From Bacillus sp. SB49 (lineage in GTDB: Bacteria > Bacillota > Bacilli > Bacillales > Halobacillaceae), in assembly GCF_000469135.2 (NCBI RefSeq), contig NZ_CP048117.1:3447501-3511500 (forward strand): a stretch of 64,000 bases of DNA, given 5' to 3'. A program made the position numbers and the translations under genes. Each line of letters starts with the position of its first letter. Positions within the stretch are counted from its first letter, which is position 1. This document shows positions 1 through 64,000 of this stretch, piece after piece. Below the pieces are notes generated by a model. It ran no database searches. It was given only the letters and a program-made list of their open reading frames with translations, and was not told where the DNA came from.

Positions 1-648
1 AGATATTCCTTTTTTCTGATGGTCAACCACCCGCTCCACGCCCTCCGGGAGATCCTTATCCAGATGACCTCCATCCGGAAGACCCGTCGCTTCATTGAAA
101 TGATAAATCCCGACATAAGTAGGCTCAAACAAGATATCCTTCAGCTGTTTCCAAGAAGAAGGATCCATATCAAGATTACTGTTTCGTATCAACTCCACAA
201 CCTGCGGAGCCGGCATTGTGAACAGAACTTTGTCGGACTGCCATTCTGCACCATCTTCCCCAAACAAACGATAGCCGCCGTCTATTTCCATCAGCTTGAC
301 GACCTTCGTATGTAAGGAAGTACGGATATTTTGGGCGAGCTGTTTGGCTAACCCGTTCATTCCATCGACTGCTGTGTAGCGAGGATAGTCCTCCCCGAAC
401 CAACGTTTCACCCACCCCTCATCGAGCCACTCCTGCGTTTCCTCCTCCAACTCTTCGGTCCTCACTGTGAAGAACTGGGCGCCGTGATCCGCCTTCCCCT
501 GAGCGACACGACGGGTAGCGAGACGTCCGCCGACACTTCTTCCTTTATCTACAAGAACGAAATTATCCCGGCCTTGTTTTTTAAACCTTCTGGCTGCCGT
601 AATACCAGCAAGCCCTGCACCGACGATCGTAATCTCATAGTGATCCAA
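1..648 (-). CDS. NAD(P)/FAD-dependent oxidoreductase, renalase-like (C-terminus cut by window edge)
   Basis: The first 216 residues of a flavoprotein are visible; the rest lies beyond position 1. A dinucleotide-binding fold opens the protein (IVGAGLAG, residues 8-14) and is followed by the second FAD contact motif GGRLATRR at residues 40-47, which with the nearby HGAQFF is typical of renalase/amine-oxidase-like oxidoreductases. The start is a TTG at 646-648 preceded by GGAGGTGG at good spacing, so it is missed by ATG-only gene calling. The substrate cannot be told from sequence. It is transcribed in the same direction as the RND exporter upstream but separated from it by a terminator, so it is probably its own unit. 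Confidence 0.75.
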   Translation of the reverse strand, partial: MDHYEITIVGAGLAGITAARRFKKQGRDNFVLVDKGRSVGGRLATRRVAQGKADHGAQFFTVRTEELEEETQEWLDEGWVKRWFGEDYPRYTAVDGMNGLAKQLAQNIRTSLHTKVVKLMEIDGGYRLFGEDGAEWQSDKVLFTMPAPQVVELIRNSNLDMDPSSWKQLKDILFEPTYVGIYHFNEATGLPDGGHLDKDLPEGVERVVDHQKKGIS

Positions 649-693
649 TTAAGCCACCTCCATATTCCTTTTCGTAGAATGCTCTTTCATGAA

Positions 694-730
694 AAAAGAA
701 CACCCCCGGACAATCCAAGGATGTTCTTAT
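694..730 (-). terminator. Rho-independent terminator of the RND exporter gene
   Basis: Read on the minus strand, AAGAACAtCC and GGgTGTTCTT form a stem followed by a run of T. It sits about 45 nt past the exporter stop codon and in front of the oxidoreductase gene. Confidence 0.7.
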
Positions 731-773
731 TTTACCACTTACTATTCAACAAGGGACATAGTACGGAAGTCGC

Positions 774-3700
774 CTACTCTTCTACTGTTACCCGCTTTTT
801 CTTGCGGAATTTAGACAAAATCTCATAAACCAACGGAACAATCAACAGTGTCAGCAGCGTCGAGCTTGCCAGACCTCCGATTACCGTCACACCCAGCCCT
901 TTACTGATGATCGAACCGCCTTCAAAACCAAGCGCAAGCGGAAGCAGCGCGCCGATCGTGGCTAATGCCGTCATCAGAATCGGACGGAGTCTTGTCACAC
1001 CTGCATCAATCAAGGCTTCGCGTGTCGTAAATCCTTCTTTCTCTTTATGGATGACACGGTCAATTAGTACAATTGCGTTCGTTACTACGATACCAATCAG
1101 CATGAGTGCTCCAATCATAGCGGAAATACTCAAGGTTTCTCCGCTGATAAGCAGCCCAAGCACCGCTCCAATGATGGTGAATGGCAGCGAGAACAAAATG
1201 GCAAGCGGCGCAAGTCCTCCACCAAAGAAGATGACCAGAATCAAATAGACGATTGCAATGGCAGCAAGCATGGCCAATCCTAGTTGGGAGAAGGAATCAG
1301 CAATGTCTTCGGCTACTCCGCCCTGGGTGATTTCTACGCCGGACGGTGTATCGATATCCTGTGCTTTGTCATAAACGTCACCCGAAACGGCTCCGACGTC
1401 GTCTACCGTAATTTCTGCACTGACACTCGCATACACACGATTGTCTCGACGAGTAATCGTATCCGCAGTCGTTCCTTCTTCCACTTCAACCACTTCAGAA
1501 ACCGGAACCGTCTGGCCTAGCGGCGTTTGAATTTCCCGCGAGGTCAAGTCTTCTATCGTTGATAATTCCGGTTCCTCCACGTTTAAGTAAACGTTCAAGT
1601 CTTCTCCATCCTGCTGCACGGTTGTCAGAACAGGTTCTTCTCTATTTTGGCTGAGTTCCATTCCTACCTGGGCAGCCGTAACGCCAAGTTCACTCAGTTT
1701 ATCGTGATCCACTACGAGTGTATATTCATCGTAGGATTCTGAAAGGCTGGAGTCGACATTACGAAGGTTATCTTCTTGTGAAAGAAGATCTTCCAGCTCT
1801 GTCACAATCGGCTTGATTTCATCGATATTTTCTCCATATACCCTCAGTTCCAAGTTACTGCTTGAACCAGTACCAGAGAAGTCCTGGCTTACCCACTCTC
1901 CCTGATCTGAGTTCGCGTTTAATTCCTTAATGACCGTTTCCGTTTCTTTGTCAAAAGCTTCCGTGTCATCGTTGTATTCTACGAAGAACATCGCTTGATT
2001 CGACGCACCAGGGTTCATTGGGTTTTCTCCACCGACGGAATACTGGATTGTTTCCGCCCCATCACGGTCGAGGAAGAAGTCCTGCGCTTCATCAGCAACT
2101 GCCTCTACATCCTCTAATGTCTGACCCGGTTCCGGGTTATACGTCGCGATGACCATCTTCTGCTCCTGATCCGGAAGGAAACTCGTTCCGACAAGAGGAA
2201 GTAAGGCTATGCTCCCAACCAATACAGCAACAGCAATAATCGATGTAATGATCTTATGATTCAAAGCCTTGGTCAATATTGACTTATACCAGCGAGCGAG
2301 CCGGCCGCCGCCCTCTTCATGAGGCTGTTGCTTAATTTTATCGCTTTTCAATAACGTATGGGACAGCATCGGTACAATGGTGACAGCCACGAGTAAAGAA
2401 GCAAGCAAAGCAAATACTACTGTCAAAGCGAATGGAAGGAATATCTGTCCGACCGTTCCTTCCACAAGCCCAAGCGGCAGGAACACCGCGATAGTTACGA
2501 GCGTCGAAGAAAGAATCGGCATGAACATTTCTCTTGTCGATTCCCTGATCAGCGCTTTGCCCCGCAATGATTCTCCAGGCAGAGACATTCGCCTGTATAT
2601 GTTTTCTACAACAACAATGGAATCATCGACGACACGTCCGATGGCGACCGTCATAGCTCCAAGCGTCATGATATTCAGCGTAATATTCATTTGATTAAGG
2701 ATAATGATCCCGATCAACAGGGATAGAGGGATCGAAATAATGGATATGATAGTCGTTTTAATATTTCTTAAGAACAACAGAATGACAATGACAGCGAAGA
2801 TTCCACCAAACAACGCTTTATTCAGCATCGTGCTGACAGATTCTTCAATCGGTTCTCCTTGGTCGAAGGAATAAATAAACTCCACTCCGTCCAATTCCGT
2901 TTGGAGGTCTTCTGTCTCTGCTTTCACCGCATTTACGACATCAACTGTATTCGCTTCCTGCGACTTGACGATTTGAACAGCAATAGAATTTTCTCCATTG
3001 GTTCTGGAAATGGATTCCGCTTCTCCAACGACTTGAATATCAGCGATGTCTCCAAGCGCTACTGTCGGGATGGAAGAAGTCGTTTGTGCCTGATCGGTGC
3101 CTGTCGGGCTGTTCTGGCCGCCCGGGGCCTGCTGCGCTTCCCCGCCTCCAGAAGCAGGTACAGCAGGAATCTCTAATTCTTTCAATTCTTCTATATTGGC
3201 TACACTGCCATCCAGAACGACAGATTTCTGTGAATCATCGAACGTAAACAGCCCTAATGGGAAATTGACATTCGAACCTTGTATCAAGTTCTTGATCGTC
3301 TCTGAATCAAGACCGCGTTCTGCAAGCGCGTCCTCATCCAGTGTCATACGGACTTCTTTCAGCTGTTGTCCGGAAACTTGAACATCTGCAACTCCCTCCA
3401 GACCTTCAAGTGCCGGTACGACAGTGTCTTCCATTTCCTGCGTCAGTTCTTCCAAAGAGGCATCTTTATCGATGGCACTGAAGCTTACGACAGGAAAAGC
3501 ATTGAAGTTCAAGCGGGACACGGACGGCTCCTGAGCATCCTCAGGCAGGGCAACATCCGCAACTGCCTCTTGCAGCTCGTCTTCCGCTTCGTCCAAGCTC
3601 TTATCAAAGCTGTACTCCAGCTGAAGTGAAGATGCATTCTGATAGGAGGTCGAACTTACCGTCTTTACACCACTCAAGTTACCGACCTGTTGCTCCAGTG

Positions 3701-3899
3701 GTTCTGATATTTCGGATGCCACTTCTTCGGGTGTCGCACCCGGGTAAGTAGTAGTCACTGTTATAATCGGCGGCTCTATGTTTGGAATGGTTTCCAACTT
3801 CATATTCAATCCCGCATACAGTCCGGCGGCTGTAATCAGAATTGTCATGAGCCAAACAGCGAATTTGTTATTCATCGAAAAATCGATGATTTTTTTCAT
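774..3899 (-). CDS. swrC: RND-family efflux transporter (AcrB/SwrC-like)
   Basis: This 1041-residue inner-membrane pump belongs to the RND superfamily (HAE1/AcrB type). It shows an N-terminal membrane segment just after a basic MKK start, the large extracytoplasmic loop with PGATPEEV, the TM4 proton-relay signature GRVVDDSIVVVENI (Asp pair near residues 421-422), a second membrane block and a basic C-tail. The length matches B. subtilis SwrC, which exports surfactin and other amphiphiles; the substrate here is not known. I chose the ATG at 3897-3899 because GGGGAG lies 8 nt upstream; an in-frame start 21 nt earlier lacks one. No membrane-fusion partner is nearby. The divergent TetR gene and the two operators in the shared promoter region make it the likely regulatory target. 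Confidence 0.9.
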   Translation of the reverse strand: MKKIIDFSMNNKFAVWLMTILITAAGLYAGLNMKLETIPNIEPPIITVTTTYPGATPEEVASEISEPLEQQVGNLSGVKTVSSTSYQNASSLQLEYSFDKSLDEAEDELQEAVADVALPEDAQEPSVSRLNFNAFPVVSFSAIDKDASLEELTQEMEDTVVPALEGLEGVADVQVSGQQLKEVRMTLDEDALAERGLDSETIKNLIQGSNVNFPLGLFTFDDSQKSVVLDGSVANIEELKELEIPAVPASGGGEAQQAPGGQNSPTGTDQAQTTSSIPTVALGDIADIQVVGEAESISRTNGENSIAVQIVKSQEANTVDVVNAVKAETEDLQTELDGVEFIYSFDQGEPIEESVSTMLNKALFGGIFAVIVILLFLRNIKTTIISIISIPLSLLIGIIILNQMNITLNIMTLGAMTVAIGRVVDDSIVVVENIYRRMSLPGESLRGKALIRESTREMFMPILSSTLVTIAVFLPLGLVEGTVGQIFLPFALTVVFALLASLLVAVTIVPMLSHTLLKSDKIKQQPHEEGGGRLARWYKSILTKALNHKIITSIIAVAVLVGSIALLPLVGTSFLPDQEQKMVIATYNPEPGQTLEDVEAVADEAQDFFLDRDGAETIQYSVGGENPMNPGASNQAMFFVEYNDDTEAFDKETETVIKELNANSDQGEWVSQDFSGTGSSSNLELRVYGENIDEIKPIVTELEDLLSQEDNLRNVDSSLSESYDEYTLVVDHDKLSELGVTAAQVGMELSQNREEPVLTTVQQDGEDLNVYLNVEEPELSTIEDLTSREIQTPLGQTVPVSEVVEVEEGTTADTITRRDNRVYASVSAEITVDDVGAVSGDVYDKAQDIDTPSGVEITQGGVAEDIADSFSQLGLAMLAAIAIVYLILVIFFGGGLAPLAILFSLPFTIIGAVLGLLISGETLSISAMIGALMLIGIVVTNAIVLIDRVIHKEKEGFTTREALIDAGVTRLRPILMTALATIGALLPLALGFEGGSIISKGLGVTVIGGLASSTLLTLLIVPLVYEILSKFRKKKRVTVEE

Positions 3900-3920
3900 A
3901 AAAGAACTCTCCCCTTCCAT

Positions 3921-3949
3921 TTGACCGTTCAGTCACTCACCAATATAAT
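3921..3949 (+). promoter_or_regulatory. Promoter of the tetR gene
   Basis: TTGACC (3921-3926), a 17-nt spacer and TATAAT (3944-3949) make a near-consensus sigma-A promoter. Transcription should start near 3956, about 65 nt before the tetR start codon. Its -10 shares three bases with the -10 of the opposing exporter promoter. Confidence 0.75.
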
Positions 3950-3968
3950 ATATATGACCGAACAGTCA
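3922..3968. promoter_or_regulatory. Twin TetR operators (two 14-bp palindromes)
   Basis: TGACCGTTCAGTCA (3922-3935) and TGACCGAACAGTCA (3955-3968) are matching palindromes of the TGACYG-NN-CRGTCA type typical of TetR repressors. Their centres are 33 bp apart, about three helical turns, which places two dimers on one face. One covers the -35/spacer of the tetR promoter, the other fills the spacer of the exporter promoter. Autoregulation and exporter repression are inferred from this layout. Confidence 0.8.
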
Positions 3969-3975
3969 TGGTCAA
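3947..3975 (-). promoter_or_regulatory. Promoter of the RND exporter gene
   Basis: On the minus strand TTGACC (3975 down to 3970), a 17-nt spacer and TATATT (3952 down to 3947) form a strong sigma-A promoter. The 14-bp operator at 3955-3968 lies wholly within the spacer, so a bound repressor would block polymerase directly. Confidence 0.75.
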
Positions 3976-4019
3976 GTGGGAAGTCCACCTTTTTTCAACG
4001 TCAAAGGAGCGAAACATAT

Positions 4020-4865
4020 ATGGAACCGAAGTCCACCTATATCATTGAACAGTCAATCAAGTTGTTTGCCAAAAAAGGGTTCAGCTCGACATCAGTACAG
4101 GAAATTGCTACACAATGCGGAATATCGAAAGGTGCATTCTACCTTCACTTCAAGTCAAAAGACGCCTTGCTGATGGACATTTTCCACTATTACTATGATC
4201 AGATTCAAGGGAAGATCGACAGCATTAATGAATTAAATTTAGATGCCCGCCAAACCTTCCTGAAACAGATGCAGGTCACCTATGAAGAATTAGCAGCGCA
4301 CAGAGATTTCATAATAATGCAGATCCGCGAGCAGGCCATTCCGTTCAATGACAATATTGAGGAGTTCATCAATAAAACACGACTTCAATCCTACCTCTTC
4401 TACCATTACCATCTAAGGAAAATCTACGGAGAAGACAAAGAGGATATCCTCTGGGAAGTCAGCCTGTTAATGCAGGGAATACTGAAGGGTTATATGGATT
4501 TAATTATTATTGAAGCAGCTGACGTAGACTATGAAGCGATTTCGCGTTCCATGTTAAGATACGCGGATTATATAGTGGAAGGGTTCGAGAAGCACAATGA
4601 CCAACCAGTCATCAACGAATCCTTTATTAAGAACATTTTGCCGGATGCTTTTACAGACAATCGTAAAAAGGTCTTCCTGGAAGAATTAAAGACCAGAAAA
4701 AAAGAGGCAGATCGCGATACAGCGGATACGTTAACTGTATTGATGGAAGAGATCAAACGGGAGGAGCCACGTCCCGCCATTTTGAAAGCTCTCGCTGCCA
4801 ATTTAGAACCCCTCGAGGATTATAAGGGGTTCCTGCAGGAGCTCCGCCTTTTCTACAGAATCTAA
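4020..4865 (+). CDS. TetR/AcrR-family transcriptional repressor
   Basis: A 281-residue regulator with a classic N-terminal TetR helix-turn-helix: IATQCGISKGAFYLHF (about residues 24-39), followed by KSKDALL. The long C-terminal part is helical and would hold the ligand pocket and dimer interface; it is larger than the roughly 190 residues usual for the family, as in B. subtilis YerO, the regulator of swrC. The start at 4020 has AAAGGAG 11 nt upstream; an in-frame ORF reaches back to 3921 but would run through its own promoter. It is divergent from the exporter and very likely represses it through the two palindromes between them, releasing when a membrane-active compound binds. Confidence 0.88.
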   Translation: MEPKSTYIIEQSIKLFAKKGFSSTSVQEIATQCGISKGAFYLHFKSKDALLMDIFHYYYDQIQGKIDSINELNLDARQTFLKQMQVTYEELAAHRDFIIMQIREQAIPFNDNIEEFINKTRLQSYLFYHYHLRKIYGEDKEDILWEVSLLMQGILKGYMDLIIIEAADVDYEAISRSMLRYADYIVEGFEKHNDQPVINESFIKNILPDAFTDNRKKVFLEELKTRKKEADRDTADTLTVLMEEIKREEPRPAILKALAANLEPLEDYKGFLQELRLFYRI

Positions 4866-5029
4866 GATTACAAACCTGTGTGGAAACTGGAGAGGATAAA
4901 GATAGAACAATAATCCTCTCCGCATATGTAAAAACGTTTCTTGTTCAAACACTCTCTCGTTCCTTGACTTATAGTAGGACAATCTTGGGACATGAAAATG
5001 GGCAACTGGATCAGCGGAAACAGACAGGT

Positions 5030-5112
5030 CCCTGATAGAGAAAAGCTACGAGGAGCACTGGACGTCCCGTGGAAAGCCCGGAGCACACCGACTCCAAAAC
5101 CACTGCGGAAGC
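5030..5112. repeat. Degenerate copy of a Bacillales intergenic repeat (putative)
   Basis: The segment contains CGAGGAG, then CCCGTGGAAAGC and CGGAGCACACCG in an order I recognise from the short GC-rich intergenic repeats scattered in many Bacillus-type genomes (GACGAGGAGGCT...CCCGCGGAAAGC). No second copy exists in this window, so the call rests on memory of the family. Reading frames here look accidental. Confidence 0.35.
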
Positions 5113-5150
5113 AAACCAAAGCCAGTCACAAATGTGACTGGCTTTGGTTT
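5113..5150 (-). terminator. Terminator with a 17-bp perfect stem
   Basis: 5113-5129 and 5134-5150 are perfect inverted repeats (AAACCAAAGCCAGTCAC against its complement) with an AAAT loop. The T runs at both ends make it usable in either direction, for the tetR unit and the convergent minus-strand gene, whose TAA stop touches the base of the stem. Confidence 0.8.
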
Positions 5151-5602
5151 TATTTCTCCGCTTCCATGATTTGATCGAGCACAGGATAAGCCGCTTCAAT
5201 TCCTTCTTCCGCAACAAGACAAGCTACCCCGACCGGTGTATCCCAAAACGAATCCGGGATATATGGATTCTTCAAACCTGCCGGCTGATAAAGCGCGCGA
5301 TAGATCCGTTCCAAGTGCTGCCTGGTCACTGCCTCTTCCTCTTTTCTTTCGCCTCTTGCCAACAGAAAAACGTGACGCATGGATTGAAACAGATTATCTC
5401 CCGGCATGAACGTATATTCCTTAAAGAATCCAAGCTGTTTCTCCGCCTGCTCCTTTAAACCATGACTGACACATAGATCATCCAAATGTTCACGAAGGTG
5501 CCGGTAAACTTGTTGGAACACTCTCCGCTTCTCCTCCTGCATGACCTTATCTGTATAAACCTCTTGCAGCTTTGCATATGCGGTTTCTTTCGTCCATTCC
5601 AT
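5150..5602 (-). CDS. Conserved-looking hypothetical protein, 150 residues
   Basis: I do not recognise this family. The protein is soluble and strongly helical, rich in Glu, Lys, Arg and Gln (for example EEKRRVFQQVYRHLREHL), with no signal peptide, membrane segment or cysteine pair. It has normal codon use and a good ribosome site. I chose the ATG at 5600-5602 because GAGGTG lies 8 nt upstream; two in-frame starts just before it overlap that site. The stop codon abuts the stem of the downstream terminator. It follows the flavoprotein gene by about 30 nt in the same direction, so the two are probably co-transcribed, but that does not reveal a function. Confidence 0.7.
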   Translation of the reverse strand: MEWTKETAYAKLQEVYTDKVMQEEKRRVFQQVYRHLREHLDDLCVSHGLKEQAEKQLGFFKEYTFMPGDNLFQSMRHVFLLARGERKEEEAVTRQHLERIYRALYQPAGLKNPYIPDSFWDTPVGVACLVAEEGIEAAYPVLDQIMEAEK

Positions 5603-5632
5603 CCCCATCACCTCTCTTTATATAGTTCGCCG

Positions 5633-6859
5633 TCAGGGAGAGGAATCCTTGTCATATCCGAATGCTTCCGCTTCCATTTCGACAGATTGGTAAAGCAGAG
5701 GAAAGTCTCTGGTCCCTTCTCTCAAATAATCCCCCAATTTCGGCGCCACTTTGTTCCATACCATCGGGTTGGCAGCCATCGCTTGAAACAGGGCAAGTTC
5801 ATTCTTCGAGAACCTTTTTAACGAGTGGATATAATCCAGCGTCAACTGAAAGCCCGGGAAGAGGTGTTCATCCCGCTTTTTCTGGAAAGCTTCCATGACC
5901 ACTTCCCTGTCATCACCTGCATCGATCCGCATGCACGCATCTGCGAGCAGAAACGCCTGCATGAAAGCATCATTAATACCAAGTCCTGTACTTGGGTCTT
6001 TACTGTGACCTGCATCGCCGATCAGGGCCCATCCGTTTCCATAAGGTTTACGGAAAAAGTTAGGCACCCCTGAGGTCCCGATGATACTTCCTTGCAAACG
6101 GGCATTCTCCAACCGCTTTTCCATTCCATACAGCTGCTTGTACATACGGACAAACGCTTCGGGGGAATCTTTCATCATAGTTTTAAACTCATCCGGATGA
6201 ACCTCAAGACCGATACAATCTCTTCCTTGTTCCATTGGGAACAAAAAGCCGATTCTTCCTTCATGAAGAAATATTTCCGTAGTAGGCGTTTCCAAAGGGG
6301 GAATTCCCTCAAAATATCCGTACAGCACTGGTCTGAGAGGCGGTGTATCGTGATACACTTCCGCACCTGCCTGGCGGGCGATCGTCGAATGTTTACCATC
6401 TGCTCCGACAATTAAATCACCATACACCTCTTTCTCTCTCCCTTTCCCTTTTATCCTCACCCCTACCATGCGGTCTTGATCCCACAAAACCTCCCGCACA
6501 GCTGTTTCTGAAAGAAAGGTTACTCCCTCGTACAGGAAGGTGCGTTCTATAAGAAGCATATCCAGGCGGTCACGCTTTGGTATGACCGTGTAGGCAGACC
6601 TCGGGCCATCTATGTAACTGGAACCGATATGTGTCCTCATCCGATCCACCTTCCGCAGGCCGCCAGCCAGCAATTTGTCTAAAATGCCGAGTTCTTCTAA
6701 GTAACCGGTATGCGACATATAATGAGTTGATAACGTATCACTCGGGAAAGGAGCTTTATCTATAAGAAGTACTTTTTTTCCGAGTTTTCCAAGCAGAACT
6801 GCTAAACTCGCGCCTGCCACCCGTGCACCTGTAATGACCACATCATAGCGATTGTCCAT
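5633..6859 (-). CDS. FAD-dependent oxidoreductase, geranylgeranyl reductase/monooxygenase-like
   Basis: A 408-residue flavoprotein of the group that includes geranylgeranyl reductases and aromatic hydroxylases. Visible features are the N-terminal FAD motif (VVITGARVAGASLA, about residues 7-20, followed by the acidic end of the second strand in LLIDK), the DLIVGADGKHS motif near residue 155 that binds FAD/NAD(P)H, and GDAGHSKDPSTGLGINDA near residue 290, the ribityl-binding motif. No membrane anchor is seen. AGAGGGGAT lies just upstream of the ATG. The substrate is unknown. The downstream 150-residue gene is likely in the same transcript. Confidence 0.82.
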   Translation of the reverse strand: MDNRYDVVITGARVAGASLAVLLGKLGKKVLLIDKAPFPSDTLSTHYMSHTGYLEELGILDKLLAGGLRKVDRMRTHIGSSYIDGPRSAYTVIPKRDRLDMLLIERTFLYEGVTFLSETAVREVLWDQDRMVGVRIKGKGREKEVYGDLIVGADGKHSTIARQAGAEVYHDTPPLRPVLYGYFEGIPPLETPTTEIFLHEGRIGFLFPMEQGRDCIGLEVHPDEFKTMMKDSPEAFVRMYKQLYGMEKRLENARLQGSIIGTSGVPNFFRKPYGNGWALIGDAGHSKDPSTGLGINDAFMQAFLLADACMRIDAGDDREVVMEAFQKKRDEHLFPGFQLTLDYIHSLKRFSKNELALFQAMAANPMVWNKVAPKLGDYLREGTRDFPLLYQSVEMEAEAFGYDKDSSP

Positions 6860-6915
6860 AAAGATCCCCTCTTCTTTTCTACTAATCCTGCTTCCACTCT
6901 ACCAGATTCATAACA

Positions 6916-6940
6916 TAAAAAAACTCCCGTTTCCGGGAGT
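6916..6940 (-). terminator. Terminator of the DUF2188 gene
   Basis: On the minus strand ACTCCCG-GAAA-CGGGAGT is followed by six or more T. It lies directly after the DUF2188 stop and isolates that gene from the flavoprotein gene. Confidence 0.88.
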
Positions 6941-6946
6941 CATGTA

Positions 6947-7144
6947 TTAGTACGTGCGCTCTTCTTCTACTTCGTGATTCTGATTCATAATGGAAAGCTT
7001 GCTTGGTGAGTTTCCTTTCGCCATTTCTTCAGCCTTTTCGATGGCAGTATCACGTTCATCGTAAAGATCTGTCGGAGCCACGTCTTCGATTTTAACAAAC
7101 CAGCCTGTTACGTCTTTATTTGGGACTACACTATATTCTTTCAT
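6947..7144 (-). CDS. DUF2188 domain protein
   Basis: A 65-residue protein whose whole length matches the small DUF2188 fold as I remember it: YSVVPNKDVTGWFVKIEDV at the start, a helical middle with DTAIEKAEEMAKG, and a final strand around LSIMNQNHEV. Such proteins are cytoplasmic and of unknown function; some are general-stress induced in Bacillus. It stands alone between its terminator and the S-box leader of the divergent metYX operon. The start is supported by GAGGAGTGAAG just upstream. No catalytic motif is visible. Confidence 0.75.
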   Translation of the reverse strand: MKEYSVVPNKDVTGWFVKIEDVAPTDLYDERDTAIEKAEEMAKGNSPSKLSIMNQNHEVEEERTY

Positions 7145-7234
7145 TCTATCTTCACTCCTCTACTATTTTTGAATGTAGTAAGAGCATTCCCAGCTGGATG
7201 CATACTCAAACATCAAAGGCCTCGGAGAAAGGGT

Positions 7235-7263
7235 TTGACATTGCACAGGCACACGTATATAAT
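7235..7263 (+). promoter_or_regulatory. Consensus sigma-A promoter of metYX
   Basis: TTGACA (7235-7240), 17 nt, TATAAT (7258-7263): both hexamers are perfect and the spacing is optimal. Transcription would begin near 7270, about 20 nt before the riboswitch. A promoter this strong suits an operon controlled by premature termination. Confidence 0.9.
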
Positions 7264-7290
7264 TTCAAACAAGTCAGACTAATCGAATAC

Positions 7291-7405
7291 ACTCTTATCG
7301 AGAGCGGCAGAGGGACTAGGCCCTACGACGCCCGGCAACCATCAAGCAAAGACTTGAAAAGGTGCTAAATCCTACAGATCCGGTGATCTGAAAGATAAGG
7401 GGAGG
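7291..7405 (+). promoter_or_regulatory. SAM-I (S-box) riboswitch
   Basis: The leader shows the S-box layout: P1 arms CTCTTATC (7292-7299) and GATAAGGGG (7394-7402), the conserved AGAGCGGCAGAGGGACT block, ACGACGCCCGGCAACC, the GGTGCTAA segment and CTACAGATC. When S-adenosylmethionine binds, P1 is stabilised and the hairpin at 7421 terminates transcription; when SAM is low an antiterminator lets polymerase into metYX. This mechanism is established for the family; the sequence match here is clear. Confidence 0.96.
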
Positions 7406-7420
7406 TAATCCGTACATACA

Positions 7421-7452
7421 GCCCTCTTCTTTCTTACAGAAGAGGGCTTTTC
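7421..7452 (+). terminator. Riboswitch-controlled terminator
   Basis: GCCCTCTTCT (7421-7430) pairs with AGAAGAGGGC (7438-7447), followed by TTTT. It is the expression platform of the S-box and lies 65 nt before metY. Confidence 0.92.
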
Positions 7453-7515
7453 GTTTGCCTTCCGCCACCAAGGTAGAGGTTCCTAGGAACAACAATCCAA
7501 GGAGGAGAATGATTG

Positions 7516-9189
7516 ATGACTTTCCCTAACCACCCGTACGGTCCAGAGACTTTGTTGTTACACGGCGGACAGGAGCCAGACCCGGCTACCGGTTCCCGCG
7601 CAGTGCCGATTTATCAAACGACCTCTTATGTCTTCCGAGACACAGACCACGCTCAGAACCTGTTCGCCCTTGCAGAACCGGGAAACATTTATACGCGGAT
7701 CATGAACCCGACCGTGGATGCTTTCGAGCAGCGGATGGCTTTATTGGAAGACGGAGCCGCAGCTGTAGCTACTTCTTCCGGAATGTCAGCGATCACACTC
7801 GCCATTTTGAATATTGCAGGGGCCGGAGATGAAATCGTGGCTTCCTCCAACCTTTACGGCGGCACATACAACCTCTTCGTCCATACCCTTCCGAGGTATG
7901 GAATCCAAGTTCGTTTCATTGAAGGCAGCAGCCATGACGACTTCCAAGCAGCCATTACCTCAAATACAAAGGCTATTTTCGCGGAAACGATTGGAAATCC
8001 GAGTCTGGATGTTCTCGATATCGAGAAAGTGGCAGCTGTAGCCCACAGTCATCACATCCCACTTATTATCGATAACACCTTTGCCACCCCTTATGTATGC
8101 CAACCTTTCGCATGGGGCGCGGATATCGTCGTCCACTCCGCTACGAAATGGATCGGGGGACACGGCACGACGATTGGCGGTGTCGTCATTGACAGCGGCC
8201 GTTTTAACTGGGACCACGAGAAGTTCCCTGGATTTACAACTCCGGATGAGAGCTACAATGGAATCCGCTACGCCGATCTCGGTCCCGCAGCCTACGCGGT
8301 TAAACTCCGCGTCCAACTTCTCCGGGATATCGGGGCATGCCTAAGCCCGCAAAATGCTTTCCTGTTGCTGCAAGGGTTGGAGACGCTGCATCTCCGAATT
8401 AAAAAGCATGCGGATCAGGCACTCGAGATTGCCAGGTATTTAGAAAAACATGAAGGAGTCGAGTGGGTGCGTTATCCGGGATTACCCGATCATCCTACCC
8501 ACCCCCTTGCTGAGAAGTACTTCCATTACGGCCACGGCTCCATCGTCGTTTTTGGTATTTCAGGCGGCAGGGAAGCTGGTCGTACACTGATAGACAACAT
8601 CGAATTGTGGTCCCATGTAGCTAACGTCGGCGATGCAAAATCGTTAATTATTCATCCCGCATCCACCACACACCAACAGTTGAACGAGCATGACCTGAAG
8701 AAATCGGGCGTCACCGAGGAGCTCGTGCGTCTGTCTGTAGGCCTGGAGTCGGTTGATGACTTGATTGATGAATTGGATGCTGCCATCCGCCAAGCTACAG
8801 GTGCTGGGTCGGCAAGTAAAAACAGGAACCATCCAGCACTGCCGATTCTACAATCATCCTTGGATCGTTCAGAAGGCCAACTGAGGAAAAGGACGATCGG
8901 GTTTACCACAAGTCCTTCTCCGGAGGATGTAAACAGACTTGCTCAACTCGGCTATACGATTGTGGATCTATCCTCAGAAGAAGAGGCACCTACTTATGTG
9001 GATATCCTTCATTTTGACCGGTTGAACACAGATGAACCGATTATCGAGCAGCAGCCGCACGGAATTTTGTGGATTAATGAGGCAATAGCGGAGGATGAGG
9101 AAACCACGATTTCCGGTATACGAATATATGACGCTGTCGTAGCGGTTCGTACAGGAAAAAGCATCTCCTCCTCTCTACAATCGGTCTAA
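7516..9189 (+). CDS. metY: O-acetylhomoserine sulfhydrylase with extra C-terminal domain
   Basis: A PLP enzyme of the Cys/Met metabolism fold that makes homocysteine from O-acetylhomoserine and sulfide. The motif SATKWIGGHGTTIGG carries the Schiff-base lysine at residue 211, and the N-terminal TLLLHGG, TSSGMSAI and IYTRIMNPT blocks are typical of MetY. The enzyme core normally ends near residue 430. Here it continues to 557: after a linker of about 25 residues, residues 455-545 look like a degraded CoA-binding (Rossmann-like) domain starting RTIGFTTSP. GGAGGAG lies 8 nt before the ATG at 7516. It heads the S-box operon, and metX follows 31 nt later and supplies its substrate. Confidence 0.92.
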   Translation: MTFPNHPYGPETLLLHGGQEPDPATGSRAVPIYQTTSYVFRDTDHAQNLFALAEPGNIYTRIMNPTVDAFEQRMALLEDGAAAVATSSGMSAITLAILNIAGAGDEIVASSNLYGGTYNLFVHTLPRYGIQVRFIEGSSHDDFQAAITSNTKAIFAETIGNPSLDVLDIEKVAAVAHSHHIPLIIDNTFATPYVCQPFAWGADIVVHSATKWIGGHGTTIGGVVIDSGRFNWDHEKFPGFTTPDESYNGIRYADLGPAAYAVKLRVQLLRDIGACLSPQNAFLLLQGLETLHLRIKKHADQALEIARYLEKHEGVEWVRYPGLPDHPTHPLAEKYFHYGHGSIVVFGISGGREAGRTLIDNIELWSHVANVGDAKSLIIHPASTTHQQLNEHDLKKSGVTEELVRLSVGLESVDDLIDELDAAIRQATGAGSASKNRNHPALPILQSSLDRSEGQLRKRTIGFTTSPSPEDVNRLAQLGYTIVDLSSEEEAPTYVDILHFDRLNTDEPIIEQQPHGILWINEAIAEDEETTISGIRIYDAVVAVRTGKSISSSLQSV

Positions 9190-9220
9190 TCGAAAGCATT
9201 ACGGAAAGGAGAATTCGTTC

Positions 9221-10276
9221 ATGTCATTGAAAAACCCAGTCAGCCAGGAAACAGAAAGTCCAGTCCTTTCCATTGGTCCTTTGGAATTAGAGTCAGGAGA
9301 TAGGCTGACTGATGTAGAACTCGCTTACGAGCGTTATGGTAAAGCGGATGCTCCTGTCATTTTAGTCTGCCATGCGTTGACGGGAAACCAATTGGCAGTC
9401 GGATCAAAGGAAGAACCTGGCTGGTGGGCTGGCTTGATCGGAGACGACTGTCCCATCGATACGAAACACTATCAAGTCATTACCTTCAACGTGCTCGGCG
9501 GCTGTCACGGTTCTACAGGACCCGCGAGCATAAACCCTGACACCGGTAAGGAATACAAACAAACATTCCCACCTGTTACCATCCGGGACATGGTCAACGC
9601 CCAATTTGAAGCGCTTAGAAGACTGGGCATTCAGCAGTTAGAGGCAGTCGTCGGGGGATCACTGGGCGGTATGCAGGCATATGAATGGGGTCTGCTGTAC
9701 CCGACCTTTATGAAGAAGCTGTTTATTCTCGCAGCCACTCCTTATTTGAGCGATTACGGGATTGCCTTCAACCACATAGGATCAAAAGCCATATGCTCCG
9801 ATCCCGCATTCAATGGAGGAAATTACGAATCCAATACAGCTCTGCAGGGTTTTGAAATAGCGCGCATGACCGGAATGGTCACATACCGCAGTGGTACACT
9901 TTTTCAGCAGCGGTTCGACCGATCACAGGCCAAAGAAGATCGTTATGATATCCAGTCCTACCTCGATCATCAGGGAGCCAAGATCAAAGAACGTTTCGAT
10001 GCCAACAGCTATTTATACTTGCTTGAAGCTATGAATAACCATGATATTGGAAAAAAACGAGGAGGATGGGAAGCAGCAGCCACCCTTTATGAAGCACCTA
10101 TTTATACCATCAGTTTCGAACATGACCTCCTTTATCCGGAAAGTTTAATCGCCCGCTTCTCTGCTCTCGCACCCCAAGCGGAGCATTATCATGTGACGAC
10201 TGATTTCGGCCATGATGGGTTTTTAGTCGAGTTCGAACGATGGGGGCAATGGATTAAAGAAAAATTAGACACATAA
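9221..10276 (+). CDS. metX: Homoserine O-acetyltransferase
   Basis: A 351-residue alpha/beta hydrolase-fold acyltransferase that activates homoserine with acetyl-CoA for direct sulfhydrylation. The nucleophile elbow GGSLGGMQ places the catalytic serine at residue 147; the family blocks FNVLGGCHGSTGP and the late TDFGHDGFL with the catalytic histidine are present. The length fits MetX (about 350-380). AAAGGAG precedes the start. With MetY it forms a two-step route to homocysteine under SAM control. Some family members use succinyl-CoA; I prefer acetyl because of the adjacent MetY, but residue-level proof would need a structure-based comparison. Confidence 0.92.
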   Translation: MSLKNPVSQETESPVLSIGPLELESGDRLTDVELAYERYGKADAPVILVCHALTGNQLAVGSKEEPGWWAGLIGDDCPIDTKHYQVITFNVLGGCHGSTGPASINPDTGKEYKQTFPPVTIRDMVNAQFEALRRLGIQQLEAVVGGSLGGMQAYEWGLLYPTFMKKLFILAATPYLSDYGIAFNHIGSKAICSDPAFNGGNYESNTALQGFEIARMTGMVTYRSGTLFQQRFDRSQAKEDRYDIQSYLDHQGAKIKERFDANSYLYLLEAMNNHDIGKKRGGWEAAATLYEAPIYTISFEHDLLYPESLIARFSALAPQAEHYHVTTDFGHDGFLVEFERWGQWIKEKLDT

Positions 10277-10278
10277 GA

Positions 10279-10312
10279 AAGAGGCCGGATGTTTTCACAT
10301 CCGGCCTCTTCC
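10279..10312 (+). terminator. Terminator of metYX
   Basis: AAGAGGCCGGATG and CATCCGGCCTCTT form a 13-bp stem with a short T-rich loop directly after the metX stop. Confidence 0.85.
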
Positions 10313-10384
10313 GCTTGTTATTTTACTGAGTTCCTTGACAGTTTTTTTAAAGCTCCTCGCCATTAAGGGAAAAGACTCTTTCGC

Positions 10385-11092
10385 TTACTGCTTCCCTTCA
10401 GCTGTTTGATTCTGTCCGAGGTTTTCCAGATACTCTTCCTTCATCCATTCCTTTACTTCTTTCCTCTTCAGAAGCAGATGATCCGGCCAGTCTTCCTTCG
10501 ATTGATCCAAGTACAAGAGGATTCCTTTGTCTGACAAGGCCAGGTTTCGAGGATCGATCTGAACAGATTCGTCGTCCAGCTCCTCGCGTGCAAGCTCTTC
10601 CGCCATACCTAAATAATCCTTGTCCGCTTTAAATATTTTCTCCATATCAATGGCAGAGCCCGTTTTCTTATCAAAATTCAAAACGGTCTGCATTTCGATG
10701 GGCTCTTCTGATCCTATCCTCATCGTTTCAAGAAAGCGCACATTAAAATAACGATGGTCCTGATGGATGACTTCAAAGTTTATTTGCAATTCCGTAGGCT
10801 GATCCACTTCCTGCTCTTGTGTACTCAAATAGCTTTTCTGCTTAAACATGGCTTTACGCTGATTCACATAATCCGTAATTTTTTGGTCAATTTGATTGTT
10901 GGGGGTATCAGGATATTGGATGGAGATGTGGTAATCCTGATAATCTTCTACATCCGATTCAATATCTACATCATAGATAGGCATTTTAGTTGATTGCTTC
11001 CCGTCTTTATCCTCGTTGGCATTGGCTATGAAGGAACAGGCGGACAAGAACAAGACTGCGATACCAAATATATATATAATAGGTTGATTCAT
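10385..11092 (-). CDS. Lipoprotein with RsiV/DUF3298-like domain
   Basis: A 235-residue secreted lipoprotein. The N-terminus has a hydrophobic signal segment ending in the lipobox LFLSAC (Cys about residue 19), so it should be lipid-anchored outside the membrane. The rest resembles the extracellular DUF4163/DUF3298 region found in RsiV and PdaC: ISIQYPDTPNNQIDQKITDY near residue 55, a WHxxL-like strand region and a late DUF3298-type stretch with LSDKGILLYLDQ. In RsiV this domain binds lysozyme; here the ligand is unknown and no sigma factor lies beside it. I chose the ATG at 11090-11092, which follows AGAGGTAA; an upstream in-frame ATG has no ribosome site. Confidence 0.75.
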   Translation of the reverse strand: MNQPIIYIFGIAVLFLSACSFIANANEDKDGKQSTKMPIYDVDIESDVEDYQDYHISIQYPDTPNNQIDQKITDYVNQRKAMFKQKSYLSTQEQEVDQPTELQINFEVIHQDHRYFNVRFLETMRIGSEEPIEMQTVLNFDKKTGSAIDMEKIFKADKDYLGMAEELAREELDDESVQIDPRNLALSDKGILLYLDQSKEDWPDHLLLKRKEVKEWMKEEYLENLGQNQTAEGKQ

Positions 11093-11190
11093 AGAAATTA
11101 CCTCTTTGTTTAATAATGATTGCACAACCTATTGTAACACAAATGTAATAATATTTTAATCACGCAGTCATATTCAGTCTTTTCTGTCGA

Positions 11191-12009
11191 TTAAATACGG
11201 GTCCGGACGTCCCAAAGCTCCGGGAAGAAACGATGATCCAATACCTTCTTCAAATAACCTACGCCTGAAGAACCACCGGTCCCCTGTTTGTGACCAATAA
11301 TACGCTCAACCGTCTTCATGTGCCTGAATCGCCATTGCTGCAGGCTGTCTTCGATATCAACCAACTTTTCCGCAAGTTGATACAGTTCCCAATAACGTTC
11401 GACATCCTGATAAACCGCGGCCCAGGCTGCCTCTACTTTTTCGTTTCGCCTATATGTCTGTGTATAATCGCTGCGGGAGTCAATAGAAAAGCCGGCTCTT
11501 GCAAGCTCCGCAATTGCCACGTCATATATACCCGGTGCTTCGTAGGCGGACTGCAACTGCTTATGTAACTCCGGATTTTTCTCATATATCCTTAATACAT
11601 GGGGTGTCTTATATCCAAGGGAGAATTCTATCATGCGATACTGAAACGATTGGAATCCGGATGCTTTGCCCAAAGTATGACGAAACTCCATGTACTCTGC
11701 CGGCGTCAACGTGGAAAGCACATCCCAGGCCTGAATGATCTGTTTCTGAATGCTTGACACTCGTGCGAGCATCTTGAATGCTGGCTGTATGTTCTTATTT
11801 CGTATTGACTGAATAGAAGCTTGAAGTTCATGAAGAATCAACTTCATCCACAGCTCACTCACCTGATGGATGATGATGAACAGCATTTCGTCGTGGTGTT
11901 CAGAAAGCCGCTTCTGGGCAGAGAGGAGTTCGTCCAATCCAAGGTATTCCCCGTAAGTCATACTCGTAGAAAAATCCGTGTACACTTGTTCATCTTTTTC
12001 CTTTCCCAC
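11191..12009 (-). CDS. kynA: Tryptophan 2,3-dioxygenase
   Basis: A heme enzyme that opens the indole ring of L-tryptophan to N-formylkynurenine. The 272 residues cover the whole family: [16 protein letters not shown] at the start with the substrate histidine in [26 protein letters not shown], the [13 protein letters not shown] block near residue 120 and the [13 protein letters not shown] loop near the C-terminus that closes over the substrate. The start is a GTG (12007-12009) after GGAGGG; an ATG nearby is out of frame. It follows the DUF4166 gene by 12 nt and is surely co-transcribed. No kynurenine formamidase or kynureninase is in the window, so the rest of the pathway must be elsewhere or absent. 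Confidence 0.94.
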
Positions 12010-12021
12010 TTCATCCCTCCT

Positions 12022-12663
12022 CTATTCCAACAGTCCCCGCTCAGGAATGTTACGGACTGTCATCGGTAAATATTCGACATGGACCGTTCCTTCATACATG
12101 AGAAGTGTCCCCAGTGCCGGATGTTCCACATGCACGTGAACACGGATGGCATTCTCCCTCTCATCAAAGTGTTCATAAACAGAGGTGACAGCATTTAAAA
12201 CCGTCTTTTCTTTTAACTGGAGACCGGCAGATTCCATATAAAGGCCGCCTTCCGGGGTAACATGCATGGACAAACTCGTCTGAACGTTTCCGCTTTTACC
12301 GAGTTCATCGACGATTGTCTGCTTCTCTTCATTAAAATGCATAGCAGCGTCAAAACCGCGAATAGCATAAGGAAAGAAGAAACGCCGGATCCAACTGACT
12401 GTTTCCCGCCCCTGTTCATCCTGATATGCATAATTCTCTATCGTGAAAGGAACGTCTTTCCCTCTTTCACCGAATACCAAATGATCGCGGACACCGAATT
12501 GCAGAAGAGGCCGAAGGACAGGGTGCGTACCTCTTATCTCCTGCATTCTCCCCTGACCAAGAATCATCAAATGCTGATCACTCGTCAAACCGAACTTTTT
12601 CTTTAATTCCGGGTGAAGCCTCTCAAATTCCTCTCCCAATGCCTGCTGATATATTGATTTCAT
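12022..12663 (-). CDS. DUF4166 domain protein
   Basis: A 213-residue protein that I assign to DUF4166 from its recurrent blocks: FERLHPELKKKFG near the start, RFFFPYAIRGFDAAMHF in the middle and a beta-rich second half with VHVHVEHPALGTLLMYEGTV. There is no signal peptide or membrane segment, and no known catalytic motif. Family members often stand alone or follow saccharopine-dehydrogenase-like proteins; their role is unknown. The ATG at 12661-12663 follows GAAAGGAG; a longer in-frame start lacks one. It is the first gene of a two-gene operon with kynA, which hints at a link to tryptophan or aromatic metabolism but proves nothing. Confidence 0.72.
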   Translation of the reverse strand: MKSIYQQALGEEFERLHPELKKKFGLTSDQHLMILGQGRMQEIRGTHPVLRPLLQFGVRDHLVFGERGKDVPFTIENYAYQDEQGRETVSWIRRFFFPYAIRGFDAAMHFNEEKQTIVDELGKSGNVQTSLSMHVTPEGGLYMESAGLQLKEKTVLNAVTSVYEHFDERENAIRVHVHVEHPALGTLLMYEGTVHVEYLPMTVRNIPERGLLE

Positions 12664-12790
12664 CGTTATACTCCTTTCCGAATATCCCCAGAGCCGACCA
12701 GCATATTTCACCTGGATCAGTTATGGAAACCTACCATGTACTTGTCCAAATTATATCACAAGAAAACGCTTACCAAACCAATGATAATTA

Positions 12791-12823
12791 GGAAAAAAAA
12801 AGACCCGCATAAGCGCGGGCCTT
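12791..12823 (-). terminator. Terminator of the RQC-type gene
   Basis: On the minus strand AGGCCCGC and GCGGGTCT pair (one G-U) around GCTTAT and are followed by eight or nine T. Confidence 0.85.
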
Positions 12824-12850
12824 CTCTTTGTAATGGATTCCATAACACGA

Positions 12851-14374
12851 TTACATGACCTCTTCTGCGTAATCGCTCACAGAATATCCCTTTTGCTGTT
12901 TCATAAGCCACCCCCGCTTCTCCAGTTGATTAAAAATCTTCTGGATGTGCTTTTCCGGCCAATGAGATAACTGACCGAACCAACGTGTTTCATGCAGCTG
13001 CAGCGTCCTCAACTTATTCGTAGCCTTCCCTGCCAGTACTTGAACAAGGGTATGGGCAGGATGGTCCGTTCCATAGTAATAGATTAAATCCAATATCTGC
13101 TGCGTATCTGCAAAAGTGAGCGGGCGTCCTTTAACTGTCAGAATGATATCGTCATCCGCATAGCGCACTTCTTCAAGCTTCACCTTTAATTCTTCCAGCA
13201 CATGACTTGTGAATGGATACACATGTTCAGGAACAAGCTTCTTCCATTCCTTTAATTGCTTTAATATACGAATGTCATGAAGCTCCACTTCCGACATCCA
13301 AAGCAGCTCTGACGATTCCAGGCAATCAGGAATGTAAGTCCTGCTCAGCTTGTCGTACATATCCAGCAGCGGATACGAGGTAAGATGTTCCTGCTTCCGC
13401 TGATATCGCTCTATCTGTTTGAAAACCTGCAGGCTTTCATCCAATGTCTTTCTCGCAGTAGCCAGCTGTTTTTTCAAAGCTCTGAGTTGAGCCAGCTGAT
13501 CCAGGAGACGCGGATTCTGTTGGGCAACTTCGTTGAACTGTCTTTCTATAGTCGCCGTTCGTTTTGCCGCCCGCTCTACGTCGTACTCTTCTGATAAACG
13601 CACAATGTCGACATCTACATCATAGTAAAGCCTGAAATCGCACGTTTCACACTCGCACTGGATTGTGCGGCTGCTTGAATGGAAGGTCAGGACTTTATCA
13701 TGGGAACAGCTGTCTTCCTTCCCTCGCACCCATGAGTCAGGAAAAGAACGGAACGGACGCATGATTATTTCGACGCGGTGCCGCCAATAAGCAACATCTT
13801 CGGGATAATTTAAAACAGACAGCAGCGAAGACTGATTCATCGTTTCCACAGCATCGATCACCTGCTGTTTTTGATGGTACAGCCGGACGAGCGGATGCTG
13901 CTGGAAAGCAGCAGCTATCTTCTTCAGCCAATGCTCCCTTTCTTCCGAGCTTATATGGGATAAGAACAGATAATCCTCCAGCACTTCCCCAATATGATCA
14001 TTAAGCTGCTCTGAGGAAAGCTGCGTGTAATCTGTACCGTATTGATATTCGTCTTTTAAAGGTAGTCCATGTTCTTCAGGCAGGGACTTCCATAGAAATA
14101 ATTCTGGGCGCAGTAAATGGTCATGGATTTCGTCTTTGCGGAACGAAACGGGAAGGACCGCATTTTCCTCCAATCCCAAATAACGGCGGATCGGTGTAAC
14201 ATCGAGTCCTTTTGCATCAATTTGGTCCATGATGGCGTCATTCAGCCTGGAAAGCAACCCCCGTTCAAACTTGTGACCGATCGAACGAATATACTTATTC
14301 TTCTTCCCGATCGGTGCAAGTACAATATACGGGTAACGCTGATCCTGGTAAGCAATCCTTTGTGGCAGTCCCAT
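12851..14374 (-). CDS. RQC-minor-type DNA-binding protein
   Basis: A 507-residue protein that I place, with moderate confidence, in the RQC-minor-1 family. The C-terminal roughly 100 residues look like an RQC winged helix: TVKGRPLTFADTQQILDLI, then KLRTLQLHETRWFGQLSHWP and a final wing HIQKIFNQLEKRGWL. Mid-protein there is a putative zinc site (Cys-x-Cys-x2-Cys in IQCECETCDFRLYYD, with another Cys about 20 residues earlier). A coiled coil of about 60 residues follows (RTATIERQFNEVAQQNP onward). There are no helicase Walker motifs, so it is not RecQ. A ribosome site AAGGGG and its own terminator make it monocistronic. Relatives are discussed in DNA-repair and conflict contexts; the function is unproven. 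Confidence 0.65.
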   Translation of the reverse strand: MGLPQRIAYQDQRYPYIVLAPIGKKNKYIRSIGHKFERGLLSRLNDAIMDQIDAKGLDVTPIRRYLGLEENAVLPVSFRKDEIHDHLLRPELFLWKSLPEEHGLPLKDEYQYGTDYTQLSSEQLNDHIGEVLEDYLFLSHISSEEREHWLKKIAAAFQQHPLVRLYHQKQQVIDAVETMNQSSLLSVLNYPEDVAYWRHRVEIIMRPFRSFPDSWVRGKEDSCSHDKVLTFHSSSRTIQCECETCDFRLYYDVDVDIVRLSEEYDVERAAKRTATIERQFNEVAQQNPRLLDQLAQLRALKKQLATARKTLDESLQVFKQIERYQRKQEHLTSYPLLDMYDKLSRTYIPDCLESSELLWMSEVELHDIRILKQLKEWKKLVPEHVYPFTSHVLEELKVKLEEVRYADDDIILTVKGRPLTFADTQQILDLIYYYGTDHPAHTLVQVLAGKATNKLRTLQLHETRWFGQLSHWPEKHIQKIFNQLEKRGWLMKQQKGYSVSDYAEEVM

Positions 14375-14457
14375 AATGATTCCCCTTTGAAATAAGGATT
14401 TACTTCTATTATAGAAAAAGTATTAAGATGTACCAATGATTATCCTGAAAATGGGCG

Positions 14458-15156
14458 TTATATCGTAAGAAATTCCACGGAATACCCAATAAACAGGCCT
14501 GTCTCCATCACTCCGGGGATAGCTCCCAGAGCTTTTTCCAAATCATCTTCAATAGTTATGAATTCCACATCGAGCAGAACATTTCCTGCTTCCGTAATAA
14601 CAGGTCCGTCCTTCCCCGCTGCCATACGGAGCGTAACGGAGCGGATCGGAAACTCCTCAAGCTTCGTCTCCACAAGGTGGATCGCTCTCGGATCGACTTC
14701 AATCGGAACCGGTAGCTTTGCACCAAGTTCGGTAACGTATTTGCTGTCATCTACTAAAATATACGTTTTCGGAGAACTCGCCATTACAAGCTTTTCAGCA
14801 AGCAGTGCTCCTCCTCTTCCTTTAATAAGCCTCTTACGATCATCCGCCTCATCTGCTCCGTCGAATCCCCAGTCAGGTCTCGCCTGAATGAGGGAAGCTG
14901 TAGGAATGCCGAAATAGGCACAATTCATCTCGGCTTCTTTCGAAGTTGGAATCCCTGTGATGGTCAACCCCTCCTCCTTCACCCTGTCAGCAATCTGCTC
15001 CAGGGCTAAGTAGGCGGTCGACCCCGATCCTACTCCTATCACATCTCCTTCACGCACCAACCTGCTCACTTCTTGAGCGATTTTTTCTTTACCTGATCGG
15101 TTGGAGATTTCCCCTTGCCATACCGGCGCATCTGCCAGTTGATTGTTCCATCGCAC
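14458..15156 (-). CDS. rpiA: Ribose-5-phosphate isomerase A
   Basis: A cytosolic sugar isomerase that interconverts ribose 5-phosphate and ribulose 5-phosphate in the pentose phosphate pathway. The family signatures are all there: VIGVGSGSTAYLALE (phosphate loop), GIPTSKEAE, DGADEADDRKRLIKGRGGALLAEK with the catalytic Asp and Lys, and GAIPGVMETGLF at the end. The chosen start is a GTG at 15154-15156, preceded by GAGGTGAT, giving 232 residues, the usual RpiA size; an upstream in-frame ATG would add 16 residues with no ribosome site. No operon partner is close. Confidence 0.93.
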   Translation of the reverse strand: MRWNNQLADAPVWQGEISNRSGKEKIAQEVSRLVREGDVIGVGSGSTAYLALEQIADRVKEEGLTITGIPTSKEAEMNCAYFGIPTASLIQARPDWGFDGADEADDRKRLIKGRGGALLAEKLVMASSPKTYILVDDSKYVTELGAKLPVPIEVDPRAIHLVETKLEEFPIRSVTLRMAAGKDGPVITEAGNVLLDVEFITIEDDLEKALGAIPGVMETGLFIGYSVEFLTI

Positions 15157-15287
15157 GTGTATCACCTCTTCCTCTTTGGTATTCCCAAAAATGACAGAAA
15201 ACAAGCATCATCCACCATACAGGAATCTCCATTGTTCCGAACACATAAGATGAGAAAAGAAATTATTTTCTGAAAGAAGGGATGGAT

Positions 15288-15368
15288 ATGAGAAAGTACT
15301 ATATTAAATTGATCATCTTCTACTTGATCATCCTGACAACCTTCATATATGTCTCCTTAAATCATTAA
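15288..15368 (+). CDS. Putative 26-residue membrane micropeptide
   Basis: An ATG 7 nt after GAAGG opens a 26-codon frame: MRKYYIK followed by an almost continuous hydrophobic stretch (LIIFYLIILTTFIYV) and a short polar tail. The pattern is basic start plus a single membrane helix, as in many overlooked bacterial micropeptides. It ends at the base of a terminator shared with the convergent liaR gene. I cannot assign a family. An accidental frame is possible at this size, but the ribosome site, hydrophobic pattern and immediate terminator argue for a real gene. Confidence 0.45.
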   Translation: MRKYYIKLIIFYLIILTTFIYVSLNH

Positions 15369-15393
15369 AAAACTCCGACAAGGGTCGGAGTTC
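15367..15393. terminator. Bidirectional terminator between micropeptide and liaR
   Basis: AACTCCGAC (15371-15379) pairs with GTCGGAGTT (15384-15392). T runs on the minus side serve liaR, whose stop codon is at 15394. Confidence 0.8.
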
Positions 15394-16026
15394 TCATTCG
15401 ATCAGATCGTTCTTAAATGCATAGATAACCGCCTGGGTGCGATCAGATACTTGAAGCTTGCCAAGGATATTGCTGACGTGAACCTTAACGGTTTTCAAAG
15501 CGATGAACAGCTGCTCCGAGATTTCCTGATTCGTCCGGCCTTCCGCCATCAGTAATAGAACTTCTTTCTCCCGCGCGGTCAGTTGATCGTGCAGATCAGC
15601 CGCATCGGGTTTACGCATTTTTGTCATGATTTTCCCTGTCACTTCCGGTTCCAGCACAGACTGGCCATCGAATGTAGATCGTATGGCCTTCGCAATCTCT
15701 TCCGCTTTCGACGTTTTCAGCATGTAGCTGGTGGCGCCGGCTTCCAGAGCTGGATATACCTTCTCATCATCAAGAAAACTGGTGACAATGATGATCTTCG
15801 CCTCCGGCCATTGTTCCGTTATCTGCTTTGTCGCTTCAATCCCGTCCATATTTTCCATTACCAAATCCATGAGAATGATGTCAGGATGGTGACGTAACGC
15901 TAAATCGACCGCCGCCTGCCCGTCGTCCGCTTCTGCAATGACTTCAATATCGGGCTGTGCAGACAAATATGCCGACACACCAATACGGACCATTTCATGA
16001 TCATCAGCAAACAGTACTCTAATCAT
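15394..16026 (-). CDS. liaR: Two-component response regulator, LiaR/VraR type
   Basis: A 210-residue NarL-family response regulator. The receiver domain has the acidic pocket DDH (residues 8-10), the phosphoacceptor in DIILMDLVMENMDG (near residue 54) and the conserved Lys in SYMLKTSKAEEI. The C-terminal LuxR-type helix-turn-helix is LTAREKEVLLLMAEGRTNQEISEQL followed by KTVKVHVSNIL. It overlaps the 3' end of the kinase gene by 8 bp, so translation is probably coupled. The start at 16024-16026 follows GGGAGAGAAG; a longer in-frame start lies inside liaS. It should respond to cell-wall antibiotics through LiaS and drive liaIH. Confidence 0.92.
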   Translation of the reverse strand: MIRVLFADDHEMVRIGVSAYLSAQPDIEVIAEADDGQAAVDLALRHHPDIILMDLVMENMDGIEATKQITEQWPEAKIIIVTSFLDDEKVYPALEAGATSYMLKTSKAEEIAKAIRSTFDGQSVLEPEVTGKIMTKMRKPDAADLHDQLTAREKEVLLLMAEGRTNQEISEQLFIALKTVKVHVSNILGKLQVSDRTQAVIYAFKNDLIE

Positions 16027-17056
16027 GCACTTCTCTCCCTTCTTCACGGTGCGGCACTTTCACCTCAAGCCTCGTTCCCTGTCCTTCGACGCTGACAATT
16101 TTCAACGTTCCACCTACTTCCAGCGCCCTTTCCTGCATATTCTGCAATCCGTAGGAGCTTGCCTTCCCCTGCTCTACATCGAATCCGATACCATCGTCCA
16201 CGATGCGGAGAATGACATTGTGATCCCTCTCAATCAGCATCACCTCAAGCGCTTCTGCTTTCGCATGACGCAGCGTGTTGGAAACAGATTCCTGAAGAAT
16301 TCGGAACAATTGATCTTCCAGTCCTTTCTCTAAATGAAGGTCCTCCATGGTCCAACTGATTTCCATTGGCACTTTCTGTGTCAATTCACCAAGCAGCTCT
16401 CCCACACCCTCTTTCAATGTCTTATCTTTCAAAGCCACAGGACGGAGGTGGAGGAGCAGAGCCCTCATTTCCAGCTGAGATTGGTGTATCATCCGTTCCA
16501 CCATCTGGAGCTGACGACTTCCCCGACCGTCATCAGCCGTTTCATTAATGGCTGACATCATCATAGAGGCTGCAAACAGCTGCTGACTCACCGAGTCGTG
16601 CAGCTCCCGCGCAAGGCGGTTCCTTTCCTGGACAACAACTTCCTGGAGGCTGCGCTCTCTTTCTTCCGCGCGCTCCGTGGCCAGCCGTTGATTGGCAATT
16701 GTCTGCTGAGCCATTTTCCTCTCTAATTTACGTATCGCTTCGTCTATCTGGCTGATTTCCTTCAAATCAGTTCCTTCGTAAAACAATTCATTACCTTTTA
16801 CAAGTTCTTCGAGCTGGTACTGCACACCGTTCCACCTTCTTCTCCAGTACCACCCCTGGAGAACCCCTGATACTATTCCGCCCATTGCGGCAAGAAACAA
16901 AACGAGTAATACATATGGAAGATCCATGACTTCCCGGCTCCATAACTCCGCCAATGACCCCACCGGGAACGTAACAAAGGTAATACCCAGGAGGATCAGC
17001 GAAAACGCAAGAAACGTTAACAGACCTGTCATCACTTGCCTTTTCCATATATTCAT
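16019..17056 (-). CDS. liaS: Sensor histidine kinase, LiaS/VraS type
   Basis: A 345-residue membrane kinase with two N-terminal membrane helices (about residues 10-32 and 45-67) separated by a very short outer loop, as in intramembrane-sensing kinases. A HAMP-like linker and coiled coil follow. The HisKA_3 phosphoacceptor is in RNRLARELHDSVSQQLFA (His near residue 153), the N box in LFRILQESVSNTLRHAKA, and the ATP lid in IVDDGIGFD and YGLQNMQERA. It shares ATGA with the end of liaF and overlaps liaR by 8 bp. In B. subtilis this kinase is held back by LiaF until envelope damage occurs. Confidence 0.92.
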   Translation of the reverse strand: MNIWKRQVMTGLLTFLAFSLILLGITFVTFPVGSLAELWSREVMDLPYVLLVLFLAAMGGIVSGVLQGWYWRRRWNGVQYQLEELVKGNELFYEGTDLKEISQIDEAIRKLERKMAQQTIANQRLATERAEERERSLQEVVVQERNRLARELHDSVSQQLFAASMMMSAINETADDGRGSRQLQMVERMIHQSQLEMRALLLHLRPVALKDKTLKEGVGELLGELTQKVPMEISWTMEDLHLEKGLEDQLFRILQESVSNTLRHAKAEALEVMLIERDHNVILRIVDDGIGFDVEQGKASSYGLQNMQERALEVGGTLKIVSVEGQGTRLEVKVPHREEGREVHD

Positions 17057-17772
17057 ACTCGCTTCACCTCAAGATCTCCTGAAACGTTGGACGTGATAAT
17101 TTTCACTCGCGGTCTGGTGCTTCGATAGTTTTCTGTTTCATAAGATAGAACCTGGTTCAGGACTTTTGTATTCTTATATTGAAAGACTGTCGCACGACCG
17201 ACCAAAGCACTATGGTGAATACTCACTTCCACTTCATACGGTACGTAGACAATTAAGTTTCCTATGAAGTGGCGAATAGAAATGACTGCCTCATCACCCG
17301 GGAGGACGGTTTGACTCAAGTCGATGATTCTGTCTCCGAACCCACCTTGAATATTGACATCTCTCCATCCATAGGAGCGGTCAGGCGTCTCCTGATCTCC
17401 AAAGAATTTCTGCTTTAACAACGGCTCCTGATACGGAAACTCTTGATAATTATCGATAATTTCAGGCTCGATCCGCTCCGGCTCCTTACGGGATTTCCAA
17501 TAATCCCGAACAAACAGAAACAGAACAGCAACGATGAGAAAACGAACAGCTATCATACTTAACACAGTGAAAACAAGAATAATAATGCCAAGCCAAAAGC
17601 AAACCCTTCCCCACATTCGTCGATATTTCTTCTTCCCTACATATGTCAGAATCCCTGCAAAAAAGAGAGTGAAGACAAGGCCTCCATTAAAGAACGCAAT
17701 TTCTACAATAAGGAGGATCACCCCTATGAATAAAATCAAGTTGATCGTATCTGTTTTCCATTTTTTAATCAT
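17053..17772 (-). CDS. liaF: Membrane inhibitor of LiaRS
   Basis: A 239-residue protein with an N-terminal membrane domain of four hydrophobic segments (about residues 10-85) and a cytoplasmic C-terminal beta-rich domain. The second half carries blocks typical of LiaF/VraT C-terminal domains: GFGDRIIDLSQTVLPGDEAVISI, FIGNLIVYVPYEVEVSI and SNVSGDLEV. The length matches B. subtilis LiaF (241). I chose the ATG at 17770-17772, which is 9 nt after GGAGG; the ATG immediately following that site is too close. It is first in the liaFSR unit and overlaps liaS by 4 bp. Confidence 0.88.
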   Translation of the reverse strand: MIKKWKTDTINLILFIGVILLIVEIAFFNGGLVFTLFFAGILTYVGKKKYRRMWGRVCFWLGIIILVFTVLSMIAVRFLIVAVLFLFVRDYWKSRKEPERIEPEIIDNYQEFPYQEPLLKQKFFGDQETPDRSYGWRDVNIQGGFGDRIIDLSQTVLPGDEAVISIRHFIGNLIVYVPYEVEVSIHHSALVGRATVFQYKNTKVLNQVLSYETENYRSTRPRVKIITSNVSGDLEVKRV

Positions 17773-17802
17773 ATGAGTCATCCTCCTTGCTTCTAAAGGT
17801 AA

Positions 17803-17827
17803 TAAAAAGACGCAGAAAACTGCGTCC
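17803..17827 (-). terminator. Read-through terminator between liaH and liaF
   Basis: GACGCAG-TTTT-CTGCGTC followed by five T on the minus strand, just 18 nt after the liaH stop. With no separate strong promoter evident before liaF, partial read-through would give abundant liaIH mRNA and less liaFSR, as known in B. subtilis. Confidence 0.82.
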
Positions 17828-17844
17828 TTATCATACCACGATTT

Positions 17845-18486
17845 CTATTTTGCAGACACTTCCCCGGATGTTTCCCATTCCTTCTCAATCTTGGCCATTT
17901 TACTGTCAAACGTATTGTGATAGTAAGCGGAGTTCACTTTATATTCCAGGTTATCAATGTAACGGTCGATTTCCGCGAAACGGGAATACGGCTTGTCCGA
18001 GGTATCTTCCATCACCCGGTTCATACGATGATGGGCTCTCGCTGTATTCTCCCTTCCCATTAATTCCATTCGTTTCAAGTGCATATCTTTCAGCTTGTGC
18101 TTCATCTCTTCATATTTGCGTTCCAGAGCTTCCAACTGTTCGATACTGTCTCTTCTCGCTGTCTGGAGACGTTCCGCACGTGCTTCATACTCCTGCTTTT
18201 CTTTTAAAGCGAACTCATACATATCTGTTTCGCCGGCTTTCTCCGCAATTTCAGATTGACGACGACGCTTGTCTGCCATATCCTGCGCCTGCTGGTATTC
18301 CCTTGTGAATTCATCTTTCAAACGATATTGACGCTCCACCAGCTTCCGGACTTTTTCCGTCTCCTTCTCACTCTCACGCAAGTATTGGTTAAGCATAGCC
18401 ACTGGATTTTTCTGTTCCTTCTGATCCAAAGCTTCATGAAGATCTGCCGTAATGGAATCTTTCAATCGTTTAAATACGTTTGCCAT
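17845..18486 (-). CDS. liaH: PspA/IM30-family membrane-stress protein LiaH
   Basis: A 213-residue cytoplasmic protein, almost entirely coiled coil, from the PspA/Vipp1 (ESCRT-III-like) family. It starts with the amphipathic helix MANVFKRLKDSITADLHEALD that contacts membranes, then the family block NPVAMLNQYLRESEKETEKV. Long charged helices fill the rest up to a final helix RFAEIDRYIDNLEYKVNSAYY. In Bacillus it forms large rings recruited by LiaI to damaged membrane. It follows liaI by 16 nt in one operon and is the main output of the Lia response. Confidence 0.93.
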   Translation of the reverse strand: MANVFKRLKDSITADLHEALDQKEQKNPVAMLNQYLRESEKETEKVRKLVERQYRLKDEFTREYQQAQDMADKRRRQSEIAEKAGETDMYEFALKEKQEYEARAERLQTARRDSIEQLEALERKYEEMKHKLKDMHLKRMELMGRENTARAHHRMNRVMEDTSDKPYSRFAEIDRYIDNLEYKVNSAYYHNTFDSKMAKIEKEWETSGEVSAK

Positions 18487-18502
18487 TTCAAATCTCTCCT
18501 TT

Positions 18503-18844
18503 TTATTTGTTCATCTCTGCCCATTGTCTTTCGAAATTTGTAAACGGGTCATTGGATTCGACCGGTTCTTCTTCTCTGCTCGTCCAATTCTTAACAATCA
18601 AGTAAAGAACGTAAGCGGCAGCCAAACCGATCACTGCATAAATATTGGATAATGCAATACTGACCAATAGCAGCCCGACGACTGTCCAGCCGATCTTGCC
18701 GGCTGTGGAATCACTCTTCACAAACCGTTTAAAAACGACATACAACAGCCAGACGCTGACACCAAGCAGAACCATCGGACCCAGGTTAGCCAGCAGAACC
18801 CCGAGAGCGACCAGCCCGGCGATAAACAGTAAAAATTTCTTCAT
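18503..18844 (-). CDS. liaI: LiaI-like small membrane protein
   Basis: A 113-residue protein with about four hydrophobic segments in its first 85 residues (for example FLLFIAGLVALGVLLANLG and VGLLLVSIALSNIYAVIG) and a short charged cytoplasmic tail ending FTNFERQWAEMNK. In B. subtilis LiaI sits in the membrane and anchors LiaH. Position directly upstream of liaH is the main support; sequence similarity to LiaI itself is hard to judge by eye, and the protein is also close to a wider group of small membrane proteins. The ATG at 18842-18844 follows GAGGAGGG; a 12-residue longer in-frame start has none. Confidence 0.75.
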   Translation of the reverse strand: MKKFLLFIAGLVALGVLLANLGPMVLLGVSVWLLYVVFKRFVKSDSTAGKIGWTVVGLLLVSIALSNIYAVIGLAAAYVLYLIVKNWTSREEEPVESNDPFTNFERQWAEMNK

Positions 18845-18875
18845 CCTTTTCCCTCCTCGCTCATTTCTTGTTTCT

Positions 18876-18946
18876 ATCATACCGAGGAAAGAAAAATGTC
18901 GTAATGAGCCGGAGATATATTTTCACCTACGCCTGGAGACTTAGGC
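18876..18946 (-). promoter_or_regulatory. Candidate liaI promoter and upstream palindrome
   Basis: On the minus strand TTACGA (18904-18899), 17 nt, TATGAT (18881-18876) is a plausible weak promoter, as expected for an activated gene. Upstream, GCCTGGAGACTTAGGC (18931-18946) is a 4-8-4 inverted repeat in the right place for LiaR. I do not know that it matches the LiaR box, so this is tentative. Confidence 0.3.
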
Positions 18947-18981
18947 ACATCTAGAACCATCGGAAAAAGGAGAGCAAAACC

Positions 18982-20616
18982 TTATACAGTATGCATGTAT
19001 TCTTTCTTGAACATTTCCACACTCCCAGCAAGGAAGTCGACATATTCCTCCACTTTTTCAAGGGTGGTATAAGGCGAAATGGCAAAAAATTTATGGGCGT
19101 ACACCGCCGTCCTTTCATCCGAATCGCAGGCAGGAACGAGTCGCTGCTTAGACGTACTACCGAAATAAAATTCCTCTCTCCTATGCCCGATATAGTCCGC
19201 GAACTCCGCATTAAACCCATTCACTTCATCCAGTTCCGCTGCAGTCATCTTGCCACACCTCTCGTCACCCCAGCTTACCCGCTCCGGGTAGATACGGAAT
19301 GTCGTCACAGGAGAAGGGGCATTTGTCATAACCGCACATGGGACTTTCTCCGATAACTCCTTCCGGAAAGCAAGGTTTACAGTAATGTAGTTCCCAAGGA
19401 CCTTTTGGTATCCCTCGATTCCCATCCCTGTCAAAGAAGCATAAATAGCGAGAGAACTTCCCATTCTGGAACACTCCAGCGTATAACCGGTATGGTAGCT
19501 CCCATAGCTTCTGTTTCCGACATAAGGCGTCTCGTCATGCTCCAGATCCACAGCACCAAGCAGACGTTTATCTTTAATGAGAAAGAGGCTGGATGTGTAT
19601 GGCGTCTGTCCCAGCTTATGAAAATCAAACACCATACTATCGGCCAGCGAAAGCTGCCTGAATTTCGTCTGATAATCACGGAGGACGACAGCGGTATCTT
19701 TATCGAAGCATAAAGGATTGGCGTCAAAGTCGTACGCATTAAAGAAGGTGTACATTCCTCCCATCGCACTGTCTGCATGAATGTAGACAGGATCCAACCC
19801 ATACAGACGCTCTATCTCCTCCGTCACGTTTTTGATAGATTCCACGGAATCAATCCCGAAAGTGTCTGTCGTTCCGGTACTAGCCAAAACATAGACAGGA
19901 ATGCCCCCCTGCTTGATCACTGTATTCATCTTATGTTTCAAATCCTCTAAGTCCATCGAGTGATCTTCTTTCGTCTCTACACGAATTAAGTGGTCCGTAC
20001 CGATTCCTGTCGCTTCGACCGCCTTGTATAAACTATAGTGGGATAACTCTGAACAGAAACAGTAGAGTTTACCCGGAAGACCCGTTTTATTCGAATCAGG
20101 GAAGCGTCTGGCTATGGCAAGCCTTAACGACTGAAAGACCGCTCCCTGCCCTCCCCACGTCGTATATCCTCCACTTTCGGACGGATCATACCCCACCAAT
20201 TTGGAAAGCATACTGGTAATTTTAACTTCCGCAGCCGCGGCAGCAGATCCCTCCACATCCCACAGATTATTGCCATTCAGAAGCACCATGGTCAGATTAC
20301 CGAGGATACTCGGGATATTAGGGAGTGGAGCAGCATTGGCGACATATCGGCTGTTTACAAACCGGTGCCCCTCCGCAAGCTCCGTTAACTCCTCTATTAC
20401 TTTTTCAATAGACTGCCTGTTCAGGGGAATCTCTGCACGCTCGGAGAGGTTCTCATAGAATCTGTCGTCTTGTTCCGCCCCCTGTCCGAGTGTTAACTTT
20501 TCTGGATTTTTCTTTTCATCAACACCCTCCAGCAGCTGTCTTATATAGTGGATTATTTGATCCCGCTTCTCTGCATTTCCATCTTCACTAGGATACATTG
20601 CTTGTATTTCTTTCAT
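18982..20616 (-). CDS. PLP-dependent group II amino-acid decarboxylase
   Basis: A 544-residue enzyme of the glutamate/tyrosine/DABA decarboxylase family. Visible blocks: NPEKLTLGQG region, YTTWGGQGAVFQSL (cofactor loop), YVLASTGTTDTFGIDSVE, VYIHADSAMGG with the PLP-nitrogen Asp, and DFHKLGQTPYTSSLFLIKD carrying the Schiff-base Lys near residue 335. The substrate cannot be read from sequence. It lies downstream of liaI in reverse orientation relative to the next operon and appears monocistronic. The start at 20614-20616 follows AGGTGG; an ATG 36 nt upstream is less well placed. Decarboxylases of this size often act in polyamine, diaminobutyrate or acid-resistance metabolism. Confidence 0.85.
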   Translation of the reverse strand: MKEIQAMYPSEDGNAEKRDQIIHYIRQLLEGVDEKKNPEKLTLGQGAEQDDRFYENLSERAEIPLNRQSIEKVIEELTELAEGHRFVNSRYVANAAPLPNIPSILGNLTMVLLNGNNLWDVEGSAAAAAEVKITSMLSKLVGYDPSESGGYTTWGGQGAVFQSLRLAIARRFPDSNKTGLPGKLYCFCSELSHYSLYKAVEATGIGTDHLIRVETKEDHSMDLEDLKHKMNTVIKQGGIPVYVLASTGTTDTFGIDSVESIKNVTEEIERLYGLDPVYIHADSAMGGMYTFFNAYDFDANPLCFDKDTAVVLRDYQTKFRQLSLADSMVFDFHKLGQTPYTSSLFLIKDKRLLGAVDLEHDETPYVGNRSYGSYHTGYTLECSRMGSSLAIYASLTGMGIEGYQKVLGNYITVNLAFRKELSEKVPCAVMTNAPSPVTTFRIYPERVSWGDERCGKMTAAELDEVNGFNAEFADYIGHRREEFYFGSTSKQRLVPACDSDERTAVYAHKFFAISPYTTLEKVEEYVDFLAGSVEMFKKEYMHTV

Positions 20617-20803
20617 TTCAAACCACCTCATTTGTATTAGGTCTTCCCACATAGAACATCGTCCAAAAGGTGGAAAAGGTTAAAAATATTATTTCGAGAT
20701 AGAATAATAAACTTTTGCACCTGGCAGTTAAATAACAATCGAATCTTGTCGATAATCCTTATGAATAGACACGACCACTCTATAAGCGAGGAGATTATGT
20801 AAA

Positions 20804-21163
20804 ATGACAGGAACTGTTGTTGATAAGAGAAAATATAAGATGGTCATTCAGGAACAGGAGAAAGAGGTAAGGATTCAAGTATTCGGATTGATTAAACAGG
20901 AGGATGCCGCAGAGTATATGGTCGATTTGCAAAGTACGATCGAAAAAGTCGATAAGCGGCGCTATAATCTGGTGATCGACGGCACCCATCAGACGACCGT
21001 TCCATCTTCTGTCGTCCGACAGCTTGATGACACACTCAACTATTATTCCAGTCTGGGTTTCAAAGATATCCATATGATTTATCCTACTTCGAAAATTGCA
21101 CAGGTCCAGCTCCGTAATGCCCTTGAACGCATCCAATTTAAAGGAAAAGTGATTCAGCATTAA
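20804..21163 (+). CDS. Small STAS-like domain protein
   Basis: A 119-residue soluble protein with the alternating strand-helix pattern of STAS/SpoIIAA-like domains: a first sheet (KYKMVIQEQEKEVRIQVFG), a helix (EDAAEYMVDLQSTIEKV), a central strand YNLVIDGTH, a helix SSVVRQLDDTLNYYSSLG and a last strand DIHMIYPTS. It has no Ser/Thr in the usual phosphorylation turn that I can identify with confidence. GAGGAG precedes the start. It is first in a three-gene operon with a GNAT-like protein and a chemoreceptor, which suggests signalling, but no exact family is recognised. Confidence 0.65.
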   Translation: MTGTVVDKRKYKMVIQEQEKEVRIQVFGLIKQEDAAEYMVDLQSTIEKVDKRRYNLVIDGTHQTTVPSSVVRQLDDTLNYYSSLGFKDIHMIYPTSKIAQVQLRNALERIQFKGKVIQH

Positions 21164-21184
21164 ACAAACAAGGAGGCATGAACA

Positions 21185-21925
21185 ATGATTCAAAAGCAAA
21201 AAACTTACACCTATCAGATCCTGACCTCCAAAGACGATCTCTTCATTCATAAAGCCAGCGCATGCTTAGCTACGTCTTTCATCGGAGTAGACGTAGCAGG
21301 CAAATGGGTTCAGGAGCCGATGGTCGGACTCCTGGATATTACCTATGACGACTTCTATCAATTCACAAAAGAGTATGTGGAGGCGACGGTAGATCAAGGC
21401 TACTGCATCGCAGCTGTCGACGAAAATGGGGAGGTTGGAGGAGTGCTTGCAGGTGATACGAATGCTCCAGAGATTATTGGAGAAGATGTCTTTGAAGGCT
21501 CCTTCAAAGACATGAATGTCATTCTGCACGTATTGGAAGATGTCGATCTCCAATTTAAAGAAGACTACAGAATCCGTAACGGGAAAGACATAGAAGATGG
21601 AGAAATGCTCCATCTGTTCATGATCGGGGTCACCGCTGAAGAGCAGCGTCATGATATTATCCAATCCATGACGAACACCCTTATGGACAGAGCCGTTGAA
21701 GAAGGCCTCTCAGCTGTCTATGGAGAAGCGACAAATCCGAAGTCCTTCCGTGTTATGGAAAAATACCATGGATTCCAAAAATATGAGACCCTCGCCGGGA
21801 AGCCGATCATGCATGAGTATAAGCAAAACGAACGCTTGAAAGGAATCCCTTCTTCTGTATCAGAGGGAACCATTATTGTGATCAAAGACCTTTCATCTGC
21901 ACACAAGGAGAGGAATGAAGCATGA
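21185..21925 (+). CDS. GNAT-fold protein with degenerate acetyl-CoA loop
   Basis: A 246-residue protein whose centre follows the GNAT order: an N-terminal helix pair, strands around YCIAAVDENGEVGGVLAGD, then HLFMIGVTAEEQRHDIIQSMTNTLMDRAVEEGLSAVYGE and a C-terminal NPKSFRVMEKYHGFQKYE block. In active GNATs the loop after the fourth strand reads Q/R-x-x-G-x-G/A; here it is EQRHDI, with no glycine, so CoA binding may be weak or lost. A 40-residue tail follows. The gene lies 21 nt after the STAS-like gene with GGAGG upstream, and its last four bases overlap the start of the chemoreceptor gene, so the three products are made together. Confidence 0.7.
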   Translation: MIQKQKTYTYQILTSKDDLFIHKASACLATSFIGVDVAGKWVQEPMVGLLDITYDDFYQFTKEYVEATVDQGYCIAAVDENGEVGGVLAGDTNAPEIIGEDVFEGSFKDMNVILHVLEDVDLQFKEDYRIRNGKDIEDGEMLHLFMIGVTAEEQRHDIIQSMTNTLMDRAVEEGLSAVYGEATNPKSFRVMEKYHGFQKYETLAGKPIMHEYKQNERLKGIPSSVSEGTIIVIKDLSSAHKERNEA

Positions 21926-23001
21926 CCCTATACCTGTTAGTTGCCGTCAGTATCGTCTTATTGGGTACTACCATATTTTTCGCCTACCGTTACAATGATT
22001 TAAGAAAAAAGGTTTTGGACGAAGAGTACCATACTCCTTTTGAACCGGAGTTGGTGACAGAGATTCCGGAAACCACCGATATCCCCCAAAAGGAATATGA
22101 TACAGCCGGGCTCATAGACAAAGGGTACGAAGCTGTTGAGAAAGCAGAAATCGTCCGTGCTGCCATGGACGAAGTGGGTGTCGGACTTAATAAACAGCTG
22201 GCTGCAACGGAAGAAAGCTCTGCCGCGCTTGAGGAAATGAATTCAGCGATTCTTGATTTATCAAATCGATCGTCCGACATATCCGAACAGTCTTCCATGG
22301 CCCTGGAACGGACGCAGGAAGGGAATGGAACCATTCAAGGATCCATCGAACAGATGCGCAGCTTAAATGATACAGTTACAGACAGCTATGAAGTAGTTAA
22401 AAATCTGGGGACGAAGTCAAGAGAGATCGGTTCCATCGCCAAAGTGATCACGGACATATCCGAACAGATCAACTTACTTTCCCTGAATGCTGCCATTGAA
22501 GCAGCAAGAGCCGGTGAACACGGCAAAGGGTTCGCCGTCGTTGCTGATGAAGTACGCAAGCTTGCAGAACAGACGAAGAATTCATCTGATCAAGTGACCA
22601 GAATTGTCGATGGTACCAAACAGGAGACGGAAGCCGCCGTTTCCTCCATGGAAAAAGGCTTGAAAGAGTCCGATGAAACCTCGAAGTCTATGGAGGAAGT
22701 AGGCAGGTTATTCGGAGAAATACTTGCAGCAACACAAGTAATTGCGGAAAACAACGAAGCAACTTCCGTATCTACACACGAAATGTCTGCCGGTGTACAG
22801 CAGATCGTAGCAGCAGTAGAGCAAGTTACCTTCATCACCCAGGAGTCTGTCGAAATGTTTGATGAACTCAAAGAAATCAGCGACGATGAACTTGCCACGA
22901 TGGCTGCGCTTGTCCATAAAGCAGAAGCACTCCAGCAAACGAGCACCAAGGATATGGCCACTCCTGAAATACCCGACACAGATCAACCAGCTGCCTCCTA
23001 A
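21922..23001 (+). CDS. Methyl-accepting chemotaxis-type receptor, short form
   Basis: A 359-residue transducer with a single N-terminal membrane helix ([21 protein letters not shown], about residues 3-23) and almost nothing outside the cell. There is no Cache, PAS or HAMP module. The cytoplasmic four-helix hairpin is intact, with the tip motif [20 protein letters not shown] and [18 protein letters not shown]. Glu-Glu and Gln-Glu pairs ([12 protein letters not shown]) mark likely methylation helices. A Pro-rich acidic tail ends the protein. Because no ligand domain is present, the input may come from a partner, and the two co-translated genes before it are the obvious candidates. Its output could be chemotaxis or another CheA pathway. 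Confidence 0.88.
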
Positions 23002-23003
23002 TA

Positions 23004-23033
23004 AGAAAAGCCGCCTATTCAGGCGGCTTTTTC
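23004..23033 (+). terminator. Terminator of the STAS/GNAT/receptor operon
   Basis: AAAAGCCGCCT-ATTC-AGGCGGCTTTT followed by further T, directly after the receptor stop codon. Confidence 0.9.
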
Positions 23034-23100
23034 CAGTCTGTCATGAAACTTAAGTGGCTAAATGGTCAGACTCCCTTTTCCTGGAGTCCGCCCTCCCCAC

Positions 23101-24201
23101 TTATTCCACAATTTCCAATTCTATCGGTGTTTTTGTCAACGTTTCACAGCCGTCTTCCGTAATTAATACGTCTTCTTCCAAACGAACCCCTCCAACGGCC
23201 GGATCATAAATTCCCGGTTCAATGGTATACGTCATCCCCGGCTTTAACACACCGTCATTTAAATGACTCATGGAAGGAAATTCATGGACATTGATTCCGA
23301 GTCCGTGGCCGATGCGGTGAGGGAATTTATCTCCATAACCGGCTTTTGTAATTACATCACGGGCAGCTGTATCCAAGTCTCCGATCCTCGTTCCCGGTTT
23401 ACTGATGGCAAGTGAGGCCTCCAGCGCCTGTTTAACCGTATTATAAATCTCTTTCTGAGAATCATTGACAGATCGGTATGCGAAGGTTCTTGTAATATCC
23501 GAAGTATAGCCTTTCCAAACGACACCCAAGTCAAACAGCACGAGGTCCCCAGCCTTCAAACGGCGGTTTCCTGGATTACCATGAGCATGCCCGGATTTCT
23601 CACCGAAGAGAACCATGGTGGAAAAGGACATCTCCGCTACCCCTTTTTTCTTCAGCTCATACTCAATGGTGGCAAGCACTTCCATTTCCGTAACGCCTTC
23701 GTTAAGCGCTTCTTTCCCTACTTTCACTCCGTAATCTGCGAGTTCTGCGGCTTCCCGCATGATGGCTGTTTCGGTTTTATCTTTAACAAGACGCATATCA
23801 TTAAGCATTCCTTCTACATCTACGACCGCCGCTTCTCTAAATATATCGAAGAAGGCTTCACTCCGTCCGTAAGATAACACTTCCTTCTCAATCCCTATTA
23901 CACCAGCGCGGAGAAGCGCTTTTTCTCCAAGCTTTTCTTTCATCAGCGTCCAAGGGTTCTCATGATCGGCATAGCCGATTACGTCATACGCCCAACCGGC
24001 ATCCCGCAGCTGTCCCTCTTCCATCCCAGGGAGAATAGCTATTGGATCAGCTTCCGGGAAGATCAGGAGACCCAGCAGTCTTTCATGAGGATCTGTGGAG
24101 AAACCCGTCAAGTAATAAAAGTTTTCTGCAGAGTTGATAAATGCTGCATCGATATTCTTTTCCTTCATATCATTCATGAATGTCGCTCTTCTTTGTTCCA
24201 T
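23101..24201 (-). CDS. M24-family Xaa-Pro aminopeptidase/dipeptidase
   Basis: A 366-residue metallopeptidase of the creatinase/prolidase type. The N-terminal domain carries FINSAENFYYLTGF. The catalytic pita-bread domain has all metal ligands in order: DLGVVWKGYTSDITRTF (two Asp), HRIGHGLGINVHEFP (His), TIEPGIY (Glu) and VRLEEDVLIT (Glu). Such enzymes cleave peptide bonds before proline; B. subtilis YqhT and YkvY are the nearest remembered examples. The ATG at 24199-24201 is 7 nt after GAGGG, and a start two codons earlier is too close to that site. It appears to be transcribed alone. Confidence 0.92.
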   Translation of the reverse strand: MEQRRATFMNDMKEKNIDAAFINSAENFYYLTGFSTDPHERLLGLLIFPEADPIAILPGMEEGQLRDAGWAYDVIGYADHENPWTLMKEKLGEKALLRAGVIGIEKEVLSYGRSEAFFDIFREAAVVDVEGMLNDMRLVKDKTETAIMREAAELADYGVKVGKEALNEGVTEMEVLATIEYELKKKGVAEMSFSTMVLFGEKSGHAHGNPGNRRLKAGDLVLFDLGVVWKGYTSDITRTFAYRSVNDSQKEIYNTVKQALEASLAISKPGTRIGDLDTAARDVITKAGYGDKFPHRIGHGLGINVHEFPSMSHLNDGVLKPGMTYTIEPGIYDPAVGGVRLEEDVLITEDGCETLTKTPIELEIVE

Positions 24202-24311
24202 CTTCATTCCCTCATTTCCTATGTATATCTACCACTATCATATCTTATGGCCCGCACCTTTCCAAATACAGGCCATTTGTTTTTATCATCGTTTGATTCT
24301 TACCGTCATAG

Positions 24312-24340
24312 TTTCCATTAAGAGGAAACTCATATATAAT
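24312..24340 (+). promoter_or_regulatory. Probable promoter of the small membrane-oxidase-like gene
   Basis: TTTCCA (24312-24317), 17 nt, TATAAT (24335-24340). The -10 is perfect; the -35 matches four of six positions. Confidence 0.5.
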
Positions 24341-24376
24341 AACGTAAACCGAAGGAAACGGAGGCTCTCTTTATCT

Positions 24377-24772
24377 ATGGATCGTACTCGATTTTTCATA
24401 AGAACTTCAGCCATTTATGCTTTGGTCGGGGCATTCATCGGCTCGCACATGGCCGGCGGTGGCGGACTGCAGCTCAGCGCTATCCATGCTCATATTCTCG
24501 TTGTCGGATGGCTGTCTTTGTTTGCGTTCGGCGTCTTCTATAAAGTATTTCCTATTCCGAAAGAGTCCAAGCTGGCCGCAGCACACGTATGGACGTCTTT
24601 TTTCGGTGTATTCGGACTGACTGTCGGCATGTGGCTTTACTATACGCAGCCTCTCCCCGGATTAGGAACTCTCAATACCGTATTTTTCATCGTCGGCGGC
24701 ACGATCCTTCTTCTTGCGTTTTTCCTCTTTGCACTAATGACTTGGATTCATGGGAGATCCATAACAGAATAA
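24377..24772 (+). CDS. Four-helix membrane protein related to heme-copper oxidase subunit I
   Basis: A 131-residue integral membrane protein with four hydrophobic helices. The second begins IHAHILVVGWLSLFAFGVFY; the His-x-His at its start followed by Gly-Trp recalls the heme-ligand helix of cytochrome oxidase and NO reductase subunit I, and small proteins like this are often labelled cytochrome-c oxidase. Far too short to be an oxidase (about 460-600 residues) and lacking the other heme and copper ligands, it may bind one heme or act in assembly. The start follows GGAGG at a long 12-nt spacing, but no better in-frame start exists. It is convergent with bioY across a perfect palindromic terminator. 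Confidence 0.65.
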   Translation: MDRTRFFIRTSAIYALVGAFIGSHMAGGGGLQLSAIHAHILVVGWLSLFAFGVFYKVFPIPKESKLAAAHVWTSFFGVFGLTVGMWLYYTQPLPGLGTLNTVFFIVGGTILLLAFFLFALMTWIHGRSITE

Positions 24773-24774
24773 AC

Positions 24775-24810
24775 ACAAAAAAGCAGAGGGAGCTCCCTCT
24801 GCTTTTTTGT
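24775..24810. terminator. Bidirectional terminator between convergent genes
   Basis: A perfect 32-bp palindrome, A6-GCAGAGGGAG at 24777-24792 followed by its complement ending in T6 at 24793-24808. It serves both the plus-strand gene and bioY. Confidence 0.9.
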
Positions 24811-24815
24811 GTCCT

Positions 24816-25403
24816 TCACGCCGATTGGCGCAGCGGCGTTTTGTACAGAAAAGATTTCTCCATACGATAGGCAAATAACCCGCCAAAGACAGCCAGGACA
24901 ATATCCTTAATCAAAAATGGGACCATGCTCGTCCATGATACTACATAACTCACTGGATCTCCTTCGACCCAGAAATTCATTGCCCCATAGAACCAATTCA
25001 CTCCGATCAAGTAATTGACCGCGATACCGACGAGCGCTCCGGCAATATATACCGGCAGCCGCCGATTCGTTTCTGCAACCTTTCCGGCAAAGTATGCAAG
25101 GATAAAATAAGAGATGATAAATCCGAATGTCGGTGAGAAGACCGTGGATAACCCACCGCCGAAGCCGGCAAAGATAGGCGCCCCGATCAACCCCAGGACG
25201 GCATACACAAGAATGGAAAAGAAGCCTAATCTACTACCAAGAATCAATCCTGCCAAAACTGCGATAAATGTCTGCAAGGTCAATGGAACACCAAGAACCT
25301 GCAGGAAAGGCAGGAAAGCCGTTATGTTTGCTCCCACTGCCATCAAAGCGACGAATAATGCACCTAATGTAATGTCGTATGCTGTCATCCTCGATTTCCC
25401 CAT
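24816..25403 (-). CDS. bioY: Biotin transporter BioY (ECF S component)
   Basis: A 195-residue membrane protein with six hydrophobic helices, the substrate-binding S component of an energy-coupling-factor biotin importer. Family blocks are visible: ITLGALFVALMAVGANI near the start, LTLQTFIAVLAGLILGSRLG, the PIFAGFGGGLSTVFSPTFGFI biotin-site loop, and GVNWFYGAMNFW. The ATG at 25401-25403 follows GGAGGAG; 20 extra in-frame codons upstream have none. The shared ECF energising genes are not in the window, which is normal. An operator-like BirA site overlaps its promoter, so it should be shut off when biotin is plentiful. Confidence 0.93.
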   Translation of the reverse strand: MGKSRMTAYDITLGALFVALMAVGANITAFLPFLQVLGVPLTLQTFIAVLAGLILGSRLGFFSILVYAVLGLIGAPIFAGFGGGLSTVFSPTFGFIISYFILAYFAGKVAETNRRLPVYIAGALVGIAVNYLIGVNWFYGAMNFWVEGDPVSYVVSWTSMVPFLIKDIVLAVFGGLFAYRMEKSFLYKTPLRQSA

Positions 25404-25434
25404 GGTCACTCCTCCTAGAACTTGTCTGCTATAA

Positions 25435-25486
25435 ACATAAGGGAAAGGAAAACCTATTGTCAACTTTATTTTTTATAGGTTAACAA
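25435..25486 (-). promoter_or_regulatory. bioY promoter with BirA operator
   Basis: TTGTCAAC (25457-25464) and GTTAACAA (25479-25486) form an inverted repeat with a 14-nt spacer, the layout of BirA (biotin repressor) operators. On the minus strand TTGACA (25463-25458), 17 nt, TTATGT (25440-25435) is the likely promoter, so one operator half-site contains the -35. The remaining 200 nt to the methyltransferase are A+T rich; a perfect TATAAT at 25650-25655 is the likely -10 of that gene, with a poor -35. Confidence 0.75.
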
Positions 25487-25694
25487 AAACATTTGTAGTG
25501 AATTCCCCTTATTCAGATTCGGGTATTTTCCTTTCCACAGAATCACACTCCTTCTAAAAAAAGCCCAAAACAAGACTATATACTCCCTCCCTTTGTTATT
25601 TTATTGGAACAATAAATGACTATAAGACTATTAATTGGTGACATTTACCTATAATTATAGTAATGTATACCTAAAAAGTACCAGGAGGGGTAGT

Positions 25695-27149
25695 ATGTTC
25701 TCAAGACAAAGGTCCATGGGCCAGTACGGTACACCGCCGGAAACAGTAGAATACATGGTCCAGACTTTATCCAATCACTTGCCAGATAATAGAAGGAACC
25801 CGGAGATATTGGACCCTGCCACCGGTGACGGTGTCTTTGTTTATTCCTTATTGAAAGAGGGCTTCTCCCCTTCCCAAATTCACGCTTACGATATCGATAC
25901 AGCTACTCCTTCCCCGCATGAGGGTATCACTTTCCGTCACGTCGATTTTCTTAAGGTCGAACTGGAAGAAAAGTTTGATGCCATTGTCGGCAACCCTCCT
26001 TACAAATCAAAACGTCAGAGCGACTACTTCACCGAAAACAAAAAAGCCATTACAGCATGCTACGGCGGCATCGGTGTGCATAATCTTTATTCTTTATTTA
26101 TCCACAACGGGATCAAGCTGCTTAAGCCCGGCGGAGTCTTGACAATGATCGTGCAGGACTCTTTCCTTACGAACGTGTATTATCGAAAATTCAGAGCCTA
26201 CTTATTGGAAAAAACCATCATAAAAGAGATTGTCCTTGCACCACGCAGACTGTTTCACAAAGGAAAGGCAGATGTTCGAACAGCCATCCTGACATTAAAA
26301 AAGAAAGAGGGAAATGAACGCCCGGAAGATATGGTCATGAAGCTGGTAGACCGTCTGGAAACGCAGGAATACCAAAATATCACAGAGGATAAGATCCAAT
26401 ACTTAAAGCAAGCGCACTTCCACGATCTTCCCAACAAAAACTTCGCAGTCAACGTTCCCGAGGAGATTCTTGCTCACTTTCTGCGTCCCCATGAAGAGTT
26501 AGGAAATGTCTTAAAAGGCGGTACAGGAATCTCAACAGGGAATGACACCCTTTTCCTGCGCAGGCGTGAGGATGTGAAAGATGATCAGGAATGGCTTCCG
26601 TTCTATAAAAATGGCGGGGTAAAGGATGCATGGTATTATGAACCGAAATTTTATATTCATAAAGATTGGGAAGATAATGAGGCGATTTATCCATCTTTCA
26701 CCGTTAGGAACAGGGCTTATTTCTATAGACGGGGAATTACTTGTTCCTCCATGGGCGTAGACTTCTCCGCAGCCTACCTGCCGGAAAACAGCCTTTTCGG
26801 AGTGAATGCCAATCTATTCCCGGAAAATGAGGAGGATTTATTCTACTATTTGGGTTTGTTAAACAGCCAGCTCATTAAATATATGGTAAGAAAAGTACTC
26901 AACCGAACGAATATGATTACTTCCGGGTATATCAAGAAAATTCCGCATGTGCTGCCGGCGGAAGATAAGAAGCACCTCGTCATCCAAACAACAAAACAGC
27001 TGGTGGAAGGCAAAAAGGCCGATCCACAGATGGATACAGCCCTATTACACTCGATCGTTGATGGTGCGATTTATGACATATACGGAATATCCGGAGAAAA
27101 CCGTACCCATGTCGAATCCTTCTGCCAGGATATCCTAGAGAAAATCTAA
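25695..27149 (+). CDS. Orphan N6-adenine DNA methyltransferase (Eco57I/TaqI-like)
   Basis: A 484-residue SAM-dependent methyltransferase. The N-terminal catalytic half has the SAM motif EILDPATGDGVF (about residues 36-47) and the target-base motif IVGNPPYKSK (NPPY near residue 99), which marks N6-adenine transfer in the gamma class. The second half, from about residue 260, contains GGTGISTGNDTLFL, WLPFYKNGG and a final region LLNSQLIKYMVRKVL resembling TaqI-like target-recognition domains. GGAGGGG stands just before the ATG at 25695; 20 in-frame codons upstream have no such site. No restriction endonuclease lies next to it. It may be a solitary epigenetic or protective methylase; the recognition site is unknown. 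Confidence 0.85.
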   Translation: MFSRQRSMGQYGTPPETVEYMVQTLSNHLPDNRRNPEILDPATGDGVFVYSLLKEGFSPSQIHAYDIDTATPSPHEGITFRHVDFLKVELEEKFDAIVGNPPYKSKRQSDYFTENKKAITACYGGIGVHNLYSLFIHNGIKLLKPGGVLTMIVQDSFLTNVYYRKFRAYLLEKTIIKEIVLAPRRLFHKGKADVRTAILTLKKKEGNERPEDMVMKLVDRLETQEYQNITEDKIQYLKQAHFHDLPNKNFAVNVPEEILAHFLRPHEELGNVLKGGTGISTGNDTLFLRRREDVKDDQEWLPFYKNGGVKDAWYYEPKFYIHKDWEDNEAIYPSFTVRNRAYFYRRGITCSSMGVDFSAAYLPENSLFGVNANLFPENEEDLFYYLGLLNSQLIKYMVRKVLNRTNMITSGYIKKIPHVLPAEDKKHLVIQTTKQLVEGKKADPQMDTALLHSIVDGAIYDIYGISGENRTHVESFCQDILEKI

Positions 27150-27200
27150 AATATCCTGGGTTTCATGGAATACTTACATTTTATTCCCCGGGAAATCTTA

Positions 27201-29477
27201 TTATTTCATCATTCGATAATTTCCCCACTCCTCGGGAAGCAGCTGCAAGTATTTCCTTGTCAAGAAGCGGTCATCGATCAATTGGATAATGCCATGATCT
27301 TTCTCTGATCGGATGAGACGTCCACCTGCTTGAAGCACCTTGTTCATACCTGGATAAACGTAGGCATAATCATAACCATTCCGACCCTTGCTCTTAAAAT
27401 AGTCCATGATCAGTTCTCTTTCGAAGCTTCTGGGTGCAAGACCGATTCCCACAACCGCTACGCCATTCAGCCGATCTCCTCTGAGGTCGACACCTTCTGA
27501 GAAGATCCCGCCAAGGACGGCAAATCCAATCAGGTTTCCGCCGGGAACGAATTGAGAGAGAAAATCTTCCCGCCTGTCTTCATCCATTCCCCGCTCCTGC
27601 ATGACAGCCTTATAGTCCGATACGTTCCGGAAAGCATCATATACCAACTCCATGTACTGGTAGGAAGGAAAGAAAAACAAATGGTTTCCTTGAAGGTGTC
27701 CCGCTTGCTCATCAAGCCGTTCCGCAATGGCACGTGACGTTTCCTGTCGGTTTTTGTACCGTGTCGAAAGCGGAGTTATTTGCACATCAATTTGATCAGA
27801 ATCGTACGGAGATGGAAGCTGGAGAATATAATCTTCTTTCGAACCTCCGAGCATCTCCTTGTAATAAGCAAACGGCGACAGCGTCGCCGAGAAGAAAGTA
27901 CTGGACCGGAAGCCGCCGGATACTTTCCTCAGGACCAGAGACGGGTCCAGACAAAACAAAGTCAATTGAAAATCGCCTGCGCTGCTATCTCCTATGAAAC
28001 GATAGTGGTCATCGACCAGCTCCAGTATCCGAAGGAAATTCTGTGATTGAAAGTACACATCCTGCAGGTGTTCTTTACGTACATCTTCTCCCCTTTCCTG
28101 GAGAACCGGCTCTGCCTGATTAATAAACCGTTCCACACCTTCTTCCAACGCCCCTGGAATTTCATCCAATTGTTTATGGGGCGTCTTCGGATCCTCCAGC
28201 CGGGCTAAGTCTTTCACGACAGAGTCGGCAGCGCGTGCCACCTCCTCCTGCTCTCCACGCCAGTCTTCAGCCACCGTTTCAAGATCCCTTTTCCCCAATT
28301 TAGAAGAATACATCTCTCGGGCACGCTCGACAAGATTATGGGCTTCGTCGACAAGCAGTGTCGTCTTCTTCTTTTTCTCCGGAAGCAGCCGCTTTAAAGC
28401 TACACGGGGGTCAAATATATAATTGTAATCTCCGATGACCACATCAGCGACATCCGACAAGTCCAGGGAAAATTCAAATGGACAGACGCGATGTTTGCGC
28501 GCATACTCTTCCACTGTGTGCCTCGTCATGGTTGTTTCCTTTCTCAATATATCAACAATCGCCCCATTGATTCGGTCATAATACCCGTCCGCAAATTCAC
28601 AATACTCCGGCTGGCAGATGGTTTCTTCCTGAAAACAGATCTTATCTTTAGCCGTCAAAGTGACAGACCTGATTTCCAGACCTTCCTTTTCCATCAACTG
28701 CAGCGCCTCCTCGGCTGTGGAACGTGTGATCGTCTTCGCTGTCAGGTAATAGATTCTATCCAGCCCTCCCTCTGCGAAAGCTTTCACAGCAGGAAATAAA
28801 GTAGAAATCGTTTTTCCGATTCCAGTAGGAGCCTGTGCAAATAAATGCCGTTTTTCTTTGATGGTCCGATACACACTTCCAGCCAGCTTCCGTTGTCCTT
28901 TACGGTAGCCGCTGAAGGGAAACTCCAGATCCGGAACGGTACGTTTCTTCTGCTCTCTTATGTGCAGAAGAATTCCAGCATAAGAGGAGTAAGCCTTCAC
29001 GGTCGTTTCCATGAATGCTTTCAGCTCTTCATACCGGAACGTCCTTCGCATCCGCTTTTTATCTTTCGTCTTTTTTTGAACATAAGTAAGCTGCACAACG
29101 ATGTGATTTAAATGGTGGTCATGCATATACATGAAGGCATACCCTTTCGCCTGAGCCCAATAGACAGGGTGGGTGTCTTCATCCAATTCTTCCAACTCTC
29201 TCGCTGTCGACTTTATTTCGTCGACAACAGGGCCGTCCTCCCTCTGCAGCAGACCGTCACACCTTCCTTGAACGAGTAGAACTATTCCTTCCTGCTGAAA
29301 CTCATGCTGAAGAAATAATTCCTTCTCATCCCCATCTCTATATGTCTTCTGGACTTCCTGATGAATTGCCGTTCCTTCCACTAAAGCGGTATTCGATTGA
29401 AAACGTTCATCGATACTTCCTGTCCGGTAAACATAAGATACAAGATCTCGTACCGATATCGTCATTTGATCTTCCAT
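27201..29477 (-). CDS. XPD/DinG-family helicase fused to a PD-(D/E)XK nuclease-like domain
   Basis: A 758-residue 5'-3' type DNA helicase. Residues 1-150 look like a RecB/Cas4-type PD-(D/E)XK module, with GRCDGLL then VVDEIKS holding the Asp and Glu-x-Lys. The helicase follows: QAPTGIGKT (Walker A, about 216), an iron-sulfur loop with four cysteines (KICFQEETICQPEYC and a fourth in HRVCPFE, about 281-333), DEAHNL (about 376), FSATLSPF, GVDLRGDRL and the arginine motif QAGGRLIRS. This layout, nuclease domain plus FeS helicase, is seen in many Firmicutes and is thought to act in DNA repair. The ATG at 29475-29477 follows AAAGGAG; a longer frame does not. It is convergent with the methyltransferase. 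Confidence 0.88.
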   Translation of the reverse strand: MEDQMTISVRDLVSYVYRTGSIDERFQSNTALVEGTAIHQEVQKTYRDGDEKELFLQHEFQQEGIVLLVQGRCDGLLQREDGPVVDEIKSTARELEELDEDTHPVYWAQAKGYAFMYMHDHHLNHIVVQLTYVQKKTKDKKRMRRTFRYEELKAFMETTVKAYSSYAGILLHIREQKKRTVPDLEFPFSGYRKGQRKLAGSVYRTIKEKRHLFAQAPTGIGKTISTLFPAVKAFAEGGLDRIYYLTAKTITRSTAEEALQLMEKEGLEIRSVTLTAKDKICFQEETICQPEYCEFADGYYDRINGAIVDILRKETTMTRHTVEEYARKHRVCPFEFSLDLSDVADVVIGDYNYIFDPRVALKRLLPEKKKKTTLLVDEAHNLVERAREMYSSKLGKRDLETVAEDWRGEQEEVARAADSVVKDLARLEDPKTPHKQLDEIPGALEEGVERFINQAEPVLQERGEDVRKEHLQDVYFQSQNFLRILELVDDHYRFIGDSSAGDFQLTLFCLDPSLVLRKVSGGFRSSTFFSATLSPFAYYKEMLGGSKEDYILQLPSPYDSDQIDVQITPLSTRYKNRQETSRAIAERLDEQAGHLQGNHLFFFPSYQYMELVYDAFRNVSDYKAVMQERGMDEDRREDFLSQFVPGGNLIGFAVLGGIFSEGVDLRGDRLNGVAVVGIGLAPRSFERELIMDYFKSKGRNGYDYAYVYPGMNKVLQAGGRLIRSEKDHGIIQLIDDRFLTRKYLQLLPEEWGNYRMMK

Positions 29478-29648
29478 CGCTTCTCTCTCCTTTGAATAAA
29501 TCGACCGCTCCACCCTCATGTTCTGACAAGGGCTCCCGTATGTTTATTGTATAGTCTTCGTGATATAATTGTAGATAAAACTTTTCCATTTCCCAAACAT
29601 ATGTCACCAGCATATAATAAAGCCAATACTTTCCAGGAGGGATGCACG

Positions 29649-30572
29649 TTGAAAAAATGGAGATGGATCGCTTCCATTTCACTCTCCTTATTCCTGGCCT
29701 TCTTCATAACAGCCGCATTTATCTATACTCCTGAAGAGCATTCGACAGATTCGGATCATTCAACAGTTAAAAAGGAGCGCTCGGAGTCCAAGCCGGCTTC
29801 CTCGGAACCGAAGGAACAGGAATTCTCACCCGACGAAGAAGATTCAGACAGAGCTATCAGCGAGGGACTGAAAGATGTATTCACCGGCGTCATCGACAGT
29901 GCGAAAGGGTTGTTCGTGAAAGATGACATGGAAATTGTAGCCCTCGGTGATTCTCTGACTCAAGGGGTTGGAGATGATACGGACAATGGCGGTTACGTAG
30001 GAATTTTAGAGGACACATTCAACAGTAATAAGGAAAGAGATTTGATTCACATTGATAACTTCGGGAAACGGGGAAACCGAACCGATCAACTGATCAGACG
30101 CCTGGAGGAGCAGGAGGAAATTTCCACCGCTTTAGAGGAAGCTGACCTTATTTTAATAACCATTGGAGCCAATGATGTAATGAAAGTTGTGAAGGATAAT
30201 TTTACAAACTTAAATTACCAGGACTTTGTGGACGCACAGGATTCCTATCAAGCACAACTGGAAACGATTTTTTCCATGATTCGCGAAGAGAACCCGGATG
30301 CCCCTATTTACCTGATCGGTCTTTACAATCCTTTTAATCTTTACTTTGATAATATCCCCGAATTAGGGAAGATTATGGAAGATTGGAACGAAATCAGCAA
30401 AGAGGTCGTTGCAGAAGAGGAGAACGTTACTTTCATCCCGGTGAGGGACTTGTTTGAAGGATCCGAGGATGAACTTCTATGGGAGGAAGATAATTTCCAC
30501 CCGAATGAACGTGGTTACAAGCAAATGGCAGAACGTGTGTTGGAATATATCAAAGATGACGTCGAACAATAA
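29649..30572 (+). CDS. ypmR: Membrane-anchored SGNH/GDSL lipase-like hydrolase YpmR
   Basis: A 307-residue protein with an N-terminal membrane anchor or signal (WIASISLSLFLAFFITAAFIY, residues 5-25), a low-complexity acidic linker of about 50 residues and an extracellular SGNH hydrolase domain. Catalytic blocks: VALGDSLTQGVG (nucleophile Ser), GKRGNRTDQL, ITIGANDVM (Asn) and FHPNERGYKQMAE (Asp/His pair). These enzymes deacylate or deacetylate lipids or cell-wall sugars. The start is a TTG at 29649-29651, 8 nt after AGGAGG; the in-frame ATG at 29547 has no ribosome site. ypmS follows 18 nt later, the same order as in B. subtilis. Confidence 0.88.
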   Translation: MKKWRWIASISLSLFLAFFITAAFIYTPEEHSTDSDHSTVKKERSESKPASSEPKEQEFSPDEEDSDRAISEGLKDVFTGVIDSAKGLFVKDDMEIVALGDSLTQGVGDDTDNGGYVGILEDTFNSNKERDLIHIDNFGKRGNRTDQLIRRLEEQEEISTALEEADLILITIGANDVMKVVKDNFTNLNYQDFVDAQDSYQAQLETIFSMIREENPDAPIYLIGLYNPFNLYFDNIPELGKIMEDWNEISKEVVAEEENVTFIPVRDLFEGSEDELLWEEDNFHPNERGYKQMAERVLEYIKDDVEQ

Positions 30573-30590
30573 CACAGGTGGAATGTAGAG

Positions 30591-31223
30591 ATGAAACAAT
30601 TATTATTCAGCAACAAATGGCGAACCTCTTTTTGGATACTGGCAATCATTAATTTTCTTGTGGTGGCTTCAGTAGTCGGTCTTATTTTCCTTCCCAGCTC
30701 TTATACCATCGTCAATGTCGATCAGCAGAAGGAAACACAGGATGCGGAATTCACTATTGTATCGACGAAGGAGAATCTGGAGCAGCTGGCAAACGACTAC
30801 CTCGGAGAGTTCTCGGAAAAAACCGGCTTTGACTATTCCATATCTCTTGACCGTAACGTAACGTTGGCAGGGAATATTAAAGCCTTCGATCAGGTCATTC
30901 CGATTAAAGTGGAATTAAGTCCGGTTGTTCAGGAAAACGGAGATCTTATCCTGGAGCAGGAACGCATTTCCCTCGGAAAGCTTCCTCTCCCGAACAAAAA
31001 AGTACTGGAATTTGTTAAAGATAACTATGACTTTCCTGAGTGGGTAACCGTAAATCCCAACGAAGAGAACATTTATGTAGCCGTCACTCAGATGGACACA
31101 GCAAGTAATTTCAACGTCCAGGTAGATCGTTTCAACCTGAACTCCAATCAGCTGGCGTTCAAGATCTCCGTACCAAGAAACTCCTTTCAGTTAGCGCAGA
31201 AAGTGGTAGAAGACAAGTTCTGA
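30591..31223 (+). CDS. ypmS: YpmS family (DUF2140) membrane-anchored protein
   Basis: A 210-residue protein with one N-terminal membrane helix (TSFWILAIINFLVVASVVGLIF, about residues 12-34) and an extracellular beta-rich domain. The block IVSTKENLEQLANDYL and the late strand LAFKISVPRNSF fit the DUF2140 proteins found after ypmR. The function is unknown; co-occurrence suggests it assists the YpmR hydrolase or binds its lipid substrate. GGTGGAATGTAGAG precedes the ATG, and the gene is co-transcribed with ypmR. Confidence 0.85.
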   Translation: MKQLLFSNKWRTSFWILAIINFLVVASVVGLIFLPSSYTIVNVDQQKETQDAEFTIVSTKENLEQLANDYLGEFSEKTGFDYSISLDRNVTLAGNIKAFDQVIPIKVELSPVVQENGDLILEQERISLGKLPLPNKKVLEFVKDNYDFPEWVTVNPNEENIYVAVTQMDTASNFNVQVDRFNLNSNQLAFKISVPRNSFQLAQKVVEDKF

Positions 31224-31305
31224 CAGAAAGCAGTGGATGTGATAACCGGTTTCCGACTGTGATAAACTAATAGTATTATCCCCACTACTAAAAGGAAGTG
31301 ACAAC

Positions 31306-32235
31306 ATGCGCGTCGTTAACAACATAGCAGATTTGATCGGTGATACTCCGTTAGTCAAACTGAACCGTGTGGCTCCTGAAGGTGGAGCCGATATTTACCT
31401 GAAACTGGAGAAATACAATCCAAGCGGAAGCGTAAAAGACCGCGCCGCTTTCAATATGATGGAACAAGCAGAAAAAGAAGGGCTGCTTAAGGAAGGCGCG
31501 ACCATTATCGAGCCGACAAGCGGCAATACCGGCATAGGGATTGCTATGAATGCAGCTGCAAAAGGATATCGCGCTATCCTCGTTATGCCGGATACGATGA
31601 CACAGGAACGAATCAATCTACTGAAAGCATACGGTGCAGAAATCGTCCTGACGCCTGGAGATGCGAAAATGCCCGGAGCCATCGCGAAAGCCAAAGAACT
31701 CGTGGAAGAAATCGAAGGCAGCTTCATGCCGATGCAGTTCGAAAATGCGGCAAACCCGGATGCACACCGCCATACGACAGCTGCAGAGATCATCGAAGCT
31801 ATGGATGAATTGGGCAAACCTCTATCTGCCTTCGTTTCTACAGCCGGGACCGGCGGGACGATTACAGGTACGGGAGAAGAGTTGAAAAAACGCTACAAGG
31901 ATATGACTATCCATGTAGCAGAGCCTGCAGGATCCCCGGTTTTATCAGGCGGCAAGCCAGGGAAGCATAAATTGGTCGGGACAAGCCCTGGTTTCATTCC
32001 TTCCATCCTGAATCAGGATGTTTATGATGAAATCTTACAAGTGACCGATGAAGATGCCTACGAAATTACGAGACGTCTCGCCCGTGAGGAAGGGCTGCTC
32101 CTTGGAACCTCCTGCGGTGCCGCCTGTTGGGCTGCCATCGAAGCAGCTAAACAAAAAAATCCCGGCGAAGTAGTCGTATGTATCGCACCAGATACCGGTG
32201 AGCGCTACCTTTCCGGAGACCTTTTCCGTTATTAA
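31306..32235 (+). CDS. cysK: Cysteine synthase A (O-acetylserine sulfhydrylase)
   Basis: A 309-residue PLP enzyme that makes cysteine from O-acetylserine and sulfide. NPSGSVKDRAAF carries the PLP lysine at residue 44; PTSGNTGIGIAM binds the substrate carboxylate; TGGTITGTG grips the cofactor phosphate; and GTSCGAA near residue 265 contacts the pyridine nitrogen. The length is normal. AAAGGAAGTGAC lies before the ATG. It follows ypmS by 82 nt with its own leader. It complements metYX upstream, both drawing on sulfide. A related enzyme, CysM or a methionine-recycling homologue, is possible, but the motifs favour CysK. Confidence 0.93.
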   Translation: MRVVNNIADLIGDTPLVKLNRVAPEGGADIYLKLEKYNPSGSVKDRAAFNMMEQAEKEGLLKEGATIIEPTSGNTGIGIAMNAAAKGYRAILVMPDTMTQERINLLKAYGAEIVLTPGDAKMPGAIAKAKELVEEIEGSFMPMQFENAANPDAHRHTTAAEIIEAMDELGKPLSAFVSTAGTGGTITGTGEELKKRYKDMTIHVAEPAGSPVLSGGKPGKHKLVGTSPGFIPSILNQDVYDEILQVTDEDAYEITRRLAREEGLLLGTSCGAACWAAIEAAKQKNPGEVVVCIAPDTGERYLSGDLFRY

Positions 32236-32320
32236 CTACAGAAGAACTCCGTATCACAAAGAAAAAATGAGAAAGTTTTCTTTCTCCTGTCCAAACTTGT
32301 CTTACTGCAGCTAATCGTAG

Positions 32321-32353
32321 AAAAGGCCGTCCCAAAGCGGGGCGGCCTTTTTA
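32321..32353 (+). terminator. Terminator between cysK and the TRIC-type gene
   Basis: AAAAGGCCGTCCC and GGGGCGGCCTTTTT pair around AAAGC. Both ends are A/T-rich, so it can act on both convergent genes. Confidence 0.85.
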
Positions 32354-32356
32354 TGA

Positions 32357-32968
32357 TCAAATTCTATACAAATCCCGAAACCTTAGATGCCATCCTAATC
32401 GATAAGAGAACACCCTGCACAAGATAATCAGAATAAATAATGCATAAGTCTGCCACGCACTCCCTACATCTACAAGCCCGATGCCGACTGCCAGCCCCAC
32501 AAGCATTGCCCATACTGCGTATATTTCCTGATGAAGAACCATCGGACGGCGCTGTGCAAGCACATCTCTGGCAACGCCGCCCCCGACTCCTGTCAGGATT
32601 GCCGAAAAAATGATGCCTCCAAGCGGAAATTGGTTGGCGACCGCAAAGGAGGCCCCTTGAAGAGCAAAAGCGGATAAACCAACGGCATCCGGATAGAAAT
32701 TCCATCTGTCCCATGCCATCACCCATGTCTTCGGAAAGAAATAGACAACAGCGATTGTTCCAAGCGCGACATAAAACAGATATCCCTGCTGCCAAACATG
32801 GACGACCGGGATCCCTAATGCGATATTACGAATAATCCCACCTGCGAACGGTGTCGCAATCCCGAGAATAAACGTACCGAATATGTCGTACCTTTCGTTG
32901 AGAGCGACAATGGCCCCGCTGAAAGCAAAAGCGCTGACAGCTAATATATTCAGGATTTCCCAAGTCAT
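32357..32968 (-). CDS. TRIC cation channel family membrane protein (UPF0126)
   Basis: A 203-residue integral membrane protein made of two repeats of three helices plus one more helix, as in prokaryotic TRIC channels. Each repeat has its glycine motif: GIATPFAGGIIRNIALG in the first and AILTGVGGGVARDVL in the second, both ending in the conserved Arg-Asn/Asp. These proteins form trimeric K+ or cation pores; B. subtilis YvgT is a relative. The start follows GGAGGAAAAGG. The gene is alone and convergent with cysK. Confidence 0.9.
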   Translation of the reverse strand: MTWEILNILAVSAFAFSGAIVALNERYDIFGTFILGIATPFAGGIIRNIALGIPVVHVWQQGYLFYVALGTIAVVYFFPKTWVMAWDRWNFYPDAVGLSAFALQGASFAVANQFPLGGIIFSAILTGVGGGVARDVLAQRRPMVLHQEIYAVWAMLVGLAVGIGLVDVGSAWQTYALFILIILCRVFSYRLGWHLRFRDLYRI

Positions 32969-33224
32969 CCTTTTCCTCCTCTTCCCCTTGAAAAATGCAA
33001 GCCGATTTGATTATATCAGACCTGTAGGCGAAGCTATGTATTTTTTTACACAGCTGCTAAAAATTTCGTCGAACATACTCGAAATAAATCGTTATAATTA
33101 CTATTTATACGAAAGTTTTCTTCTAAGCAAAGAAATTCCACTACGTTGCAAACTGCCACAAGGATTTTATATATATAGGAAGAAATATTTATATGAAAAA
33201 AGAAAGTAGGGTGTGATTTTAACC

Positions 33225-33752
33225 ATGAGAAGATGGCTTATCAAACTTAGAAAAGAACAACGACTGACACAACAACAAATCGCAGCAGGCGCACATATCG
33301 ACCGGGCCTATTATGCTCAAATCGAAAATGGAACGCGCAATCCCAGCATGGCGGTCGCTTCTCAAATTGCTTCGTTTCTTCACATAAATCCTTCACTCTT
33401 TTATACCGAACACCTGAGCGAACCATTTGAAACAGCATTGGTCCATTCTCCAATTACCGTCGCACACTGCGACTTGGATCTACGCTATACCTGGATGTAT
33501 AACCCGCACCCTGATTTCAAAATGAACTCCGTGATCGGGAAAAGGGATGATGAATTGGATGATAACGTCGGTACTACTGAATTAATGCAATTAAAAAGCA
33601 AGGTCATAGAGGAAGGACAGAGCATCAGAAAAACAATTCCTTTCCCGTTATCCGAGGGATTGATTCGTTACGACGTATTCTGCCAACCTATCTTTGATTC
33701 ACATGGACGAATTATAGGAGCAGCTACGGCATCGACCGCACTTCCGTCATAG
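33225..33752 (+). CDS. XRE-type DNA-binding protein with a PAS sensor domain
   Basis: A 175-residue regulator that joins two modules. Residues 1-60 are a Cro/CI helix-turn-helix (IKLRKEQRLTQQQIAAGAHI, then YYAQIENGTRNPS). Residues 75-172 read as a single PAS domain: ITVAHCDLDLRYTWMYNPH, then VIGKRDDEL, LKSKVIEEGQSIRKTI, and the closing strands VFCQPIFDSHGRIIGAATAS. PAS domains of this kind usually sense heme, flavin, redox state or a small ligand. I start at the ATG at 33225, the natural start of the HTH; a GTG at 33213 in the same frame is possible. An Sda-like gene follows after 21 nt. Confidence 0.8.
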   Translation: MRRWLIKLRKEQRLTQQQIAAGAHIDRAYYAQIENGTRNPSMAVASQIASFLHINPSLFYTEHLSEPFETALVHSPITVAHCDLDLRYTWMYNPHPDFKMNSVIGKRDDELDDNVGTTELMQLKSKVIEEGQSIRKTIPFPLSEGLIRYDVFCQPIFDSHGRIIGAATASTALPS

Positions 33753-33773
33753 CAAAGTAAAGGGGGCAACCGC

Positions 33774-33923
33774 ATGATTGTCGAAAGGCTCTCCTACAAG
33801 GTGTTGCAGGACTCTCTAAAAAGAGCAGTGGATTTGAACCTGGAAGAAGAATTCATCCTCTTGCTGAAGAAAGAACTGCACAAGCGAGAAGAGCGGAAAA
33901 ACGTTCCGCTCCGAATGAAGTGA
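33774..33923 (+). CDS. sda: Sda-like sporulation histidine-kinase inhibitor
   Basis: A 49-residue protein too short for many gene callers. Residues 6-39 match the helical hairpin of Sda: LSYKVLQDSLKRAVDLNL aligns with the first helix of the family (LSDELLIESYFKATEMNL in B. subtilis), then EEEFILLLKKELHKRE with the conserved Phe-Ile and the Glu-x2-x-Arg end. Sda binds the KinA/KinB dimerisation domain and blocks autophosphorylation, delaying sporulation when DNA replication is disturbed. AAAGGGGG precedes the ATG. It is 21 nt downstream of the XRE-PAS gene and probably co-transcribed, rather than under the DnaA-controlled promoter known in B. subtilis. Confidence 0.72.
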   Translation: MIVERLSYKVLQDSLKRAVDLNLEEEFILLLKKELHKREERKNVPLRMK

Positions 33924-33986
33924 CGATCTTCACATTCATGTATGATTCTCCCTCCCTGCGGGTAAACCATTGGGGAGGTGATGAGA

Positions 33987-34688
33987 ATGTCTTCAAAAAA
34001 ATGGATTATGCATCAGGAATGGGAAGATCTTATCTTCCTCCATTGGCCCGTACCCGCTGAGATTTTGGCCAGGTATATACCAAGTGTGTTTGAGTTGGAC
34101 GAATTTGACGGTTCGGCTTGGATAGCCGTCGTCCCGTTTCGTATGAACCACATCCGGTTCAAGAACCTTCCTTCTCTTCCTTTCGGCAATCAATTATTGG
34201 AATTGAATGTCCGTACCTATGTCACTTATAAAGGAGAACCAGGAGTTTATTTCCTCACTTTGGATGCCGATCACCCCCTCGGCGTTTTTTTAGCCCGAAC
34301 AGGATTTTCTCTTCCTTACGTGCATGCATCCATGCGGATGGACACGACACCGGAGAGGATTCATTTCTCCAGCAGAAGAATTCATAAAGGCTATCCGAAC
34401 GCTCATTTCCATATGGAGGCATCTCATTTTTCCCCTGCCGTTCATCCTGCACCAGGATCCCTTCTTTACTGGCTTACCGAACGATATGCCCTCTGGACAG
34501 TCCGAGGCCAAAAGGTGTACAAGGGACCAATCCAGCATAAGCACTGGCGGTTGCAGAAAGTCAAAGTCGACCTTCCTGTCAATCAATTGCTCGATTTCCT
34601 CCCCTCCTTCGTAACAGAACAAGATCCAACCGCCTATTATTCTAAAACTTTACAAACGAGGATTTTTCCATTTGAACGAGTAAAGTAG
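33987..34688 (+). CDS. yqjF: YqjF family protein (DUF2071)
   Basis: A 233-residue soluble protein of the DUF2071 family. Characteristic blocks are HQEWEDLIFLHWPVP at the start, the FDGSAWIAVVPFRM strand pair, LNVRTYVTYKGEPGVYFLTLDAD and the late WLTERYALW. The fold resembles acetoacetate decarboxylase, but the catalytic lysine pair is not obvious. B. subtilis YqjF has been used as a reporter for aromatic nitro compounds, which fits its position just before the MhqO-like dioxygenase. The ATG at 33987 is 8 nt after GGGGAGG; starts at 33978 and 33981 sit inside that site. Confidence 0.85.
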   Translation: MSSKKWIMHQEWEDLIFLHWPVPAEILARYIPSVFELDEFDGSAWIAVVPFRMNHIRFKNLPSLPFGNQLLELNVRTYVTYKGEPGVYFLTLDADHPLGVFLARTGFSLPYVHASMRMDTTPERIHFSSRRIHKGYPNAHFHMEASHFSPAVHPAPGSLLYWLTERYALWTVRGQKVYKGPIQHKHWRLQKVKVDLPVNQLLDFLPSFVTEQDPTAYYSKTLQTRIFPFERVK

Positions 34689-34694
34689 CTTCTT

Positions 34695-34743
34695 TTGACA
34701 ATGTATCCTCTGCGTATTATAATTATCTTGAATTCGAGATAAT
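34695..34743 (+). promoter_or_regulatory. mhqO promoter with MhqR-type operator
   Basis: TTGACA (34695-34700), 17 nt, TATAAT (34718-34723) is a perfect promoter. Overlapping its end, ATTATCTTGAATTCGAGATAAT (34722-34743) is a 22-bp palindrome with one mismatch. It matches the MhqR operator of B. subtilis as I recall it (ATCT-CGAATTCG-AGAT). MhqR repressors release on quinone alkylation. No mhqR gene is in the window. Confidence 0.82.
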
Positions 34744-34759
34744 CAGAGGAGGAACCTTT

Positions 34760-35719
34760 ATGGAACTTAAAGGCATCCATCACGTATCAGCCATCACAGC
34801 AAATGCAGAGAAAAACTTTGACTTTTATACCCGCATATTAGGAATGCGTTTAGTTAAAAAAACCGTCAACCAAGACGACCCTTCCATGTATCACTTGTTT
34901 TATGCCGATGAAAAAGGACGTCCCGGAACCGATTTAACTTTTTTTGAAATTCATCGCGCCGGACACACCTATCCGGGCTCTCAGAGCATATCGACGACCA
35001 CGCTGCGCGTCCCAAACGACGAAGCACTGAATTATTGGCTCGAGAGATTCCAACAGTATCAAGTAGCCCATGATCCAATGGAGGAGCGCTTCGGACGCCT
35101 CACTCTGTCTTTCCGTGATCCGGAAGACCAACGGTTAATGCTTGTATCCGATCAACATAACAAGGGTGTAGCAGCCGGAATCCCATGGAAAGGATCCGAG
35201 GTACCTGCTGATTTTGGTATTACTGGGCTGGGACCTGTAAGACTTACTGTCTCTGATAAGAGTAAAACGGAGCATGTCCTTACAGAAATTCTGCGATTCC
35301 GAAAAACAGGTGAGTACGACAATTGGACTGTCTTCAGCACAGGCGAAGGTGGCACAGGTGCAGAGGTCCACGTGGAAGAGACGGATGCAGACAGACGGGA
35401 ACGACCTGGAAGAGGAAGCGTCCACCACGTCGCCTTCCGGGTGGAGAACAAGGAAGAACTCACCAAATGGAAAGAAATCATTGATGCTGCCGGGTACCCG
35501 AATTCCGGGCTTGTCGATCGCTACTACTTCCAATCCCTTTATTTCAGGGAAGCGAACCACATTTTATTTGAACTGGCGACAGATGGTCCTGGTTTCGCCA
35601 CGGATGAACCGGAAGATCGTCTGGGGGAAGCGTTGGCACTTCCGCCGTTTCTTGAACAAAAACGGGAAGAAATCGAAAGAAACCTTAAACCGATTCACAC
35701 AACAGCTCAACAAGACTAA
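34760..35719 (+). CDS. mhqO: Ring-cleaving dioxygenase, MhqO-like (VOC superfamily)
   Basis: A 319-residue extradiol dioxygenase of the glyoxalase/VOC fold with two modules. The first begins GIHHVSAITANAEKNFDFYTRILGMRLVKKTVNQD; the second begins ITGLGPVRLTV and holds SVHHVAFRVENKEEL. Metal ligands are probably His 7 or 8, the His in SVHHVAF and the Glu in HILFELATDG. The family degrades 2-methylhydroquinone or catechol-type compounds and protects against quinones. GAGGAGG precedes the start. The promoter and its MhqR-type operator make it a stand-alone quinone-responsive gene; yqjF upstream ends 70 nt before. Confidence 0.88.
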   Translation: MELKGIHHVSAITANAEKNFDFYTRILGMRLVKKTVNQDDPSMYHLFYADEKGRPGTDLTFFEIHRAGHTYPGSQSISTTTLRVPNDEALNYWLERFQQYQVAHDPMEERFGRLTLSFRDPEDQRLMLVSDQHNKGVAAGIPWKGSEVPADFGITGLGPVRLTVSDKSKTEHVLTEILRFRKTGEYDNWTVFSTGEGGTGAEVHVEETDADRRERPGRGSVHHVAFRVENKEELTKWKEIIDAAGYPNSGLVDRYYFQSLYFREANHILFELATDGPGFATDEPEDRLGEALALPPFLEQKREEIERNLKPIHTTAQQD

Positions 35720-35723
35720 TAAA

Positions 35724-35755
35724 GAAAGCCGGCACCTTTTCAGGTCCGGCTTTTC
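35724..35755 (+). terminator. Terminator of mhqO
   Basis: AAAGCCGGcACCT-TTTC-AGGTcCGGCTTTT forms a stem with one internal mismatch and a T tail. It may also serve the convergent aconitase gene. Confidence 0.82.
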
Positions 35756-35768
35756 TATTTGTATTAAA

Positions 35769-37721
35769 TCAGTCCTTATCCAGGCGCTCCTTCACCCAAT
35801 TGATCAGACCGCCCGCCTTCATGATTTCAATTTGACGCTCCGAAAGAGCATGCTCCACTTCAATCTGTAGGTCTTTCCCCTTTACCTCGACATGAAAGGT
35901 AGAGGATTTAGAGAGTTTGTTTCGCAGATCCTTAAATTGAAGAACATCTCCCTCTTCCAGCTTCTCTAGATCATCAGCATTGGTAAAGGTTAGTGGTAGT
36001 ACACCGAAGTTAGCAAGGTTCTGCCAGTGAATACGGGCAAAGTCTTCGACAATAGCCACTTGCAATCCAAGATACTTCGGAGCTAAAGCCGCATGCTCCC
36101 TGCTCGATCCCTGCCCGTAATTCGCACCGGCAACAACCGCATGACCTCCGGATTCCTTCACATCCATCGCCCTTTCATAATAGGTGTCATCTACAATTTC
36201 AAAGGCAAACTTACTGATTTCCGGAAGGTTGCTTCGATAAGGAAGGACTCTCGCCCCGCCTGCTAATATTTCATCTGTCGAAATGTCATCCCCCATTTTC
36301 ATTAATACAGGGAGCTCCATTTCATCTGGAAGCTCACCCATTTCCGGAATGGAAGCCACATTTGGGCCTTTCACGAGGTCAACCTTTTTTGCCTCCGACA
36401 GAGGAAGCGGATCGTCAAGGAGCCGCGTATCTACCGTCGGCTTTTCAAGGTCAACGACAGAAGGATAAGCGAGGCCCGATTTTCTAGGGTCTGTAATCTT
36501 CCCTTCCAACGCACTTACTGCAGCAGTCTCCGGACTGCATAGATACACGCTGTCCTCTTTCGTTCCGGAACGCCCTGGAAAATTCCTAGGAGTCGTCCGC
36601 AAGCTGTTTCTTCCTGTCGCCGGTGCTTGTCCCATGCCGATACATCCGTTGCATCCCGCTTGGTGAAGCCTTGCTCCTGCCTGGAGGAAATTGGCTATAT
36701 GACCATTCTGAGATAGATCGACGAGCATCTGCCTGGATGTCGGGTTAATATCAAACGAAACACCGTCCGCAACTTGTTTACCAGCGACGATTTCTGATGC
36801 TACTGCAAAATCCCGGTACCCAGGGTTAGCGGAAGAACCTACATAGCTTTGATAGATCGCCTCCCCTTCCACCTCTTCGACCGGCACCACATTCCCCGGA
36901 CTGGAAGGCTTTGCAATGAGAGGGGCCAGGTCAGAGAGATGCAATTCGTCATGCACATCGTACCCCGCTCCCTCATCAGGCAAGAGCTCAAACCACTCTT
37001 TTTCCCTCCCATGCCGTGCCATGAAACGACGCGTAACTTCGTCCGCTGGAAAAACCGTTCCCGTAGCGCCTAGTTCCGCTCCCATATTTGCAATGACATG
37101 GCGGTCCATCGCCGTAAGGTTTTTCAAACCCGGGCCGTAATATTCAAAAACATGATGGACGCCCCCTTTTACTCCATGTCTACGCAGCATTTCAAGAATG
37201 ACATCCTTTGCGCTTACCCAATCAGGAAGCTCACCGGTCACCTTCACTCCCCACACTTTCGGCATTTTCACATAAAAAGGCTCTCCTGCGATAGCCATAG
37301 CAACATCGATTCCACCTGCCCCCATGGCAAGCATGCCCATACAGCCATTCGCACACGTATGACTGTCCGATCCAAGCAGCGTCTTCCCGGGAGCAGCGAG
37401 CCTCTGCATATGGACGGGATGACTCACTCCGTTTCCCGGCCTGCTGAAATGCAAACCGAAACGCTTGGATGCACTTTCCAGGAACAGGTGGTCATCCGGG
37501 TTCTTATTGTCTTCCTGTATTAAGTTATGGTCGACATATTGAGCGGACGCTTCCGTCTGTGCCCGCTCCACCCCCATCGCTTCAAGCTCAAGCATCACCA
37601 TTGTCCCTGTTGCATCCTGGGTAAGGGTTTGATCAATTTTTAATCCTATTTCCGAACCTGGTGTCATTTCTCCTTGAATAAGATGGCTGTTAATCAGCTT
37701 TTGTGTGACGTTATAACCCAC
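35769..37721 (-). CDS. Aconitate hydratase, 650-residue (Aquifex-type) form
   Basis: A fused LeuC/LeuD-type aconitase that isomerises citrate and isocitrate. The cluster ligands are present: LLGSDSHTCANG (first Cys, about residue 118) and GCNGCIGMGQAPATG (Cys pair, about 360). The swivel domain at the C-terminus carries YGQGSSREHAALAPKYLG with the substrate arginine. At 650 residues it is clearly shorter than the AcnA/CitB enzyme of Bacillus (about 900) and fits the putative Aquifex-type aconitase family, so it may be a second aconitase or act on a related substrate such as homoaconitate. The start is a GTG after AAGGAGG. It is convergent with mhqO. Confidence 0.88.
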   Translation of the reverse strand: MGYNVTQKLINSHLIQGEMTPGSEIGLKIDQTLTQDATGTMVMLELEAMGVERAQTEASAQYVDHNLIQEDNKNPDDHLFLESASKRFGLHFSRPGNGVSHPVHMQRLAAPGKTLLGSDSHTCANGCMGMLAMGAGGIDVAMAIAGEPFYVKMPKVWGVKVTGELPDWVSAKDVILEMLRRHGVKGGVHHVFEYYGPGLKNLTAMDRHVIANMGAELGATGTVFPADEVTRRFMARHGREKEWFELLPDEGAGYDVHDELHLSDLAPLIAKPSSPGNVVPVEEVEGEAIYQSYVGSSANPGYRDFAVASEIVAGKQVADGVSFDINPTSRQMLVDLSQNGHIANFLQAGARLHQAGCNGCIGMGQAPATGRNSLRTTPRNFPGRSGTKEDSVYLCSPETAAVSALEGKITDPRKSGLAYPSVVDLEKPTVDTRLLDDPLPLSEAKKVDLVKGPNVASIPEMGELPDEMELPVLMKMGDDISTDEILAGGARVLPYRSNLPEISKFAFEIVDDTYYERAMDVKESGGHAVVAGANYGQGSSREHAALAPKYLGLQVAIVEDFARIHWQNLANFGVLPLTFTNADDLEKLEEGDVLQFKDLRNKLSKSSTFHVEVKGKDLQIEVEHALSERQIEIMKAGGLINWVKERLDKD

Positions 37722-38042
37722 ACCGATTCCTCCTTCACATGGTTTACCGCCTGGTAATTTGGCGTTTTTTTCCTATAAACCCCATACCCGTAAGACATCG
37801 TCCCTATGCAAGGTTTCCTTATAATGACAAATTACGATAGTTTTCTCACCATGGAAAATCAGGTTTCCCTTTATATCAGGAAAGTCACCAGTCAAAAAAC
37901 CTCTTAAAGGGCCGTTTAAAGGGAGACTTGGGAAACTGGTAAATATAGTTGATTATTACTAATTGAGGATGTATTCTAAAAATAGATTCGAAAGAGCAAC
38001 ATCTCTTAAGAGTCGACAGTTGATCAACTAGGTGTGTTGAAA
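37722..38042. other. Intergenic region between aconitase and the RRNPP regulator
   Basis: This 320-nt gap holds no convincing gene. On the plus strand TTGATT (37949-37954), 17 nt, TATTCT (37972-37977) is a candidate promoter for the regulator. Just before the ribosome site, AGTTGATCAACT (38018-38029) is a perfect 12-bp palindrome and could be an autoregulatory site. Two similar purine-rich words (CTTAAAGGG, TTTAAAGGG) stand near 37900-37923. The aconitase promoter must lie on the minus strand here, but I cannot fix it. Confidence 0.5.
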
Positions 38043-39326
38043 ATGGAATATGGTAAAGTGCTCCGGTTCCATCGGGTGAAACAGGGTTTGACGCAAAACC
38101 AGTTAGCAGATGGAATCATCTCGCCGGCATATCTGTCTAAGATTGAGAACAATCAGACCGTGCCTGCCTCCGAAGTGCTGGAAATGCTATATGAACGTCT
38201 GGGATTGGAATTCCATGACGCTTCCTACAGCCACCCTTCCAAAGAAAAGCTGAAAAAGTGGTATGAAGCTATCATGTTCAAGCGGAAGGAAGAAGCACGA
38301 AGGTTGAAGGAGGAGCTGCTCAGTCAGCAGGATATGCGGAACAATCATCACCTTTATATTTACTACAAGCTGTACAGCATCCGCCACTTTTTGTTAGAAA
38401 ACGAAGTGGAGGAGGCTTATGAAGCATGGAGTGAAATAAAGCAGCACCTGGATACATTTGATGATGAGATGAAGTACTACTATCATTTGAGCAATGGACT
38501 GCTCCAGTATTACCGAAGTGATTTCGAGGAATCATTCCAGCAGTTGATGAAGGCGGAAGTCTTATCGCGCTCCATGAATATGGAAAGCTGGGAAGTGAGC
38601 GACCTTTTCTACCACTTGGCACTAAGTTCAAGTCAGGCGCACCATGTGTCAGCTTCTATTTTTTATACAGAACAGGCACTCCGCATTTATAAAGATCATT
38701 ACGACCTAGGAAAGAGTGCTGATTGCCATCTCATTTTAGGAATAAGTTTCAGCAGGCTCCAGAATCATGAAAAAGCGAGGGAGAATTACGAGTCTGCTCT
38801 CAAGATCGCTTCTCAGACTAAGGACCACCAGCAGTTGAAACTGGTTTATATTAACATGGCTGTTTTAGACTCTAATCTAGATAATCATACGTTATCCATC
38901 GAGCATTACAAAAAGAGCCTGGAGTACACAGAAGCATCATCTTCCACCTATGATATCTATGAATACATGAATATTATTCACGGATTAATCCTCGAGCACT
39001 ACCTCATAGGTAACAAGGAAGGATGCCTCTATTGGGTAAATGAAGGTAAACAAAGGCTTGTAGATTTCCCTTCAAAAGAGCACACGTATCATTTTGATGT
39101 TTTTCAAAAGATACTAACGAACGCTCCAGATACCCTTGAATTTCTTGAAGATGAAGTACTTCCATATTTCAAAGAAATGAAGGATCCGGAGTATGTCATC
39201 AGATACGCTAAATTCCTAGCCGACTTATTTGAGAAGCAAAGGATGTATAAGCGTTCTTCTGAATATTTAAGGTTAGCAATGCAATTGTTAAATAAACATT
39301 CTCATTTAGGAGGCATGATCTTATGA
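38043..39326 (+). CDS. RRNPP-type peptide-responsive transcription regulator (NprR/PlcR-like)
   Basis: A 427-residue cytoplasmic regulator: an N-terminal XRE helix-turn-helix (VLRFHRVKQGLTQNQLADGI, then YLSKIENNQTVPAS, residues 5-45) followed by about 340 residues of TPR-like helical pairs (for example HLALSSSQAHHVSASIFYTEQAL and LGISFSRLQNHEKARENYESAL). This is the RRNPP architecture of PlcR, NprR and PrgX, where an imported peptide binds the TPR groove and changes DNA binding. The ATG at 38043 follows AGGTG at 8 nt; GTG and TTG codons just before it are less likely. Its last four bases overlap the start of a 39-residue propeptide gene, the usual position of the cognate signal gene. Confidence 0.85.
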   Translation: MEYGKVLRFHRVKQGLTQNQLADGIISPAYLSKIENNQTVPASEVLEMLYERLGLEFHDASYSHPSKEKLKKWYEAIMFKRKEEARRLKEELLSQQDMRNNHHLYIYYKLYSIRHFLLENEVEEAYEAWSEIKQHLDTFDDEMKYYYHLSNGLLQYYRSDFEESFQQLMKAEVLSRSMNMESWEVSDLFYHLALSSSQAHHVSASIFYTEQALRIYKDHYDLGKSADCHLILGISFSRLQNHEKARENYESALKIASQTKDHQQLKLVYINMAVLDSNLDNHTLSIEHYKKSLEYTEASSSTYDIYEYMNIIHGLILEHYLIGNKEGCLYWVNEGKQRLVDFPSKEHTYHFDVFQKILTNAPDTLEFLEDEVLPYFKEMKDPEYVIRYAKFLADLFEKQRMYKRSSEYLRLAMQLLNKHSHLGGMIL

Positions 39327-39442
39327 AGAAAGCCATCGCTTTCATCGCTGCAGTTGGCATTGTTGTTTCTGTCTTAGCTCCTTTGACACAGGATGAGGCA
39401 GTACGTACCTACCCAAGACCATTAGTTGAAGACGTAGTTTAA
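39323..39442 (+). CDS. Putative secreted signalling propeptide of the RRNPP system
   Basis: A 39-residue peptide whose gene shares ATGA with the end of the regulator gene and has its own AGGAGG at 9-nt spacing. The N-terminus is a textbook Sec signal: two lysines then a hydrophobic core (AIAFIAAVGIVVSVLAPL). After it comes a short polar linker TQDEAV and the C-terminal region RTYPRPLVEDVV, the likely exported part. PapR, NprX and Phr peptides are built the same way and are trimmed outside to 5-10 residues before re-import by the Opp permease. It is too short for most gene finders. A terminator follows after about 65 nt, so the two genes form a closed unit. Confidence 0.75.
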   Translation: MKKAIAFIAAVGIVVSVLAPLTQDEAVRTYPRPLVEDVV

Positions 39443-39508
39443 CTTCTTTTTAGTAGTATGTAACAGTTTTTAAGCACCTCCCCTAATCCTATACCTATAT
39501 AAACATTT

Positions 39509-39542
39509 ACCTCTACCCTGACCCGGTAGAGGTCTTTTTTTC
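39509..39542 (+). terminator. Terminator of the RRNPP operon
   Basis: ACCTCTACC (39509-39517) and GGTAGAGGT (39525-39533) pair, followed by eight T. Confidence 0.88.
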
Positions 39543-39546
39543 ATGA

Positions 39547-39593
39547 AAAAAATCAGCAGCGCCGGGACAGCACTACTGATTTTGGAAATATTT
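39547..39593 (-). terminator. Terminator of the DUF6933 gene
   Basis: On the minus strand AAAATCAGTAGTGC pairs with GCGCTGCTGATTTT (two G-U pairs), then a T run. The TAG stop codon of the gene lies inside the left arm. Confidence 0.75.
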
Positions 39594-40088
39594 AATGAAA
39601 GTTTTATAAGGATAAGTATGCTCCAGCGGACGGAAAGGCATCTTATTATTTTCTTCATTTATTTTCTGGGCATCAATGTCTTCATAGGCTTGGCCTTGGA
39701 TCTGATGTTCCATCGTAGATTTAAGATCATTCATGATGCCTATGACCCGCCTGTTTTTTGTTTTCGTATATACGATTTCATCTGCCGCCCTAAGCATTTC
39801 TTCCCCAACAGACTCGTCAATTTCAAGCAGTTGAAATAGCTGCTTGAGCGAACCTTTAATGACGGTGTCGAGGTGGTCGAATTGCGGCTTTCTCAATCCG
39901 AATAAGGTCAGGTTAAGGCCTGTCGCATTGTTGACAAGGATTAAACATTTCCTGCGGTTGAAAGTAACCAGGTTCGCATGCCATTGATGGATTTCAGGTA
40001 CTTCTTTATATGCTTCTACGTCCTGGATCGGCTTATCTATCTCATTCTGTAATTTCTTTGTCGCTCCGATAACGAACACTTTCTCCAC
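39573..40088 (-). CDS. DUF6933 domain protein
   Basis: A 171-residue soluble protein that I assign to DUF6933 from its remembered signature: HQWHANLVTFNRRKCLILVNNATGLNLTLFGL (about residues 33-65), followed by a helical region and YTKTKNRRVIGIMNDL near residue 108. Members are short, widespread in Firmicutes and often near plasmid or toxin-like genes, but their role is unknown. There is no membrane segment. GAGAAAGGGGTG stands before the start. It is a single-gene unit between terminators. Confidence 0.7.
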   Translation of the reverse strand: MEKVFVIGATKKLQNEIDKPIQDVEAYKEVPEIHQWHANLVTFNRRKCLILVNNATGLNLTLFGLRKPQFDHLDTVIKGSLKQLFQLLEIDESVGEEMLRAADEIVYTKTKNRRVIGIMNDLKSTMEHQIQGQAYEDIDAQKINEENNKMPFRPLEHTYPYKTFIKYFQNQ

Positions 40089-40129
40089 CCCTTTCTCTCG
40101 TGTGCCTCTATTCTAACGCTTTCTGTAAG

Positions 40130-40163
40130 AAAAACAAAGAAGAACCGTTGCGGTCCTTCTTTG
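40130..40163 (-). terminator. Terminator of the trehalose operon
   Basis: On the minus strand CAAAGAAG-GA-CCG and CGG-TT-CTTCTTTG pair around CAA, then TTTTTC. It starts 14 nt after the treR stop. Confidence 0.82.
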
Positions 40164-40176
40164 CATCATGTTTTAT

Positions 40177-40893
40177 TTATAATTTGGTACGTCTGGCAAA
40201 GTCAACGAATTGAAACTTATCCGGACGGTGTCTGGACTCTGTGTACTGAAACACCGTTGCATCCGCCAGATAGACGTAACTGCGGATCACGACAACTTGC
40301 GGATGTCCGGCTAGATCCAGATAGCTTTCGTCTTCTTTCGTAACCGGCTCGACAACAATCTCCTTTTTAGCGAAACTGATGACAAGACCTAATTCGTTTT
40401 CCAAATACTCGTATAGGGAACGTTCGGCTGCTTCCTTCGTCAAATCCGGAACGATGTCTTCACGAAGGAAGTCTTTATCGAGAATAATCCTCTCTCCTCC
40501 TACTTCCCGCGATCGGACAACCTTCCACAGGTTGGTTTGCTGAGGACAGTTCAACCGCTCCCCCAACTCCCCCTGTCCACTGATACGCGCCAATTCGTGA
40601 ACAGACGTATGGAAGGTCTGCCCCATCTGATCGGCAAGCTCCTTGAAGCTCGTCAATCCGGAAACAGGAAATTCGAATTTCCCGTGATCGAGTACGACAG
40701 ATCCCTTCCCCCGCACTTTTTGAATATAGCCGTTTTGAGCAAGCAGGTGCAAAGCTTTTCGGATTGTCTCTCTAGATGTCTGGAATTCATCTGTCAGCTC
40801 ATGCTCGGAAGGAAGGGTATCCCCTGGAGTCAACACTCCACTTTGAATTCTCTCCGCCAATTCACTGTAGATAACAAAATACTTGTTTTTCAT
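40177..40893 (-). CDS. treR: Trehalose operon repressor TreR (GntR family)
   Basis: A 238-residue repressor with a GntR winged helix (LPSEHELTDEFQTSRETIRKALHLLAQNGYI, residues 27-57) and a UTRA effector domain (from FKELADQMG onward, including VVRSREVGGERIILDKDFL). In B. subtilis TreR is released from DNA by trehalose 6-phosphate. Two palindromes upstream of treP match its known site. It is the last gene of the operon, 25 nt after treC, so it is autoregulated through the same promoter. The ribosome site (GGTGA) is weak, fitting low repressor levels. Confidence 0.94.
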   Translation of the reverse strand: MKNKYFVIYSELAERIQSGVLTPGDTLPSEHELTDEFQTSRETIRKALHLLAQNGYIQKVRGKGSVVLDHGKFEFPVSGLTSFKELADQMGQTFHTSVHELARISGQGELGERLNCPQQTNLWKVVRSREVGGERIILDKDFLREDIVPDLTKEAAERSLYEYLENELGLVISFAKKEIVVEPVTKEDESYLDLAGHPQVVVIRSYVYLADATVFQYTESRHRPDKFQFVDFARRTKL

Positions 40894-40918
40894 CGGTCTT
40901 CACCGTTCTTTATTTTAA

Positions 40919-42604
40919 TTATATATCTTTCCAATGGTAAACTACCGACTCATATGGACGAAGTTCCAGTTTTTCATCAAGTGCCGGAGCATTCTCATAA
41001 TTGTTTACCAACACTTCGGATTGTCCTGAAGTTTCTATATCATCCGGAAGAACAAAATCAACGGATTCCCCGTAAAAGTTGTTAACGACCAATAACCGTT
41101 CTCCGTTCCACTCCCGCAGGTACGCAAACACACGATCATGTTCCGGAGAAATCAGGCGGTAGTCTCCATGAGTAATAATATCATATTCTTTCCGCAGACG
41201 AATCAGCTCTTGATAGTGTTGGAAAATAGATCCTTCCTCTTTCATGGCTTTTTCTGCATTGATCGTTTCATAGTTGTCCGCTACGTCAATCCACGGCGTC
41301 CCGTTCGTGAAACCTGCATTCTTTTCTGCCGTCCATTGTACCGGCGTACGGGAATTGTCACGCGACTTCTGCTGAAGAATCGCAAGGATATCTTCCTCTT
41401 TGTACCCTTCCGCTTGGAACGCTTCGTACATATTCAAGGATTCCACGTCTCTGTAGCGATCGATAGAAGAGAAGCCGGGGTTCGTCATTCCGAATTCTTC
41501 CCCTTGATAAATGTAAGGAGTACCCTGCATCATGTGAATTGTCGTTGCCAGCATTTTCCCGGATTCCAACGGATAATTCTGCTCGTCTCCAAACCGGGAC
41601 AACACACGGGGCTGGTCATGGTTACACCAGAATAATGCATTCCATCCATTCCCTCTGTGCATCTCTTCCTGCCATGTGGAGAGGATGCTCTTGAGCTCAT
41701 GAAAATCAAAGTCCGCCACGGTCCATTTCTCCCCGTTTGGATAATCCACTTTCAGATGATGAAAGTTGAAGGTCATGCTCAATTCATTCCGCTCCGGGGC
41801 TGTATAGTTGATGCAGTGGTCAATCGTCGTCGAAGACATCTCACCGACCGTCATAAGGTCATAAGGACGAAACACTTCTTTATTCATTTCCTGCATATAT
41901 TCATGCACCTTCGGCCCGTCCGTGTAAAATTTACGACCGTCTCCTGGCGCGATGGTACCATCGTCATTCGGAAACTCCTGATCTTTGGATATGAGGTTGA
42001 TAACGTCCAATCGGAATCCGTCGATACCTTTCTCCGCCCAGTAGCTCATCATATCATAAACATCTTTTCGAACAGCTTCCTTTTCCCAATTGAGATCTGC
42101 CTGGGTAACATCAAACAAGTGCAGGTAATATTGGCCTGTCTCCTCTTCATATTTCCATGCACTGCCTCCGAACTTGGACTTCCAATTCGTAGGTGCCCCG
42201 CCGTCCACAGGGTCCTTCCAAATATAATAATCCCGATAAGGACTGTCCTTGGACATCCGGGATGCCTGGAACCACTCATGCTCCGTGGACGTATGGTTCA
42301 CGACGATGTCCATAATAAGCTTCATGCCGCGGTCATGCGTTTCCCGCAGAAGTTGATCGAAATCTTCCATCGTCCCGTACTCTTCGTGAATATCATAGTA
42401 ATCACTGATGTCATAACCGTTGTCGTTCTGAGGGGATTTGTACATAGGTGTCAGCCACAGGACATCGACTCCAAGCTCTTTCAAGTAATAGAGCTTTTCA
42501 ATAATTCCTTGAATATCACCGACTCCGTTTCCAGTCGTATCACGAAAACTCTTCGGATAAATCTGATAGACGACTGCTTTCTTCCACCATGGTTGTTCAT
42601 TCAT
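40919..42604 (-). CDS. treC: Alpha,alpha-phosphotrehalase
   Basis: A 561-residue GH13 enzyme that splits trehalose 6-phosphate into glucose and glucose 6-phosphate in the cytoplasm. The barrel motifs are clear: DIVVNHTS (region I), GFRLDVINLISK with the nucleophile Asp (region II), TVGEMSS with the acid Glu (region III) and FWCNHDQPR (region IV). The start WWKKAVVYQIYPKSF is typical of oligo-1,6-glucosidase/TreA relatives. Operon position between the PTS transporter and TreR makes the substrate trehalose 6-phosphate. A ribosome site GGTGGTG lies before the ATG. Confidence 0.94.
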   Translation of the reverse strand: MNEQPWWKKAVVYQIYPKSFRDTTGNGVGDIQGIIEKLYYLKELGVDVLWLTPMYKSPQNDNGYDISDYYDIHEEYGTMEDFDQLLRETHDRGMKLIMDIVVNHTSTEHEWFQASRMSKDSPYRDYYIWKDPVDGGAPTNWKSKFGGSAWKYEEETGQYYLHLFDVTQADLNWEKEAVRKDVYDMMSYWAEKGIDGFRLDVINLISKDQEFPNDDGTIAPGDGRKFYTDGPKVHEYMQEMNKEVFRPYDLMTVGEMSSTTIDHCINYTAPERNELSMTFNFHHLKVDYPNGEKWTVADFDFHELKSILSTWQEEMHRGNGWNALFWCNHDQPRVLSRFGDEQNYPLESGKMLATTIHMMQGTPYIYQGEEFGMTNPGFSSIDRYRDVESLNMYEAFQAEGYKEEDILAILQQKSRDNSRTPVQWTAEKNAGFTNGTPWIDVADNYETINAEKAMKEEGSIFQHYQELIRLRKEYDIITHGDYRLISPEHDRVFAYLREWNGERLLVVNNFYGESVDFVLPDDIETSGQSEVLVNNYENAPALDEKLELRPYESVVYHWKDI

Positions 42605-42631
42605 GATAACACCACCGATTCTTTTTCATTT

Positions 42632-44041
42632 TTAAACGTCTTGCTTCCGTTTTGCATACAAGTAAGTTCCGACAAGCGGCAGCACGATGACGATTGCCAT
42701 ACCAATGAGGAAGTCTCCCCAATACTCCGGGATGATGGAGAAGATACCCGGTACTCCTCCGACACCAATCGAGCTTGCCAATACACCTTGAGATGAAATA
42801 TATAAACCTGCAATTGCCGAGGATGCTATAGCGATAACGAATGGATATTTAAATCGTAAGTTCACTCCGAATAAAGCTGGTTCTGTAACGCCAAGCCAAG
42901 CAGATATACCGGAAGACACACCAAGACCCTTCAGTTTATCATCTTTCGCAGCGAGCCAGATGGCAAAAGCAGCTGACCCTTGTGCAATATTAGATAGAGC
43001 GAGCATCGGCCAGAGGAATGTCCCTTCTGTACTTCCTACCAGCTGAATATCAACAGCCAGGAATGTATGGTGCATCCCCGTGATGACGAGCACTCCGTAT
43101 AAACCACCATAAATCAATCCGCCAAGCCAAGCAAAGGAGTTAAAGATGGAAACAAGACCATCTGTAATCGCATTCCCTACGGCGAACGTTACCGGCCCGA
43201 TAATAATGAATGTAAGGATACCTGTTACTAATAGTGCTACAGGGCCGACAACAAGCAGCTGAATACTGTCTGCCACCCGCTTTCTAAGGAATAATTCAAT
43301 TTTCGTCAATAGATAGGAGGCAGCCAAAACCGGCAGTACTTGTCCCTGATAACCGATTTTGTCGATTTCCCACCCGAATAAGTTCCACGTCGGGACATTT
43401 CCTTCCGTTACAGCGTCCCCGTATGCCCAAGCACTTAAGAGGTCGGGGTGAACAAGCACGAGACCGATAACAATACCAAGGATGGGACTCCCACCGAACT
43501 TCTTGACAGCTGACCAACCAATGAGACCCGGCAGAAAGGCGAAAGCCGTATTCGCAATGATAAAGATCATGTTAGCAAGGCCGGACCACTGCGGGTACAC
43601 ATCGATGATGGACTGGTCATCCCAGAAGATTCCTGTCGCTGTCAGAATGTTATTGATTCCGAGCAGTAAACCCGCTGTTACAATTGCCGGTAGGATTGGA
43701 ATGAAGATATCCGCCAGCGTCTTGATGGCACGTTGCAGCGGATTCATCTTTTTACTGGACGCTTCCTTCACTTCCTCCTTCGATGCTTCTCCCACCCCTG
43801 CTAAAGCAATGAATTCTTTGTAAACTTTCTCCACTGTTCCTTGACCAACGACAATTTGAAATTGACCGTTCGTCGAAAAGGACCCTTTGACTGCGTCAAT
43901 ATTGTTCAATTTTTCATGATCGACAATGCCCTCATCATGAAGGGCCAACCGAAGACGCGTGACACAGTGAGTAGCTGCAGAGAGATTTTCCTTTCCACCG
44001 ATCGCCTCTAAAATCTGCTCTGCCTGTTTTTTGTAATTCAT
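42632..44041 (-). CDS. treP: Trehalose-specific PTS transporter, EIIBC
   Basis: A 469-residue membrane protein that imports trehalose and phosphorylates it. The N-terminal IIB domain carries the phosphocysteine in AATHCVTRLRLAL (Cys about residue 26). The IIC domain follows after a linker (from about residue 105) with ten or so helices, including FAFLPGLIGWSAVKKFGG and GGLIYGGLYGVLVITGMHHTF, a family signature near the sugar site. No IIA domain is attached, as usual for the trehalose/sucrose group, where the glucose IIA serves. GGGAGG precedes the start. It is the first gene of treP-treC-treR. Confidence 0.94.
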   Translation of the reverse strand: MNYKKQAEQILEAIGGKENLSAATHCVTRLRLALHDEGIVDHEKLNNIDAVKGSFSTNGQFQIVVGQGTVEKVYKEFIALAGVGEASKEEVKEASSKKMNPLQRAIKTLADIFIPILPAIVTAGLLLGINNILTATGIFWDDQSIIDVYPQWSGLANMIFIIANTAFAFLPGLIGWSAVKKFGGSPILGIVIGLVLVHPDLLSAWAYGDAVTEGNVPTWNLFGWEIDKIGYQGQVLPVLAASYLLTKIELFLRKRVADSIQLLVVGPVALLVTGILTFIIIGPVTFAVGNAITDGLVSIFNSFAWLGGLIYGGLYGVLVITGMHHTFLAVDIQLVGSTEGTFLWPMLALSNIAQGSAAFAIWLAAKDDKLKGLGVSSGISAWLGVTEPALFGVNLRFKYPFVIAIASSAIAGLYISSQGVLASSIGVGGVPGIFSIIPEYWGDFLIGMAIVIVLPLVGTYLYAKRKQDV

Positions 44042-44082
44042 ACCGTTACCTCCCTAGTTTGGAATACCAATGCCAAAAACCG

Positions 44083-44194
44083 AGAAACCGCTTACGAAAC
44101 AGAATGTCGGTAACCGAAGGCGATGTATTTATAACCGTATTCATACTAGTACCCTACTTCGGTTTCCAAAAATCGCAAATATTAAACGCTTCCA
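44083..44194 (-). promoter_or_regulatory. Two cre-like catabolite sites in the tre leader
   Basis: TGGAAGCGTTTAAT (minus strand, 44194-44181) and AGAAACCGCTTACG (44083-44096) each match the CcpA site TGNAANCGNTTNCA except for two positions. They lie between the TreR operators and treP. Catabolite repression of the operon is likely; the exact site is uncertain. Confidence 0.45.
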
Positions 44195-44200
44195 AAAACA

Positions 44201-44248
44201 ACTTGTATATACATGTTCTATTGCAAGTATAACTTGTATATACAGGTT
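44201..44248. promoter_or_regulatory. Twin TreR operators
   Basis: ACTTGTATATACATGT (44201-44216) and AACTTGTATATACAGGTT (44231-44248) are near-palindromes with the shared core TTGTATATACA, the known TreR recognition word. Their centres are 31 bp apart, three helical turns, suiting cooperative binding. The rest of the 325-nt gap up to the MFS gene holds a weak plus-strand promoter candidate (TTTAAG at 44296, TATATA at 44319). Confidence 0.85.
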
Positions 44249-44366
44249 ATGCAACCGCTAACATCATTTTCATTTACAAACGATAAGCAGAAGACTTTAA
44301 GTAGAAATGGAACTGTGCTATATATGTTTAGGGTAACGAAATAAATAGGAAGAAGGGATATTTATC

Positions 44367-45593
44367 CTGACTAATGAAACGCAAGCGAAGAGAAACCTAT
44401 GGATTATGTGGTTTGCTAACTTTTTCATTGCTGGTAGTATCACAATGGTATTACCTTTCCTTTCTTTATATATAGAAGAACTCGGAAATTTCACGGATGC
44501 TTATGTCCAGACGTGGTCCGGCTGGGTCTTCGGTGTCACGTTCGTCACCGCCTTCCTCTTCTCCCCTGTCTGGGGGAAAATCGGGGACAGATACGGCAGA
44601 AAGAAAATCCTAATTCTATCAGCTTCCGGGCTGGCCGTTTCGGTTTTTCTGATGGGCTTCGTCACAAGCGTCTGGCAGCTGTTCCTGCTGCGGATGTTTA
44701 TGGGTATATTCACCGGGTTCATCCCGATGTCCCAGGCGCTGATTTCCACGCAGACACCGAAGGATATTGCCGGCCAAGTTCTCGGTACTCTGCAGACAGG
44801 AAGCATAACAGGCAGTCTGCTTGGCCCGATGCTCGGGGGATGGATCGCCGATTCAATCGGGTACGCGACAACATTTCAGTTCGTATCGATTACAGTAGGG
44901 ATCTCTGCTTTCCTCGTCTTATTCGGTATAAAGGAGCAGCGGGTTGTCCAGGAAAGCGAGGATGAGAAGTCCAGCTACAACTCAAAAGAGGTCATTCTGC
45001 ACATTGTCAGGCACCCGATCCTGCTGATGGTCATGATTATCTCTTTATTTGTTCAAGTAGCTCACTTCAGCATCCAGCCGATCCTTTCCTTATTTGTAGG
45101 TGATTTACATGGACCGGAGAACTTGGCTCTGTTCTCAGGAATCGCCTTCTCCGCTGCAGGTCTTGGTAACTTGTTGATGGCTAAGCGCTGGGGAAGAATT
45201 GCCGATCGGGTCGGGTATATCAAAATTATGATTGCTCTCCTATTCATGGCGGGTATTGTTTATTTTCCCGCCGCTTTCGTAACGAATATCTGGCAGCTGG
45301 TTGTACTTCGCTTCCTATTAGGAGTATCCATCGGCGGCATCATACCAGTGCGCACAGCGTACATCCGTCAGGAAGCCCCTGTCGCCATGCAGGGAGAAGT
45401 GTTAGGCTACAACACCAGCCTGCGCTTTTTAGGAAACATCATCGGCCCTGCAATGGGCGGTATGATCGCAGGAGCTTATGGATTCTCCATGGTATTCTTT
45501 GTGACGAGCGCTCTCCTGATCGCCTGTGGTACGGTAATGTCCGTTGTCGTTAAGAAGAAATCACATGCCATGAAGGAAGCGCCGACCTATTAA
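44367..45593 (+). CDS. MFS multidrug-type exporter, probable CTG start
   Basis: A 12-helix major facilitator exporter of about 408 residues. Motif A is GKIGDRYGRKK in the loop after the second helix and is echoed by WGRIADRVGYIK in the second half; motif C-like GSLLGPMLGGWIAD marks a drug/proton antiporter. The first in-frame ATG (44406) would start inside the first membrane helix and drop the charged tail. Translation from CTG at 44367 adds LTNETQAKRNLWI, a normal cytoplasmic N-terminus for the family, and AGAAGGG lies 9 nt upstream. The ATG at 44373 is out of frame. A sequencing or natural change of ATG to CTG would look the same. Substrate unknown. Confidence 0.82.
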   Translation: MTNETQAKRNLWIMWFANFFIAGSITMVLPFLSLYIEELGNFTDAYVQTWSGWVFGVTFVTAFLFSPVWGKIGDRYGRKKILILSASGLAVSVFLMGFVTSVWQLFLLRMFMGIFTGFIPMSQALISTQTPKDIAGQVLGTLQTGSITGSLLGPMLGGWIADSIGYATTFQFVSITVGISAFLVLFGIKEQRVVQESEDEKSSYNSKEVILHIVRHPILLMVMIISLFVQVAHFSIQPILSLFVGDLHGPENLALFSGIAFSAAGLGNLLMAKRWGRIADRVGYIKIMIALLFMAGIVYFPAAFVTNIWQLVVLRFLLGVSIGGIIPVRTAYIRQEAPVAMQGEVLGYNTSLRFLGNIIGPAMGGMIAGAYGFSMVFFVTSALLIACGTVMSVVVKKKSHAMKEAPTY

Positions 45594-45641
45594 CCCTCCT
45601 GTTCTGCTATGATAGAGTCAAACGATATATGGAGGGATTGT

Positions 45642-46190
45642 ATGGATCGTGCATTACTTATCATCGATTATACAAACGACTTTGTAGCAGATAACGGCGC
45701 CCTTACATGTGGAAAGCCCGGGCAGGAGATAGAGGGATATGTCACGGATTTGACCACGTCCTTTCTAAAGAAGAAAGAGTTCGTCATCTTCGGTGTCGAT
45801 CTGCATGAAAAGGATGACATCTATCACCCGGAGACAAAGCTTTTCCCGCCGCATAATATCCGCGGAACGAAAGGCCGGGAACTTTACGGACGCTTAGCCG
45901 AGGTATACGAATCGGCCAAAGCTTCTCCATTTACCTATTGGATGGACAAAACGAGGTACAGCGCTTTTGCCGGAACGGACTTAGACATGCAGCTGAGGGC
46001 ACGTGGAATACAAGAACTCCATCTGGTCGGAGTCTGCACCGATATCTGTGTACTTCATACAGCAATGGATGCTTACAACTACGGATATGACATTCACATT
46101 CATCAACAAGGAGTCGCAAGCTTTAACAACGTCGGACACAACTTTGCTCTGAAACATTTTGAACAGACGCTTGGAGCAGTTCTTCATTAA
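45642..46190 (+). CDS. Isochorismatase-family hydrolase, nicotinamidase-like
   Basis: A 182-residue cysteine hydrolase. The catalytic Asp is in LLIIDYTNDFV (Asp 9 or 13), metal ligands are likely in GVDLHEKDD and the following His, the catalytic Lys in MDKTRYSAF, and the nucleophile Cys in LVGVCTDICVLHTAMDA. This set is that of nicotinamidases (PncA), which recycle nicotinamide to nicotinate for NAD synthesis; B. subtilis YueJ is similar. I start at the ATG at 45642, 5 nt after GGAGGG; an ATG 33 nt upstream has no ribosome site. It may be read through from the MFS gene 48 nt upstream. Confidence 0.87.
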   Translation: MDRALLIIDYTNDFVADNGALTCGKPGQEIEGYVTDLTTSFLKKKEFVIFGVDLHEKDDIYHPETKLFPPHNIRGTKGRELYGRLAEVYESAKASPFTYWMDKTRYSAFAGTDLDMQLRARGIQELHLVGVCTDICVLHTAMDAYNYGYDIHIHQQGVASFNNVGHNFALKHFEQTLGAVLH

Positions 46191-46231
46191 AAACAACGCC
46201 CATCCTTATAAAGGACGGGCGTTGTTTTTGG
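46189..46231 (+). terminator. Terminator after the nicotinamidase-like gene
   Basis: AAACAACGCCC and GGGCGTTGTTT form the outer stem with an imperfect inner stem (ATCC/GGA), then T5. Confidence 0.88.
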
Positions 46232-46391
46232 CTGTTCAGGGTCCACACATCTGATAGCACAATAGGCTTTGAAGAGAAGACGAAAATAGCGCGAGCGTCT
46301 TATTTCTCTCCTGATCCACCCGTGTGGTATAGTATGTCGGGTATTACAGGGACTTTTCTTTCATTAATAAACGATGAGGGAGGTCATCAAC

Positions 46392-47753
46392 ATGGAAACT
46401 CTATCTCGTCCCTCCCAATCTCATTTCCGTACGGTTTTTGTCCTTAGTGCAGCCGTGCTGATTGTGGTTATGAATACAACGATGTTCAACATCGCCTTAC
46501 CAAATATATTGCGTGAATTTACTTTGCTGCCATCCGAGGGTGCTTGGATCGTCTCAGGATATTCAATTGTTCTGTCTATCTTCACTATTACCTTCACGAG
46601 ACTGTCCGATTACCTGCCGATTCGTAAGCTGCTGACGATCGGAATTACTATCTTCAGCTTCGCTTCCATTCTAGGTTTCTTCGCTGAAAGTTACTTATGG
46701 CTGATGATTGCACGTCTTTGTCAGGCAGTCGGAGCTGCGGCAGTTCCTGGTTTATCCATGGTCTTTGCCGGCCGCTATATTCCTGCATCCCGACGCGGAA
46801 GTGCCTATGCTTTAATTGCTTCCTCCACTTCGTTAGGCTTCGGCCTTGGGCCGGTTATAGGGGGGGTGGTCACGGATTACCTGGATTGGAACTATTTGTT
46901 CATCGTCACTATTCTAGCTGTGGGCGTCCTGCCTGCGCTCTTCCGACTCATGCCGAAGGAAACGACAGGCAAGGGGCGGTTTGACGGGATCGGTGCCTTC
47001 TTATCCGGGAGCAGTGCTACGTTCTTTCTCTTGTATATATCGAGCTTCAGCACAGGCTATTTACTGGGAGGACTGCTCACAGCAGCACTCCTGTGGCTTC
47101 GTATCAACAAAACAGATACACCGTTTATCCAACCTGAGCTGTTGGCTGATGCACAGTACAGAAAAATATTGATATTGAGCTTTCTTGGGTTCACCTTACA
47201 TTTCGCAGTTCTGTTTCTTATGCCTGTCATGTTGGAGCAAGTGTACGGTCAAAGCGCTGCGGCTATTGGTTTCTTTATTTTCCCCGGTGCGATTCTCTCT
47301 GCAGTTGCTGCCATATTCATCGGGAGGATGATTGATGCTTATGGGAATATCCGTGTGCTGATTTTATCCCAGTTACTGCTTTCCATAGCAGCATTGGCCT
47401 ATTTCTTACTCGCCGGCCTCCACCCTTCTATGATCATGATCGCCTACATGTTCACAAGTTTCGGTTTCTCCAGCCTATCGTCCAGTTCTACGAACGAAGT
47501 ATCGCAGATTCTTCCTAAAGAACAGATCGGTGCAGGAATCGGCTTAAAACAGCAGATTCATTTCATTGGAAGTGCTACAGGATCAGTCCTTGCCGGAATT
47601 TTGCTCGAGATGCGTCATGCCCCTTATGGAAAAGAAGACTTCGACCTGCCCTTCGGCATGCTTGTCTTTCTAATGACCTTGTCTTTCTCCATCTTCCTTC
47701 TTTACGCAAAAAAAAAGAAAGCGATGGAAAAAGTTCAAACAAGTGACATTTGA
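46392..47753 (+). CDS. MFS transporter, DHA2 (14-helix) type, Tet(L)/EmrB-like
   Basis: A 453-residue exporter with about 14 hydrophobic helices. The opening VVMNTTMFNIALPNILREF, the motif GAWIVSGYSIVLSIFTI and RLSDYLPIRKLLTIG, and motif C in the fifth helix (SSTSLGFGLGPVIGGVVTDYL) are those of the DHA2 group that includes Tet(L), EmrB and QacA. In this family antiport is H+ or Na+/K+ driven, which may matter in a salt-adapted cell; the substrate is not predictable. The ATG at 46392 follows GGGAGG; a start 18 nt earlier precedes that site. It is monocistronic. Confidence 0.86.
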   Translation: METLSRPSQSHFRTVFVLSAAVLIVVMNTTMFNIALPNILREFTLLPSEGAWIVSGYSIVLSIFTITFTRLSDYLPIRKLLTIGITIFSFASILGFFAESYLWLMIARLCQAVGAAAVPGLSMVFAGRYIPASRRGSAYALIASSTSLGFGLGPVIGGVVTDYLDWNYLFIVTILAVGVLPALFRLMPKETTGKGRFDGIGAFLSGSSATFFLLYISSFSTGYLLGGLLTAALLWLRINKTDTPFIQPELLADAQYRKILILSFLGFTLHFAVLFLMPVMLEQVYGQSAAAIGFFIFPGAILSAVAAIFIGRMIDAYGNIRVLILSQLLLSIAALAYFLLAGLHPSMIMIAYMFTSFGFSSLSSSSTNEVSQILPKEQIGAGIGLKQQIHFIGSATGSVLAGILLEMRHAPYGKEDFDLPFGMLVFLMTLSFSIFLLYAKKKKAMEKVQTSDI

Positions 47754-47844
47754 TTTTTTAAACGTAATTTAATATGATGGAGTATGGACATTTCTGTTAT
47801 TAATGAGTTTTAGTTTATAGATTTACATTTAGGAGGAATCATAT

Positions 47845-48786
47845 ATGAGCTCAAAAGATTATCGAGTTCTGCTGTATTATAAGTATGTCGACCTTCCTGA
47901 CTATGAAGAATATTGCAAAAACCACTTGAAATTCTGTAAGGATCTTGGGCTGAAAGGACGTATTATCGTATCCCACGAGGGAATAAACGGTACGGTTTCC
48001 GGAACAGTCGAACAAGTGGAAGAATATATGGACTATGTGCGCTCCGATGAGCGTTTTGCTGATATTCACTTCAAAATCGATGAGCACGACGGACATGCAT
48101 TCAAGAAAATGCACTGCCGCGTCAAACCGGAGCTCGTCAACTGGAGCATCGATGATGACGATATCGATCCGAAGACTTTCGGCGGCAAACACTTGAAGCC
48201 GAAAGAATTCAACGAATATTTGAAGGACGAGAACACCATCGTCATCGATGGTCGAAACGAGTACGAATACCGAATTGGACACTTTCGTAACGCCATCCGC
48301 CCGGATGTAGAGACATCACGCGAATTTCCGGAATGGATTGCTGAGAATGCAGATCAATGGAAGGATAAGAAAGTCCTTACGTATTGCACCGGAGGAATCC
48401 GCTGTGAGAAATTGACAGGAATCCTTAAGAAGAACGGTGTAGAGGACGTCTATCAACTGGAAGGCGGAATCACGACTTACGGAAAAGATCCGGAAGTCAA
48501 AGGTGAATTGTTCGACGGTAAGATGTATGTCTTTGATGAGCGCATCTCTGTTCCGATCAACCAGGTTGAAGAAAAAGTCATTGCAACTTGCGAGCATTGC
48601 GGAAAAGCAGAAGACCGCATGATCAATTGCAGTAATCCGGTATGTAACCGGCAGTACGTCTGCTGTCAAGACTGTGAAGAGAAACACCATGCCGCATGTA
48701 CAGCAGAATGCAAGGAGCATCCGGAAAATCGTTGGGATGTTGAACGTAAGAAGCAGATTGATAAGTACGATCGTATTAACGGATAA
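47845..48786 (+). CDS. trhO: tRNA uridine(34) hydroxylase TrhO, rhodanese-like
   Basis: A 313-residue cytosolic enzyme that hydroxylates U34 of certain tRNAs with oxygen, the first step to 5-methoxyuridine. The N-terminal UPF0176 domain holds LKGRIIVSHEGINGTVSG, then a rhodanese domain (IVIDGRNEYEYRIGHF) with the active-site loop YCTGGIRCEKL (Cys near residue 183). The C-terminal region is rich in cysteines (CEHCGKAEDRMINCSNPVC and on), probably a zinc site. AGGAGG is well placed. The gene is single and lies between the MFS gene and its own terminator. Confidence 0.93.
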   Translation: MSSKDYRVLLYYKYVDLPDYEEYCKNHLKFCKDLGLKGRIIVSHEGINGTVSGTVEQVEEYMDYVRSDERFADIHFKIDEHDGHAFKKMHCRVKPELVNWSIDDDDIDPKTFGGKHLKPKEFNEYLKDENTIVIDGRNEYEYRIGHFRNAIRPDVETSREFPEWIAENADQWKDKKVLTYCTGGIRCEKLTGILKKNGVEDVYQLEGGITTYGKDPEVKGELFDGKMYVFDERISVPINQVEEKVIATCEHCGKAEDRMINCSNPVCNRQYVCCQDCEEKHHAACTAECKEHPENRWDVERKKQIDKYDRING

Positions 48787-48788
48787 TG

Positions 48789-48832
48789 AAAATCCCCGCC
48801 CTGTCATCAAACACAGGGCGGGGATTTTTTTA
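48789..48832. terminator. Terminator between trhO and pdxK
   Basis: AAATCCCCGCCCTGT and ACAGGGCGGGGATTT form a 15-bp perfect stem, with T7 on the plus side. The pdxK stop codon abuts the other end. Confidence 0.92.
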
Positions 48833-49633
48833 ATCTTTTTTTAATCGATGGGCAGCGTGAAAGGTCGAACCGATGCCGCGGTCGAAGGATAATGCATAAC
48901 GAATCGCTGTTGTCACAAACGATTTCGCACGGCGGACCGCATCCTCTACAGAACTGCCTTTCGCTAATTCAGCTGCAATCGCTGCGGAATAGGTACAGCC
49001 GGCTCCACTCGTATGGATGGTCTGCACTCGTTCCGACTCAAGCTCCGTGATGCTCGTACCATCATATAAGATATCGACAGCTGGATGTCCTTCCAAAGCA
49101 CCGCCTTTAAGAAGGACGTAAGAAGCGCCTAATTGATAGAGGTCCCTCGCCATCATCTTCATATCGTCTGGGTTCTCAGGGACAGGGCTATTCACCAAAC
49201 GGGCGCCCTCCTGAAGGTTCGGAGTGATAATGGCAGCCTGCGGAATCAACTTCTCCACAAGCGCTGCGATAGCTTCATCCTTTAGCAGCTGGGAACCCAT
49301 CTTTCCGATCATGACAGGGTCGACGACGACGTTCGACACATTCGCTTCTTTTATAAGTCTTGCTGTCAGATCAATGATCTCTTCCGTGAATAACATCCCT
49401 GTCTTAAGAGCATCGACGCCAACATGTTCCAAAGAAGCATGGATCTGAGCCTCCACTGCTTCTAAAGGCTGTGTGAAAATCCCCTGCTTTGTTGTACTAT
49501 TATTTGCGACTATGGCCGTTACAGCGCTCATGCCATAGACATCGAACTCCTCAAAGGTTTTTAAATCAGCTTGTATGCCCGCGCTCCCTTGAGCTGCTGA
49601 GCCGGCGATACTTAACACTTTCGGTATACTCAT
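48830..49633 (-). CDS. pdxK: Pyridoxine/pyridoxal kinase (PdxK, ThiD-like)
   Basis: A 267-residue ribokinase-fold enzyme that phosphorylates vitamin B6 compounds, and perhaps hydroxymethylpyrimidine. Blocks seen: SIAGSAAQGSAGIQADLKTFEE at the start, VDALKTGMLF, VVVDPVMIGK, IITPNLQEGARL, and the anion-hole loop SGAGCTYSAAIAAELAKG, with the lid cysteine typical of the Bacillus PdxK subgroup. Its short length relative to ThiD-ThiE fusions and lack of thi genes nearby favour PdxK. An AGAGGGG lies somewhat far (about 11 nt) from the ATG. It is transcribed alone, divergent from the alkyltransferase-like gene. Confidence 0.87.
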   Translation of the reverse strand: MSIPKVLSIAGSAAQGSAGIQADLKTFEEFDVYGMSAVTAIVANNSTTKQGIFTQPLEAVEAQIHASLEHVGVDALKTGMLFTEEIIDLTARLIKEANVSNVVVDPVMIGKMGSQLLKDEAIAALVEKLIPQAAIITPNLQEGARLVNSPVPENPDDMKMMARDLYQLGASYVLLKGGALEGHPAVDILYDGTSITELESERVQTIHTSGAGCTYSAAIAAELAKGSSVEDAVRRAKSFVTTAIRYALSFDRGIGSTFHAAHRLKKD

Positions 49634-49773
49634 AGACGTGCCTACCCCTCTCTTCTTTTCCTATTTCCTAATTGTATCAAATTGTAAGAACGCTCTGCTA
49701 ACGGAATGGATTCCCCCTCCCCCGCCTTTTTGTTAGGATAGAAGGTGAAAAAGCTAGAAAAGGAGATTCTTCA

Positions 49774-50127
49774 TTGAAACCTTTTACCGAGAAAGTCCTG
49801 GCAATTATTCAAAAGATACCAGAAGGGTCGGTCTCGACTTACGGACAGGTGGCGCGCCTTGCAGGAAACCGGAGAGCAGCCAGACAAGTATCGCGCATTC
49901 TCCATGCGATGAGTGATAAATACAGCCTGCCTTGGCATCGAGTCGTAAATAGAAACGGAGAAATTGTGCTCTCAGGAGAAGAGCGCGCTCACCTTCAGCA
50001 GCTCAAACTTGAAGCAGAAGGAATGACGGTCATCCATGGCAAGGTTTCACTTAACACCTACCAGATCCAGGATGAAGTTGTTCTGAGCTCCTTATCAGAT
50101 GAAGAAGGATGGTTAGACGATGTTTGA
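49774..50127 (+). CDS. Alkyltransferase-like protein (MGMT homologue without active Cys)
   Basis: A 117-residue DNA-binding protein from the MGMT C-terminal fold. The helix-turn-helix and arginine finger are clear (GSVSTYGQVARLAGNRRAARQV), but the active-site PCHRV of O6-methylguanine methyltransferase is PWHRV here (residues 51-55), so it cannot take up an alkyl group. Such ATL proteins flip and bend alkylated guanines and recruit nucleotide excision repair. The start is a TTG (49774), 8 nt after AAAGGAG, so ATG-based callers miss or shorten it. Its last 8 bases overlap the next gene, an iron-sulfur nuclease, strongly suggesting a shared repair task. Confidence 0.88.
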   Translation: MKPFTEKVLAIIQKIPEGSVSTYGQVARLAGNRRAARQVSRILHAMSDKYSLPWHRVVNRNGEIVLSGEERAHLQQLKLEAEGMTVIHGKVSLNTYQIQDEVVLSSLSDEEGWLDDV

Positions 50128-51067
50128 AGTGAAGCCTTACCCGGAATTATCCTGGTCCATATCCAGACATAAAACGATGCTTCAATGTTTAAGAAAGTAC
50201 GCCTATGACTATTACGCTTCCCACAACGGCTGGTTAAGCCAGTCTGACAGTTTGGCGAAACAAGCTTATCGGTTAAAGAAAATAACGAACTTGGAAATGC
50301 ATTTCGGAAGCGTTGTCCACGATCTGATCTACCAGACTATCCAACAAGTCCGTAAAGAAGGAACATTCCAATCCGAGGAAGCTTTTACAGAAGAAGTGCG
50401 TCATCACTTGAATAGAGGTTTTATCGAATCCATTAAGAAAGAGCATTTGTGGATGAATCGTCCGAAGCACTTTACCATGCTTCATGAAATCTATTACAGC
50501 CAGCAGCAAAAGCTCCCGGAACAAAAAGTGAAGAAAATTACCGGGCGTCTTCAAAATACAGTGAAGAATTTCTACGCAAGCCAGACATTCGCAGACGTGC
50601 TGAAGAAGGACCGTATGGAGTTCATTGATGCAGAAACGTTCCGGTTCATGAAGAGCGACGGCGTCAAAATATTCGTCGTCATGGACCTGGTCTATAAGGA
50701 TACATCCGAAAACAAATGGATTATCGTCGATTGGAAAACAGGTAAATCTTCAGAAGAAGACCGGAATCAGCTCGCCCTGTATGCACTCTACCTGAAGCAG
50801 AAGTATGACATCGAATCCCTTGATGACATCATCATACGAAATGAATACCTTGTGGAGGGTACGTATGTGGAGCACCAACTGACCGAACAGGATTTAATCA
50901 ATGTCCAAAACCTCTATCAAGTAAGCATGAAAGAGATGCAGCGTTATTTGGAGGATCCGGAAAAGAACGCTCCCCTTCCTCTGCAGCAGTTTCCAATGCA
51001 GGATAATCCGCGTATCTGCGCCCATTGTAATTACCAGGAATTATGCTTCCCCGACTCCCATGTTTAA
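50120..51067 (+). CDS. PD-(D/E)XK nuclease with AddB/Cas4-like iron-sulfur cysteines
   Basis: A 315-residue single-domain nuclease. The catalytic core has the His in FGSVVHDLIYQ, the Asp in FVVMDLVYKD and the motif IIVDWKTGK. Four cysteines sit exactly as in the AddB nuclease: one near the N-terminus (MLQCLRKYAYDYY, Cys 23) and a C-terminal Cx2Cx5C (Cys 300, 303, 309 in CAHCNYQELC), which in AddB and Cas4 bind a 4Fe-4S cluster. No helicase motifs are present. It overlaps the alkyltransferase-like gene by 8 bp. No cas or add genes are near, so the partner is likely the ATL protein. The sequence alone does not say whether it is an endo- or exonuclease. Confidence 0.85.
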   Translation: MFEVKPYPELSWSISRHKTMLQCLRKYAYDYYASHNGWLSQSDSLAKQAYRLKKITNLEMHFGSVVHDLIYQTIQQVRKEGTFQSEEAFTEEVRHHLNRGFIESIKKEHLWMNRPKHFTMLHEIYYSQQQKLPEQKVKKITGRLQNTVKNFYASQTFADVLKKDRMEFIDAETFRFMKSDGVKIFVVMDLVYKDTSENKWIIVDWKTGKSSEEDRNQLALYALYLKQKYDIESLDDIIIRNEYLVEGTYVEHQLTEQDLINVQNLYQVSMKEMQRYLEDPEKNAPLPLQQFPMQDNPRICAHCNYQELCFPDSHV

Positions 51068-51133
51068 CCCTTTTCCGTTCCGGCTACATAAAGAGTAGTC
51101 TTGAATAACCATAAAAGGAGTCGTGATTTTCAC

Positions 51134-51769
51134 ATGAAAGTACTAGTTGCAGGAGCAAACGGTCATACAGGTCGTCTTCTCATCCAATATTTAAAAGAAG
51201 CCGGCCACGAGCCTTACGGACTGATTCGTAAAGAAGAGCAGAAAGCGATAGTGGAAGAGCTGGGCGGTATCCCTGTCCTTGGCGATGTGACGCGTTCTGA
51301 TGTCGGGCATGCCGTTAAAGGAATGGATGCCGTCATGTTCGCAGCCGGTTCCGGTTCCAAAACAGGCGATGATCAGACGGAAGCAGTCGACCGGGATGGT
51401 GCCGTCAACCTGGCGAAAGCGACGGAAAAACTCGGCATTAAAAAATTCATTATGCTTTCAGGAATGGCGGCCGGTGAGCCGGAACGCGGTCCGAAAGAAT
51501 TGGAATTCTATATGAAAATGAAGGGCGAAGCAGACGAATACCTGAAGACGACGGAACTCGATTACACCATTGTCCGTCCAGGCGGCTTAACTCATGAGTC
51601 CGGTACAAGTAAGATTAAGGTAGGAGATAAATTAGAGAGCGGCACGATATCCCGTGAAGATGTCGCGAAAACAATGATTGCAGCCCTGCAAGAGCCACAG
51701 GCCTATCACAAAACTTTTGAAATGATCGAAGGAGACACCCAGATTGAAGATGCATTAAAATCTCTATAA
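51134..51769 (+). CDS. NAD(P)-binding atypical SDR (YhfK-like)
   Basis: A 211-residue Rossmann-fold protein of the NAD(P)H-dependent epimerase/isomerase-like SDR group. It begins KVLVAGANGHTGRLLIQYL (GxxGxxG at residues 7-12), then GDVTRSD, AVMFAAGSGSK, a MLSGMAAGEP active-site region without the Tyr-x3-Lys pair, and LDYTIVRPGGLTHESGTS. B. subtilis YhfK is a close parallel of unknown role, often stress-linked. AAGGAG is 13 nt from the ATG, rather far, but no better in-frame start exists. It stands alone with a terminator. Confidence 0.82.
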   Translation: MKVLVAGANGHTGRLLIQYLKEAGHEPYGLIRKEEQKAIVEELGGIPVLGDVTRSDVGHAVKGMDAVMFAAGSGSKTGDDQTEAVDRDGAVNLAKATEKLGIKKFIMLSGMAAGEPERGPKELEFYMKMKGEADEYLKTTELDYTIVRPGGLTHESGTSKIKVGDKLESGTISREDVAKTMIAALQEPQAYHKTFEMIEGDTQIEDALKSL

Positions 51770-51775
51770 AAAAAG

Positions 51776-51808
51776 GACAACCCAGCCTTCTTCCGGCTGG
51801 GTTTTTCT
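51776..51808 (+). terminator. Terminator after the YhfK-like gene
   Basis: AACCCAGCC and GGCTGGGTT pair around TTCTTCC, followed by T. Confidence 0.9.
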
Positions 51809-51851
51809 CGTGCTCCCAAATCCAAAAACCAACCTACACACTCGGAAATGA

Positions 51852-51879
51852 TTTGCATAGAGGTTTTTTTTGTTATAAT
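51852..51879 (+). promoter_or_regulatory. Extended -10 promoter of the orphan RRNPP gene
   Basis: TGTTATAATG has the TG-N-TATAAT extended -10 (TATAAT at 51874-51879). The -35 region TTTGCA at 51852, 16 nt upstream, is weak, as allowed for this promoter class. Confidence 0.65.
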
Positions 51880-51913
51880 GTGTATACTTGGCGGCCAAAA
51901 GGGAGTTGTGAAC

Positions 51914-53176
51914 ATGAAAGGTACGTTGATTAAACAACATCGCAAATTTAAGAATATGACATTGGAAGAATTAGCTTCTGGAATTTGCTCAGTATCCTAC
52001 TTAAGTAAAATTGAACACAACACAATAAACGCCAGTGACGAGATCTATCGTTTATTAGGACAACGTTTGAACATCAAACTGACCGATATTAACCAAGACT
52101 TCGATGAACGTATATATCAGGATCTTCTTGAATGGCACGAAGCAGCACAGATGAGGGACTTTCCACTAATGAAGAAGATGAAGGAGAAGTGCAGAATCTC
52201 CCTTGAGGACAATAAGAACATTCTGCTGGTCAACCTTTTCAACGTCATTCTGGTAAGGCATGAAATGACGATGACTGGAAACCCGATTCCTGAACAAACG
52301 CTTAAAGAATTGAAAGATATCGTGCAGGATGCTTCCAGTGAATACAGATTTTTCTTCTACAAAACTGTCGGTATTCATTACCTCCTTCAAGGAGAATTAC
52401 GTGAAGCACTTCGGCATTTCCGTGAAGCAAAGCGGTTAATGTCTACCCTTCCTTGGAAAGAAGGAGAAGTTTATTACCATCTTGCGCTAACCTACTCTAA
52501 AACAAGGTCCTATGTAGAATCCACTTACTATGCTTTTCTAGCCTTGGAAGAATACAAGTCCAGTCTCCATTATTCACGAATGGTGGATAATTACATCATC
52601 ATCGCCATCAACTACAATTCCCTGGGAGTATTGGAAATTGCAGAAGAATTTCTACACAAAGTTTTAAAAGTGGCAAAATATCATCTTCCCCCCGTGGAAC
52701 GAAGGCGCATCTATCACAACCTCGGTACCAACTACATCTACCAAGAGAAATATGACCTGGCCTTTGAATATTTAAACAAAGCTTATGAAATCCCTACAGA
52801 AGAAAGGGACTTCATATCAGGTACCATCTATCTCCTTGCGCTTACCAGCTACCAATCCGGAGATATGGACTTGTGTAAGCAATACATCAGAGATGGGGAA
52901 ATAGAATCCGAGAAAGATGGACTTCTTAAATTCCAACATAAGTTTTATATATTGAAGAACCGCATCCACGGAAAGACCCGTGACGATGCTTTCATCGATA
53001 AATTAGAAAACGAAATCATCCCTGATTTTCGCAGGCTGAATGAATACAAGGACTACAAGGAAGCAGTGGAAATGCTGGCGAACCTGTATTATCAAAAACG
53101 AATGTACAAAAAAGCGGCAACGTACTATAAAGAAGCCAACAACTACAAACTTACGCAAAAAGCTGACCTTGTATAA
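51914..53176 (+). CDS. Second RRNPP-type regulator, no adjacent peptide gene
   Basis: A 420-residue regulator of the same plan as the one at 38.0-39.3 kb: an XRE helix-turn-helix (LIKQHRKFKNMTLEELASGI, then YLSKIEHNTINASDEI, residues 4-42) and TPR-like helix pairs to the end (for instance LGTNYIYQEKYDLAFEYLNKAYEI). The two proteins share small N-terminal words (LSKIE) and C-terminal YxKRMYK repeats (YYQKRMYKKAATYYKEA here, FEKQRMYKRSSEYLRLA there) and are likely paralogues. Unlike the first, this gene runs straight into a terminator with no small ORF, so its signal would be encoded elsewhere or it senses something else. GGGAG precedes the ATG. Confidence 0.83.
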   Translation: MKGTLIKQHRKFKNMTLEELASGICSVSYLSKIEHNTINASDEIYRLLGQRLNIKLTDINQDFDERIYQDLLEWHEAAQMRDFPLMKKMKEKCRISLEDNKNILLVNLFNVILVRHEMTMTGNPIPEQTLKELKDIVQDASSEYRFFFYKTVGIHYLLQGELREALRHFREAKRLMSTLPWKEGEVYYHLALTYSKTRSYVESTYYAFLALEEYKSSLHYSRMVDNYIIIAINYNSLGVLEIAEEFLHKVLKVAKYHLPPVERRRIYHNLGTNYIYQEKYDLAFEYLNKAYEIPTEERDFISGTIYLLALTSYQSGDMDLCKQYIRDGEIESEKDGLLKFQHKFYILKNRIHGKTRDDAFIDKLENEIIPDFRRLNEYKDYKEAVEMLANLYYQKRMYKKAATYYKEANNYKLTQKADLV

Positions 53177-53177
53177 A

Positions 53178-53208
53178 AAAAACGGAAGCAAAAGCTTCCG
53201 TTTTTTTA
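53178..53208. terminator. Terminator between the orphan RRNPP gene and exoA
   Basis: AACGGAAGC-AAAA-GCTTCCGTT with A and T runs on both sides; works for both convergent genes. Confidence 0.9.
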
Positions 53209-54081
53209 TACACCGACGATGTTCTTCTCCCAGTTTTTAAACTCCAGCTCCTCAAACTTCGCTTTCATCTTACCATCATCAATGTAGAACAAAGCATCAT
53301 CTAACGAACAATCCACGTCCGCTTCACAATGGATGGCTGCGAGCTTCCGCGACAGATGAAGCATATCGAGATTCTGTTCAATTTTCGTCTTTTGTCCTTT
53401 TGTAAGAGCCTCGATATTCTCAAGGATTCCCTCGATGGTTTCATATTGGAGCAGCAGCTTCAAAGCCGTCTTCTCCCCTATTCCCTTAACGCCTGGATAA
53501 TTATCGCTCGTATCTCCCATCAACGCTTTCAAATCGATCATCTGTGCGGGGGTAATCCCCTTCTCCTCTAAGAAGGAGTCTTCATGAAATTCCGCATAAT
53601 TGCCGTACCCCTTCTGAAGCAGCACGACACTTACATTCGGTCGAAGCAATTGAAGAAGATCCTGGTCCCCTGTGAGCAGGAAAACTTGGGAATGCTCGCT
53701 GTACACACGGCTGAGCGTCCCCATGCAATCATCCGCTTCATAACCGACCTGTCCAATGTTCGGAATATCCAGCGAAGCCACTACTTCCTTCGCAAGGTCG
53801 AATTGTGGAATCAACTCTTCCGGTGGTCCTCCGCGGTTCGCTTTATATTCTGGATACAAATCGTTACGGAACGTTTTACTGCCCATGTCCCAACAGCACA
53901 CGACGTGTGTCGGCTGATACGTGTCGATCGCACGGAACAAATGCTTCATCATCCCATATACAGCATTCGTAGGGGTACCTTTGCTGTTGATCATATAGTA
54001 ATTACTCATCGCTGTCGCATAGAAAGCCCGGAATAAGAGTGCCATTCCGTCGACGAGTAAAATTCTGTTTGTAGTCGTCAT
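53206..54081 (-). CDS. ypcP: 5'-3' exonuclease (ExoA/YpcP, PolI-like FEN)
   Basis: A 291-residue flap endonuclease/5'-3' exonuclease of the stand-alone type that supplements PolA. It has LLVDGMALLFRAFYA with the first metal Asp, AVYGMMKHL, CWDMGSKTFRNDLYPEYKANR, YEADDCMGTL with paired Asp, LLTGDQDLLQL, and the H3TH region GVKGIGEKTALKLL. No polymerase domain follows. It removes RNA primers and takes part in repair. It is encoded alone; the start is in a standard ribosome context (GGAGAGGG). Confidence 0.92.
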   Translation of the reverse strand: MTTTNRILLVDGMALLFRAFYATAMSNYYMINSKGTPTNAVYGMMKHLFRAIDTYQPTHVVCCWDMGSKTFRNDLYPEYKANRGGPPEELIPQFDLAKEVVASLDIPNIGQVGYEADDCMGTLSRVYSEHSQVFLLTGDQDLLQLLRPNVSVVLLQKGYGNYAEFHEDSFLEEKGITPAQMIDLKALMGDTSDNYPGVKGIGEKTALKLLLQYETIEGILENIEALTKGQKTKIEQNLDMLHLSRKLAAIHCEADVDCSLDDALFYIDDGKMKAKFEELEFKNWEKNIVGV

Positions 54082-54168
54082 CTTACCCTCTCCTTTATAA
54101 ACCTATTCTCATTATAACAGGGATAAGCAGTCGTTCGTATCAAAATATTCTCCCCCATCTGCTTAAAA

Positions 54169-54246
54169 TTGACAATTTTCTGATAAAATGATACGTTCAA
54201 GGAAAGCACCTGAGTAATTACATAACTTAATTTGTAAGCGTTTGCA
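54169..54246 (+). promoter_or_regulatory. Aldehyde dehydrogenase promoter region with a perfect cre
   Basis: TTGTAAGCGTTTGCAT at 54232-54247 fits the CcpA consensus at every defined position (core TGTAAGCGTTTGCA, 54233-54246). A TTGACA at 54169-54174 is the likely -35, with a poor -10 about 17 nt on. The cre lies downstream of the start point and would act as a roadblock when preferred sugars are present. Confidence 0.8.
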
Positions 54247-54269
54247 TTAAATTAGAATCGGGAGGATGA

Positions 54270-55796
54270 ATGAAAATGGTCTATGCATTTCCGAACACAG
54301 AAGGCTCTCCGGTACAATTCAAAGAACGCTATGATAACTTTATCGGAGGAGAATGGACGGCACCCGTTAAAGGGCAATACTTCGAAAACGTCACACCGGT
54401 GACCGGCAAATCCTTCTGCCAAGTAGCTAGGTCGACAGAAGAGGACATAGAACTTGCACTGGATGCCGCTCATAAGGCGAAAGATGCCTGGGGGCGGACA
54501 TCTGTGACCGAACGGTCGCTCATCCTGAACAGGATTGCCGATCGTATGGAAGAGAACCTTGAAAAGCTCGCCGTCGCAGAAACATGGGAAAATGGGAAGG
54601 CGGTTCGGGAAACGCTGAATGCTGATATTCCTCTTGCTGTAGATCACTTCCGCTACTTCGCTTCTGTTATCCGCTCTCAAGAAGGAACCATCGGCGAAAT
54701 TGATGAAGATACGATCGCTTACCATTTCCAAGAGCCGCTTGGAGTCGTCGGGCAGATCATTCCTTGGAACTTCCCGATTCTAATGGCGGTTTGGAAAATT
54801 GCACCTGCACTTGCTGCCGGGAATGCTATCGTTCTGAAGCCGGCGGAGCAGACGCCTTCTTCTATCCTTTACCTGCTGGAAATGATTGAAGACCTGCTGC
54901 CGGCTGGTGTATTGAATGTCGTAAACGGCTTCGGACTGGAGGCAGGCAAGCCGCTCGCCCAGAGTCCGCGTGTCAACAAAGTCGCCTTTACTGGTGAAAC
55001 GACGACCGGGCGGATGATCATGCAGTATGCATCCCAAAACATTATCCCGGTAACCCTCGAGCTTGGCGGAAAATCACCGAACATTTTCTTCGAGGACGTC
55101 ATGAGGGAAGATGATGACTTCCTTGATAAGACAATAGAAGGAATGGTGCTATTTGCATTAAACCAGGGGGAAGTCTGTACATGTCCTTCCCGCGCCTTGA
55201 TTCAGGAGTCTATCTATGACGAGTTCATGGATCGTGCTGTCAAACGGGTGAAAGAGATCAAGACAGGCAACCCGCTCGATCCGGAAGTAATGATGGGAGC
55301 CCAGGCATCTTCTGAACAATTGGAAAAGATCCTCTCTTATCTGGAGATTGGTAAAGATGAAGGTGCAGAATGCCTTGTCGGAGGAGCCCGTAATGACATC
55401 GGCGGCGACTTCAAAGAAGGATATTATGTCCAACCGACCATATTCAAAGGAAACAACAATATGCGCATCTTCCAGGAAGAGATTTTCGGTCCTGTGTTAT
55501 CCGTAACGACCTTCAAAGACAAAGAAGAAGCAATGGCCATTGCCAATGACACCCTTTACGGCCTTGGAGCCGGTGTATGGACCCGTGATATGAACACCGC
55601 CTATCGTTTCGGTCGTGGCATTGAAGCAGGACGCGTGTGGACGAACTGCTATCACGCCTACCCTGCCCACGCAGCATTCGGTGGATATAAGATGTCCGGA
55701 GTCGGCCGGGAAAACCACAAGATGATGCTGAGCCATTACCAACAGACGAAGAATATGCTCGTAAGCTACAGCCCTAAGAAACTTGGATTCTTTTAA
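54270..55796 (+). CDS. NAD(P)-dependent aldehyde dehydrogenase (AdhB/ExaC-like)
   Basis: A 508-residue aldehyde dehydrogenase, probably acting on acetaldehyde or related aldehydes. The cofactor region [28 protein letters not shown], the general base in [11 protein letters not shown], and the nucleophile in [14 protein letters not shown] (Cys 303, with a second Cys at 305) are all present; the end [17 protein letters not shown] is typical of the group. It is close to AldA/ExaC enzymes that are found with a DUF779 gene, as here. Repression by CcpA is likely from the perfect cre upstream. I kept the ATG at 54270 (GGGAGG 4 nt before); the ATG at 54276 is equally possible. Confidence 0.93.
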
Positions 55797-55819
55797 TCTG
55801 AAGCAAAGGAGGAATGACC

Positions 55820-56188
55820 ATGGTGGAACGTGTGAAAGCGACAGCGGAGACGTATGAACTGCTGAATAAGCTGAAAGCGAAGCACGGACCAGTCATGTTC
55901 CATCAATCCGGGGGATGCTGCGACGGCAGTTCTCCTATGTGTTATGAAGAAGGGGATCTTTTGATCGGTAGTCAGGATGTGCTGCTCGGCAGCATTGATG
56001 ATACGCCCTTCTACATGAACAAGAAGCAGTTCGATTATTGGAAGCATACGCAGCTGATCATTGATGTCGTGGATGGCCGGGGCGGAATGTTCTCCTTAGA
56101 GGGTGTAGAAGGCAAGCGTTTCCTGACGCGGTCCCGGGCCTTTACAAAAGAAGAGCTGGAAGAACTGAAGGAATCCGAGTCCGTCTAG
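55820..56188 (+). CDS. DUF779 family protein
   Basis: A 122-residue protein with the DUF779 pattern: MFHQSGGCCDGSSPMCY (Cys-Cys and a further Cys, residues 27-43), IGSQDVLLGSIDDTPFYM and the central YWKHTQLIIDVVDGRGGMFSLEG with final GKRFLTRSRAF. The Cys cluster suggests metal or thiol chemistry. Such genes commonly follow aldehyde dehydrogenases of the AdhB type, and it follows one here by 23 nt. The ATG at 55820 is 7 nt after AAAGGAGG; the ATG at 55814 is too close. Role unknown. Confidence 0.85.
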   Translation: MVERVKATAETYELLNKLKAKHGPVMFHQSGGCCDGSSPMCYEEGDLLIGSQDVLLGSIDDTPFYMNKKQFDYWKHTQLIIDVVDGRGGMFSLEGVEGKRFLTRSRAFTKEELEELKESESV

Positions 56189-56221
56189 ATCAATTCCACG
56201 AAATGGATATCGAGGCAGTCT

Positions 56222-56258
56222 AAAAAGAGGAAGGAATTCAACCTTCCTCTTTTTTTAT
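56222..56258. terminator. Terminator after the DUF779 gene
   Basis: AAAAAGAGGAAGG-AATTCAA-CCTTCCTCTTTTT; A and T runs on both sides allow action on the convergent hydrolase gene too. Confidence 0.9.
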
Positions 56259-56262
56259 GCTT

Positions 56263-56976
56263 CTAGTACTCTTCGAATTCTGAGAGAAAACGTTCCAGTA
56301 GATTTATATACCACTCCGGCTGGTCGTTATGGACCAGGTGCCCGGCAAAAGGGAGGACAGCTGTATGGATGTGATCATAGCCGGAAAAGAGGTGAGCTGC
56401 TTTCACTTCCGGTCCATTCTGTTCTCCGGCAAGGTAAAGCGTCGGAACTCCAATTCCCGGCAAAGCCTTCGTTAAGTAAAAGGGATACCAGTTCTCTTCC
56501 CTGGATAGATAGATCAGCTCCCGCCAATTCGTATTATGGAGCTGATTAAAGTATTGAACAAACGCTTCTTCCCGCAGGAGCTTCCGTTGATGGTCGACCT
56601 CCTGACGGTGCATGTCGCTCCACTTCTTTGGTTTTACTGCTTGAATTCCGGAAATAGTAAGGCTCTTTACGCATTCCGGATACTTGCAGGCAAAACTGAG
56701 AGCTGCGAGAGATCCTAACGAACTGGCAGCTATATGTACCGAATCTAATTCGAGTCCGTCCAGTGTTTCCTTTAAATCCTCGCCTGCGTCTTCGAAGTAA
56801 TTGGTAAAATCACCGCTGAATGAATTCCCGTGTCCCCGCAGATCAGGTCTAATTACCTTAAAGGACTTACTGAAGTGCTCTGCATGCTTTTGGAAGTCAC
56901 TGCTGCCTGTCTGAAGACCGCTGTGCAGAAATACAAGCGGATCGCCTTCTCCTTGAATATTGGTATACAGCTTCAT
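56263..56976 (-). CDS. Alpha/beta hydrolase
   Basis: A 237-residue alpha/beta hydrolase. It has the oxyanion-hole segment LVFLHSGLQTGSSDF, RPDLRGHGNS, the nucleophile elbow IAASSLGSLAALSFA (Ser near residue 94), and the late Asp/His region HIHTAVLPFAGHLVHNDQPE. This matches the broad group of small esterases and C-C hydrolases; no substrate can be named. The start at 56974-56976 follows GGAGAAGG; an in-frame start 24 nt earlier lies within the broken acetyltransferase gene. It shares 4 bp with that gene, so the two were one operon. Confidence 0.85.
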   Translation of the reverse strand: MKLYTNIQGEGDPLVFLHSGLQTGSSDFQKHAEHFSKSFKVIRPDLRGHGNSFSGDFTNYFEDAGEDLKETLDGLELDSVHIAASSLGSLAALSFACKYPECVKSLTISGIQAVKPKKWSDMHRQEVDHQRKLLREEAFVQYFNQLHNTNWRELIYLSREENWYPFYLTKALPGIGVPTLYLAGEQNGPEVKAAHLFSGYDHIHTAVLPFAGHLVHNDQPEWYINLLERFLSEFEEY

Positions 56977-57705
56977 TTTCCTTCTCCCCTTTTTCTCCAT
57001 TCATAAACGTATTTCCTTCCCGTCTGGATTCCACCTGCTTTACGGAACACTTTTCTCATCGGTATGTTCCCAGCACTTGTCGAACCCACACTATAAGACG
57101 CTCCAAACTGTTCTTTTAATAGATGCAGCCCTTGTACATACAAAGGCAGACTTTTCTTCCTCCCTCTTTCCTCCGGTACGAGACCGAAATAAAAGAACCT
57201 GCCTTCCCCTTCTTTTCCCGGCTCGAGGTGAGGCATGAGGACACCGATCGGTTCCTCTTCCTCATAAGCGATCAGGCAGCTGTCCCTGTAAGTTGGGCCG
57301 AGTTCATTTGCGACATTGCGCATCTGTTCCTCCATCGACATGGTGGAAGGGGGCATTGGGGGAGCCGGCCATCGTTCTCTGCCATGTCTTTTGAAACACG
57401 TGCGGCGGGACATCATGGATGGACCTCAAGATAAAGAGAGAGATTTCCTTTCCCAGCTTATCCAAATCGAAACGCACGAAGATTTTTTCTTCCAAGAAGG
57501 TAAATCCGAGTTTCTTCAACCGGGTTTCTACCGTATCATTCATTGCAGAAAGGAGGACACGGACGGAGGAACACCTCCAGATGGAAGCGTCCTTGGACAA
57601 AGCTTCCAACACCTCCAACCATTCCTCCGGATCCTCCTTTACAATGGATTCAATAACGATGAAGGATTCCCCCTGTATGTAGGACACCTTTTCCCTCCAG
57701 TTCAT
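56973..57705 (-). pseudogene. Frameshifted GNAT-family acetyltransferase
   Basis: Two overlapping frames together read as one GNAT protein of about 243 residues. The first frame (57705 to about 57350) starts MNWREKVSYIQGESFIVIE, preceded by GGAGTG, and runs to QRTMAGSPNAP; then the reading continues in the next frame as PSTMSMEEQMRNVANELG, with the acetyl-CoA strand GVLMPHLEPG, FYFGLVPEERGRKKSLPLYVQ and the final NIPMRKVFRKAGGIQTGRKYVYEW. The shift falls at two runs of five C (minus strand) near 57347-57366, a common slippage or error site. The gene may be a true pseudogene or a one-base sequencing error. A further oddity is the RGRKKS loop where active GNATs have glycines. Confidence 0.75.
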
Positions 57706-57832
57706 AGACCCACTCCTTGATCAGTGAAAAGTAAAAATAGAATTAATAGTTCAACTTCCTTTGATATGAGCGGATGATTTCCCTCTCGGTAAATTACGAG
57801 TTACCATTAAAAATATGAAAGGAAGTGTTAAG

Positions 57833-58840
57833 ATGAATCGTGAAATTCAATTAGTTCAAAGACCTGAAGCTGTACCAACACATGAACATTTCAAAATGGT
57901 CGAAACACAAACACCGGACCCGCAGAATGGAGAAGTACTCGTCAAGCTGCTCTACGCATCTGTAGACCCATACATGCGAGGCAGAATGAATGATACGAAA
58001 TCCTATGTTGCGCCGTTCCAACTAAACGAGCCACTAGAAGGCGGCGTGGTTGCGGAAGTCGTAAAATCAGAAAGCGATGCTTTGAAAGAAGGCGACGTCA
58101 TCACTGGAATGCTTCCATGGAAGGAATACGTGATTGCCAAGGCCGATCAAGTACGTAAAGTAGATACAAGCCTGGGGCCTGTGACAACATCTCTTGGAAT
58201 TCTAGGTATGCCTGGATTGACGGCTTACTTCGGACTCATGGATATCGGCCAGCCGAAACAAGGCGAAACACTTGTCGTATCCGGAGCTGCCGGTGCCGTT
58301 GGTTCCGCAGTCGTCCAAATTGGTAAGATCCAAGGACTCCACGTTGTCGGAATCGCCGGATCTGATGAGAAACTTGCCTACGTGAAAGACACGCTCGGCG
58401 CAGATGAAGTTATCAATTATAAGAAAGAAAACGTTGCGGAAGCTTTAGAGAAAGCATGCCCGAACGGTGTAGACATCTACTTTGATAACGTAGGTGCCGA
58501 CATTTCTGATGCGGTTTATCCGTTGCTTAATAAGTTTGCCCGCATTTCTCAATGTGGTGCCATCGCTTCTTACAACGTACCGAACGACCAAGGCCCGCGC
58601 ATCCAGATGCACCTGATCAAATCCAGTGCGCTTCTTAAAGGCTTTACTGTAGGCGACTATGCAGATCGTTTCTCTGAAGGATTCGAATACTTGTCCAAAT
58701 GGGTGAAAGAAGGAAAGCTCACCTATGAGGAGACGATTGTGGACGGTTTCGAGAATCTTCCTGATGCATTCTTCGGATTGTTCGAAGGGAAAAACCTTGG
58801 TAAACTACTGGTGAAAGTTTCTGAACCATCTTCTAAATAA
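57833..58840 (+). CDS. yfmJ: NADP-dependent oxidoreductase of the MDR family (CurA/YfmJ-like)
   Basis: A 335-residue medium-chain reductase without the zinc sites of alcohol dehydrogenases. It begins with the YfmJ-type NREIQLVQRPEAVPTHEHF, has VDPYMRGRMND and the nucleotide motif VVSGAAGAVGSAVVQIGKI (about residues 152-170), then YFDNVGADI and the end GKNLGKLLVKV. Relatives reduce 2-alkenals, prostaglandins or curcumin, so detoxification of reactive carbonyls is the likely role. The ATG at 57833 follows GAAAGGAAG; a start six codons upstream would place that site inside the gene. It stands alone with its own terminator. Confidence 0.9.
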   Translation: MNREIQLVQRPEAVPTHEHFKMVETQTPDPQNGEVLVKLLYASVDPYMRGRMNDTKSYVAPFQLNEPLEGGVVAEVVKSESDALKEGDVITGMLPWKEYVIAKADQVRKVDTSLGPVTTSLGILGMPGLTAYFGLMDIGQPKQGETLVVSGAAGAVGSAVVQIGKIQGLHVVGIAGSDEKLAYVKDTLGADEVINYKKENVAEALEKACPNGVDIYFDNVGADISDAVYPLLNKFARISQCGAIASYNVPNDQGPRIQMHLIKSSALLKGFTVGDYADRFSEGFEYLSKWVKEGKLTYEETIVDGFENLPDAFFGLFEGKNLGKLLVKVSEPSSK

Positions 58841-58848
58841 AAGATAAG

Positions 58849-58882
58849 ACAAGGGCCGTTGGAACAGTTCCAACGGCCCTTT
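58849..58882 (+). terminator. Terminator of the yfmJ-like gene
   Basis: AAGGGCCGTTGGAA and TTCCAACGGCCCTT form a 14-bp perfect stem with a CAG loop, then T. Confidence 0.92.
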
Positions 58883-58932
58883 CATTATAAAACAACTTTC
58901 ACCCTTTTCCAATTTAAGGGTGTTGCAGACTG

Positions 58933-59751
58933 CTAGACATGTCTGTACATTCCGATTTCCTCCAAAGCCTGGTGCAGCCCAGCCTTAGTATGGACGTGAG
59001 CAAAGTCAATCCCCATATCCACCAGCGCTTTTGCCGTTTCCGGACGCAGACCTGTCAATGTTGCGTGGACGCCGACAAGCTCGAGAGCATGTACGACCTG
59101 ATAGATATAATGAGCAACCACTGTATCGATGACCGGCACTCCTGACACATCGATAAAAAGAAAATCCAAATCCAGTACGGTACTTTTATCAAGTGTGTGT
59201 TCCATCATCCACTGCGCTCGTATCGTATCAACTTCCCCGATTAATGGCAGTACAGCCACTCCTTCTGTAATCGGTACGACCGGCACAGATAACTCTTCCA
59301 GACGCGTCTCTTTCTTTTCTGTCTCTATCCGGATATTCTCTAAATATACCTGACTGAAGTATAAGGCGACCTTGTCGATCAACGGATTGACAACTTTACA
59401 TACTTGAAGAATCGAACTCGGGGAGAACCGATTGCCTTCGATCTGGGTTTCGAAAACTTCCCAAAGAGCCCGGCGGACAAATCCGATCGTCTGAAGTGAT
59501 TGATCCAGCGAGATACCGGCTTCCACTTTCCTCTCCGCCGCCTCTTCCGCCCAACGAAACACTTTATCGTCTACTTGTCCGCTCCCATTCAGAAGCGCTT
59601 CTCCGAGATAAACGAACAGTTTCTCCCAGGCAGCTGTTTTGTTATACCCTCTCGGAAATTCCGATCTCCCAATCTCTTCCACCTTGTCTGAGAGCATGAC
59701 ATGGTCGTTTATTAATTTTTCACCGATATACATGTACTCCGTATTCATCAT
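58933..59751 (-). CDS. RsbR-family STAS stressosome-type protein
   Basis: A 272-residue cytosolic protein with an N-terminal RsbR-like helical domain (residues 1-140) and a C-terminal STAS domain. The STAS part has VAVLPLIGEVDTIRAQWM, then LFIDVSGVPVIDTVVAHYIYQVV and LVGVHATLTGLRPETAKALVDMGI, the two regions that hold the phosphorylated Thr residues of RsbRA. Paralogues of this kind assemble with RsbS and release RsbT to activate sigma-B. No rsbS, rsbT or sigma-B gene is near, as is normal for the extra RsbR copies. No heme or PAS motif is visible in the N-terminal part. GAGGAG precedes the start. Confidence 0.88.
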   Translation of the reverse strand: MMNTEYMYIGEKLINDHVMLSDKVEEIGRSEFPRGYNKTAAWEKLFVYLGEALLNGSGQVDDKVFRWAEEAAERKVEAGISLDQSLQTIGFVRRALWEVFETQIEGNRFSPSSILQVCKVVNPLIDKVALYFSQVYLENIRIETEKKETRLEELSVPVVPITEGVAVLPLIGEVDTIRAQWMMEHTLDKSTVLDLDFLFIDVSGVPVIDTVVAHYIYQVVHALELVGVHATLTGLRPETAKALVDMGIDFAHVHTKAGLHQALEEIGMYRHV

Positions 59752-59850
59752 GCATACTCCTCGCGCGGTTATTATTTTGATATAACAAATGTAACATAGA
59801 TTACCTCCCTTTTAATCCCTTTAAGAGAAGAAAAATAAACTTTATGAACA

Positions 59851-59896
59851 AAAAAAAGCATCTTTCAAGAATGGAATTCTCCTTGAAAGATGCTCC
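59851..59896 (-). terminator. Terminator of the DCC-family gene
   Basis: On the minus strand GAGCATCTTTCAAG and CTTGAAAGATGCT pair around a 12-nt loop, then eight T. The gene stops only a few bases upstream. Confidence 0.88.
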
Positions 59897-59905
59897 CTTA
59901 CCTGC

Positions 59906-60274
59906 TCATTCATATCTAGGGATATCATAGCGTCCGAACCATTGGTGGCGATGATCGGATACGAACCGGTAGAGCGGGGAACCGATGGTGCTCATCCCGG
60001 GTAGAGATAACAGAATACCGAAAACAGAGAACAGCGGAAGGGCCAGCAGCAGTTTGCGGATTGTATGGAACCCCTGAACGATTTCTCCTTCTTTCGTCAA
60101 CATATGAATCTCTTCCAGAACAGGTCTTCCTTCCAGATAAGGATACCTGTCTGTTTTCTCCGTTTCCTGAACAGATACCCATTTAATACGATTCTGCCAA
60201 TCGAATGCTCGGAAAGTCTTCTTCACATAGAAACAGAATGGACACTGTGCATCATAAAAAACAATATGTTTCAT
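59906..60274 (-). CDS. DCC-family thiol-disulfide-like protein (DUF393)
   Basis: A 122-residue thioredoxin-fold relative. The hallmark DxxCxxC is YDAQCPFCFYVK at residues 8-19; the second family block is GFHTIRKLLLALP near residue 70 and a hydrophobic helix follows (LFSVFGILLSLPGM). DCC proteins are thought to act as disulfide or redox proteins, some membrane-associated; no partner is known here. It starts in a normal ribosome context and is separated from the pab operon by about 30 nt in the same direction, so it may be read from it. Confidence 0.88.
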   Translation of the reverse strand: MKHIVFYDAQCPFCFYVKKTFRAFDWQNRIKWVSVQETEKTDRYPYLEGRPVLEEIHMLTKEGEIVQGFHTIRKLLLALPLFSVFGILLSLPGMSTIGSPLYRFVSDHRHQWFGRYDIPRYE

Positions 60275-60307
60275 GACCCCAAACTCCTTTGTTAACCTAT
60301 GATCATC

Positions 60308-62038
60308 CTATTCAAAATCCACCCGAATCCACCCACGCACGCTGTTGACCATCCAAACTTCTTCAAAACCGGAGAGGGATGGTTTCTCCAGCACTTTCTC
60401 CTCGATCACTCCTTCATCGAGCAGCTTTGCTCTGAATGTCCCGGCAAGCAATCCACTGGAGACTGGAGGCGTATAATACTTCCCCTTATCCTTGACAACG
60501 AGATTAGCGAACGTAAATTCCGTCAATTCCTCTCTGGAATTCCATAGTAAAGTGGCGAACATCCCCGGTTTCTGATGCTGTTCGTAAACAGTCCTGTGAG
60601 TCGTCTTATGATAAAGAAACGGATCATCCTCATCCACCGCCTGATCGGAAACACCGCAGACGACAGGCCCATGAGGCGGGTCAATAGAATGTACTTCTAC
60701 AGTACTCTCCCCGTTTCTATCCACTAGTAAACGGACTTTAAATGCTCCATGCGGATGAAGGCGCATCTGCTCTTCCAGCTTGCTCTTCACCGAAGATTCA
60801 TCCAGACGAAAATCAAAATAATCTGCTGAGTGGCTCAATCTTTGAAGGTGGTAAGAAAGCAGATCCATCCTTCCATCCTCCAGGCGCATCGTTTCCAAAA
60901 GCCGGAATTCAGGACGATTTTCCTTCAGCAGTCTCGCTTTCGTATGAAGTTCTTCATACTCTCCCTCCGACGTTGAATCCCACGTCACTCCGCCGCCTGT
61001 ACCATACACGGCCTTATCCCCTTCCAACATGACCGTTCGGATCGGCACGTTAAAGACAGCCTCTTTCTGTGGTGTCATATATCCGATCGCACCACAATAA
61101 ACGCCTCGCGGGGACAATTCCAGCCGGGAAATATACTCCATCGTACGAACCTTAGGAGCACCAGTGATAGACCCGCATGGGAACAACGCTTGAAAGATGT
61201 CACCCATGCGGCAGATGTCAGGAAGCTCTGCTTCTATCGTTGATGTCATCTGATGAACGGTGGGATATGTCTCCACATCAAACAATCTTGGCACTCGTAC
61301 CGAACCAGGACGGGCAATACGGCCGACGTCGTTCCGGAGCAGGTCAACGATCATCAAGTTTTCCGACCGTTCCTTTTCTGATTCCACCAACTGCCTCTTC
61401 CTCTGCTCATCCTCTTCATAAGTTCTCCCCCTCGGAGCCGTACCCTTCATCGGTTTTGTCGTGATAGTCGAACCGTCAATCCGGAAGAACAGTTCCGGAG
61501 ACGCAGACAGGACGCGTCGTTCTCCCATATGCAGATAAGCACTGTATTTAGCGCGCTGATTTTCAACTAGCTGACGGTAAAAAGCATAGTCCTCCCCTTT
61601 AATCGCCGCTCTTAATCTGGTCGTATAGTTCACCTGATAGGTATCTCCACGCTCAATTCCTTCCTTGATCTTCCCTATCCCTTCTTTATATGTCTCATAA
61701 TCACCGATCGGCTGCCAATCAGAGACAGAGAAAGAACCGCACCTGTCTTGATCGCCACTGTCTTCCACAGGACCATCATAGACGCCGAACCAGACTAAGG
61801 GCCAATCTGTCTCCGTGTGAACAGTAAAGGACTCGTCAAAGGCCGGAGCTGCCTCATAAGCAATATACCCAGCGACGTAGTACCCCTGATTAAGCAGCTC
61901 GTCTACTCGTGCAAAGATCTGCTGGACTTCTTCCACACTCGCTGCGGTCAAAACTTCAAGAGGATGCCGGAACCATTGAGGTGTGACCTTTCCTTCCTTG
62001 TCCGCAAACTCAAACAACAGGGAGCCTTCTTCGATCAT
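60308..62038 (-). CDS. pabB: Fused aminodeoxychorismate synthase (PabB) and lyase (PabC)
   Basis: A 576-residue bifunctional enzyme for p-aminobenzoate, the folate precursor. Residues 1-370 are PabB: YQVNYTTRLRAAI, TKPMKGTAPRGRT, ERSENLMIVDLLRNDVGRI, PCGSITGAPKVRTMEYI and the final GGGVTWDSTSEGEYEE, all chorismate-site motifs. Residues 385-576 are a PabC-like PLP lyase: FRLLETMRLEDGRMDLLSYHL, the Lys in FLYHKTTHRTVYEQH, and SREELTEFTFANLVV. Such PabB-PabC fusions are known. The start overlaps the pabA stop (ATGA), so the two are co-translated and give the complete synthase. Confidence 0.93.
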   Translation of the reverse strand: MIEEGSLLFEFADKEGKVTPQWFRHPLEVLTAASVEEVQQIFARVDELLNQGYYVAGYIAYEAAPAFDESFTVHTETDWPLVWFGVYDGPVEDSGDQDRCGSFSVSDWQPIGDYETYKEGIGKIKEGIERGDTYQVNYTTRLRAAIKGEDYAFYRQLVENQRAKYSAYLHMGERRVLSASPELFFRIDGSTITTKPMKGTAPRGRTYEEDEQRKRQLVESEKERSENLMIVDLLRNDVGRIARPGSVRVPRLFDVETYPTVHQMTSTIEAELPDICRMGDIFQALFPCGSITGAPKVRTMEYISRLELSPRGVYCGAIGYMTPQKEAVFNVPIRTVMLEGDKAVYGTGGGVTWDSTSEGEYEELHTKARLLKENRPEFRLLETMRLEDGRMDLLSYHLQRLSHSADYFDFRLDESSVKSKLEEQMRLHPHGAFKVRLLVDRNGESTVEVHSIDPPHGPVVCGVSDQAVDEDDPFLYHKTTHRTVYEQHQKPGMFATLLWNSREELTEFTFANLVVKDKGKYYTPPVSSGLLAGTFRAKLLDEGVIEEKVLEKPSLSGFEEVWMVNSVRGWIRVDFE

Positions 62039-62640
62039 ATGCCGGCCACTTCCAAGGACGCACGTTTAAAAACAACCGCCTGACGATACGCACGCTCAAG
62101 CATCTCCATCCCAAACTCCGTCAGAATCGATTCCGGATGGAACTGGATCCCTTCAACAGGCAGTTCACAGTGCCGGACAGCCATAACTACTTCATCCTCT
62201 GAGACCGCACTAATTTCAAAGACTTGCGGCAGCCTGCTCGTGGATGCTTTCAGGGAGTGGTAGCGGGTCACCTTGATCCGCTCCGGAAGATCACGGAAAA
62301 TCGTGCGCCCGTCATGTGTCATTTCCGTCACTTTCCCGTGTACGGGCTGCTCTCCCTTTTCAATCACCCCTCCAAAATGCTCCACAATCAGCTGATGCCC
62401 AAGGCAGATGCCGAGAATGGGAATGGTTCTGCTGCAAAGGGTAAGAACTTCCTTGGCTACACCTGTTTCTCCCGGATTTCCAGGACCTGGCGCCAGCACA
62501 ATTAGTGTAGGGTCCAGTTGCTGTACCTCTTCCGCTGTCACTTCATCATTGCGGAAGACGCGGACATCCTCCTCCATTGTTTGAAAATATTGGGCTAAAT
62601 TATAAGTAAAAGAATCATAGTTGTCGATGATCACAATCAT
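62035..62640 (-). CDS. pabA: Aminodeoxychorismate/anthranilate synthase glutamine amidotransferase
   Basis: A 201-residue class I glutamine amidotransferase that feeds ammonia to PabB. It has IIDNYDSFTYNLAQY, LAPGPGNP, the nucleophile in ILGICLGHQLIVEHFGG (Cys 79) and the HPES dyad in EGIQFHPESILTEFG near residue 170. In Bacillus this subunit often serves both PabB and TrpE, so it may be shared with tryptophan synthesis; adjacency to pabB makes folate its first role. The start follows GAAAGGTGAACG. A 23-bp inverted repeat lies over its expected -35 region. Confidence 0.93.
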   Translation of the reverse strand: MIVIIDNYDSFTYNLAQYFQTMEEDVRVFRNDEVTAEEVQQLDPTLIVLAPGPGNPGETGVAKEVLTLCSRTIPILGICLGHQLIVEHFGGVIEKGEQPVHGKVTEMTHDGRTIFRDLPERIKVTRYHSLKASTSRLPQVFEISAVSEDEVVMAVRHCELPVEGIQFHPESILTEFGMEMLERAYRQAVVFKRASLEVAGI

Positions 62641-62677
62641 AAGTGTCGTTCACCTTTCATCCTCTTTTTTTGAATCC

Positions 62678-62717
62678 ATTATACTATGCCTGCAGAAGAT
62701 TGGTAGGACCGATCTTC
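62678..62717 (-). promoter_or_regulatory. Putative pabA promoter and 23-bp inverted repeat
   Basis: A minus-strand TATAAT at 62683-62678 is the likely pabA -10. GAAGATTGGT-AGG-ACCGATCTTC (62695-62717) is a 10-bp inverted repeat with one mismatch, covering the expected -35. It has no T tail, so it is more likely an operator than a terminator. Confidence 0.4.
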
Positions 62718-62817
62718 AAAATCTCTTCCCTTCTGCCCTTTATTGGAAAAAAGATCGTAAAAAGCAGTAACCTGTATTAAAATGTAGAGAAAGATATACG
62801 ATGATTAGGGGGATATC

Positions 62818-64000
62818 ATGTTCAAAGAAGTCATACACTCGAAGAGCATCTGGCTGCAGGTCGCTCTCATCCTCATCGGTGCAACGATGCCGCTCTGGCT
62901 CACGGTCGAACGATCCGGGCTCGCATCCGTCCTTGAGGATTTGGATGAGACGCCTTCCGGAAGTACCTTAATGCTCGCCGCCTTCGGACTCGTCTTATTA
63001 AATACCATCAGGGCTCTTCCTCATTACCTTGGAGCCTTACTGCTTGGAGATGAGCTCGGGGATAAGTTACAGCGCCCGTGGCTGAAAGTAGTCATCCCGC
63101 TTCTTATCATTCCTCTTGTCTATGCTGTCATCAACGGGTATAATTCCATAAACTATTATTTTGGCGGACCGGCTCTTTTTCTACTTGTCTCCATTTCCAT
63201 ACTCCACTTTCTTGGAAAAGGAAGGCTGCGGCCGCTGTTCAAATCGATTTTGTTCATTCAACTGCTGTTCGGAGCCCAGTGGCTTGATATGGTTCTGTTC
63301 CTGACCGCTTTCGGATTCGGCGGCGGGGAGATTTCCCTTCAGGTGAAGGCAGCAGCGGAAGCACTCGGGTTCGGAACGACACTTAATTTCTACAGCCTCG
63401 TTTTCTTCCTTGTTTTTGTTACCAATGCGACGGTTCTGGGCGTTTATTTGATCGTCTCAGAACAGCGGACAAAAATGAGGCAGGATCTCGATATCGCCCG
63501 CCTCGACATGGTGGAATCAAGATCAGGACGGGAAGCTCTGCACCTAGTGCATGACTTGAAAACACCTTTATCCTTAATGGAAGGCTTAAATTCTCTCATC
63601 CAGATGAAAACGCAGGATGAGGACATTCGGCAGTACACACAGAAGATTTCCGCCTCCATTCAATCTACCAGTGATATGGTCTCGGAAATCCTCTATCATG
63701 AGAAGAAGAATTGGTGCTCTTTGAAGACGTTCATCGAATACGTCCGAGCCAATAAATTATCGGATGAACCGATCTATCAATTTGAATTAGAAGCGAAAGA
63801 AACGATTGAAATTTACATTAACAAGATACGAATGACGCGAGCGCTGGTGAACTTGATAGATAACGCAAGCGATGCCGTCGCCGGGAAGCAGGACGCCAAA
63901 GTCATTATCGCCACTAAGGTATCCGGTAGTAACATCCAGATCGGTGTCAAAGACAATGGGCACGGGATCAGCCAGGCAAATATTAATAAAATATGGAATG
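62818..64000 (+). CDS. Sensor histidine kinase, multi-spanning (C-terminus cut by window edge)
   Basis: A membrane histidine kinase of which 394 residues are visible. The N-terminal half has about six to seven hydrophobic helices (for example IWLQVALILIGATMPLWL, LMLAAFGLVLLNTI and VVIPLLIIPLVYAVI). The phosphoacceptor is in ALHLVHDLKTPLSLMEGL (His near residue 244), the N box in ALVNLIDNASDAV, and the ATP lid starts at VKDNGHGIS. The final lid motifs and any downstream response regulator lie past position 64000. AGGGGG precedes the ATG. It is divergent from pabA; the signal is unknown, though a wide membrane sensor suggests a small or membrane-linked cue. Confidence 0.85.
   Translation, partial: MFKEVIHSKSIWLQVALILIGATMPLWLTVERSGLASVLEDLDETPSGSTLMLAAFGLVLLNTIRALPHYLGALLLGDELGDKLQRPWLKVVIPLLIIPLVYAVINGYNSINYYFGGPALFLLVSISILHFLGKGRLRPLFKSILFIQLLFGAQWLDMVLFLTAFGFGGGEISLQVKAAAEALGFGTTLNFYSLVFFLVFVTNATVLGVYLIVSEQRTKMRQDLDIARLDMVESRSGREALHLVHDLKTPLSLMEGLNSLIQMKTQDEDIRQYTQKISASIQSTSDMVSEILYHEKKNWCSLKTFIEYVRANKLSDEPIYQFELEAKETIEIYINKIRMTRALVNLIDNASDAVAGKQDAKVIIATKVSGSNIQIGVKDNGHGISQANINKIWN

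Follow-up and report, generated by a model that had tools for sequence, protein, structure and literature searches.

Here we present a conserved regulator-peptide gene pair from Bacillus sp. SB49 that is probably a chromosomal quorum-sensing system of the RRNPP type, in an NprR-like subfamily, activating secreted proteases. Comparison of related genomes revealed that the regulator is followed by a small gene whose product carries a conserved core, that the modelled receptor has an NprR/Rap-like fold, and that a pair of sites with near-constant spacing, which we predict to be an operator, recurs before the regulator and before secreted subtilase genes. A sequence-only reading of the same DNA had proposed an RRNPP pair, and the fold, the conserved pair and the core all support that proposal; the system belongs to a known kind, the NprR type. 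That reading did not include the link to proteases, the operator with its paired sites, the additional conservation at the DNA level or an orphan paralogue of the regulator.

The window, by which we mean the whole stretch of 64,000 nt that was analysed, contains the following features, given with the basis for each.

37876-37935, unstranded: predicted 60-bp operator (spacing and centre in orthologues; inverted form in distant relatives)
37949-37977, forward strand: sigma-A-like regulator promoter, TTGATT, 17 nt, TATTCT (sequence, conservation)
37985-38014, forward strand: possible leader stem-loop, GATTC...GAGTC (RNAalifold, 33 leaders)
38018-38029, unstranded: perfect 12-bp palindrome AGTTGATCAACT just before the start codon (leader alignment)
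38043-39326, forward strand: XRE-type HTH plus TPR regulator, the receptor, 427 aa (ORF, Pfam, PDB search, model, Foldseek)
39270-39311, forward strand: codons 410-423, most of them unusually conserved at synonymous sites (codon analysis, 33 genomes)
39308-39313, forward strand: AGGAGG ribosome-binding site of the peptide gene (sequence, kept in orthologues)
39323-39442, forward strand: 39-aa propeptide, predicted to be exported, MKKAIAFIAAVGIVVSVLAPLTQDEAVRTYPRPLVEDVV (ORF, orthologues, peptide alignment, distant loci)
39509-39533, unstranded: terminator-like hairpin at the operon end, facing a convergent DUF6933 gene at 39573-40088 (hairpin scan)
51914-53176, forward strand: orphan paralogue of the regulator, with no peptide gene behind (genome search, relatives)

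The regulator ORF runs from the ATG at 38043, with an in-frame GTG at 38034, to the stop at 39324-39326, and the ATGA at 39323-39326 makes a four-base overlap between this stop and the start of the peptide gene. ORF calls and Pfam confirmed the arrangement described earlier, an XRE/TPR regulator overlapped by a small gene with its own AGGAGG. The Sec-type signal that had been assigned to the small product was recovered as a probable export signal, judged from charge and hydropathy. What had been called a strong terminator is present as a hairpin with a 9-bp stem followed by CTTTTTTTC, but the scan by itself is a weak guide to its strength, because seven terminator-like sites were found in 37000-40500 where 3.2 were expected. 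Upstream, the segment that we take to be a sigma-A-like promoter from its fit to the consensus has TTGATT as its -35 box in the window and TTGAAA in most relatives.

A match to the regulator was found in 80 of 101 genomes (the window genome and 100 relatives). The close set comprises 33 orthologues with intact regulators (L001-L033, window included); a further locus, L034 of genome G015, has a split regulator frame and was excluded from the A2 alignments and the codon analysis. The nearest named relatives of the regulator are Halobacillus, at 24 loci (L051-L074) of 55-70% identity, and these two sets are not independent, because many of the named loci appear to be from the same genomes. Additionally, 56 distant loci carry relatives at 27-37% identity.

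The predicted operator consists of site 1, TCAGGAAA at 37876-37883, and site 2, TTGGGAAA at 37928-37935, whose starts lie 52 bp apart, around a centre CTTAAAG at 37903-37909. The 52-bp spacing is kept in 32 of the 33 close orthologues, L031 being the exception, and a CTTAAAG-like centre lies near the midpoint in 32 of 33. At the Halobacillus regulator both sites point in the same direction, not inverted, and site 1 is degenerate. Among the distant loci, the TTTCCCAA/TTGGGAAA motif occurs in the examined flanks of the pair in 30 of 56, versus 67 of 763 random 1220-nt segments from the same loci. Across the 1.10 Mb that the distant loci cover, inverted TTGGGAAA/TTTCCCAA pairs without any mismatch numbered 20 at spacings of 51-53 bp, versus none at 8-50 bp and six at 54-300 bp, and the reversed sequences held none at 8-300 bp; the other arrangements within 200 bp gave nine and two same-direction pairs (one at 53 bp) and two outward-facing pairs. 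The 20 exact elements all differ in sequence, some being from close relatives. When one mismatch was permitted, 25 pairs were obtained from these loci, which had been chosen for this regulator, and 24 of them stand before the regulator and/or a subtilase: 14 before the regulator, some of these also before a divergent subtilase, and ten at a subtilase alone, with one (L100) at neither. The pair in L096 lies inside the overlong start of a subtilase ORF. All 16 neighbouring proteins tested are Peptidase_S8 by Pfam.

The 3.77-Mb genome of the window itself contains only two inverted pairs with at most one mismatch and spacings of 51-53. The first, with one mismatch, starts about 130 nt before the gene for a secreted 403-aa subtilase at 2,829,422, unlinked to the regulator. 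The second (L208, G000:C1:371005), also with one mismatch, lies 126 nt before an SLT lytic transglycosylase and is possibly a further target, possibly a chance occurrence. Of 44 family genomes, 40 have a match to the subtilase, and in 36 it is strong (E < 1e-170). Among the 30 subtilase loci returned, 13 carry a pair with at most two mismatches some 120-130 nt ahead of the gene start and the other 17 are without one, versus 1 of 1500 single-base shuffles. Furthermore, eight genomes from two other genera have, by coordinates, the subtilase homologue next to a regulator relative. Activation rather than repression of the regulator and subtilase genes appears probable from the sequence, given that site 2 is found on the upstream side both of the -35 box in the regulator promoter and of the likely subtilase promoter region.

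Looser searches of the same genome were set aside. The same-direction paired pattern showed no excess with up to three mismatches (24 and 29 sites versus 25 and 24 in the control), and inverted pairs spaced by 52, when as many as three mismatches are allowed, are too loose a class for naming targets, because 41 were found versus 17 in the control. No protease gene was recognised by eye beside three inverted sites with two mismatches and one same-direction site with one mismatch. Within the window, a single TTTCCCAAGTC was observed at 32956-32966, at the start of a 203-aa gene, with no partner site seen by eye.

A second protease family is also linked to the pair. In eight of the 24 named Halobacillus loci, a divergent M4 (thermolysin-type) protease gene lies about 225 bp from the regulator, and both of the two tested from these eight have propeptide, catalytic and C-terminal domains by Pfam. 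An M4 protease gene lies just downstream of the pair in five of the 56 distant loci (one Anoxybacillus, three Geobacillus and one Alkalihalobacillus), and in three loci read, a TTTTCCCAATAC-type site stands between the Geobacillus regulator and the M4 protease gene. No M4 protease gene adjoins the pair in the window; the genome has a single M4 gene elsewhere, with no exact half-site seen by eye in the 336 nt before it. Nishiya and Imanaka are said to have described, in 1990, a transcriptional activator of the Bacillus stearothermophilus neutral protease gene, which the Geobacillus members here resemble in sitting directly upstream of an M4 protease gene. We know of no peptide for that activator, and a literature search on it found nothing.

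The recurrence of the paired element before several protease genes and before the regulator would also fit an alternative, which we consider unlikely, in which the element is the site of another, global regulator of proteases and the RRNPP pair is only one of its targets. However, the pairs in the searched loci, which were chosen for this regulator, sit at the regulator or at subtilases, and the exact half-site was not seen in the 400 nt before any of 20 orphan paralogues. The spacing of five helical turns would moreover suit a peptide-induced tetramer of the kind proposed for NprR, since the relevant part of PMC4970707 reports peptide-bound NprR as a tetramer and suggests that it binds two DNA sites at once.

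The preferred reading, an NprR-like pair with its own operator, is further supported by the receptor. Pfam found HTH_3 (38 bits) and TPR_12 above cut-off and RapH_N just under it (26.8 versus 27), and a sequence search of the PDB returned NprR first (2.4e-14) and Rap105 next (7.3e-10). The AlphaFold model (pLDDT 89, 49-row alignment) has 18-19 helices after the HTH, and its top Foldseek matches were RapI, NprR and Rap, as for a cytoplasmic TPR receptor of the RRNPP fold. Against apo NprR (5dbk_B) the TM score was 0.72 by query and 0.87 by target, with an rmsd of 2.7 A; Rap and NprR were matched over about 360 columns, while PlcR reached a TM of only 0.50 by target. The architecture is thus that of the NprR type (HTH, Rap-like N-terminal bundle and nine TPR), with RapH_N just short of its cut-off and a whole-length match to NprR and Rap.

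Since NprR is the best PDB sequence match, the fold is common to both, equivalents of its W79 and Y223 are kept in all 33 close orthologues and relatives show linkage to a neutral protease, the regulator could simply be a bifunctional NprR orthologue, acting as a Rap-like phosphatase of Spo0F when peptide is absent and activating transcription when it is present. We regard this as rather improbable. Residues of NprR named in the part of PMC4970707 that describes them were mapped by an alignment at about 20% identity, at which single positions may be off. Among the residues that contact Spo0F (D107, Y118, E188 and Y223), only Y223 is kept in 33 of 33; D107 becomes N in 32 and Y118 becomes R in 29, and E188 is E in only seven. 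The peptide residue R126 is N in 28 of 33, the tetramer residue F225 is L in all 33, and of the dimer residues, Y410 is L and N407 is S or T in all 33. In a 71-row tree, which included the window with six of the 24 named Halobacillus loci and the orphan of the window with five of the 20 fetched, NprR lies outside the clade of 61 rows that these regulators form, with modest support (80/96) and a long branch of its own, and it joins the orphan paralogues weakly (81/43). Because of this modestly supported separation and the changed residues, we use the term NprR-like and do not class the regulator as NprR itself, and the analogy is partial, because the contact residues for Spo0F, peptide and dimer are mostly changed. 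Canonical NprR was matched in none of 299 genomes at E 1e-80 and in one of 398 at E 1e-25, there by a 27% relative.

The NprR-like receptor is accompanied by its small gene throughout the close set. A small ORF of 38-42 aa stands at -4 behind an AGGAGG in all 33 intact orthologues, with a GTG start in three, so that orthologues do keep the small ORF, a point on which the initial proposal depended. The 34th, L034, retains an intact-looking 40-aa peptide ending HPRPLVVDQI beside its split regulator. Among the distant loci, a looser filter, again based on charge and hydropathy, placed a small ORF with an export signal near the regulator stop in 51 of 56, versus 10 of 695 control ORFs; the loci missed were L089, L108, L113, L116 and L128, and in L116 (the same as L047) and L128 a candidate peptide is visible by eye. 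In the window, under the filter used for the named Halobacillus loci, only one of 52 ORFs of at least 150 aa is followed by an exported small ORF, namely the 427-aa regulator. This regulator-peptide layout is far beyond chance. The downstream neighbourhood is variable: between the peptide gene and the DUF6933 gene (39443-39573 in the window), 21 of the 24 named Halobacillus loci have a gene of about 470 aa, a metallo-beta-lactamase plus rhodanese protein in the one tested by Pfam, and the eight loci with an M4 protease have a DUF429-like gene (one tested); both are absent from the window.

The orphan paralogue at 51914-53176 is followed directly by a terminator-like hairpin, and under a looser filter none of the 20 orphan paralogues fetched has a peptide gene behind it. 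It is possibly an eavesdropping receptor or one that works without peptide.

In the 33-row peptide alignment the propeptides share a core pattern, (Y/H/W/F)-P-x-P-L-V, which in the window is YPRPLV at residues 30-35, encoded at 39410-39427. Both prolines are invariant (33/33), although L025 has no residue between them. The first proline is preceded by Y in 14, H in 12, W in five and F in two; between the prolines stands mostly R (24) or Q (5), and L (29) and then V (21) follow. Within the core, pairwise amino acid identity is 68% and 55% of codon differences are synonymous; the corresponding values for residues 36-39, which end the propeptide, are 25% and 10%. Because the core is under conservation while residues 36-39 drift, the signal is best placed on residues 30-35 rather than at the extreme C-terminus, and the residues trailing it would be either trimmed or free. 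This corrects the earlier expectation of a mature signal in the last 5-10 residues. The tail as a whole does not drift at random: its core is conserved and the flanks of the core drift. Repeated units, which suggest what the mature signal may be, were found in 12 of 51 distant propeptides, including three copies of SEPDHPKIV, two of AGEDHPRPDV and several of HESHPDPQSVIEVA, in agreement with the survey text of PMC9765709, where 17 of 17 atypically large propeptides of the NprR subfamily carried repeats. The longest propeptide seen, of 187 aa in L110, has about ten ANEEVVEPT-type units. Among the matches listed in a literature search with short tail strings, all were unrelated by title.

Conservation at the DNA level extends beyond the operator. 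RNAalifold on the 33 leaders predicted 13 pairs in the stem-loop and palindrome helices, five of them with double changes that keep the pair; covariation contributes only -0.58 of -5.58 kcal/mol, so that support for the leader stem-loop is weak. The palindrome AGTTGATCAACT is identical in 31 of 33 leaders, with one change in the other two, and is the only exact copy in the genome; as a regulon-wide operator it was rejected, with 14 sites at up to one mismatch (one exact) versus 10 in the control. Near the regulator 3' end, the 12-codon window 409-420 has an excess codon identity of 0.52, versus a mean of 0.088 (sd 0.086) over all windows. The element at 39270-39311 holds an imperfect palindrome, TTAGCAATGCAATTGTTAA, and may serve the peptide gene as a promoter or control site; it was rejected as a regulon site, with only one copy in the genome when up to three mismatches were allowed. 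A SigH promoter for the peptide gene in this region is unsupported, because matches to the SigH consensus were few and at scattered places (1/33 strict and 4/33 loose, versus 1/99 controls each). Rfam gave seven hits on 37500-39700, all below gathering scores.

The strong conservation just before the peptide gene, together with the tight translational coupling and conserved AGGAGG, might be expected if translation of the small ORF were itself what counts, its product being a membrane or leader peptide rather than a secreted signal. Selection on the polar, proline-rich core beyond the hydrophobic part, the tandem repetition of the core unit in relatives and the varying spacing of peptide gene and regulator in relatives argue against this, and we hold it to be very improbable. 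That the small ORF is a chance ORF is refuted by its conservation and can be dismissed: under one filter, all 24 regulators of the named Halobacillus loci have an exported small ORF behind them, versus none of the 375 other ORFs there that reach 150 aa.

According to the quorum-sensing reading that we prefer, the 39-aa product would leave the cell by Sec and be cut down to a short peptide that includes (Y/H/W/F)-P-x-P-L-V; this peptide would then be taken up again and bind in the TPR groove of the regulator. The peptide-bound regulator would then assemble on the 60-bp operator, at two sites five helical turns apart, and activate, in a density-dependent manner, its own regulator-pheromone operon and secreted protease genes, namely the subtilase at 2.83 Mb and, in some sister species, the divergent M4 protease. 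A broader proposal, towards which we lean only slightly, is that an aromatic/His-P-x-P code, often in tandem, directs an RRNPP activator to a 60-bp operator of three parts throughout the Bacillaceae. That operator, in which a CTTTAAAG-like centre lies between two CCCAA sites separated by five helical turns, would be common to the regulator-pheromone operon and to linked and unlinked secreted protease genes; if so, its spacing would read out the peptide-induced tetramer, and protease regulons would be predictable from DNA alone.

NprR-type systems are reported from 21 genera in the survey text of PMC9765709, RRNPP pairs have been surveyed in bulk there and in PMC10075063, and the relevant passages of a 2025 paper (PMC12167742) give a KEGG-annotated nprR in three Halobacillus strains and call quorum sensing in this genus uncharacterised. 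Halobacillus is unmentioned in the main texts of the two surveys, whose supplements may list this pair, and a literature search for RRNPP with Halobacillus found none. Nothing pointing to a 60-bp paired operator was found in a literature search. The literature searches, in whose scope the survey supplements did not fall, found neither this peptide code nor the operator. New here is the predicted 60-bp operator, two CCCAA-type sites 51-53 bp apart, before the regulator and secreted subtilases. These findings provide a candidate signal, receptor, operator and target for a halophile genus in which those passages of PMC12167742 describe quorum sensing as uncharacterised, as well as a handle, at the DNA level, on how NprR-type receptors may use their peptide-induced tetramer. 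The tandem propeptides indicate the message residues and so leave less guesswork in the choice of synthetic peptides. If the reading is true, it suggests that crowding switches on secreted protein-digesting enzymes through this pair.

The pair can be compared with its closest known systems. With PlcR-PapR it shares an HTH plus TPR receptor and an adjoining peptide gene, but PlcR is of the five-TPR type according to PMC12700828, while the regulator here has 18-19 helices after its HTH and matches PlcR less well in structure. Bacillus Rap-Phr systems have the TPR fold, an adjacent secreted propeptide and the RapH_N region that scores just under cut-off here; Rap proteins, however, have no HTH according to PMC9765709, whereas this regulator has HTH_3 above cut-off. 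With NprR-NprX of the Bacillus cereus group, the pair has in common the HTH plus TPR receptor, the downstream propeptide with its predicted export, the link to a neutral protease, which here is seen in some relatives, and the fold. The NprX signal, given as SKPDIVG in PMC5641580, has a basic-Pro core, as does PRPLV here. Unlike NprX, the core here is aromatic/His-P-x-P, and unlike the regulators described here, NprR stands outside their clade, with modest support, and differs from them in most of the contact residues tested.
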